Below, in pieces: positions 1 through 35,122 of a stretch of DNA of 35,122 nt (position 1 is the first letter of the stretch; the number at the start of each line of letters is the position of its first letter). Source of the stretch: Methanosphaera stadtmanae. Lineage in GTDB: Archaea; Methanobacteriota; Methanobacteria; Methanobacteriales; Methanobacteriaceae. The DNA lies in contig SUTR01000026.1 in assembly GCA_015062825.1 (NCBI GenBank), forward strand, positions 1-35,122, in the 5' to 3' direction. Below the pieces are notes generated by a model that was not told where the DNA came from, did not search any database, and worked only from the letters and a program-made list of their open reading frames with translations. The translations under genes and the position numbers were made by a program.

Positions 1-87
1 TAAAAATAAAAATTAAAAAATAATCAAAAATAAAAATAAACTAATAAAATAATAACTACTTAAATTGACAGCATTGAGTAAATTTCC

Positions 88-97
88 AAAAAAAAAA
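88..97 (-). terminator. U-tract terminator of the BCCT gene
   Basis: A run of ten A on the + strand, read as T10 on the - strand, lies 26 bases past the stop of the BCCT transporter gene. There is no hairpin, which fits archaeal U-tract termination. Confidence 0.5.
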
Positions 98-122
98 GTA
101 AGATAAAAAGAATAATATTACT

Positions 123-1700
123 TTAATCATCATTATTTGATATATCATCTTCATATGATTTAAATGGTTTGTCTACTGTCGGATGTCTTTCAGCTTTTAC
201 AGATAATCCCATTTCATCCTTTTCATATACCAATTCTTTAAATACTGAAACGACTATCATTGCCAGAATTATTGAAAATGGGAATGCTGTGATTATAAGT
301 ATGTCCTGTAAAGCATTTAATCCTCCATTTATAAGTAGTATTGTAGCTATACTAGCCAGTATTAATCCCCAAATTACTTTTGTCTTGTTTGATGTATTTT
401 CATTTCCATTTTCTGATAATATTGCAAGCACTACTGTTGCCGAGTCAGCTGATGTGATAAAGTATATGATTACTAGAATTATAGCTATGATGGACAATAT
501 TATGGATAATGGATATTGGTTGAATACTCCAAACAACATCTGATCCACTGACATGTTAATTATAGGATTATCCGGTGTTGCTATATGCATAGCCAATGTT
601 CCAAATACTGAAAACCATATGAATGAGAATAATGATGGAACCAACAAAATATATGTTAGAAATTCTCTTATAGTCCGTCCCTTTGATATGTTTGCTATGA
701 ATACTCCTACAAAGGGTGACCATGAAATCCACCAAGCCCAGTAGTATACAGTCCATGTTTGAACCCACTCTTGTTGGGCTAGAGTACCTGATGCTGCAGT
801 TCTGAAACTTAATCGGATAAAATCATTCATATAAGCCCCAATACTTTCTATAAAGAAATTTGCAATATCCAATGATGGTCCTATAGCTATGGCAATCAAC
901 ATTAGAATTATTGCCAATAGAATATTTGTATTGGATAATAGTTTAACACCCCTATTTATTCCTGAAACGGCCGATGATAAGAACAGAACTGTTGCTATGG
1001 CTATGATTATGATTTGGATATTGATTGACTGAACAACCCCAAATAAATAATTCAATCCACTGTTTATTTGAACTGCTCCCAAACCCAGTGATGTTGCAAC
1101 TCCCACAACTGTTGCAAATATTGTAAGAGCATCCACTATATTTCCGAGTTTACCTTCTGTATATTTACCAAACAATGGTTTTAATGTTGAAGAAATATTT
1201 GGAACTTCCTTTTTTCTATATTTAAAGTATGCTATGGCCAATGCCACCATACCATAAACAGCCCACGCAGAAATTCCATAATGGAAAAATGAATATTTCA
1301 ATGCATCAAGCATTGCCTGCTGCGAATATATAGTTGCTTCTGGAGCATTTACTGCATAAAGAGATAATGGTTCTGTAGCTCCATAAAACACTAATCCTAT
1401 ACCCATACCTGCTGAAAATAGCATTGCTATCCATGAGAATGTAGAATATTCTGGCTTTGAATCGGGATCTCCCAGTCGTATTTTACCCATTGGATGAAAT
1501 ATTACAACTATGCTGATTACCACACATAAGAATACTACCATAAGATAAAACCATCCAAAGTGTATTCCCAAGAAATTTCGGATATATGTGGTTGTTTGTC
1601 TAAATGATTCGGGAAATGTCACTGCTAAAATCATTATAGCTATAAATGGTATTATCGCTAGCCAAAGAACTGGTTTATTTATACTGTTTGTATGTCTAAT
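123..1700 (-). CDS. BCCT-family betaine/choline/carnitine transporter, probable ATT start
   Basis: Secondary transporter of the BCCT family, about 12 membrane helices, 525 residues with the start chosen here. It carries the glycine-rich stretch GMGIGLVFYGATEPL typical of Na+-coupled betaine carriers and the Trp-rich block (WTVYYWAWWISWSPFVG) that forms the substrate aromatic box, followed by the usual cytoplasmic loop (SKGRTIREF). The first in-frame ATG (1634) would begin in the middle of helix 1. The frame stays open upstream and encodes INKPVLWLAIIPFIAI, the expected first half of helix 1, but has no ATG, GTG or TTG before the stop at 1721. AGGGG at 1713-1709 followed eight bases later by ATT (1700-1698) is the best initiation site. 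Glycine betaine is the likely substrate, by inference; neighbouring potassium genes suggest osmoadaptation. Confidence 0.88.
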   Translation of the reverse strand: MRHTNSINKPVLWLAIIPFIAIMILAVTFPESFRQTTTYIRNFLGIHFGWFYLMVVFLCVVISIVVIFHPMGKIRLGDPDSKPEYSTFSWIAMLFSAGMGIGLVFYGATEPLSLYAVNAPEATIYSQQAMLDALKYSFFHYGISAWAVYGMVALAIAYFKYRKKEVPNISSTLKPLFGKYTEGKLGNIVDALTIFATVVGVATSLGLGAVQINSGLNYLFGVVQSINIQIIIIAIATVLFLSSAVSGINRGVKLLSNTNILLAIILMLIAIAIGPSLDIANFFIESIGAYMNDFIRLSFRTAASGTLAQQEWVQTWTVYYWAWWISWSPFVGVFIANISKGRTIREFLTYILLVPSLFSFIWFSVFGTLAMHIATPDNPIINMSVDQMLFGVFNQYPLSIILSIIAIILVIIYFITSADSATVVLAILSENGNENTSNKTKVIWGLILASIATILLINGGLNALQDILIITAFPFSIILAMIVVSVFKELVYEKDEMGLSVKAERHPTVDKPFKSYEDDISNNDD

Positions 1701-1713
1701 GATATCATCCCCT
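1698..1713 (-). promoter_or_regulatory. Ribosome binding site placing an ATT start
   Basis: The - strand reads AGGGGATGATATCATT. AGGGGATGAT matches the ideal anti-16S complement AGGAGGTGAT at 8 of 10 positions and stands eight bases (counted from AGGGG) before an in-frame ATT. No conventional start codon exists in this part of the frame. Confidence 0.55.
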
Positions 1714-2312
1714 ATTGGTTATGTCTAAAATTTCATATTACTTTTATTAACAACATACCCCTACAAATAAAAATAATTTTATATTTAATTTTACCAATAT
1801 AATATATAAAATTAATGGTATTGTTAGATAATATTCATTATATCTATATATTATATTTGAATTAATCATAATAAAAATATATGTTAATTGATTTTTTATA
1901 AAAATTGTTATAATGTTGTTATTCTCTAAAATAAATATATAATCAATAAGTTAATTGATGAAAGAATAAATATATTTATTAAAAATTGTTTTAAGAATGA
2001 ATATGGAAACAATATAACTACTGATTTTTTATTATATTTTTAACGATTATCATAATTCCTATTATTCATCCAATTAGTTTTTACAGTAGTATTCTGATAA
2101 AACATAGATTTTATAAATTTTCAAATTATAATATTTTGTTTAAAATTCTGTACTAATCTTTAATATTTAATTATAAAATTTTAATAGTTATTTTATGAAA
2201 TAATGAAAATCTCTTTTTACTAAACATAATCAACTTAATTGTCTATAAACGTTAGGTGTATCTTATATTTTAAGGATTATTTATAAATATCAATTGTTAC
2301 ATAGATTCTACT
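1701..2312. other. Intergenic region between BCCT gene and small anchored protein gene
   Basis: About 610 bases, very AT-rich, with no convincing open frame, tRNA-like fold or large repeat. It must hold the promoters of the two divergent flanking genes. A TATA-like stretch on the - strand near 1774-1786 could serve the BCCT gene with a leader of about 50 bases; the + strand TATA box at 2280-2288 serves the next gene. Confidence 0.5.
2280..2288 (+). promoter_or_regulatory. TATA box giving a leaderless start
   Basis: TTTATAAAT centred at 2284 lies about 27-29 bases before the ATG at 2313. That puts the expected transcription start on or just before the ATG. No Shine-Dalgarno sequence precedes the gene, so a leaderless mRNA is likely. 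Confidence 0.5.
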
Positions 2313-2591
2313 ATGAGAGAGAAAAATGTTTTTATCATAATTATTGTGGGAATTGTGTTGTTTTTATTACTTATCCTGAGTTCTAATGTAATAAACTTTA
2401 ATCAGGACAATGATGATAATAACTTATCAAATAATTCTAATGATTTTAATCATACTAGTAATAATGACAATCATAATTATTCCCAATCTTCATCGGATAA
2501 TAGTTACCATGAAACTGGTAGAGATAGTCAGGCTTCAAATAATAATCCAACAAAAACACAAAGTAATACTCCAAGTAATAAAAGTAGTTAA
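2313..2591 (+). CDS. Small membrane-anchored Asn/Ser-rich protein
   Basis: 92 residues of unknown function. After MREK comes one hydrophobic helix (about residues 5-27, rich in Ile, Val and Leu), then a roughly 65-residue tail made almost only of Asn, Asp, Ser, His, Thr and Gln. The arrangement is of a signal-anchor with a disordered, probably extracellular tail; several N-x-S/T sequons (for example NHT, NYS, NKS) could be glycosylated. The charged N-terminus followed by a real membrane helix and a matching TATA box argue that it is a gene. A second frame overlapping from 2410 is a by-product of the repetitive AAT-rich DNA. Transcript probably monocistronic, ending in T-runs at 2603-2619. Confidence 0.65.
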   Translation: MREKNVFIIIIVGIVLFLLLILSSNVINFNQDNDDNNLSNNSNDFNHTSNNDNHNYSQSSSDNSYHETGRDSQASNNNPTKTQSNTPSNKSS

Positions 2592-2936
2592 TAAAAATAT
2601 TATTTTTTTTAATTTTTTTGCATTCAAATATTAATAAACTATTTTTATTTAATTTCTTATCTAATTATACTTTTTCTTATATTTTTTTATTCAAAAAGAT
2701 TATTTTTCCAATATATATTTATGAAAAATAACAATATTGAGAAAAAAATATTTTAAACATCAAATGTAACAATCAATATATGAAAATTATATCATAAATC
2801 CTTTAAATATATTTTTAAGAGTTATGAATTAATAATATGTTTAAATACAAGTATTTATATACTAGAATTTAAAAATAATTAATTGTAAATATTTACAGTA
2901 AAAAATAATATATTATTTCATAAATTTATAAATATT
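2592..2936. other. Intergenic region with promoter for the 154-residue orphan
   Basis: 345 AT-rich bases without a credible gene. Besides the terminator at its left end it holds TTTATATA at 2854-2861, a good TATA box for the next + strand gene; the expected transcription start near 2885 would leave a leader of about 65 bases containing the GGAGG site at 2937. Confidence 0.45.
2603..2619 (+). terminator. U-tract terminator after the small anchored protein gene
   Basis: T8 followed by AA and T7, starting 12 bases after the stop codon; no stem is needed for archaeal termination. Confidence 0.5.
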
Positions 2937-2951
2937 GGAGGATTAAATATT
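2937..2951 (+). promoter_or_regulatory. Strong ribosome binding site in front of an ATT codon
   Basis: GGAGG at 2937-2941 is a perfect anti-16S match. Seven bases later stands ATT (2949-2951), in frame with a long coding region that has no ATG, GTG or TTG until TTG at 3093. The spacing equals that of ATG genes in this window such as the M42 peptidase (7) and mevalonate kinase (8). Confidence 0.6.
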
Positions 2952-3413
2952 AAAACTAAAAAACAATGTGCAAAAATATCCAACATTCTTAGTAAAATCC
3001 CTGAATATGAATATCTAGAATATATCTTTTTAGATAACATTAAATACAGCAAAACTATCATTAATTACATCAGACATAATGATTCATACTTATTGTCATT
3101 AAATGAAAATAATGAACTTTATATCATAGATGAAAACAACGACGACAATATTATAAATTTTAATGACAACGTTATTAATAGTAGACCTGAACTAGATCTG
3201 ATTATAATTACTGATGAGAATAGAATCGAAAATAATTATATTCAAGAAATGATAACAGAAAATACAATTATTACAAAAATATTTAATAATAACATTACGT
3301 ACATTGAAGATAATGTAAGTGATAATAAAATATTAATAACTGAAAGTGATACATATATCTTGAACGGTTCAGGACTTAAAACTAGTATAATTAATAATCA
3401 GAATGAAAAGTAA
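2949..3413 (+). CDS. Orphan 154-residue acidic protein, probable ATT start
   Basis: Not recognised. The chosen start is the ATT placed seven bases after GGAGG; it adds 48 residues to the frame that begins at TTG 3093, which lacks any ribosome site. The added part (KTKKQCAKISNILSKIPEY, then YLEYIFLDNIKYSKTI) reads like ordinary protein with mixed charge and helix potential. The remainder is rich in Asn, Asp, Ile and Glu, with no membrane segment, no signal peptide and one Cys (in KKQCAK). It is probably cytoplasmic. It stands 73 bases before the 4-TM protein gene. If ATT is not used the gene would be a start-loss pseudogene or would begin weakly at TTG 3093. Confidence 0.55.
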   Translation: MKTKKQCAKISNILSKIPEYEYLEYIFLDNIKYSKTIINYIRHNDSYLLSLNENNELYIIDENNDDNIINFNDNVINSRPELDLIIITDENRIENNYIQEMITENTIITKIFNNNITYIEDNVSDNKILITESDTYILNGSGLKTSIINNQNEK

Positions 3414-3449
3414 ATGAATATTATAGAATTTAGATAAATACATATACTA

Positions 3450-3457
3450 TTTATATT
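3450..3457 (+). promoter_or_regulatory. TATA box, near-leaderless transcript
   Basis: TTTATATT starts 37 bases before the ATG at 3487, so transcription should start about 3480-3483 and leave only a few untranslated bases. No Shine-Dalgarno sequence is present. Confidence 0.4.
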
Positions 3458-3486
3458 TTAAAAAATATACCTTAATATAGATTTAT

Positions 3487-3906
3487 ATGAATTTAGAATT
3501 TGATTATTTTACTTCAATATCATGTGGATTATTTATTAGTAGCTTAATACTAGTGATATGTAGACTAATCAGCTATCCAATTACAGGAGTAATACTAGCA
3601 TTAGTACTATCATCATTACTAGCAGCATTTCTATACCATCCATCAAAGAAGAAAACTGTTAATCATAAGACAATTAGAGCAACAGGAGCAAGTATTCTAT
3701 TTAGTCTAATATTTGGTATAATATTTATAATATACTACATTCCTAGATTTAGTAGTCTTTTATCAACAGGAGACTTATCTTTAAGTATATCCATACTAAT
3801 AGTACTAGCTATTGTAGTAATAGGTGGAATCATAATAGGTTCTATTGGTGGAAGTATAGGATCAACATTCAGGGATATTTTTTCATTGATTAAAAAAGAG
3901 AACTAA
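3487..3906 (+). CDS. Four-TM small membrane protein (DUF5518-like)
   Basis: 139 residues with four hydrophobic helices (about 10-28, 33-50, 65-87 and 98-124) in two hairpins separated by a basic loop (HPSKKKTVNHK). The last helix is glycine-rich (GGIIIGSIGGSIGS). Size, topology and the GSIGG motif resemble the DUF5518 group of small membrane proteins common in methanogens; the family assignment is from memory of its general look and is moderate. Function unknown. Its near-leaderless promoter and T-run terminator suggest its own transcript, placed between an orphan gene and trkH. Confidence 0.7.
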   Translation: MNLEFDYFTSISCGLFISSLILVICRLISYPITGVILALVLSSLLAAFLYHPSKKKTVNHKTIRATGASILFSLIFGIIFIIYYIPRFSSLLSTGDLSLSISILIVLAIVVIGGIIIGSIGGSIGSTFRDIFSLIKKEN

Positions 3907-3924
3907 TAAATTAACTCCACAATA

Positions 3925-3951
3925 TTTTTTTTTAAAATATAACTTTTTTTT
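3925..3951 (+). terminator. Double U-tract terminator
   Basis: T9 at 3925-3933 and T8 at 3944-3951 follow the stop at 3906, separating this transcript from trkH. Confidence 0.45.
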
Positions 3952-4035
3952 AAATTATTTCATATTATTAACTTAAAATATTAAATAATAAGTAATACAG
4001 ATTTTAATTTGTAAAAACATTAGGATACATTATAT

Positions 4036-5544
4036 ATGAATATATTCAGTATAACTAAAATAAGGGCTAATGAGCTTAAAACGATTATTCATTACACAGG
4101 ATATATCGCTATAGCATTGGGTATTATGACCATTATACCAATAATATGTGCATTAATATATGATGATGCAAAAATATACCTAAATGCATTTATCATATCA
4201 GGAATAGTATGTATCATCTCAGGATTATTGATGTACTATCTATTTAAAGAAAAAAATATAGCCAATCTATCACTTAAAGGATCATTAATATTTGTAATGA
4301 GTATATGGGGATTCACAGCTTTATTTGCAGCATTGCCTTACTTCTTTTGTGGTGATTTATCATTAGTAGATGCATTCTTTGAAGGTATGAGTGGAATTAC
4401 TACAACCGGATTTTCAATGTATGACTGTTATACATTTCCATATTCAATATCAATATGGAGAGTTCTAACTCAATGGCTGGGTGGACTTGGGATCATATTC
4501 TTACTCCTGGTTGTAGCTCCTTCATCAGTAAGCCTTAAAAGATTGTATTTTGCAGAAGGAAAAACAGAACAGATGACACCAAACATCATGCATTCAGCAA
4601 CAATATTCATTAAAGTATACCTGATAATTACGGCAATTGGAATAATATTGTACTTACTTGTTGGACTTGATTTATTTGATGCCATATGTTATTCATTTGC
4701 AAGTATTGGTACTGGTGGATATACAATACATCCAGATAGTGTAAATAACTTTATAAATCCTTTAGTTCAACTTGTTACCATAATTCTTATGATAATGGGT
4801 GCAACCAATTTCGTTGTTCACTACAGAATAATGAAAAGAGAGTGGCAAAACCTGCATAAAGATATTGAATTAAAGGCAATGTTTAGTTTAATAGTCATTG
4901 CAACAGTAATGTTGGCAATAAGCTTATATATAAATGGCCTTTATAATTATGATATTATAACAATAGGCAGACATTCACTATTCCAGGCTGTTTCAATTCT
5001 TACATCAACCGGATTTGCATCAACTGATATAAATCTTTGGCCACCATTTGCATATCACATACTGATATTGTTAATGTTTATAGGTGGAAGTGTATGTTCA
5101 ACTGCTGGTGGTATAAAAATATACAACATAATGATAATGCTAAAGGCAATTTGGTGGGAAACACAAAGAATGTTTCTACCAAAGAATACCATCATAAAAA
5201 GAAAAATATATCATGACAAGAAAAAAAGAGAGATAAACGAGGATACTATACGTTCAATAACAATATTCATATTGGTATACATATTGATATTCGTATTTAG
5301 TTCACTGATAGTACTGATATACACCAAAAACTTTGAAATGGCTTATACATTAGTAGCAGCATCAATGGGAAATACTGGAGTAGGACCTGCATTTATCAAT
5401 CCAGGAATAAGTATTGTTGTAAAAATAGTATTGATTATTGACTTCTGGGTTGGAAGGATAGGTGTATGGCCATTATTATTATCAATTGTATATTTAACCC
5501 ATATGACCAAAAGTAAAGTGGATAACATTAAAGAAAAAATCTAA
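4036..5544 (+). CDS. trkH: TrkH-type potassium uptake membrane subunit
   Basis: 502 residues, full length for TrkH/KtrB. The four pore-loop filters are present: ITTTGF (about 121-126), GTGGY (225-229), STGFAS (324-329) and GNTGVG (445-450), each between membrane helices. It imports K+, usually gated by a cytosolic RCK protein TrkA; no trkA gene is in this window, so its partner must be encoded elsewhere. The ATG follows a weak site (TTAGGATAC). The gene faces the potassium channel unit on the other strand and probably acts with the BCCT transporter in osmotic adjustment (inference). Confidence 0.93.
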   Translation: MNIFSITKIRANELKTIIHYTGYIAIALGIMTIIPIICALIYDDAKIYLNAFIISGIVCIISGLLMYYLFKEKNIANLSLKGSLIFVMSIWGFTALFAALPYFFCGDLSLVDAFFEGMSGITTTGFSMYDCYTFPYSISIWRVLTQWLGGLGIIFLLLVVAPSSVSLKRLYFAEGKTEQMTPNIMHSATIFIKVYLIITAIGIILYLLVGLDLFDAICYSFASIGTGGYTIHPDSVNNFINPLVQLVTIILMIMGATNFVVHYRIMKREWQNLHKDIELKAMFSLIVIATVMLAISLYINGLYNYDIITIGRHSLFQAVSILTSTGFASTDINLWPPFAYHILILLMFIGGSVCSTAGGIKIYNIMIMLKAIWWETQRMFLPKNTIIKRKIYHDKKKREINEDTIRSITIFILVYILIFVFSSLIVLIYTKNFEMAYTLVAASMGNTGVGPAFINPGISIVVKIVLIIDFWVGRIGVWPLLLSIVYLTHMTKSKVDNIKEKI

Positions 5545-5562
5545 ACCCCTTTTAATTTTACC

Positions 5563-5569
5563 TTTTTTT
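5563..5569 (+). terminator. U-tract terminator of trkH
   Basis: T7 starting 19 bases after the trkH stop, in the 55-base gap between two convergent genes. Confidence 0.4.
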
Positions 5570-5599
5570 GAAAATATTAAAAAAAATAGATTATGGAGA

Positions 5600-6127
5600 T
5601 TAAAATATTTTATCAATAACACTGGTTATTGCAAGAATATCATTGTCACTTTTACCAAGACGTTTCATAGCTTTAGCAGCAGCTTCTACAGGAGTATCAT
5701 GAAATTCCATCATGAATTGACTAATATAAGTTATAAACATTCTAAATTCCATTTTATTCTTAAATGTCTTTCTAAGTAACCTATCAACATCTTTCTCTTC
5801 CTGTCCTCCTGCTAACTTATCCTCTTCACTAACAGTCTTATTGTTAAGTGCTTCATTAATAGTATCAATATCATAATACTTTAATAATTCATCAAGGAAT
5901 GCCTCATTCATACGTTTTCTATTATCTTGATGTTTTCTTACTTTCTTATCAACTTGAATTCTTTCAAGAAATCCATCATAGAATACTTCTACTTCAGGTT
6001 CTGTTTTAAATAATATTGGTACAAGTTCTAATAAATCAGAATCCACATTTAATCCTACAAATTCTTCATCATCATCTTCTTGTTCCATTCTAATTACTTC
6101 TTCAGGTTTTTGATTATCATCAACCAT
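5600..6127 (-). CDS. Acidic cytoplasmic orphan downstream of the K+ channel gene
   Basis: 175 residues, not recognised. Residues 1-25 are highly acidic (EQEDDDEEF), followed by helical, charged sequence with no membrane segment, signal peptide or metal motif; residues 120-175 (KNKMEFRMFITYISQFMMEFHDTPVEA and onward) look like a helical bundle. AGGTG stands nine bases before the ATG at 6127. The stop of the potassium channel gene is only 18 bases upstream, so the two are surely cotranscribed; a role as accessory or regulatory partner of the channel is inference from this pairing alone. Confidence 0.75.
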   Translation of the reverse strand: MVDDNQKPEEVIRMEQEDDDEEFVGLNVDSDLLELVPILFKTEPEVEVFYDGFLERIQVDKKVRKHQDNRKRMNEAFLDELLKYYDIDTINEALNNKTVSEEDKLAGGQEEKDVDRLLRKTFKNKMEFRMFITYISQFMMEFHDTPVEAAAKAMKRLGKSDNDILAITSVIDKIF

Positions 6128-6145
6128 TTTACATACACCTTTTTT

Positions 6146-6964
6146 TTATTTTTTCTTATCCTCTTTAATCATATCAGTAAGATTATCTATTTTATCATTT
6201 AACTTTTCAATATCCTCTTCTAAATTATTAATTTTCTTGGATAATTTGATGTTTTCATGTTTTGCTTCTTCATATCTTTCTTTTAAAAGTTTTCTATTTT
6301 CTTGTGATGGTTTTTCCATATAATAACCAGACATTGCAGCAGTAAAAATGCTTATGAAGAGTACTCCCAATATTATTGTAAATATCCCTATAAGCTTCCC
6401 CTGATATGTTATGGGAGTTAAATCCCCATATCCCACACTGGATACTGTTACAATATTATACCATAATGCATCAATCATTGAATTAAATCCAGGATCTATC
6501 TTCATCAGTATATATGCAGATAAGAACATATATGCCAACATAATAAGACTCAATGTATTTAAAAGCTGATTATGTACAAAATATTTAAATGACCCTTTAA
6601 ATTGACCTAGATTAAAAATCTTAAATATTTGGAATACTTGTAAAAATCTTATAATTCTTAACAATGCAAGATATCGTAGGAATATAAAATTATAGGGTAT
6701 CATTGATAATATGTCAATAATATGTCCCCTAATAAATGTTAGTATTGAATCATTAGAGTTTTTATATTCATTAATTAAGTTAAGAAATAATAAGAAACAC
6801 ACTATTAAATCAAAAACTGAATAAAATATCAAATCATTATATGAATAATCAAATGTAATGATGAATATGAATATCAAATCTATAATAATCAAAATTACCA
6901 ATATAGAATCCTTTAATTGATATAAAAATTCTCCATCATATTTTACGACTTTATCATTTGACAT
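6146..6964 (-). CDS. Six-TM voltage-gated-type potassium channel with C-terminal coiled coil
   Basis: 272 residues. Helices S1-S3 lie in about 18-95, S4 carries spaced Arg residues (R97, R103, R106, then K115), S5 follows near 135-155, and the pore loop holds the K+ selectivity filter TVSSVGYGD (173-181) before S6 (190-212). Residues 223-268 form a heptad-like coiled coil of Lys, Glu, Leu and Ile (KKINNLEEDIEKLNDKIDNL), probably the tetramer-forming tail, in place of an RCK domain. The longest frame begins at a GTG five codons upstream; ATG 6964 is preferred because GTGGGG lies about nine bases before it. Followed after 18 bases by the acidic orphan gene. Confidence 0.9.
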   Translation of the reverse strand: MSNDKVVKYDGEFLYQLKDSILVILIIIDLIFIFIITFDYSYNDLIFYSVFDLIVCFLLFLNLINEYKNSNDSILTFIRGHIIDILSMIPYNFIFLRYLALLRIIRFLQVFQIFKIFNLGQFKGSFKYFVHNQLLNTLSLIMLAYMFLSAYILMKIDPGFNSMIDALWYNIVTVSSVGYGDLTPITYQGKLIGIFTIILGVLFISIFTAAMSGYYMEKPSQENRKLLKERYEEAKHENIKLSKKINNLEEDIEKLNDKIDNLTDMIKEDKKK

Positions 6965-7125
6965 ATGGATTTTCCCCACATCTAATTATTGATATATTTA
7001 TTCATGCTTGTTGAAATAATTATGTTTAAAACAAGTTGTCAAAATATTGAGAAAATGCATTTTTCATAGTTGAAGTTAATTGATATTAATTTATCATATC
7101 CAAATTATAGTTATAAAGAATATCA

Positions 7126-7986
7126 TCAGTATAACTTACTATCGTTTTTATTTTTAAAGATTTCTTTCTTCATATTATCATAACTACCATATTCATCAAT
7201 GATATTCTGTTTTTGTTGTTGTGATAATCTCTGATATATTAAATCCAAATTATCTTCAGTCAATACATATTCATATTCATGTCTGCATCCTTGATAAACT
7301 ATTTTTCCATCTTTAACAGCGTATACTGTATTTATATTTACAGGAGTCCATTTATCATTAGAGACAGGTCTTGTAGAAAATATCAAACAATCATCATATT
7401 TTAGTGAATATAATGAATCCTCTTTATTAATATGAATATACATTAAGTTTCCATCATATATCATAATATTTAACTTATTGGATTCTGATAGATTGATGAT
7501 AATATTATTTATTAGATTAAACAGTTCCTCTTCAGATAGAATCCTTTGATTTTGGTCTTCAATCCGGTTAATTTCATCGATGATATAATATAATATTCTT
7601 TCCGAGTCCGTCTGACCTATCTGCATATCAACATATTTATCTAAAAGGTCACACTTGAAAATAGTACCATTATGCATTAATGTCCATTGTCTACCATTAT
7701 CATCTGACTTTGTGAACGGATGACAATTGGATAGATTAGTAATGCCTGTTGTAGCAAGTCTAATATGGGCAAAAGCATTCTTGGCAAGGATTTGATTGGA
7801 CAATATTGCTTTTAGTTGTTTGCTTTCAGTTGCTTTTTCAGGTCCCTTAAATATTTCCCGTTTATCATCATAAAATCGTGCAAAACCCCAACCATGTGGA
7901 TGTTGATTACAATGATTATAAAAGTATACTAGAAAATCATTTATAATCATATTATTTTTTGAAGTAATTGAAAATAATTCACACAT
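7126..7986 (-). CDS. Class II glutamine amidotransferase (GATase type 2, YafJ-like)
   Basis: 286 residues. In this Ntn-hydrolase fold the nucleophile is Cys2, exposed by removal of Met1; the start at 7986 gives MCELFS, with GGAGG eight bases before the ATG. The longer frame up to 8034 is rejected because it would bury Cys2. Conserved pieces: HGWGFA (about 36-41), AHIRLATTG (74-82), HNGTI, and GQTDSE. No synthase domain is fused and no amidotransferase partner is adjacent, so it resembles the stand-alone YafJ/EgtC-like hydrolases; the amide acceptor or substrate is unknown. It ends 161 bases from the potassium channel start and appears monocistronic. Confidence 0.88.
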   Translation of the reverse strand: MCELFSITSKNNMIINDFLVYFYNHCNQHPHGWGFARFYDDKREIFKGPEKATESKQLKAILSNQILAKNAFAHIRLATTGITNLSNCHPFTKSDDNGRQWTLMHNGTIFKCDLLDKYVDMQIGQTDSERILYYIIDEINRIEDQNQRILSEEELFNLINNIIINLSESNKLNIMIYDGNLMYIHINKEDSLYSLKYDDCLIFSTRPVSNDKWTPVNINTVYAVKDGKIVYQGCRHEYEYVLTEDNLDLIYQRLSQQQKQNIIDEYGSYDNMKKEIFKNKNDSKLY

Positions 7987-8170
7987 ACATCTGCCCTCCT
8001 TAAATTTAAAATAAAATTGAAAAATAAAATTCATAAAAGTAGAATAATTACATTATCTAGTATTATATATCTTAGATAAGTTATTTAAAATATTTGATAT
8101 TTAAGAAATGAAAAAATAATAGTATTTTAGTATTACAGAATAATAAAAAAGAATAAAAAAATAGAATGAA

Positions 8171-8575
8171 TTACAAGAACTTTCTTGTAAAATTTTTAAT
8201 GTTTTCAATATCATCTTCATTAGGTCTGTCAATATTCATGCCGGCAAAGCTACCTGGACAATGAAATTCATCATCCGATATTGTTATGTCGTTATTATTG
8301 CAAATATCTTTTATCTGATTATAACTTGACTGCATGATACCTGCTGTACTGAAGTTAACAAGCAATCCTATTTCTACATTCAGATTATTGAAGAAATTTT
8401 TAACGCTAGGATCTATTGCAGAACCATAGATACTACTTCCTAAAAACAGTACTCCAACATCCTCTTCAAGTTCATCAGATATAGGTTTTGCTTCTATATT
8501 TAGTACTTCTGCTATTGCATCTGCTAATTTTTTTGTATTTCCTGATTTAGTATAATATCGTATTGCATATTTCAT
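8171..8575 (-). CDS. Flavodoxin-domain protein
   Basis: 134 residues, one flavodoxin fold. The N-terminal strand and FMN phosphate loop are YYTKSGNTKKLA (about 7-18), followed by VGVLFLGSSIYGS, the second flavin-contact loop. It probably carries one- or two-electron flow as a soluble FMN protein, possibly close to menaquinone-dependent protoporphyrinogen-oxidase-like (HemG/FldA) short flavodoxins. Its ATG overlaps the stop of the peroxidase gene as TAATG, so the two are translationally coupled; a natural reading is that it supplies electrons in the same oxidative-stress response (inference). Confidence 0.85.
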   Translation of the reverse strand: MKYAIRYYTKSGNTKKLADAIAEVLNIEAKPISDELEEDVGVLFLGSSIYGSAIDPSVKNFFNNLNVEIGLLVNFSTAGIMQSSYNQIKDICNNNDITISDDEFHCPGSFAGMNIDRPNEDDIENIKNFTRKFL

Positions 8576-9114
8576 TATAATAACTCTTTAATTTTTTCCT
8601 TTACATCATTTAAATCTTCTGTTGGTTCAAATCTTTGAACAACATTTCCTTCACGATCCACTAAGAACTTAGTAAAGTTCCATTTGATGTCATCATTATC
8701 TTTATAGTTTCGGTTCATCACTTTAAGAGCTAATTTAAGTTTTCTAGCACCTTTTCCAGTTATATCCTTAAATGGCTGTTCTTTTTTAAGATATGTGTAT
8801 AATGGATCGGCATTTTCTCCATTTACATCAATTTTATCAAATATTGGATATTGTACTAAAAATTTAACACGGCAAGTTTCTTTAATTTCTGCACCTGTAC
8901 CTGGTGCCTGATTACCAAATTGGTTACATGGGAAGTCAAGTATTGTAAATCCTTCATCCTTAAATTCATTATACATTTCAGTCAATTCATTATATTGTGG
9001 TGTAAATCCACATTTTGTTGCTGAATTAACAATTAATAATACTTTACCTTCATATTCTTTTAATGACTGCATGTTTCCATCTGAATCTTTAACTTCAAAA
9101 TCATATATTGACAT
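8575..9114 (-). CDS. Glutathione peroxidase family thiol peroxidase (Cys type)
   Basis: 179 residues, typical length. Peroxidatic Cys35 sits in SATKCGFTPQYNEL; the rest of the catalytic tetrad is visible as Gln69 (NQFGNQAPGT), Trp145 and Asn146 (KWNFTKFLVDREG). Cys63 is in FPCNQF, and Cys81 (IKETCRVKF) is at the place of the resolving Cys of thioredoxin-using family members. Most likely it reduces hydroperoxides with thioredoxin, since methanogens normally lack glutathione. The frame opens at a GTG at 9123 that is itself part of AAGGTGA; the ATG at 9114, five bases after that site, is the true start. Coupled by TAATG overlap to the flavodoxin gene. The family is mainly bacterial and eukaryotic, so lateral acquisition is plausible. 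Confidence 0.92.
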   Translation of the reverse strand: MSIYDFEVKDSDGNMQSLKEYEGKVLLIVNSATKCGFTPQYNELTEMYNEFKDEGFTILDFPCNQFGNQAPGTGAEIKETCRVKFLVQYPIFDKIDVNGENADPLYTYLKKEQPFKDITGKGARKLKLALKVMNRNYKDNDDIKWNFTKFLVDREGNVVQRFEPTEDLNDVKEKIKELL

Positions 9115-9237
9115 TAATTTCACCTTGTGTATTTTTATATATTAAAATTACATTTTTATAATGCTTTATTTTTTATTATTATATACTTTGTATGTATGAT
9201 TTTTAATTCATCATATATAAGTTTTATTTTTGATTAA

Positions 9238-10143
9238 TTATAACAAGTTATCTAAAATTTCTTCTATATCCTCTGAAAATCTAATGTATCTTGATAAAAA
9301 ATCATTAAATGCATCTATTTTTGATAATTCTTCAGGAGTCATTAGCTTCCATGTCTTATGATATTCGACAGCTACTTCAAAATGACTTCTATTAAATCTT
9401 GCAAGGGTCCAGTCTTTAATTTTATAGGTCATCTGTTCAAATGGAAAACGAATAATAGAAGGAGTATTAAATCCTATGCCAAATTCAAGTAGTAATGTTT
9501 TTTCATTCACACAGCTATTTATAAATTCATTATATGCATTGCTTTGATAATGCCAATGTTCATCTTCAACAAAATAATGATCTTTTCTAAGGTGTGGATC
9601 CATAGGTCCATCACATACAGGACATTTAGGAACTAGATCATAGGGTATTTTCAAATCTTTGTCTGTGGAGTTTATCATTTCCTTGATTAGTTGACTGTTC
9701 TTATATACCTTCGGATGGCAGCCCTTTGAACATTGAATATAGTTATAGCTTCCCTGTGTTGCAAATACACATGAAGCTTCAAAATTTGATTTGAAGAATT
9801 GATCATCAACGTTGGTTGTTATGACAAAATAATTTTTGTCCTTGACTAAATCATATAACTTAGTATATAGTTTTGTTGATTGCATACCAACATTGTTAAG
9901 GTATATGTGTCTTGCCCAATATGCCCATTTTTCTTCTTCTGTATCAAATGGATAAAAACCTGATGTATACATATCAGTCATATCATATTTGTCTATAAAT
10001 TCTTGAAAGTTATCTGTAAATCTCTTCCCATCATATTCAATTCCTGCTGCTGTTGATAATCCAGCACCAGCTCCTATGATTATATTATCAGATTCATCTA
10101 ATAATTGTGCAATCTTATTTAATCTTTCTTTAAACTCATTCAT
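9238..10143 (-). CDS. Sirtuin, class M (SirTM)-like, His replaced by Gln
   Basis: 301 residues with the start at ATG 10143 (GAAGTGA five bases upstream); the longer frame to 10212 adds 23 residues of non-sirtuin character with no ribosome site. Rossmann NAD motif GAGAGLSTAAG (24-34) followed by YDGKRF, the NAD-ribose motif TTNVDDQF (109-116, Asn111), and a zinc ribbon Cys138-x3-Cys142 / Cys174-x2-Cys177. Where deacetylating sirtuins have the catalytic HG, this protein reads ATQGSY with Gln130. The GAGAGLS motif and this Gln are features I know from the SirTM class of protein ADP-ribosyltransferases, normally linked to a macrodomain gene and lipoylated GcvH-L. None of those partners is here. 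It lies between azlD and the peroxidase gene. Deacetylase activity seems unlikely; ADP-ribosylation is inferred. Confidence 0.87.
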   Translation of the reverse strand: MNEFKERLNKIAQLLDESDNIIIGAGAGLSTAAGIEYDGKRFTDNFQEFIDKYDMTDMYTSGFYPFDTEEEKWAYWARHIYLNNVGMQSTKLYTKLYDLVKDKNYFVITTNVDDQFFKSNFEASCVFATQGSYNYIQCSKGCHPKVYKNSQLIKEMINSTDKDLKIPYDLVPKCPVCDGPMDPHLRKDHYFVEDEHWHYQSNAYNEFINSCVNEKTLLLEFGIGFNTPSIIRFPFEQMTYKIKDWTLARFNRSHFEVAVEYHKTWKLMTPEELSKIDAFNDFLSRYIRFSEDIEEILDNLL

Positions 10144-10239
10144 ATCCTTCACTTCATTTATTAAATTTATTATAATATTTAGCAGTATTTCAATTAATTG
10201 TTTAGTTACCATTTTGTAACATAAAAAAAATAGATGAAA

Positions 10240-10554
10240 TTAGATTAATGGTATAATTGAATATACAATTATCAAAATTATAACAGTTAGTATAACTATT
10301 GCACCTAACGGTACTTTCTTCCATGATAGTCCTGCTGCTACTAGTGCTCCTATTAGGCCAATATACCATAACTTTGAATCTACAGTTAGTACACCAGGAC
10401 ATATTAATGCGGCAAGTGCTGTGTATGGAAGAAGATTAAGGAATTTTTCAGTCTTTGGTGAAAACTTTATTTTATCTACAAATATTGCTGGTACAAGACG
10501 AGGAATAAATGTTACAATCGCACATCCCAGTATCATCAGATTAACAGCATTCAT
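10240..10554 (-). CDS. azlD: AzlD-type branched-chain amino acid exporter small subunit
   Basis: 104 residues, about four membrane helices, usual size for AzlD. The family pattern is seen in TFIPRLVPA near the N-terminus, LPYTALAALICPG (about 42-54) and the glycine-rich GLIGALVAAGLSWKKVPLG. With AzlC it forms a secondary exporter of branched-chain amino acids or analogues. Its start overlaps the end of azlC by 14 bases, indicating translational coupling. The sirtuin gene follows within about 100 bases on the same strand. Confidence 0.9.
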   Translation of the reverse strand: MNAVNLMILGCAIVTFIPRLVPAIFVDKIKFSPKTEKFLNLLPYTALAALICPGVLTVDSKLWYIGLIGALVAAGLSWKKVPLGAIVILTVIILIIVYSIIPLI

Positions 10555-11272
10555 CCAATTCCTCCTGTGTATTATCTGTTAAGTATTCATCATCAACTAT
10601 ATGGACTCCTATTAAGGCCGCGATGAGTGTAGATACTATCAATGACCAATTGCCGATAACAAACTGCAATCCAGTATTCAATATTGCTGTAATTAATACC
10701 AATAGTCCTATTTGTCTATTTTCCTTAATTGCAGGCACCAATATTGCTACAAATAATGCATATAATGATATGTTGAAGCTGTTTGTAACTATGATAGGAA
10801 GTATATCCAATAGCAACACTCCTATTATTGCACCCAATATCCATGATAGATATGATGTAAATGCTATTCCAATGTATGTGCATATGGATGATTCATTCAT
10901 CAGACTGAAGACTGCAAATGCTTCATCTACTGCCAGATGTGCTGAAAGTATGTTAAGTGGAGTGGTGCTGTCTTTTGCCTTATTGTATATAACGGTATTC
11001 ATTACCATATATCGTAGATTGACAACAAAATTTGTAAGTATTATTGCTATTATACTAGCACCATTTAATAGCATTGTTGCACCTATGATTTCTCCTGCTC
11101 CTGCATATACAAATATTGAGAATAATACTGTTTGAATTGGATTCATTCCTGCCTTTAATGCTATTGCTGCATAGCCAATTCCCATTGGTACATAGCCCAA
11201 TGTTATTGGTACAGAGTTTTTTACACCAAGTATGAATTTATCCTTATCAAATTTAATTTTATCAACTCCCAT
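10541..11272 (-). CDS. azlC: AzlC-type branched-chain amino acid exporter large subunit
   Basis: 243 residues from ATG 11272. About seven membrane helices; the family start SVPITLGYVPMGIGYAAIALKAG, the motif FSIFVYAGAGE, and NLRYMVM with SAHLAVDEAFAVF are all characteristic of AzlC. The true start is uncertain. ATG 11272 has no ribosome site, whereas the first codons themselves contain GGAGTTGAT, which is placed eight bases (from GGAG) before an in-frame ATT at 11257. That ATT would give IKFDKDKFILGVKNSVP, close to a usual AzlC N-terminus and 5 residues shorter. Coupled to azlD by overlap. Confidence 0.9.
   Translation of the reverse strand: MGVDKIKFDKDKFILGVKNSVPITLGYVPMGIGYAAIALKAGMNPIQTVLFSIFVYAGAGEIIGATMLLNGASIIAIILTNFVVNLRYMVMNTVIYNKAKDSTTPLNILSAHLAVDEAFAVFSLMNESSICTYIGIAFTSYLSWILGAIIGVLLLDILPIIVTNSFNISLYALFVAILVPAIKENRQIGLLVLITAILNTGLQFVIGNWSLIVSTLIAALIGVHIVDDEYLTDNTQEELDECC
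11255..11270 (-). promoter_or_regulatory. Possible ribosome site with ATT start inside the annotated azlC 5' end
   Basis: The - strand reads GGGAGTTGATAAAATT; GGAGTTGAT differs from the ideal GGAGGTGAT at one base and the ATT is in frame with azlC. A competing ATG exists two bases upstream of this site but has no Shine-Dalgarno sequence of its own. Confidence 0.35.
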
Positions 11273-11317
11273 GAATTTTTATAGTTATGTGTGTTTTCAG
11301 TAATATTCATCTTCTTT

Positions 11318-12085
11318 TTAATCTATATCTTTTATATGTGGATTTCTGTATTGACCATGACTATTTGTCCTGTTATCATATTGTATGGAAAACTGTGGAC
11401 ATAAATGCAGGCATCTAAGACACATTACACATCTTTCATATATCCATTCTATTTTTTCATCATTCAATTTAATTGCACTTATTGGACAGTTTTTCTCACA
11501 TAAGCCACATCCTGTACATGTATCCAATACATGTAGATGACTTGTTTTTCTTTGCCTATCATAAAATATCTGTGCAATATTTGATAGTATTTTATTTTTC
11601 TTATTTTTTGAGTAATCTCCATCATCATGTGATTGTATATGTTCTATGATGGCATCTATTTCATCCTCAGTAGTCTGATTGAATTTGTCAATCTTTTCTT
11701 GACTGCTTAAGTCAAATGAGGGTGTCCACGTATCGGCCATTTTCACACTATATGATGCGTTGAGTTTAATGTTTATATCTTGCAGATATTCTCTTACATA
11801 TCCTGATGAATATCCTGTGCTAGTTCCATAACTACTTATATGGTAGATATAATTATTTCCATTGGCATTAATTGTAATATTTGATAAATATTCTTCAACA
11901 TAACTTGGCAGTCCCCAAAAATATGTTGGAGTGATAATTCCCAATGTTTCATCTTCTTCTAAGTTTATTATATAATCATCATCCTTGACTAGTTGTATCA
12001 TTGACTGTATGGAGTCATTTGTCTGTTTACTTATTCTTGTTGCAATATATTTATTGTTTCCTGTTGCTGAGAAGTATATTATCAT
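11318..12085 (-). CDS. EFR1-type flavodoxin / 2[4Fe-4S] ferredoxin fusion
   Basis: 255 residues. An N-terminal flavodoxin domain (IIYFSATGNNKYIA phosphate loop at 2-15; TPTYFWGLPSYVEEYL at 52-67, as in EFR1-family proteins) is followed by a C-terminal bacterial-type ferredoxin with two complete clusters, CTGCGLCEKNCP (Cys190, 193, 196, 200) and CVMCLRCLHLCP (Cys219, 222, 225, 229). It can pass electrons between FMN and two [4Fe-4S] centres; partner unknown. GGTGAT precedes tandem ATG codons; the second (12085) has the better spacing, the first is 12088. It sits 45 bases upstream of azlC on the same strand. Confidence 0.9.
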   Translation of the reverse strand: MIIYFSATGNNKYIATRISKQTNDSIQSMIQLVKDDDYIINLEEDETLGIITPTYFWGLPSYVEEYLSNITINANGNNYIYHISSYGTSTGYSSGYVREYLQDINIKLNASYSVKMADTWTPSFDLSSQEKIDKFNQTTEDEIDAIIEHIQSHDDGDYSKNKKNKILSNIAQIFYDRQRKTSHLHVLDTCTGCGLCEKNCPISAIKLNDEKIEWIYERCVMCLRCLHLCPQFSIQYDNRTNSHGQYRNPHIKDID

Positions 12086-12160
12086 CATATCACCAAAATA
12101 GTTAGGTATTTCATAAGAGTATTAAAATAGATGAGAAGAGGGTCAAGGTTTTATTATGTT

Positions 12161-12979
12161 TTATATAATTGATAACCAATTTTGTATAATTTCATCATTG
12201 TCGTTTACTATTTTTCTTACATTTTCATAGTATGTTCCCTCTTTTATCCAGGAATCATTGTTTCTTTTTTCGATACAGTTGAATTTTTCATCATCTATCT
12301 TATATGCCAAACTCATATTGTTGTAGTTTGCAATATCATCTGTTTTAACATCATCTGTATAATCCCTATCTTCATCATCCTGTGCTAATCCCACTACTGC
12401 ACATAGTTCTAGGTCATATATTAAGGATACTTTGCTTCTTCCATTTGTTTTGGATAAGTCATAGTCTTCAAGGTATGTTCCTTTATTTAGCTCTTCTTGA
12501 TTTACTAGTGGTACTATAAATGGGATTCTTGATACTACGATTCTATTATCAAATACTCTTGCAAGTCTATGTTTCAGTAATGATTCTATTATGTATCTGT
12601 TTGGTGATTCTATTATTATGCTTGATTCAAATAGCAATGTTGCTTCATCAAGTTCTTCTTGTAGCAGATGATTTCCTCTGAATTCTGGCAGTACATAGAT
12701 ATGTTGCATTACAAGAGCATTTTCTTCAAAACTGCTTGTTCTATATGTTGCAAATCCCACTACTTCATTTTCATATACTATTTCTTTAAAGAAGAAACAT
12801 GTTTCATCTTCACGTATGTAGAAGTTATTTTCCTGTATTGATCTGTATATATAGATATAATTATCTTTAAGTAGTGGGATGATTGGTAATGTAAATATAT
12901 TATCGTCTTCATCTTTCTGATATTTAAATACTTCACCTAATCCTGTTGGTCTTTTAACTCTTTTGTTTGGATTTACCAT
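12161..12979 (-). CDS. GNAT-like protein with extra C-terminal region
   Basis: 272 residues. The middle part (about 60-150) looks like a GNAT acetyltransferase core: FFFKEIVYENEVVGFATYR, then the strand and acetyl-CoA pyrophosphate-loop-like MQHIYVLPEFRGNHLLQEEL, and a helix-strand end IIIESPNRYIIESLLKHR. The loop EFRGNHL is a degenerate version of the usual Q/RxxGxG/A. The last 110 residues are acidic and not recognised. N-terminal KRVKRPTGLGEVFKYQKDED is basic and unassigned. Substrate unknown; the acetyltransferase call rests on fold pattern only. Upstream of the EFR1 gene by 75 bases, possibly cotranscribed. Start ATG 12979 has CGGGG about ten bases before it. Confidence 0.68.
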   Translation of the reverse strand: MVNPNKRVKRPTGLGEVFKYQKDEDDNIFTLPIIPLLKDNYIYIYRSIQENNFYIREDETCFFFKEIVYENEVVGFATYRTSSFEENALVMQHIYVLPEFRGNHLLQEELDEATLLFESSIIIESPNRYIIESLLKHRLARVFDNRIVVSRIPFIVPLVNQEELNKGTYLEDYDLSKTNGRSKVSLIYDLELCAVVGLAQDDEDRDYTDDVKTDDIANYNNMSLAYKIDDEKFNCIEKRNNDSWIKEGTYYENVRKIVNDNDEIIQNWLSII

Positions 12980-13268
12980 AAAATTTTTTCCCCGTATTCT
13001 ATAAATATAATTTCTGTTATTATCTTTATTTCTTCATATTGTTAAATTTTTCAATTCTTTAAAATACTAATATACGGATAAAAAAATGGATAAAATAATT
13101 AAATTATTATACAACATATACATGTTAATATTAAAAATCAAATAAATATTTATATGATTATTTTAAATAAAAAAGAGAAAGAAAAATAAATTATAATATA
13201 TTATTAAATTATAAAATAATTAATCATATTTTTAAGTATATTACAAATTTTTTTTTGAAAACATATGT
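12980..13268. other. Intergenic region, nothing recognised
   Basis: About 290 AT-rich bases between the GNAT-like gene start and the end of the hydrolase gene. I see no reading frame or RNA fold of note; the part near 13000-13090 should hold the GNAT gene promoter. Confidence 0.4.
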
Positions 13269-13994
13269 CTATGACTTGTAGATGTAATCGGCTATGATTT
13301 CTACAACATCATCCTTAGTATCATCAGTAAATCTATGCTCTTCATCAGGATAACATATTAACTTGCAATCAGGAAAAACTTCAGAAGCCTTCTGGGAATA
13401 TGATAATGGTACCCTTCTATCACATTGCCCATGAAAGATATAAACCCTTTTATTGAAGTTCTTGATAATCTCATAAACTTTGATGTTTTTGGCATCATCA
13501 ATATATTTAGCACCTAAATGTTCAGGCATCAGATTAAGAACATTCATTTGCCTTGGAGGCTGTTCTATCATATCATCAGGTATTTCATAAGCTGGGGCAA
13601 AAAGAAACAAAGCATCGGTTATACCAGGATTATCTGATGCAACTAATGAAGACACCAATCCTCCTTGACTATGGCCTGCAAGATATAATGAGGAAATATC
13701 ATATGTTGATTTGATGTGTTCTATAACCCTGCATAAATCAGTACATTCACTGCTAATAGTCATATCACATATTTTCCCAGTACTTTTTGAGTCATAGCCC
13801 CCACCTTGAAAATCATAGATATATGAAGCAATACCATGTTTTAATAATTTTTCAGCATAAGCTTGCATATAACTATGATCCAAAGACAATCCATGAGATA
13901 ATATAACAAATGGATATTTTTTACTTTCATCAGGCAAATATACTAATCCATATATTTCTTGATTGTCAAATTCTATTATATCTTCCATAATCAT
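13269..13994 (-). CDS. Alpha/beta hydrolase (serine esterase/peptidase type)
   Basis: 241 residues. Oxyanion region ILSHGLSLDHSYMQ (31-44), nucleophile elbow AGHSQGG with Ser109, and the remaining triad visible as Asp192 (FHGQCDRRVPLSYS) and His220 (YPDEEHRF). No signal peptide or membrane helix, so it is cytosolic. It resembles the small alpha/beta hydrolases with feruloyl esterase or dienelactone hydrolase-like shape; the natural substrate cannot be read from sequence. AGGATGTG lies ten bases before the first ATG. It stands alone, with about 290 and 375 AT-rich bases on its two sides. Confidence 0.88.
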   Translation of the reverse strand: MIMEDIIEFDNQEIYGLVYLPDESKKYPFVILSHGLSLDHSYMQAYAEKLLKHGIASYIYDFQGGGYDSKSTGKICDMTISSECTDLCRVIEHIKSTYDISSLYLAGHSQGGLVSSLVASDNPGITDALFLFAPAYEIPDDMIEQPPRQMNVLNLMPEHLGAKYIDDAKNIKVYEIIKNFNKRVYIFHGQCDRRVPLSYSQKASEVFPDCKLICYPDEEHRFTDDTKDDVVEIIADYIYKS

Positions 13995-14302
13995 CTTACT
14001 TACACATCCTAGGTCTAAATTAAAAAAATAATAAAATTAATCATCATATTCAAATAAAATAAAATAATTTATACCATTTATTCTATAATAAATCAATATT
14101 CTATCATGAATTATATTCATTTGCATAATCATTAATAATTATATTTGTAAATATAATATCTTGAATACTATTATATATTATAAAATTTATATATTATAAT
14201 ATAAATTAATTATAATTTAAAAAGATGCGTTAAATATAATAGACCATAAAAATATTTGAATAAGATTTTTATCTATTATAAAATGTTATAATTTGTTTAT
14301 AT

Positions 14303-14330
14303 AAGAATTTACCCACCCTAGTAAATTCTT
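14303..14330. repeat. Perfect 10-bp inverted repeat with C/G-rich loop
   Basis: AAGAATTTAC (14303-14312) and GTAAATTCTT (14321-14330) are exact reverse complements around an eight-base loop CCACCCTA. On the - strand the loop reads TAGGGTGG, G-rich in an otherwise AT-only stretch. It follows the cupin gene and its T9 tract on the - strand; on the + strand the second arm runs into TTTCT. It could be a terminator, a small RNA stem or a protein site. Confidence 0.55.
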
Positions 14331-14335
14331 TTTCT

Positions 14336-14344
14336 AAAAAAAAA
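14336..14344 (-). terminator. U-tract terminator of the cupin gene
   Basis: Nine A on +, read as T9 on -, 25 bases after the cupin stop and directly before the inverted repeat at 14303-14330. Confidence 0.45.
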
Positions 14345-14368
14345 GTAGATGAATAAAAAAATCTAATT

Positions 14369-14770
14369 TTATTCTAATTGTTCATATTCCTCATCAGAAA
14401 CTTCTTCTAACCATTCAGTTTCACATTCTGTACCTGGAACTTCAATGGCTATGTGTGTAAATTCACTATTTTTTGATGCACCATGCCAATGTTTAACTCC
14501 TGGTGCAATGTAAACACTACTTCCAGGTACTAGTTTTTGTGCATCTTTTCCTTCTTCCTGATACCATCCTTCACCATGAGTTGCAAGTAATATTTGTCCT
14601 CCACCAGTTTTAGCATGATGAATATGCCAGTTATTTCGACATGCCGGTTCAAATGTGACGTTGGCTATAAAGACTCCTTCTTCATTAATAGTATTTAGAT
14701 AGCTTTGTCCTACAAAAAATTCACCATATGGATTTTCAATTCCTTTTCCAAATAATATTTCATCTTTCAT
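14369..14770 (-). CDS. Single-domain cupin
   Basis: 133 residues, one cupin barrel. Metal ligands of motif 1 are seen in NNWHIHHAKTGGGQILL (His49, His51 or His52, Gln59) and of motif 2 in GVKHWHGASK (His94, His96). Cupins with this HxHx5-6Q pattern are usually paired with carboxymuconolactone decarboxylase-like proteins in gut bacteria and methanogens, and exactly such a gene lies upstream on the same strand. Start: AAGGTGAT stands before two tandem ATG codons; the second (14770) has the better spacing, the first is 14773. Enzyme activity is not predictable; a role in quinone or aromatic/aldehyde detoxification is inference. Confidence 0.88.
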   Translation of the reverse strand: MKDEILFGKGIENPYGEFFVGQSYLNTINEEGVFIANVTFEPACRNNWHIHHAKTGGGQILLATHGEGWYQEEGKDAQKLVPGSSVYIAPGVKHWHGASKNSEFTHIAIEVPGTECETEWLEEVSDEEYEQLE

Positions 14771-14901
14771 CATATCACCTTCATTTATGATTCATCTTTT
14801 TTTTACGATAAGTATACTACATCCTCTTTAATCATAGATTAATTGCCTGCATATAATTATTTTTCAATTCCTTCTTTGTAAATCAGGTTGTTTCAATATT
14901 A

Positions 14902-14912
14902 ATCCGTCGGAT
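14902..14912. promoter_or_regulatory. Short GC-containing palindrome upstream of the cupin gene
   Basis: ATCCGTCGGAT is a perfect inverted repeat of five-base arms around one T. It lies about 40-50 bases upstream of a TATA-like AATTATATG (near 14850-14858, - strand) that could serve the cupin gene. CpG-containing palindromes are rare in this DNA, so it may be a regulator site; this is weak evidence. Confidence 0.25.
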
Positions 14913-14964
14913 GAACATAAACAGTTTCAACTTTGAATAAATTAGCAGATATTCGTATTTACTC

Positions 14965-15720
14965 CTAATTATCACATATTTCATTTACTATGGCAAGAGC
15001 ATTGATTGTTCTTGGAAAACCATTTATTGGTACAAGTACAGTTATTGCACTGACTAATGTTTCTTTGGTATTTCCTACTGTTAAGTTTGCCTGTGTATGT
15101 GCTCTTAGTTGATTTTCACATCCTCTAAGTGATGCAAGCATGACAAATGTTATTAATTCCCTATCTGCATCATCAAGTCCGGTTCTAGTATAGAAGTCAC
15201 CAAAACAGTATCCTGCAAGAAAATCATTGAAGTGTTCTTGACCTTGTGGTGCATTATCAATCATTTGATTAATCAAATCTTCTCCGAAATATTCATATTG
15301 TTTCTTAAGACCTTCTTCTTTACGATTTTTTCTAGTGGTTGTTGATTGTCCTGGTTGTTGAGCAGATACTCCTTTTTCATCAAATATATAATTTACTTCT
15401 TCAAGGAAGTCATATGATTTTGATATTCCTACATAGGGTGTTGTCTGGTATATTACTTCCTTTATTTCAACAGGACTAATTCCCATATCTATTGCAGCTT
15501 CAACAATTATTTTAAATGTATTCAAGGATTGGTTTGTAACCAATGCTGTTAGAATCACAAGTATTGTCTGTCTATCATCTAAAGTTGATTTTTCAAGTAC
15601 TTCATCAAATGCAAAGTTTCTAAATACTTCTGCGAATTCAGGATCATTTGATTCAAGTATTGACTTGTGATTATTTAAATATTTATCATAGTTTTGTTTT
15701 GCTTTATCAGTAATGTTCAT
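14965..15720 (-). CDS. Double carboxymuconolactone decarboxylase-domain protein
   Basis: 251 residues made of two CMD/AhpD-like helical domains joined by a polar linker near 118-135 (SAQQPGQSTTTRKNRKEE). Domain 1 (about 30-110) shows DRQTILVILTALVTNQ and SPVEIKEVIYQTTPYVG; domain 2 (145-251) shows DRELITFVMLASLRGCENQLRAH, with the Cys and His at the usual active-site helix, and ends with FPRTINAL. It lacks the CxxC pair of AhpD peroxiredoxin reductases, so it is of the gamma-CMD type. GAGATGAT precedes ATG 15720. Same strand as the cupin gene but separated by 195 bases that seem to contain a second promoter. Substrate unknown. Confidence 0.88.
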   Translation of the reverse strand: MNITDKAKQNYDKYLNNHKSILESNDPEFAEVFRNFAFDEVLEKSTLDDRQTILVILTALVTNQSLNTFKIIVEAAIDMGISPVEIKEVIYQTTPYVGISKSYDFLEEVNYIFDEKGVSAQQPGQSTTTRKNRKEEGLKKQYEYFGEDLINQMIDNAPQGQEHFNDFLAGYCFGDFYTRTGLDDADRELITFVMLASLRGCENQLRAHTQANLTVGNTKETLVSAITVLVPINGFPRTINALAIVNEICDN

Positions 15721-15969
15721 TTAATCATCTCATATACTAAATTATATTAATTATTATATAATTTATGCTTAAAGTAATTTATTAATTCAATTATTAAGTT
15801 TATGATAATTCATTGCATTAAATTCATTTTCCTTGTTATTTGATAATGTTTATACATTAGAAATAATATATATTAACAATAAAGATTATTTGTTTTATGA
15901 AAATTAACGCTGAAAACTAATGGTTATTAGTTATATTTTTTTTTATTATTATATTAGGATTTAGATAAG

Positions 15970-16929
15970 ATGAATGTTGAAAGACTAGTTGGTAATACAC
16001 CAATGATAAAGATTGATTATGAGTATGAAGGAAAAAAGGGAAGCATATACTCAAAAGTTGAATACTACAATTATTCTGGAAGTATAAAAGATAGAATTGC
16101 ATTATATATTATTCAGAAAGAAAGGGAAAACGGCAATTTAAAGCCAGGTCAAAATATTGTAGAAGTAACAAGTGGAAATACAGGTATTGCATTTAGTGCT
16201 ATCGGTGCATTATTCGGTCATGAAGTTCATATTTTCATGCCTGATTGGGTATCACTTGAAAGACGTAAACTTATACAGATGTATGGAGCACAGGTACATC
16301 TCGTATCTAAAGAAGAAGGTGGATTTAAAAAGGCATTAGAACTTGTTGAAGATTTTTCAAAGAAAACAAACGCATATAAGCCACATCAATTTGACAATAA
16401 CTTAAATGTAGAAGCACAATACCAAACTACAGGACAGGAAATAATTGAGGATTTACCTGATGTAAATGCATTTGTATCTGGTATTGGAACTGGTGGAACT
16501 TTAATGGGTGTTGGACAGAGATTGAAAGATTATAATCCAGACTCTAAAGTATTTGCATTGGAACCATCAACATTATCAATTCTTAAAATGGGTATGGAAG
16601 AAGGAAGTCATATGATTGAAGGTATAGGTGATGAGTTTATTCCAGGTATTGTTGATGAAGATTTAATTGATGATATTATATTAATTGATGATTATGATGC
16701 AATCAACATGTCAAAAAGAATTGCAAGGGAATTTGGTTTAGGCATAGGCATTTCTAGTGGAGCAAACTTTTTGGCAAGTGTCATAATGGATAATGATGAT
16801 TTAAAAATAGCTACTGTCTTTCCGGATGATAATAAAAAATATATTACAACAAAGCTATCAGAGGATATAGATGAAAATCCTAATTTAATCTCTAATAAAA
16901 TCAGACTAATAGACTTTGAAGTATTGTAA
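15970..16929 (+). CDS. Cysteine synthase-family PLP enzyme
   Basis: 319 residues, normal length for CysK/CysM. PLP-binding Lys40 is in SGSIKDR, the substrate loop is TSGNTG (67-72), and the phosphate-binding loop is GTGGT (173-177). The likely reaction is beta-replacement on O-acetylserine or O-phosphoserine to give cysteine. The usual NPGGSVKDR reads NYSGSIKDR here, so the acceptor or donor may differ. The C-terminal extension after position 290 is short and lacks a CBS domain. It is the only + strand gene in this stretch, with the promoter in the 250-base divergent gap shared with the CMD gene; AGGAT lies about ten bases before the ATG. Confidence 0.88.
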   Translation: MNVERLVGNTPMIKIDYEYEGKKGSIYSKVEYYNYSGSIKDRIALYIIQKERENGNLKPGQNIVEVTSGNTGIAFSAIGALFGHEVHIFMPDWVSLERRKLIQMYGAQVHLVSKEEGGFKKALELVEDFSKKTNAYKPHQFDNNLNVEAQYQTTGQEIIEDLPDVNAFVSGIGTGGTLMGVGQRLKDYNPDSKVFALEPSTLSILKMGMEEGSHMIEGIGDEFIPGIVDEDLIDDIILIDDYDAINMSKRIAREFGLGIGISSGANFLASVIMDNDDLKIATVFPDDNKKYITTKLSEDIDENPNLISNKIRLIDFEVL

Positions 16930-16965
16930 ATAAGTAAATATCGAAAAATAAAAAAAATAAATCTT

Positions 16966-16974
16966 AAAAAAAAA
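16966..16974 (-). terminator. U-tract terminator of the ferritin gene
   Basis: T9 on the - strand, 21 bases past the ferritin stop, in the short gap between convergent genes. Confidence 0.45.
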
Positions 16975-16995
16975 GGTTTTGTTGAAAGAATAATA

Positions 16996-17502
16996 TTATT
17001 CTTCCTCTTCTTCATCTGTTTGGTCACCATATTCTTTATCTAATAGATATAATAATTGTGGTGAATCAACAGACATTCTTACTTTTCTTAAATCTTCTGC
17101 TGCTAATTCTTCTTCTTCAACTTGTTCTTCTACAAACCATAATAGGAATTGGTTTGTTGCATGGTCTTTAAGTTCTATGCTTAAATCTACAAGTTCATGT
17201 ATGAGTGATGTTACTAGTTCCTCATGTTCCTGGATGTGTTCATATACACTTACAACTGAGTCCCATTCATATTGAGGCTGTTCGATTGCTTGTAATTTTA
17301 CACTTCCACCTTTTCTTAATATGTAGTCATAGAATCTCATTGCATGTTCTAATTCTTCTTCAGCATGCAGGCGTAATGAATGACCAAATCCTGGTAGGTC
17401 CTGGTCTTCAAAGTATGTTGCCATTGATAAATATAAGTATCCTGATTGCATTTCAGCATTTAATTGATCGTTTAATTTTTGTTCCATTTTACTATCTAAC
17501 AT
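16996..17502 (-). CDS. Ferritin (FTN type)
   Basis: 168 residues, four-helix ferritin. Ferroxidase ligands at expected places: Glu17 ([12 protein letters not shown]), Glu50 and His53 ([15 protein letters not shown]), Glu94 region (HIQEHEELV) and Gln127/Glu130 (FVEEQVEEE). No Cys or Met haem ligand of bacterioferritin is evident at the Met52 position (Leu51-Glu52 there). It oxidises Fe2+ and stores iron in a 24-mer. The last eight residues are almost all Glu/Asp (DQTDEEEEE end), an unusual acidic tail. GGAGAG at 17518-17513 precedes ATG 17502; it has its own TATA box, separating it from the isoprenoid operon upstream. Confidence 0.95.
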
Positions 17503-17553
17503 TATTTATATACTCTCCATAAAATTTTATTATAATTACTTATATTCTATTGG

Positions 17554-17561
17554 TATATATA
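17554..17561 (-). promoter_or_regulatory. TATA box of the ferritin gene
   Basis: The - strand reads TATATATA inside ACTATATATACCA; transcription should begin near 17531, leaving a leader of about 29 bases that carries GGAGAG. Confidence 0.5.
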
Positions 17562-17585
17562 GTTAACTCAAAATGAAAATTATTG

Positions 17586-17594
17586 AAAAAAAAA
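17586..17594 (-). terminator. U-tract terminator of the mevalonate operon
   Basis: T9 on the - strand, 33 bases after the idsA stop and just upstream of the ferritin promoter, ends the five-gene operon. Confidence 0.5.
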
Positions 17595-17626
17595 GATGAA
17601 TGATGGAGGTTAATATTTTTTAATGC

Positions 17627-18613
17627 TTATGCATTTCTTGTAAATACAAAGTCCGCTAATTTCATTAATGAATCTCTTGCTTCAGTGTTTGGTAATGTCA
17701 TTAGTGCTTCTTTTGCTTCAATTACACAATCATATGCTACGCTTCTTGCATAATTTATTGCACCATATTTGTTTAGAATATCCATTGCTTCTGGAATTAT
17801 ACTTTCGTTACCAGCACTTAATAGTTCTATTAGTCTATCATGGTCTTCTTCGTTTGCTTTTTCTAATGCATATACAACCATAAGTGTTTTTTTACCTTCT
17901 ACTAAGTCACTTCCAACAGGTTTTCCTATTGATTCATCACCAGTTAGGTCTATATAGTCATCTTGTATCTGGAATGCCAGTCCTATTTTTCTTCCATATA
18001 AATCAAGTTGTTGTTTTTGGAAGCTTGTTGCTCCACCAATTATTGCACCTGCAGTTGTTGCACCAGTAATTAATGCACCTGTTTTTTTATATATCATATT
18101 CATATATTCATCTTTTGTTACTTCAAAAGAATCTTCAAATGCCATATCTAATGCTTGTCCTTCACATATTTTTATACAACTATCTACTAATACTCTTAAT
18201 GCATCTATTACACGTTCATATGCTATATTTTCATCTGCTGTTTTGATGATTGTTTCATATGCTTTTGCAAATAATGTATCTCCTGCAAGTATTGCCAGAG
18301 GTTCTCCCCATTTTTTATGTACTGCAGGCATTCCACGTCTTGTATCGTCATTATCCATTATGTCATCATGTATTAAACTGAATGTATGAATTAATTCAAG
18401 CGCTGCTGCTGTTTTAAGGGCTTTATCTGTTTCTCCACCTACAGCTTGACAACTTAATACTGTTAATGCTGGTCTGAATTTTTTTCCACCAGCTTTTATT
18501 AAATGTCCTGAGGATTCAAATAAACTTGATGGTTCAAGTGTACTTAAAGCTTCTTCTATTTCCTTATCTACATCTTCTGAATATTTTTTTAATATTTCTA
18601 TTACATCTGCCAT
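17627..18613 (-). CDS. idsA: Short-chain isoprenyl diphosphate synthase (FPP/GGPP synthase)
   Basis: 328 residues. Trans-prenyltransferase that joins IPP units to DMAPP/FPP, making C15/C20 precursors of archaeal ether lipids. First Asp-rich motif DDIMDND (83-89) followed by DTRRG; second motif DDYID (218-222); IPP-binding GGKKFRP (42-48). Phe78, five residues before the first Asp, is the chain-length feature of archaeal short-chain enzymes and fits C15-C20 products. The open frame starts at a GTG (18622) that is part of AGGTGAT; ATG 18613, four bases after that site, is chosen and gives a 5-base gap to the RNase J gene. Last gene of the operon. Confidence 0.95.
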
Positions 18614-18618
18614 TATAA

Positions 18619-19962
18619 TCACCTATTAAATACTTGAGCTTGTCCATTTCTTAGTATGTGTACATCATTACCTAATTTATATCCTTCTTCTTCAGCTAAT
18701 TCCACAAATGCTGATAGATGACTTAAGTCACCGTGTGATGGTATAAGATGTTGTGGTTGTAACATTCTTATAAAGTCACGTAAATCTTCAGGTCCTGCAT
18801 GTCCTGAAACGTGCACATTATTATAGATTCGAGCTCCTCTTTCCTTGAGTCTTCTATCAAGCAAGTTTCTGTTTGCTATGTTGATTGGATTTGGTATTGT
18901 TGTTGCAGAGAATATTACATTATCCCCTGGTCTTATTTCAAAGTTGGTCTTGTTTGCTGCTATTCTTGGTAGCAGTGCATCAGGTTCTCCTTGATGACCA
19001 GTTACAAGTAACATATATTTAGTTCTGTTTTCATTTGCTCTTGCTAATGCCTTGTTGATTGCCTTGGAATTTCCATATAAACTTACATTTCTTGGTAGGT
19101 TTAATATTCCCATTGATTCTGCTAGTGAACAGTATCTTTCCATTGATCTTCCAAGTATCATGATTTTTCTTCGGCTACGCTCTGCAATTTTAGTTATTGC
19201 CTGTATCCTTTCAATGTGACTTGAGAAAGTAGTAACTATTAATCCTTTTCTTTCTTCCAATGGACCTTTAAGTACATCTTTTAGGAGATCTCTTGCTATT
19301 TTTTCGGAATATGTTTTACTTTGATTGGTCTCTTTGATGTTTGTTGTATCCATTATGGCAACTTTCACACCTTTTTTACCTAATTCTCTGAATCTTCTAT
19401 AGTCCGGTGGTGGTGAGACCATTTGATGATTGTCAAATTTGAAATCGTTTGCATATATTACTACACCCTCTGAGGTATGTAATGCTGCAGTTATTGTATG
19501 AGGTATACTGTGTGTTGTTCTTACAAATTCCAATGTTAAATTTGGTGAAATTTGTATCTTTTCACTTGGATTTAATGATTTCAAAGGATTGTTTACTTTA
19601 AATTTACGTTCTCCTTGTATTGTTTTTTCTATTAATGCTAGTGTATAAGGTGATGCTATGATTGGAGCTTCATAACGATGTGCCAGTTTTGCTATTGCAC
19701 CTATGTGATCTAAGTGTCCGTGAGTACATACTATTGCACGAACCTTTCCATCTACATCTCTCATTAATGTGTCATCAGGTATTACTCCACGTTCTATTAA
19801 GTCCAGACTATGCATTCTTGCAATATCCGTATCTTCATGTATGTGTAATCTATCTAAGTGTATTCCCATATCAAATATTACTACATCATCATTTACCTTA
19901 ACAGCAGTCATGTTTTTTCCTATTTGTTCATATCCTCCTACTGCTATAACTTCTATTGTCAA
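18619..19962 (-). CDS. rnj: Archaeal RNase J-type metallo-beta-lactamase/beta-CASP ribonuclease
   Basis: 447 residues. Metallo-beta-lactamase signature HGHLDH (81-86) binds the two metals, with further ligands in TTHSIPHT and the C-terminal PSHGD; beta-CASP motifs appear as [11 protein letters not shown] and [14 protein letters not shown]. This family is a 5'-3' exonuclease (and may act as endonuclease) on 5'-monophosphate RNA. Start: GGAGG lies seven bases before a TTG (19962), giving [16 protein letters not shown], the normal beginning of the family; the ATG at 19980 lies upstream of that site and would overlap fni. One base after fni and five before idsA, so an RNA-decay enzyme is embedded in the lipid precursor operon. 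Confidence 0.93.
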
Positions 19963-19963
19963 A

Positions 19964-21013
19964 TTATATCCTCCTTGCATATTTTTTTGTATTTATTTCC
20001 ATTTCATTTAGTATTTCTCGTGTACGTCCTGTGATTATTAAACGTTTCTCCTGTAGCTGTTCAATGTTTTGTGCTCCTACCAAAAACATTGCAGTTTTAA
20101 GTTCTAGTTGGAATTGCTCTATTTTTTCCTGTATATACTCATGTCCCTTATATGCATGTTTTAAAAATGGCAAAGCTATTCCTACTGCTGTTGAACCCAA
20201 ACTTAATGCTTTAGCTGCTTCTAATCCATTACGTATTCCACCAGATGATATTACAGGCAAGTTTGTTGATTCAAGCACTTCTATTGTACTTACTGCTGTT
20301 GGTATACCCCAATCCCAAAAAAGATTTCCCAAATCAGGATCTTCTGCACGATATGTTTCTACTGCAGCCCAACTGGTTCCACCTACTCCTTCTATATCTA
20401 TTGCATCTACACCAATATTCTCCAGTATTTTTGCATCAATACTAGATATTCCAGCACCTGTTTCCTTTGCTATTATAGGCACATCAGTAGTTTTACATAT
20501 ATCTGAAATTGAATCCACATATCCTTGTGCATCCAAATCACCTTCAGGTTGTATAATTTCCTGTAGGGGATTAAGATGTATTGCAAGCATGTCTAAGTCC
20601 AACATATTAATTGCATCATTAGCATATTCTACTTGGGGTGCTCCAATATTACCTATTATTACAGATCTTGGTGCAACATCTCTTACTATAGTAAATGTAC
20701 TTGTTAGTTCAGGATTTGTAATGCCTGCTCGTTGGCTTCCTACACCCATTGCAACATTACACTTGTCTGCAGCTATTGCAAGTTCTTGATTTAAGACTTT
20801 GCTTGCCGGATGTCCACCAGTTATGGCTGATATTACAAGGGGTACATCAAGTTTTTTTCCCAGGAAATCTATTGATGTATCTATTTCATCAAAATTTACT
20901 TCTGGCAGTGCCCTATGTACAAGTTCAATATCTTCAAATCCAGTAGTTCTATGATGTTCAACATCATAATTTTTACAGATTTCTAAATGTTCTAATTTAC
21001 GATCTGAAATCAT
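19964..21013 (-). CDS. fni: Type II isopentenyl-diphosphate delta-isomerase (FMN)
   Basis: 349 residues. FMN- and Mg-dependent TIM-barrel enzyme that interconverts IPP and DMAPP. The N-terminal [17 protein letters not shown] is the substrate-binding start of the family; [24 protein letters not shown] and, near the end, the phosphate-binding [15 protein letters not shown] are conserved. GGAGGT stands ten bases before ATG 21013; the longer frame to 21031 starts inside or before that site and is rejected. Middle gene of mvk-ipk-fni-rnj-idsA. Confidence 0.95.
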
Positions 21014-21068
21014 GATTGCGTCTACCTCCATTATTTTATTCTTGAAAAATGTTATAATAATAAATTAA

Positions 21069-21854
21069 TTATCGTATTAATGTACCTTTTACTTTTTGTC
21101 CAGATACTGCTTGTTGAATGTTTCCTTCAACTTCTGCATTAATTATCTGTGATTCTATCCCCTCATCTGCTAAAGCAAGTAATTCATTTATTTTACCCAT
21201 CATTCCACCAGTTACATCTATTTGATCTTGATTATCTGTAACTTTAAGCTGGGTATCTCTTGTTACTACTTCTATTAATTCTGCATCAGGGTTGTTTTTT
21301 GGATTGTCTGTGAATATTCCATCTACATCAGAGGATAATATTACACGATTACATTTTAGCTCTTTGGCAAGGTATGTTATTATCTGATCTCCTGAAAGTA
21401 TTGCAAACTTTACATCATCATTTAAGTCAAGTACTGCATCTCCATATACTACTGGAACAAATCCTTCATCCACATACCTTTGGATGATGCTTGTATCACA
21501 GATTTCAATTCTTTTATTTCTTGTCATGACAAATGAAGATGGCTTTACTCCTATTGCAGGTATGCCTTTTTCCTGTAGTTTAGTTATTATCTTATGATTG
21601 AATAATTGCATTGAGGCCTGTGTTATGCACATACCTTCTATCTTATAGTCATCTTTTGGAGTTTTTGGCTTATCGCCTATTTTGTATTGTTGTGCATAGA
21701 TATGTCCAAATGAACCTGCACCATGAACTATTATCATATCATCATTATAAAATGATGCCTCTTGTGCAATACGTTCTAAGTTTTTCTCATCCAATGTAGG
21801 TGTTTGTGCATCTTTAATGGTAAGTGCACTTCCACCAATCTTTAATATTATCAT
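21069..21854 (-). CDS. ipk: Isopentenyl phosphate kinase
   Basis: 261 residues, amino acid kinase fold. It phosphorylates isopentenyl phosphate to IPP, the last step of the archaeal mevalonate route. LKIGGSALT with Lys5, and HGAGSFGH with His51, the residue specific for isopentenyl phosphate kinases; later SGDQIITYLAKEL and SSDVDGIFTDNP bind ATP, and DVTGGMMGKINE closes the site. AAGG lies ten bases before the ATG. It starts 11 bases after mvk. Confidence 0.95.
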   Translation of the reverse strand: MIILKIGGSALTIKDAQTPTLDEKNLERIAQEASFYNDDMIIVHGAGSFGHIYAQQYKIGDKPKTPKDDYKIEGMCITQASMQLFNHKIITKLQEKGIPAIGVKPSSFVMTRNKRIEICDTSIIQRYVDEGFVPVVYGDAVLDLNDDVKFAILSGDQIITYLAKELKCNRVILSSDVDGIFTDNPKNNPDAELIEVVTRDTQLKVTDNQDQIDVTGGMMGKINELLALADEGIESQIINAEVEGNIQQAVSGQKVKGTLIR

Positions 21855-21865
21855 ATAATAAAACC

Positions 21866-22840
21866 TTACTTATCGTCAGTTATTGATGCTTCTACTCCAT
21901 TATTTGATAATTCACACTTGAATGTAGGATATTCGGCAGATATCTTATCATATATTTCATCAATATTCTCCGGAGTGTATGCTATTATACATCCTCCTCC
22001 ACCACTACCTGTTAGCTTTGAGCCTGATGCTCCATAACTTCTTATTTTATAAAGCATGTCAGATAATTCAAGTGTATTTACTCCTATAGAATCAAGTAAT
22101 CCTTGGTTTATATTCATATAGTCTCCAATAACGTCACCATTACCTTCCTCTAATGCAGTTTTTGCATCATTTGCTATGTTTTCCATTGCATCAAAAATAT
22201 GACCTACTATTTTAGGATATTTTTCATACTTTTGTCTAACAGATTCAACTAGTTTTCCTGTGTTACCACTAATTTGACAATTGGATACTATTAATGGTAA
22301 TTGCATATTAACATTTAATCTCTCTAGCCTAAATTCATTATCAATATAGATTATTCCACCATAAGTACTCATGGATGTATCTATAGGACTTGCAGCACCT
22401 TGTATTTTTATTTCTATTGAACGTGCCATTTTTGCAATTTTATCTTTTGATAAATCCTTATTTGCATATAAGGATACGGCCTTTAGTGTTGATACTGTTA
22501 CAGCTGCTGATGAGCCTAGTCCAGCACCTAGATACATGTTAATATCTACTGTTATATTAAATCCTTTATCTAATTCAAAAAGATTAATTGCCTCATAAAT
22601 ATAATCAGTAATCATCTTTTTCTGACTATCAATAACATAATTAAGTTTAGAATTAGTTAATTCATGTTCAGCTTCATAATCAATGACTGGTACATTTACA
22701 TGCACAATATTATCTTCTCTTGAGGATAATTCTACATTTACACCCCGGTTTATAGCTACTGCAATAGCAGGCCTGTTATGTACAACTGAATGTTCACCAA
22801 ACAATATTATTTTACCCGGTGCAAATGATTTAATCTTCAT
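21866..22840 (-). CDS. mvk: Mevalonate kinase
   Basis: 324 residues, GHMP kinase making 5-phosphomevalonate. Motif 1 APGKIILFGEHSVV (7-20), ATP loop LGAGLGSSAA (104-113), catalytic Asp154 in AASPIDTSMSTYGG, motif 3 TGSGGGGC (277-284). Full length. GGAG stands eight bases before the ATG. First gene of the operon; in this pathway phosphomevalonate is later converted by phosphomevalonate dehydratase and a decarboxylase, encoded elsewhere, before the kinase encoded next door acts. Confidence 0.96.
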   Translation of the reverse strand: MKIKSFAPGKIILFGEHSVVHNRPAIAVAINRGVNVELSSREDNIVHVNVPVIDYEAEHELTNSKLNYVIDSQKKMITDYIYEAINLFELDKGFNITVDINMYLGAGLGSSAAVTVSTLKAVSLYANKDLSKDKIAKMARSIEIKIQGAASPIDTSMSTYGGIIYIDNEFRLERLNVNMQLPLIVSNCQISGNTGKLVESVRQKYEKYPKIVGHIFDAMENIANDAKTALEEGNGDVIGDYMNINQGLLDSIGVNTLELSDMLYKIRSYGASGSKLTGSGGGGCIIAYTPENIDEIYDKISAEYPTFKCELSNNGVEASITDDK

Positions 22841-23357
22841 TAATTACTCTCCAATAGTCGAATAGGAAATTGTAATGTAATTAAAAAAAATAGTATTCAG
22901 ATATTAATAAAGGAATAGGACTATTTATTCCATGAGAATATAGCAAATCATTTTATTATATAAAAAAGTAATATGAATAAATTTTCTACCATCAATAGAA
23001 TAATCCTATATAAAAATAGTTTTCCTTCAATAAATTAAGTCATACAATAATGAAAGCAGACCCATATACCTATCTATCATTATTATAGATTATTTAATCT
23101 AATTACAAATACATTATCCATTATCATATAAAACAATAATAGATACCCCTTTAAATGATTCTCAAAGTATAAATACTCTTATACTAATAATTTTACAGTG
23201 ACATTTTTATTATATAATACAATTTATGTATCATAAGAGAATCTGTTATTAATATATATTTACAAAGTTTATAATAAAGATTACTATAATAAAATTATAT
23301 AAAAAATAAAATTTTAAAATACTAAAAAAGATAGATTCTATAATAAGGAGAATAACG
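22841..23357. other. Divergent promoter region between mvk operon and M42 peptidase gene
   Basis: 517 AT-rich bases with no credible gene or structured RNA. On the - strand, TATA-like TTTTTATATAG (about 23005-23015) or TTATATAAT (about 22962-22971) could drive the mevalonate operon, giving a leader of roughly 95-140 bases. On the + strand an AT-rich stretch near 23285-23310 may drive the peptidase gene. Confidence 0.45.
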
Positions 23358-24401
23358 ATGACAACAATAAGAAATATGAAATTATTAGAAGAACTTAGCC
23401 TAACACCTGCAATATCAGGAAATGAAGAAGATATCAGAGAAATTATAAAAAGAGAACTAAAACCAGTATCTGATGAAATCGAAACAGACACTATGGGTAA
23501 TGTCATATGTACCAAGAAAGGAGAAGATGATGGGCCAACAGTAATGCTTGCATCCCACATGGATGAAATAGGACTTATGGTAAAACACATCACGGATGAA
23601 GGATTTGTTAAATTCATAAAGATTGGTGGAATAAATGATCAGATGCTAATTAACCAGGCAGTCATCATACATTCTGATGATGAAAAGGTACCTGGTGTAA
23701 TTGGTTCAAAACCACCTCATGTTACAAAGCCTGAAGAAAGAAAGAAAGTTATTCCATATACTGAAATGTTTATTGATATTGGTGCAAACGATAAAGAAGA
23801 AGCAAAAAAAATGGTATCCATTGGTGATATGATAACATTCAGAAGTTGGTTTGAGGAATATCCTAATGATAAGGTAATGGGAAAGGCATTGGATAATAGA
23901 ATTGGATGTTATGTGATGATGGAAATCATGAAAAGAGTAGAAAGTCGTGCAACAATATATGGTGTTGGAACTGTACAGGAAGAAGTTGGCCTTAAAGGTG
24001 CAAAGGTTTCAAGTTACAGCTTAAATCCAGATTATGCATTTGCACTTGATACGACACTTGCTGGAGATCATCCTGGCATTACACTTGAGGAAGCACCATG
24101 CAAGATGGGTTCCGGACCTGCAGTTATACTTGCAGATCGTTCAGGTGATGGTGTAATTACACCTAAGGTAATGAAGGATATGATTATTGATGCAGCACAA
24201 AAAGAGGATATTCCTATCCAATTAGAGGTAAGTGATGGTGGAACAACTGATGGTACTGCAATACACTTAAATAGGGATGGAATTATCACAGGAGTTATTA
24301 GTGTACCTACAAGATATATTCATACACCGGTTAGTGTAGCAAGTGCCAGTGATATAGAAAATACTATTGAATTATTAGTTGCCATATTAAATGACTTATG
24401 A
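23358..24401 (+). CDS. M42-family aminopeptidase (TET type)
   Basis: 347 residues. Di-metal aminopeptidase: His67 and Asp69 (ASHMDEIG), bridging Asp179 (KALDNRIG), catalytic and metal Glu208/Glu209 (QEEVGLKGA), Asp231 (ALDTT) and His322 (RYIHTP). These ligands match the M42 set completely. It trims peptides released by the proteasome, usually as a dodecameric tetrahedral particle; glutamyl or leucyl preference cannot be read. GGAG lies seven bases before the ATG. The mntP reading frame opens just before its stop, and both genes are probably one transcript. Confidence 0.94.
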   Translation: MTTIRNMKLLEELSLTPAISGNEEDIREIIKRELKPVSDEIETDTMGNVICTKKGEDDGPTVMLASHMDEIGLMVKHITDEGFVKFIKIGGINDQMLINQAVIIHSDDEKVPGVIGSKPPHVTKPEERKKVIPYTEMFIDIGANDKEEAKKMVSIGDMITFRSWFEEYPNDKVMGKALDNRIGCYVMMEIMKRVESRATIYGVGTVQEEVGLKGAKVSSYSLNPDYAFALDTTLAGDHPGITLEEAPCKMGSGPAVILADRSGDGVITPKVMKDMIIDAAQKEDIPIQLEVSDGGTTDGTAIHLNRDGIITGVISVPTRYIHTPVSVASASDIENTIELLVAILNDL

Positions 24402-24462
24402 TGATTCAGATAGTATCATTAATGAAAGATGTTTAAATAATAATTATAAATCAGGTCAGATT

Positions 24463-25008
24463 ATGGAAATAGTGTCAATATCATTAATAGCTGTTGCTCT
24501 TGCTATGGATGCATTTAGCGTATCACTTACCAAGGGATTTACACAGAAAAATCTGACTAAATCCCAGATATTATGGTATGCTATATTTTTTGGAGGATTC
24601 CAGTTTTTAATGCCAGTGATTGGATATCTTGCAGGAAGTACTATTACAGTATTTGTTAAATCGGTTGCTCCATGGATTGCATTTATATTGCTGTTTCTTA
24701 TTGGTTCAAATATGATTCGTGAAAGCCTGTCAGATGATGAAGAGGTAGGTGATGAGTTTAGCTTTAAGGAAGTTACACTTCTTGCAATTGCAACAAGTAT
24801 TGATGCATTTGCCGTGGGCATAACATTTGCTCTGCTTAATACAAGTCTACTTCTTCCATGTGTAATTATTGGTATTGTAGCATTCCTATTTACATTACTT
24901 GGAATATTCCTAGGCAAGAAATTAGGAAACTATTTTGGAGATAAGTTTGAAATACTTGGTGGTGTTATATTAATACTGCTTGGAATTAAAATACTCTTGG
25001 GCTACTAA
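24463..25008 (+). CDS. mntP: MntP-type manganese efflux pump
   Basis: 181 residues, six membrane helices in two repeats. The two halves carry the matching metal motifs MDAFSVSLTKG (15-25) and SIDAFAVGI (about 108), typical of MntP. It exports Mn2+. The open frame begins at 24391 inside the peptidase gene, but AGGTCAG six bases before ATG 24463 and the family start (MEIVSISLIAVALAMDAF) fix the start here. No manganese riboswitch is visible upstream; the gene follows the M42 gene by 61 bases. Confidence 0.93.
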   Translation: MEIVSISLIAVALAMDAFSVSLTKGFTQKNLTKSQILWYAIFFGGFQFLMPVIGYLAGSTITVFVKSVAPWIAFILLFLIGSNMIRESLSDDEEVGDEFSFKEVTLLAIATSIDAFAVGITFALLNTSLLLPCVIIGIVAFLFTLLGIFLGKKLGNYFGDKFEILGGVILILLGIKILLGY

Positions 25009-25028
25009 GAGTATTTATCATAAACTTC

Positions 25029-25035
25029 TTTTTTT
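25029..25035 (+). terminator. U-tract terminator of mntP
   Basis: T7 located 20 bases after the mntP stop, ahead of the next promoter. Confidence 0.4.
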
Positions 25036-25085
25036 ATGATATTATATGATGTGAATTTGATTACTTTTAATACCTCTCCTTTAAA

Positions 25086-25101
25086 TTTAGGTATACCTAA
25101 A
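25086..25101 (+). promoter_or_regulatory. Perfect 16-bp palindrome, DtxR/MntR-like operator
   Basis: TTTAGGTATACCTAAA is an exact inverted repeat of eight-base arms placed immediately upstream of a TATA box, over the BRE position. Sequence and size resemble operators of metal-dependent DtxR/MntR-family repressors (TTAGG...CCTAA). It should control the methyltransferase gene at 25169; binding would block TFB/TBP. I found no second copy in the window. Confidence 0.6.
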
Positions 25102-25102
25102 C

Positions 25103-25110
25103 TTTATATT
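25103..25110 (+). promoter_or_regulatory. TATA box of the methyltransferase gene
   Basis: TTTATATT starts one base after the palindrome; predicted transcription start near 25132, leader about 37 bases containing GGAGAG (25153-25158). Confidence 0.5.
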
Positions 25111-25168
25111 ATATTAAATATAAAATAAAAAACATGAACAAAAAAAATCATAGGAGAGAAAAAATAAC

Positions 25169-25975
25169 ATGAAAGAAAAAGTAGACTTATCATCAGTAAG
25201 TGAAACCATGCTCGTACCCTTATACTCAAGAGCAATAGAAAGCAAAAAAGACAACCCTGACTTCATAGACAACACAGCAATAAAAGTAATGGACTCCCTA
25301 GACTATGACTTCAAGAAAAGATTCAAAACCTCAACAAACAAGATGAACTTCTGGGGATGTGCCGCTAGAACCGTAATACTAGATAACGAAACAAAGAAAT
25401 ACATCAAAGAAAATCCACAGTCAACCATCATAAACATAGCATGTGGACTAGATGACCGATTCACCAGAGTAGACAACGGACAAATAAAATGGTATAACAT
25501 AGACTTTCAAGAAGTAATAGACTTAAGAGAAAAACTAATCAATACCAATGAACGTGTAACAAACATAGCAAAGTCAGTACTGGATTTTGAATGGATAGAT
25601 CAAATAGAAGAGAAGGAAAATATACTAGTAATAGCTGAAGGATTCCTAATGTACATGGATGAAAAAGAAGTAAAGGAAATATTCAATCAAATATCTGATA
25701 ACTTCCACAATGTAGAATTACTACTTGAATTTACCAGCAGCTGGATGGTAAAAAATCAGAAAGTACATGATACTGTAAGAACAACCGGAGCCCAATTCAA
25801 GTGGGGAGTAAATGAAAGCAATGAATTTGAAAAACTATGTCCAACATACAACCTGCAGGCAGATTACAATCTAACCGATCAAATGAAAAGATATTCACCA
25901 ATATTCATAAGACTAATATCACCATTTTTGAGAAGTAGAAACAATCGAATAGCCCGATTTACAAAAAATACATAA
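25169..25975 (+). CDS. Class I SAM methyltransferase, LCM/TcmP-like family
   Basis: 268 residues. SAM-binding motif IINIACGLDDRF (about 88-99) with acidic second strand IKWYNIDFQEVIDLREKL, and motif IV NILVIAEGFLMYMDEKEV, the pattern of the leucine carboxyl methyltransferase / tetracenomycin methyltransferase superfamily. These enzymes O-methylate carboxyl or hydroxyl groups of proteins or small molecules; the acceptor is not evident. It has its own promoter with the metal-type palindrome, so its product may be related to metal limitation, for example modification of a metal ligand (speculation). Codons ending in A dominate. GGAG lies 12 bases before the ATG. Confidence 0.85.
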   Translation: MKEKVDLSSVSETMLVPLYSRAIESKKDNPDFIDNTAIKVMDSLDYDFKKRFKTSTNKMNFWGCAARTVILDNETKKYIKENPQSTIINIACGLDDRFTRVDNGQIKWYNIDFQEVIDLREKLINTNERVTNIAKSVLDFEWIDQIEEKENILVIAEGFLMYMDEKEVKEIFNQISDNFHNVELLLEFTSSWMVKNQKVHDTVRTTGAQFKWGVNESNEFEKLCPTYNLQADYNLTDQMKRYSPIFIRLISPFLRSRNNRIARFTKNT

Positions 25976-26022
25976 CATCAATATATTATAATATTAGATA
26001 AAAAAAAGTAATTAAAGGGAGT

Positions 26023-26910
26023 TTATTTTAACTCAAAGGCATCATTCAATCCTTCTTCACTTTCAAGATTGATTAAAACATCATGTATTTCATCATAAGA
26101 ATTATAGAGTTTTTGTTTACAAGATTCTGAAATTTTATAAGCATCTTTGATTGATAAATCAGAATCAACAACCAAATGTAAATCCACATAAACATTTGAT
26201 GTTGTTCCTCTTGTTCTTACATTATGAACATTATAAACACCATCTATTTCATATAACAAATTACATATATCTACTGTAGGTATAATATTCACATCCAAAA
26301 GTATATTGAAATTACTTTTTAATATATCATAACCTGTTTTGACAATCAACAATGCTATAAGAATTGATATTACCGAATCCATATATGAGAGATTTAGACG
26401 AACTAATATTAATCCAAATATAACAATACTGGTAACTAATACATCACTTTTAGTATGATCACTATCAGCCATCAATAGGTCACTTTTTAGTTCTGATCCT
26501 TTTTTCTTTTCATAGCGGGAAAGAGCAATATTAACCAGCAACGTCATAATCATTATTATAAATCCAACTGATGATACTTCCAATACTTGAGGATGTAAGA
26601 ACTTATCAATTGCCTGAGATATAATTTGAAAACTAACTACAATTAATGACATTCCTATAAGTATTGATGCAAAAGTTTCAACTTTATGATAGCCATACGG
26701 ATGATTTATATCCCTGGGCCTACCAGATAATGATACTGCTATTAAAGCTATTATATTTGCTAATGAATCAAGAAGCGATTCATAACCATCAGCAGAAACA
26801 CTTAAAATACCCGAATAATGACCATAACCTACCTTAACAGCACCCATCAAGATATTTAAAACCAATACCACAATTATAACTTTCTTAACCTCTTTGTGAT
26901 AATTATTCAT
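26023..26910 (-). CDS. Cation diffusion facilitator metal transporter
   Basis: 295 residues, six membrane helices and a C-terminal cytosolic metallochaperone-like domain (from about 205: DVNIIPTVDICNLLYEIDGVYNVHNVRTR). Helix 2 has ADGYESLLDSLAN, where the first metal position of the usual D/HxxxD pair is Glu44 with Asp48; helix 5 has DSDHTKSD, a standard HxxxD pair. It exports a divalent metal (Zn, Fe, Mn, Co or Ni) in exchange for protons. The Glu at the helix-2 position is unusual and makes metal choice uncertain. The longer frame starts with GTG GTG; GGTG six bases before ATG 26910 supports this start. Its vicinity to mntP and the metal-type operator suggests a metal homeostasis spot. Confidence 0.93.
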   Translation of the reverse strand: MNNYHKEVKKVIIVVLVLNILMGAVKVGYGHYSGILSVSADGYESLLDSLANIIALIAVSLSGRPRDINHPYGYHKVETFASILIGMSLIVVSFQIISQAIDKFLHPQVLEVSSVGFIIMIMTLLVNIALSRYEKKKGSELKSDLLMADSDHTKSDVLVTSIVIFGLILVRLNLSYMDSVISILIALLIVKTGYDILKSNFNILLDVNIIPTVDICNLLYEIDGVYNVHNVRTRGTTSNVYVDLHLVVDSDLSIKDAYKISESCKQKLYNSYDEIHDVLINLESEEGLNDAFELK

Positions 26911-27219
26911 AGCTAACACCACAAAAAATCATTTAACTATATGAGAATAATAACATTCTTTTCATAATTATTAATTTGATTAAAAAAAGATATATAAATA
27001 ACTTTTTTTAAGTATAACTAAATCTTAGGAAATTATATAAGATATTATTAATTTATGATAACCTAAATACCAAAATATTAATGAATATTAATTATACAGA
27101 TAATACTCCTTTTTAAATCATTTAAAAAATAGTAATAATTAAAATAATAAGAAAAAATAAACATCCTTTTTTAATTAAATGAATTAAATTTAAAAATCTC
27201 AACTAATATAAATAGTATC
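26911..27219. other. Divergent promoter region between CDF gene and nitroreductase gene
   Basis: About 310 AT-rich bases. TATATAAATAAC at 26991-27002 read on the - strand (TTATTTATATA) is a good TATA box for the CDF gene. The nitroreductase gene has no ribosome site and an A/T-rich stretch 25-35 bases before its ATG, so a leaderless start is likely. No other feature is seen. Confidence 0.45.
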
Positions 27220-27729
27220 ATGGAATTTGAAGACGTAATAAATAATAGAAGAAGTATACGAGAATACACAACTGAAGAAGTCAAAGACGAAGATATTGAA
27301 AAAATCATAAGAGCTGGTATGCAAGCACCAGGAAGCAGACTTAAAAGTGAACCATGGGAGTTTATCATAGTAAAGAACAAAGAAACCCTTGAAAAAATAG
27401 GAGAAGTAAAGCCACGTGTAACCGATGCACCAGCAGCAATAGTACTGGTAGCAAATATTGAAAAAGCATTCTACAAAAGCATATGGCAACAGGACATGGG
27501 AGTAGCAGCAGAAAACATGCTGCTTGAAGCATGCAACCTGGGACTAGGAGCATTATGGAATGGAGTAGCTACCCATAAGGAAGTAGAAGATAAAATAACA
27601 GAAATATTCAAGCTTCCAGAAGAGGTAAAGCCATACTGTATAATAACAGTAGGATATCCGGCAGAAGGATATGAAAACAAGTTTATGGATAAATTTGACA
27701 AGACAAGAATACACTATGAAGAATACTAG
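27220..27729 (+). CDS. Nitroreductase-family FMN oxidoreductase
   Basis: 169 residues. FMN-phosphate motif NRRSIREYT (9-17), RAGMQAPGSRLKSEPWEFIIV with the flavin-contact region (31-51), the dimer-interface DMGVAAENMLLEACNLGLGALW and the end GYPAEG, all typical of the small NfsB/FRP-like group. It reduces an unknown substrate with NAD(P)H or a deazaflavin donor. No Shine-Dalgarno sequence is present, suggesting a leaderless transcript. The flavin reductase-like gene follows after 11 bases, so both form an operon of flavin enzymes. Confidence 0.92.
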   Translation: MEFEDVINNRRSIREYTTEEVKDEDIEKIIRAGMQAPGSRLKSEPWEFIIVKNKETLEKIGEVKPRVTDAPAAIVLVANIEKAFYKSIWQQDMGVAAENMLLEACNLGLGALWNGVATHKEVEDKITEIFKLPEEVKPYCIITVGYPAEGYENKFMDKFDKTRIHYEEY

Positions 27730-27740
27730 AATATGATACT

Positions 27741-28322
27741 ATGTCAGAAAAGATAAACATTAAGCCAAGAGCAATTATGCAACCTGCACCTGCAATAATA
27801 GCATCCGCATATGATGAAGATGAAAAGGCAGATGCATGTACCCTTGCATTTGCAGCAATGTGCAGCCACAATCCACCATGCATAATGATAGCAATCAACA
27901 CCACTGCCAAAAGAAAAACGTTAAAGGACATACATCAGACTATGGAATTTGTAGTGGGAATACCAAGCACTACACAGGTAGCACAGACTGATTATCTTGG
28001 AATTGCATCAGGATATGATGAGGATAAGATAGAAAAAGTAGGATTTACAACTACCAAAGCAAGATATGTTAATGCACCAGTAATTGACCAGATGAAAGTA
28101 TCAGTTGAATGCAAGGTGGTTAATATAACAGAAGTAGGAAGTCATACACAAATTATAGGAGAAATAGTAAACATTCAAGCAGATGAAGATGTCCTGGAAG
28201 ATGGTAAGATATCAATGAAAAAAGTAGATCCGATAGTCTATGATGATGTATTATACGATTACTTCAAGGTTGGAGAAAAAGTAGACGATGCATTCAAGCC
28301 AGGACTTTACTATAAAGACTAG
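27741..28322 (+). CDS. Flavin reductase-like (flavoredoxin family) protein
   Basis: 193 residues. FMN-binding split barrel: KPRAIMQPAPAIIASAYDEDEKADACTLAFAAMCSHNPPCIMIAI is the conserved first half (P...NxxxxS...P arrangement), followed by RKTLKDIHQTMEFVVGIPS and EVGSHTQIIGEIVNI, the substrate/flavin contacts. Methanogen flavoredoxins carry electrons between ferredoxin-like donors and small acceptors. It ends with GLYYKD, the usual family end. Cotranscribed with the nitroreductase gene 11 bases upstream. Electron partner unknown. Confidence 0.9.
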   Translation: MSEKINIKPRAIMQPAPAIIASAYDEDEKADACTLAFAAMCSHNPPCIMIAINTTAKRKTLKDIHQTMEFVVGIPSTTQVAQTDYLGIASGYDEDKIEKVGFTTTKARYVNAPVIDQMKVSVECKVVNITEVGSHTQIIGEIVNIQADEDVLEDGKISMKKVDPIVYDDVLYDYFKVGEKVDDAFKPGLYYKD

Positions 28323-28431
28323 AATCCAATTAATAAAATTAGCATATAATTTTAATTAATTAAAAGATAAATCATCAAAAAGAATTTTTTTCATTAGAAA
28401 TTGATTAAAAACTTACCCTTCACTATTTTTT

Positions 28432-28440
28432 AAAAAAAAA
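28432..28440 (-). terminator. U-tract terminator of the adhesin gene
   Basis: T9 on the - strand, 25 bases past the adhesin stop, in the gap between convergent genes. Confidence 0.45.
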
Positions 28441-28464
28441 GAAAATAAAAAAGTTAAAAAATAA

Positions 28465-31400
28465 TTAACTTCTTATTATTGTAGTTGTTACTCTGTCAGA
28501 CTTGTACATACCTGTTTCTCCAATAATGATTTCAAGTAAGTATGTGCCTGGAGTAAATTTAGTATCAAGTGTAGCATTAATTACACCATTTACTGCAGTT
28601 GTTCTAGCAGCTGTTCTACCATTTAGTTTGAATGCTACTGCTACTTGTGAATCAACATTAACCTTAAATTGATTTACAATATTTGCAGTTACTTGTGTAG
28701 TATCACTACTTGTTTTAATTGGATCTACTCTTATAAATGCTTCACCTTTAGTTACATTTAATGTATTTTTAGCTTCTGTTCTTTGATATCCTTTTTCAGA
28801 ATATACTGCTGTAATATCATGTACTCTTGCACTTAATGCAATTTTATAATCAAATATTGCAAGACCGTTAGCTACTTTTGCAGTGATTGTTTTACCATTT
28901 GCATCTTTAAGGGTTACACCATTAATTTTTATAAGTACTTGACCTGATTTTATTGGATTTCCATTGTCATCAGTAACTGTTACTACAAATTGTGTATTTT
29001 CACCATTTTCATGCGCCTTTTGATCGGCTATTTTAAGGTTGACTTTACCTGCAGTTACAACAAAGTTGTTTGTTGTGTTTCTACACTCATTATATCCATG
29101 TCCAGAGTATGCAGCCATAACTGTTAAGTTTTTATTATACCATGTTTTTTGTGCTGTGTATTTGATACTTGCTTTACCATTAGATACTTTTGCAAATATT
29201 GTATTTCCCTGTTCATCTTTAAGTGTTTCACCATTAACTTTAAATGATACTAAACCATTATTTACATCAGCACCTGTAGACTCTTTTAGTGTTGCAGTAA
29301 ATGTAACTGTTGATCCTACACTAGTATTTGTTGCACTTACAGTTAAGGTGATATTTTTAATAGCTGTTAAGTTTTCTATTTGTTTAGTTAAGTTATCAAT
29401 AGTTTTAGTTTGATTATTAATGGTTTTATTCAAATCATTTATTGTCTTATTCTGATTATTAATAGTTTTGTTTTGGTCAGCTATTGTCTTATTCTGATTA
29501 TTAATAGTATTATTCAAGTCTTTTAATGTATTGTTAAGTGCTGTAATGTTATTTTTAGCGTTTGTTAATTGTTTATTTAAGTCGTTTACTTTGTTGTTTA
29601 ATGTGTTAATCTGTTCTTTTGCTGTTGTAAGGTTTTTGTTTGTTTCATTTAATTCTTTTTCTAGGTTGTTTTTAGTCTGGTTTAATGCTTTTAACTGTGA
29701 ATCAAGTTGTGTTGCATTAGCCTGTGATGCTGCTAGTTTATCTTTTAGGTCTGTGATGTTATTGTTTGCCTGTGCTAATTGTTTTTCAAGGTTTGTTTTT
29801 GTATTGTTTAAATCATTTACCTGTGATTTTAGTTGTGTTATATTATTGTTTGCCTGTGCTAATTGTTTTTCTAAGTTGTCTATTGTTTTTTCCTGTTGTG
29901 CTATTTGTTGTTGAGCATCATTTAGACTTGCATTGACTGAGTCCAGCTGTGATTTAAGTTGTGTTGCATTAGCCTGTGATGCTGCTAGTTTATCTTTTAG
30001 GTCTGTGATGTTTTTAGTTGCATTTGCTAGTTGTTGTTCAAGTTGTGTGATATTGTTGTTTAAATTGTTTATTGTATCGTTTTGTTGTGCTATTTTATCA
30101 TTAGCCTGTGCAAGTTGATTTGTTAAGTTGTTTTTAGTATCGTTTAAGTCTTTTACTTCTTGTGTTAATTGTGTTATGTTATCATTAGCTTGTCTTAATT
30201 GTTCTTCTAATTCTTTGATTCTGTTGTCTTCTTCCTGTACTGTAATTGCAATTGTATTTTGTGATTGTGTGTAGTTTATAGTTTCTGGATATTCTACTGG
30301 TATTTCATATGTGCCTGGTGTTAATTCTGGATTGATTGTTTTTACACCATTTTCATCTGTGGTTAATGTTTGTTCAGGTTGCTCTGGTATTGTTACTTTA
30401 ATATCAGCATTTGATACTTTTTGACCTGTTGCTTTATCAACTACACTAATTTCAATATCCACGTTACCTTCAATATTGTTGTTTATTGTGTATATGATTT
30501 CGGTTGATCTTTGTTTTATGGTAATTTCTTCTGTCTGATTGTATTGTTTATCATTATATACTGCTATTATATCATATGTCTGGTCAGCAAATGTTACATC
30601 TGGTGTTAATGTTACTTGTCCATTGCCATCAGTTACTGCTGAAACAGTTCTAACATCATCTAATTTAATAGTTACATCAACATTACTTACAGGCTCGTTA
30701 ATATAATCATCAGTTACTATAACTTTTACTTCTACACATCCAACAGTATCATTTAGAACCTCTGAAGTAATAGATAATTTTTCTTCTACAAAGTTGATTG
30801 TAAATTCTGTCTGACTAATGTCTAAATATTTGAAATCACTGTTATATACTAATTTAAGATTTGCACTGTCACCTTGTGTGTATCCATATTTACTTTCTAA
30901 TTGTTTTGCAATTGAATTTAATGATATGCTTTCTGATTGCATATTATAATATGCCATAATAGGAATTTCATTATCATCAACAACAAGATATACTACTACA
31001 GTACCATTGTTATTGCTCTCATCATAGATAGTTAATTCAACATTATCCTCTACTGATGAATAATAGGAATATTCCTCTTTATCAGTGTTAATAGTTGATG
31101 TACCTGGTATCATTATTTTTGTTGTTGTAATATTTGGTAATATTACTTCTGAATCACTGATATATTTTATAGTTAATAAATGAGAACCTGCTTGCATTTG
31201 TCTAAATTTATCTTTAAATTCATTTAAATCTATACGATCTACATTATTAGAATGTACGTTAATTTCAATTGTATCAACATCATTTTCTAGATATGCAAAT
31301 AATGTACCATTTCCATAACTTGGATCAAATAAATTAAATCTGATATCCTCAATGGAATCGGTAGTTTTATTATAAACATATTCTTCTTCAACAGAATAAA

Positions 31401-34400
31401 TTGCTGCAGGATAATACAATTTAACAGTAATTATATATACATTACTACTATAAAGTCCGTCATTAGAATTATAAAGTAATTTAAGATGATAAATATCGGG
31501 ATAATTAATATTATTACTACTAAATGTAATAAATGAATTATCAACATAGACTTCATCCACATATTTATTATTAGAAGCATCTGTAATAGTTATATAACCA
31601 TCTATACCAACATCATTTCCTTCTTTATCTTTTAATGTAAATGTAGTGTTTATTGATTCCCAAGACATAGCACTAGTATCTTTTGCAGTTAGATTTAATG
31701 TATCTTTAACAGTAAATGATGTCTGATTTTGATAATCCCAATAAGTATCATTACCATCTGTATAATTATAGTATATTGTACAAATACTACCTCTATAATT
31801 ATCAAATACAAAATTCTGAGCATTTAAAGTAGCAATTCCATCCATTACTTCTATATTTTCTTGAGTGTATTTTTGTTCTCCATCACATTCTATAGTAATA
31901 TTTAATGAGCCTTTTGTTACATTTAAACCATGCTCATCTATTACTGAAAATTTGAATAAAGTAGAATCATCTTCAGTATCATATGATAAATAGTTCACAT
32001 TAACCTTTTTTATTATTTTAAATGTTAAATTTACAACAGTTTCAGCAGTTTCATAATCCCCATACATATCTACGAATTTTAATGTATATTCATAAGTTCC
32101 AAGATTATCACCATAATATAATATTCCAAGAGTTTTATTATAATAATCATATTCTACTTGTATAGGACCGTGGGGCTCAATGGAAATAGTTCCTTCAGGA
32201 TCTATCTGTGTACCATTAATATCTTTTAGTACAACTGGTACATATGTCCAAGTACTTTTTGGAACTATAGTATCATTTACATGAATGGTTAAATATTTGT
32301 TTATTTGTTTCCAATTGTCATACCTACTATCACGATATTGATAATCATCATCATGATATAATGCTGAAATGAAAAATTCTTGACCTACATATTTTTGAAT
32401 ATTTAATCCATCAAAAGTAATTGCGGCAATACCATCAACTACAGATCCAGTAGCAGTAAATAAAGTATCGTTTATATTACATGTTACATTAACCATTCCA
32501 GTATTTACACCTACCCATGTATTTAAATCATCATCATATGCTTGTACTTTAAAGTTAAATGTTGTAGAATCTTCATTTATATCATATTTAAGATAATTTA
32601 TCTGTGTTTGTTTCAATTTTTTCACAGTTAATGTAAATGTAGTAAATGTTTGTTGATACTTTTCATCAGTTTCAAATGATACGAAAACATTATAGACACC
32701 TTCTTTCCATGAAACGAAATTTATTTCATTTTCTTCGATGTAATAATTATAAGAAGAATTATTTATATAAAGATTAATATCTCCATCTAAATATAATATT
32801 TCACCCTCTTTATTCTTTAATACATATGGTATTATAATATAATCATCTTCTGGTACTATCATATCATTTATTTCTATAAATAATGATTCTCTTATAATTT
32901 CATATCTAGATGTTTCATAATCTTCATATGTATTATTTTCATGATATTTTATTGTTAAATAGAATTCATCACCGGTATATTCATATAGATTAGGTGAGGT
33001 TATTGTAATTAATGCTATTCCATTGGATACTTGGCTGCTTTGAGTAAATGTAACATCATTATTATTCATATCATATCCAGATATTGTAACTTCACCCTGT
33101 GAAATATCATTTCCTTCATAATCTTTAACACTTATGTTAAATGTAGTATAATCATCATCAAGAATATAATTATTAAATTCTAAATTAACTGGAAATTTAT
33201 CATATACATCAACAGAATAATAAGTATTAGATGATGAGTATTTATCAGTTATATTATTATAATATAATTGAAAATTTGCATCTGTTGGATAATTATCGTT
33301 TAAATGTGTTAATATTTCATTAGTGTTTATAGTAAAAGTTTGTTCTTCGACATTTACAGTTTGGAGTTCTACATAACTATTCGTATCATAATCATATACA
33401 CTTAAAGTCACAACACCTTCATTCACTTTTTGATAGGTATTACTAGTATATACAGAGAAATTAATGTTAATCTTTTCATCTGTTATAAAAATATAATAAG
33501 GAAACTCTCCATTAATATTGGTTAATTCTGTGTTAATCTTGTTCAAAATTACAGTACTATTACATAGATTATTACCATTTTCATCTTCATATATGAATAA
33601 AAGTCTATGTTCACCAATACTTAAATCTGAGACACTCACACAATTATAGTCATAACCACTAAAAGAATCGATAACTTTATATATTTCTCCATCCATTTGA
33701 ATAGTTACACTTCCAGGAATTGTTTTATAATCCCATGAATCATCATAATAACTATAGACTTCTATCTCAAACCAATATTCCTTTTGGTTTTTATATATAG
33801 TATGATTACCTCTTGGAATCATAGATTGTTTTAATATTAATGAGGAATTTGTTGTTGATACACTACCATCTTCAAATATAATCAGCCATTCTAATGTATA
33901 ATTATTAGCATATACTCCATTTGTAGATAATCTAATATTATTTTCATCTTTAGTTAAATCCATATTTCCAGGACGATTTGTTATTGTAACTCTATATTCA
34001 TCAGGATTAATAATATTATTATATTCATCCCTAACAGTAATTGGAATTATAATATCATCCCTAATATTACCTTCCATATTAGGCACTTCAACCGTATTAA
34101 CTGATGATTTATATATATTTACATATTTTTCTGCAGTTACATTTTGGAATTCTCCTGTTGAATCATTATAAGATATGATAACAGGAACATATAATGGATA
34201 ATTTATTGTATCATAATATGATAATAAATCATTTAAGCCAATAGTTAGTTCAGTCTCATTTACATCAACTGTCTTTAATAAAATTTGTTCATCATCTTTA
34301 TAGAAAATAAATGAAACATTACCTTTTGTTACTTGATTATCTGTAGAATATTCAGATACATTGAATTTTATCTCTACATTTTCATCTGTTGAAAAAATTA

Positions 34401-35122
34401 TAGGTATATCATTAACACTAAGTGTTGTTCTTAATGTGTCTAATTTAATTATTTTAAATGTTCTTTCAATATTTGAATAATTCCCACTTTCATCAATAAA
34501 TGATAAAGTAACGTTATGTTCACCTACACTTAAATCATCAACATATATATCTGAATCATAACTATATTCATCATATAAATTTATTGTTTCATATACTTGG
34601 CCATCTAATGTTACAATTACTTTTCGGCCATCCCCATAAACAAGTTCATCCCAATAATCATCATATACTGTACAATCAATTGAGATTAAATATTCATCTT
34701 TATAAACTGTTCTATCATAAACTGAATTGAAATGCGGAACTCGTTTAATTATAATTAAAGAAGTAGTTTGAATTAAAGATTGATCTTCAAATTGTATAGC
34801 CCATTTTAAAGTATCAGTTCCAGTTGAATAAAATTGATCTCTTGATATAATTATAAAATTTCCTTCACGATTATATGGAATATGAGAACCATATAAAGTT
34901 AAATCATTTATTGTGAATTCAGGCATTATTTCATTCCCATTAGCATCTTTAATTATTATTGGAATGGATACTTCTTGAGTATCATATTCTACTATTACAT
35001 CATCTATTTCTACTATATAATTTGATACATGATAAATATCAAAACTATTATAATAGGAACTATTTGCATAAATTCCTGATAGATCAGTATAATTTATATA
35101 ATAACTTACACTTATTGGATAA
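28465..35122 (-). CDS. Giant adhesin-like surface protein, 5' end outside the window
   Basis: At least 2218 codons. An ATG at 34926 is not the start: the frame stays open to base 35122 and continues the same repeat type upstream. Numbering from that Met: residues 1-1550 are Tyr/Asp/Asn-rich beta-sandwich repeats, including two clear tandem copies of about 305 residues (compare DTLKW near 38 with YTLEW near 343, and DLSVGEH 131 with DLSIGEH 434), then shorter Ig-like units (FTLTV / NVTC / KDINGT type) and invasin-like domains (ATGQKVSNADIKVTIPEQ). About 1567-1857 is a coiled-coil rod rich in Leu, Asn, Gln and Thr. Three Ig-like domains end the protein (TTTIIRS), without sorting motif, membrane helix or cell wall-binding repeat. 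It is an exported, probably N-glycosylated surface protein of the methanogen adhesin-like type; signal peptide and anchor are unseen. Low Cys. Confidence 0.9.
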   Translation of the reverse strand, partial: YPISVSYYINYTDLSGIYANSSYYNSFDIYHVSNYIVEIDDVIVEYDTQEVSIPIIIKDANGNEIMPEFTINDLTLYGSHIPYNREGNFIIISRDQFYSTGTDTLKWAIQFEDQSLIQTTSLIIIKRVPHFNSVYDRTVYKDEYLISIDCTVYDDYWDELVYGDGRKVIVTLDGQVYETINLYDEYSYDSDIYVDDLSVGEHNVTLSFIDESGNYSNIERTFKIIKLDTLRTTLSVNDIPIIFSTDENVEIKFNVSEYSTDNQVTKGNVSFIFYKDDEQILLKTVDVNETELTIGLNDLLSYYDTINYPLYVPVIISYNDSTGEFQNVTAEKYVNIYKSSVNTVEVPNMEGNIRDDIIIPITVRDEYNNIINPDEYRVTITNRPGNMDLTKDENNIRLSTNGVYANNYTLEWLIIFEDGSVSTTNSSLILKQSMIPRGNHTIYKNQKEYWFEIEVYSYYDDSWDYKTIPGSVTIQMDGEIYKVIDSFSGYDYNCVSVSDLSIGEHRLLFIYEDENGNNLCNSTVILNKINTELTNINGEFPYYIFITDEKININFSVYTSNTYQKVNEGVVTLSVYDYDTNSYVELQTVNVEEQTFTINTNEILTHLNDNYPTDANFQLYYNNITDKYSSSNTYYSVDVYDKFPVNLEFNNYILDDDYTTFNISVKDYEGNDISQGEVTISGYDMNNNDVTFTQSSQVSNGIALITITSPNLYEYTGDEFYLTIKYHENNTYEDYETSRYEIIRESLFIEINDMIVPEDDYIIIPYVLKNKEGEILYLDGDINLYINNSSYNYYIEENEINFVSWKEGVYNVFVSFETDEKYQQTFTTFTLTVKKLKQTQINYLKYDINEDSTTFNFKVQAYDDDLNTWVGVNTGMVNVTCNINDTLFTATGSVVDGIAAITFDGLNIQKYVGQEFFISALYHDDDYQYRDSRYDNWKQINKYLTIHVNDTIVPKSTWTYVPVVLKDINGTQIDPEGTISIEPHGPIQVEYDYYNKTLGILYYGDNLGTYEYTLKFVDMYGDYETAETVVNLTFKIIKKVNVNYLSYDTEDDSTLFKFSVIDEHGLNVTKGSLNITIECDGEQKYTQENIEVMDGIATLNAQNFVFDNYRGSICTIYYNYTDGNDTYWDYQNQTSFTVKDTLNLTAKDTSAMSWESINTTFTLKDKEGNDVGIDGYITITDASNNKYVDEVYVDNSFITFSSNNINYPDIYHLKLLYNSNDGLYSSNVYIITVKLYYPAAIYSVEEEYVYNKTTDSIEDIRFNLFDPSYGNGTLFAYLENDVDTIEINVHSNNVDRIDLNEFKDKFRQMQAGSHLLTIKYISDSEVILPNITTTKIMIPGTSTINTDKEEYSYYSSVEDNVELTIYDESNNNGTVVVYLVVDDNEIPIMAYYNMQSESISLNSIAKQLESKYGYTQGDSANLKLVYNSDFKYLDISQTEFTINFVEEKLSITSEVLNDTVGCVEVKVIVTDDYINEPVSNVDVTIKLDDVRTVSAVTDGNGQVTLTPDVTFADQTYDIIAVYNDKQYNQTEEITIKQRSTEIIYTINNNIEGNVDIEISVVDKATGQKVSNADIKVTIPEQPEQTLTTDENGVKTINPELTPGTYEIPVEYPETINYTQSQNTIAITVQEEDNRIKELEEQLRQANDNITQLTQEVKDLNDTKNNLTNQLAQANDKIAQQNDTINNLNNNITQLEQQLANATKNITDLKDKLAASQANATQLKSQLDSVNASLNDAQQQIAQQEKTIDNLEKQLAQANNNITQLKSQVNDLNNTKTNLEKQLAQANNNITDLKDKLAASQANATQLDSQLKALNQTKNNLEKELNETNKNLTTAKEQINTLNNKVNDLNKQLTNAKNNITALNNTLKDLNNTINNQNKTIADQNKTINNQNKTINDLNKTINNQTKTIDNLTKQIENLTAIKNITLTVSATNTSVGSTVTFTATLKESTGADVNNGLVSFKVNGETLKDEQGNTIFAKVSNGKASIKYTAQKTWYNKNLTVMAAYSGHGYNECRNTTNNFVVTAGKVNLKIADQKAHENGENTQFVVTVTDDNGNPIKSGQVLIKINGVTLKDANGKTITAKVANGLAIFDYKIALSARVHDITAVYSEKGYQRTEAKNTLNVTKGEAFIRVDPIKTSSDTTQVTANIVNQFKVNVDSQVAVAFKLNGRTAARTTAVNGVINATLDTKFTPGTYLLEIIIGETGMYKSDRVTTTIIRS
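29440..29466 (-). repeat. 27-bp direct repeat, copy 1 (TINNQNKTI)
   Basis: Identical to 29482-29508; offset 42 bp, that is 14 codons or 2 heptads. It belongs to a run of six to seven heptads T-I-x-N/D-Q/L-N/T-K. Confidence 0.85.
29482..29508 (-). repeat. 27-bp direct repeat, copy 2 (TINNQNKTI)
   Basis: Second copy of 29440-29466, in frame. Confidence 0.85.
29704..29760 (-). repeat. 57-bp direct repeat, copy 1, in adhesin coiled coil
   Basis: Identical to 29956-30012. It encodes DLKDKLAASQANATQL. The offset is 252 bp, 84 codons or exactly 12 heptads. Confidence 0.9.
29759..29787 (-). repeat. 29-bp direct repeat, copy 1 (LEKQLAQANNN)
   Basis: Identical to 29843-29871; offset 84 bp, that is 28 codons or 4 heptads. 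Confidence 0.85.
29843..29871 (-). repeat. 29-bp direct repeat, copy 2 (LEKQLAQANNN)
   Basis: Second copy of 29759-29787 in the same frame of the coiled-coil region. Confidence 0.85.
29956..30012 (-). repeat. 57-bp direct repeat, copy 2, in adhesin coiled coil
   Basis: Second identical copy of 29704-29760, in the same reading frame. Exchange between the copies would remove or add 84 residues without shifting frame or heptad phase. Confidence 0.9.

Follow-up and report, generated by a model that had tools for sequence, protein, structure and literature searches.

A class M sirtuin of Methanosphaera stadtmanae with a predicted zinc-macrodomain partner encoded on a separate contig

The sirtuin gene in the window (the whole stretch of DNA analysed, 35,122 nucleotides of Methanosphaera stadtmanae contig SUTR01000026.1) is, by its sequence characters, a genuine class M sirtuin (SirTM), and a zinc-type macrodomain protein (Zn-Macro) is encoded elsewhere in the same genome. 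The first-pass annotation had described the gene as an orphan ADP-ribosyltransferase; this reading is wrong, because a Zn-Macro gene lies on contig C14 and all 75 genomes of the host's family with a SirTM-class gene also carry one. We consider it probable that the window encodes a SirTM of the minimal type, which would ADP-ribosylate a partner protein, with a Zn-Macro acting as eraser in trans after the division of a single cluster, and with a target in a redox module rather than lipoyl-GcvH-L. Most likely, the enzyme would transfer a single ADP-ribose from NAD+ to a side chain of its partner, acidic or otherwise nucleophilic, with Gln130 and Arg186 positioning the nicotinamide ribose without a catalytic His, and the ADP-ribose mark would most likely be removed by the Zn-dependent macrodomain hydrolase encoded at C14:13981-14796. 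Elsewhere in the genus the two genes normally form one cluster (Zn-Macro - SirTM - GPx - flavodoxin), which is split in this host, and the target would lie in the flavin/peroxidase redox module. Both the transferase activity and the pairing in trans are what we infer from sequence.

Identity of the window sirtuin

The reading frame proposed at the outset was recovered on the minus strand, with 301 residues from an ATG at position 10143 (Table 1); an in-frame start further upstream, at 10212, would yield 324 residues, and alignments place the start of relatives at the 10143 position. The host is a methanogen, as had been supposed, of the genus Methanosphaera, with a genome of 2.6 Mb in 132 contigs (99.9% complete, estimated contamination 1.72%). 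The nearest solved protein in a phmmer search of the PDB was SpySirTM (5a3a, E = 9 × 10−52), followed by the SirTM half of the fungal protein Mfs1 (8rsn, E = 2 × 10−22), against an E of only 0.02 for human SIRT3; the SpySirTM match far exceeds what chance would give. The Pfam SIR2 profile was borderline (24.4 bits and above cut-off in the genome search, 23.6 against a cut-off of 24 in the protein scan), and scores of NCBIfam deacylase models lay far under their cut-offs. A genome profile search found the window gene as the sole SIR2 match and no classical archaeal sirtuin. The predicted structure (AF2 pLDDT 90.6, pTM 0.89) matched 5a3a best in Foldseek (E = 1.7 × 10−28, TM 0.84/0.88), then Mfs1, then classical sirtuins from 1 × 10−11. 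Sequence, predicted fold and phylogeny thus agree on the SirTM type first proposed.

Table 1. Features of the SirTM locus and of the predicted SirTM active site (positions in the window)
Feature	Position	Strand	Basis
SirTM (class M sirtuin), predicted protein mono-ADP-ribosyltransferase	9238..10143	-	PDB phmmer, tree, AF2/Foldseek
NAD-binding motif GAGAGLS, residues 24-30	10054..10074	-	SirTM alignment
TTNVD, residues 109-113; Asn111 = SpySirTM Asn118, Asp113 = Asp120	9805..9819	-	Alignments; roles from PMC4518038
Gln130 = SpySirTM Gln137, in place of the catalytic His of other sirtuins	9754..9756	-	Invariant in alignments A1 and A2
Zinc site, first half, C138 and C142	9718..9732	-	Invariant in alignments
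Zinc site, second half, C174 and C177	9613..9624	-	Invariant in alignments
Arg186 = SpySirTM Arg192, partner of the catalytic Gln	9586..9588	-	Invariant in A1 and A2; role from PMC4518038
GIGFNTP, residues 222-228 = class M motif GVGx[NT]TP (pyrophosphate contact)	9460..9480	-	PMC4518038, alignments
GPx-A, glutathione peroxidase family, Cys type	8575..9123	-	PF00255, E 7e-42; clade A of GPx tree
Flavodoxin-like protein, overlaps GPx stop	8171..8575	-	Flavodoxin_3, E 4e-7; conserved synteny
Class II glutamine amidotransferase-like, conserved Methanosphaera locus member	7126..7986	-	GATase_4, E 1e-31; synteny
AzlD and AzlC transport pair, in the Zn-Macro slot of relatives	10240..11272	-	AzlC/AzlD Pfam; absent from relatives' loci
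EFR1-family flavodoxin-ferredoxin	11318..12088	-	NF038196, 229.6 bits; synteny in L075 and L076
GNAT-type acetyltransferase, conserved upstream neighbour in genus	12161..12979	-	Synteny

In a tree of 45 proteins (LG+C20+F+G4), the window protein grouped with SirTMs of the same genus, inside a SirTM set that included those of bacterial minimal pairs. Classical archaeal sirtuins of the same genome family (TQNID...HGS) formed a separate branch of 4.0 changes per column with support of 100/100, in a tree whose outgroup was only these four classical archaeal sirtuins, with a small bacterial sample drawn from plasmid records and several long deep branches. SirTMs stand apart from the classical archaeal sirtuins, and therefore the clustering with deacylating sirtuins that would have counted against the class was not found; the window SirTM is phylogenetically distinct from them.

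The motifs from which the class had originally been read, GAGAGLSTAAG (residues 24-34), TTNVDDQF (109-116), ATQGSY with Gln130 and a four-Cys zinc site of the pattern CxxxC...CxxC (C138, C142, C174, C177), are all present and conserved in relatives, and the key residues are invariant or near-invariant across the aligned SirTMs. Q130-G131 is invariant in these alignments, with HG at the same place in the classical archaeal sirtuins of the host's family, so that the window protein carries QG instead of the HG catalytic histidine of classical deacylases, alongside the class motif GVGx[NT]TP and the equivalent of Arg192. Mutation of Asn118, Gln137 or Arg192 in SpySirTM strongly lowered ADP-ribosyl transfer, and the Gln137His change abolished it (PMC4518038). 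As its active-site residues, class motif and zinc cysteines are conserved, the window protein looks like an ordinary intact SirTM, of a known class and in a lineage where the pair was already known. In one genus group, g10 (L030-L036, L054, L058, L062-L066), the aligned main-copy SirTMs all read TTNVE, whereas others, including that of the window, read TTNVD; in g10, Glu therefore replaces the Asp that contacts nicotinamide in SpySirTM.

Degenerate relatives were also observed. Four genomes of genus group g9 carry, next after an intact SirTM, a paralogue (L029:2556-3431, L019:386-1255, L020:453-1322, L083:9982-10908) in which GAGAGLS has become AGGEYLS, QG has become NG, the catalytic Arg has become Thr and GIGFNTP is lost, and this paralogue is likely a pseudoenzyme retained beside an active pair. 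Tandem SirTM-like genes with no adjoining macrodomain annotated occur in Mesobacillus (L104:4006-5867) and Paenibacillus (L110:1653-3488), followed by an HD-domain protein and a nicotinate phosphoribosyltransferase; the second copy has EG for QG and GVGARNQ for GVGxNTP, and the arrangement looks like an NAD-salvage-linked pair of active and inactive sirtuins. A Levilactobacillus plasmid (L107:3989-6179) carries a SirTM-like gene without the usual zinc cysteines, and the protein encoded next to it, annotated as a cupin, contains a second, degenerate SirTM-like domain.

The macrodomain gene and the divided cluster

A search of the genome for a macrodomain, as proposed in the first-pass annotation, returned a single gene at C14:13981-14796. 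Its 272-residue product (P0002) has a MacroD-type domain with the NAAN motif, a Cys/His zinc loop (NAAN...CHNCIDNQ) and an N-terminal region (NAANSQGLGCFVPCHNCIDNQ), and aligned over nearly its full length (residues 3-269) with SauMacro (5kiv, E = 2 × 10−60) and also matched MorMacro (8rsi, E = 5 × 10−59); on these sequence characters it is a Zn-Macro. The earlier remark that the sirtuin lacks its usual macrodomain partners holds locally, with none adjoining the gene, and fails for the genome as a whole. Across the host's family, 75 of 139 genomes had a SirTM-class gene, and in 76 of 79 SirTM loci the Zn-Macro gene lay directly upstream on the same strand. The three non-adjacent loci were that of the host, one in G029, where the end of a contig truncates the gene, and one in G047 that is a second, divergent copy. 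The host therefore has both genes of a minimal SirTM/Zn-Macro pair, in trans and without GcvH-L and LplA; adjacency or fusion of the two, absent at the window SirTM, was counted as a gene arrangement and not as part of the class definition.

Gene order indicates how the separation may have arisen. Same-genus relatives have the order hydrolase - GNAT - [EFR1 flavodoxin] - Zn-Macro - SirTM - [cation efflux] - GPx (one or two) - flavodoxin - GATase, with the EFR1 gene directly upstream of Zn-Macro in two genomes (L075, L076), and the window keeps this order except that AzlC-AzlD occupies the place of Zn-Macro. GPx-A lies ∼115 bp downstream of SirTM, as in genus relatives, and on C14 a second GPx gene (L078:8402-8953) lies ∼1 kb from Zn-Macro in the same orientation. 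The GPx tree resolved two clades (A and B, each 100/100), with the window GPx in A and that of C14 in B; in relatives, Zn-Macro, SirTM, GPx-A and GPx-B follow one another directly, and in G126 and G115 both GPx types stand beside SirTM. Genus synteny and the division of GPx into two clades are explained most simply if a single cluster was divided in the host into SirTM with GPx-A and Zn-Macro with GPx-B. No Zn-Macro remnant was found beside the window SirTM, no SirTM remnant beside the C14 Zn-Macro (best E = 0.11) and no convincing repeats around AzlCD that would mark an insertion. Misassembly is an unlikely cause, since both flanks of SirTM are syntenic on one contig. The C14 contig could in principle be a contaminant, which is argued against by the fact that a SirTM would be expected after Zn-Macro, as in relatives, and none follows on C14.

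The neighbouring genes had been described as a thiol peroxidase and flavodoxins. Flavodoxin-type proteins do flank the locus; the peroxidase does adjoin SirTM, and its identity is that of a Cys-type glutathione-peroxidase family protein. Elsewhere in the window, positions 28465-34926 (minus strand) encode a repetitive adhesin-like protein of 2153 residues with long coiled-coil (N-rich) repeats. Contigs G018:C61 and G126:C3, assigned to different genera, are almost identical over the locus, which suggests that a Methanosphaera contig was binned into an assembly of another genus.

Candidate targets and alternative readings

To our knowledge, GcvH-L is the only known target of a SirTM. Searching the host genome for GcvH and lipoate ligase genes, another check proposed earlier, gave no match to GCV_H or to an LplA-type ligase (LplA-B_cat), and hence no extended operon in which GcvH-L and a lipoate ligase accompany the pair. 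Within the host's family, GCV_H matches were short, weak and nearly all within frames of ∼465-610 residues; they were rejected as GcvH for this reason and are read as putative biotinyl domains. Lipoyl-GcvH-L is consequently a very unlikely substrate of the window SirTM, in agreement with the inability of MorMacro, from a minimal archaeal pair, to demodify GcvH-L (PMC11490716). The same study gives the targets of other SirTM/Zn-Macro systems as unknown. The suggestion that the target is something other than GcvH-L is thereby supported.

That the target may instead be a redox protein is plausible. Across the genus, GPx and flavodoxin genes keep their synteny with SirTM. Of 20 archaeal genomes searched, 8 had a gene of the PNPOx_N type (flavin split-barrel) no more than 2 kb from the pair, where random placement would predict 0.16, although these 20 genomes were chosen, not drawn, and those of the same genus are not independent. 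The archaeal PNPOx neighbours belong to three genera other than Methanosphaera, in which none of five genomes searched had PNPOx near the pair; the redox-target argument therefore rests on differing neighbours in differing genera. In bacteria, PNPOx or PNPOx-ferredoxin genes adjoin the pair in Enterococcus, Treponema, Roseburia and Traorella, and a flavodoxin-fold oxidoreductase does so in Vibrio. The extended SirTM operon carries the flavoenzymes OYE and LLM (PMC4518038), and pyridoxamine or flavin is not mentioned in PMC11490716. PNPOx genes beside minimal pairs of unrelated lineages were noted at L003:3902-5131, L101:5833-6282, L102:3939-4415, L103:3639-4226, L094:4094-4507 and G043:C1:118195-118521; some are fused to ferredoxin domains, and Rrf2 or HxlR regulators are often encoded nearby.

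One part of the redox argument did not stand. GPx was present in 66 of 75 SirTM genomes of the host's family against 15 of the 64 others, but an independent-pairs test controlling for phylogeny gave ∼3 pairs for and 1 against (median P = 0.6), on an rpoB tree mostly of two other genera and with GPx and SirTM sharing a locus in Methanosphaera. Co-occurrence with GPx was accordingly dropped as support, so that the redox target proposed in the first-pass annotation retains the conserved GPx/flavodoxin synteny and loses this correlation. A more specific version, in which the pair of Methanosphaera and related gut methanogens would be a lipoate-independent ADP-ribosylation switch on flavin/peroxidase redox proteins (flavodoxin, Cys-GPx and PNPOx-type split-barrel flavoproteins), is a speculative extension that we hold with considerable doubt. 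If true, control of flavoproteins, and not of lipoyl-GcvH, would be a general theme of minimal pairs across archaea and bacteria.

The same enzyme might act on a GcvH-related carrier-domain protein. An example is pyruvate carboxylase B, whose biotinyl domain is the closest relative of lipoyl domains that these archaea retain and would fit the biotinyl reading of the family's GCV_H-like matches. The S. pyogenes SirTM does modify a lipoyl-domain protein, but that modification is strictly lipoylation dependent (PMC4518038), and no linkage of a carrier-domain gene to SirTM was seen; such a target is improbable. We think it quite improbable that the window SirTM is a true orphan placing irreversible marks on a neighbouring redox protein: no macrodomain gene lies beside it in the window and its GPx and flavodoxin neighbours are conserved in the genus, but this is countered by the C14 gene and by the presence of Zn-Macro in every SirTM genome of the family.

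Sir2-fold NADases are known in anti-phage systems. A role as a Sir2 enzyme that consumes NAD+ or serves in defence, in place of protein modification, would accord with this and with the gene directly upstream of the separated Zn-Macro, which encodes a Csm6/Csx1-like CARF-HEPN protein (L078:10881-12239, on C14). However, the chromosomal surroundings of SirTM are stable across the genus and no PADLOC model matched SirTM or Zn-Macro; a defence role was rejected on the latter ground, and the reading as a whole is very improbable. A relative of the CARF-HEPN protein is encoded at L078:15022-16167. Least probable is that the protein deacylates lysine as ordinary sirtuins do and tolerates Gln in place of His. 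Its sirtuin fold and its intact site for NAD would favour this; against it, Arg186, GIGFNTP and the Gln itself are class M features, the tree sets the protein apart from classical archaeal sirtuins, Gln137His inactivates SpySirTM and SirTMs lacked deacylase activity (PMC4518038).

Relation to known systems

The preferred reading, a minimal-type SirTM with its Zn-Macro in trans, can be set against four kinds of known protein. The SirTMs of S. pyogenes and S. aureus (PDB 5a3a-5a3c; PMC4518038) share with it the fold, Gln for His, the Asn/Asp/Arg set, the GVGx[NT]TP motif and the four-Cys zinc site, and an extended-operon SirTM of Aerococcus is 33% identical to it. In contrast to these systems, the host lacks GcvH-L and LplA and its Zn-Macro gene is not adjacent, and relative to bacterial SirTMs the window protein has an insertion of ∼20 residues near the C-terminus. 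The minimal pair of Methanobrevibacter oralis (MorMacro, 8rsi; PMC11490716) is, as in the host, an archaeal writer and eraser without GcvH-L/LplA, whereas in the host the two genes stand on different contigs and the Methanosphaera neighbours are GPx and flavodoxin. The fungal macrodomain-SirTM fusion Mfs1 (8rsn), the second-best structural match, has a SirTM domain with QG but is a single fused polypeptide with 21% identity to the window SirTM. Classical archaeal sirtuins share the Rossmann fold and zinc ribbon, and differ in their catalytic His, their separate long-branch clade and their absence from the host genome.

Archaeal SirTM/Zn-Macro pairs were thus already known from M. oralis, and the host adds a member with an unusual split arrangement. 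Two features of the host are informative: the genes of writer and eraser lie apart, and a substrate of the known kind is missing. More than half of the genomes of this family carry the pair and none has a clear GcvH (nor has the genome tested here a lipoate ligase), which shows that SirTM/Zn-Macro pairs cannot depend on lipoylation as a general rule. The neighbouring genes give short lists of candidate targets (GPx, flavodoxin and PNPOx), and the unlinked arrangement is a natural case of a writer and an eraser encoded apart.
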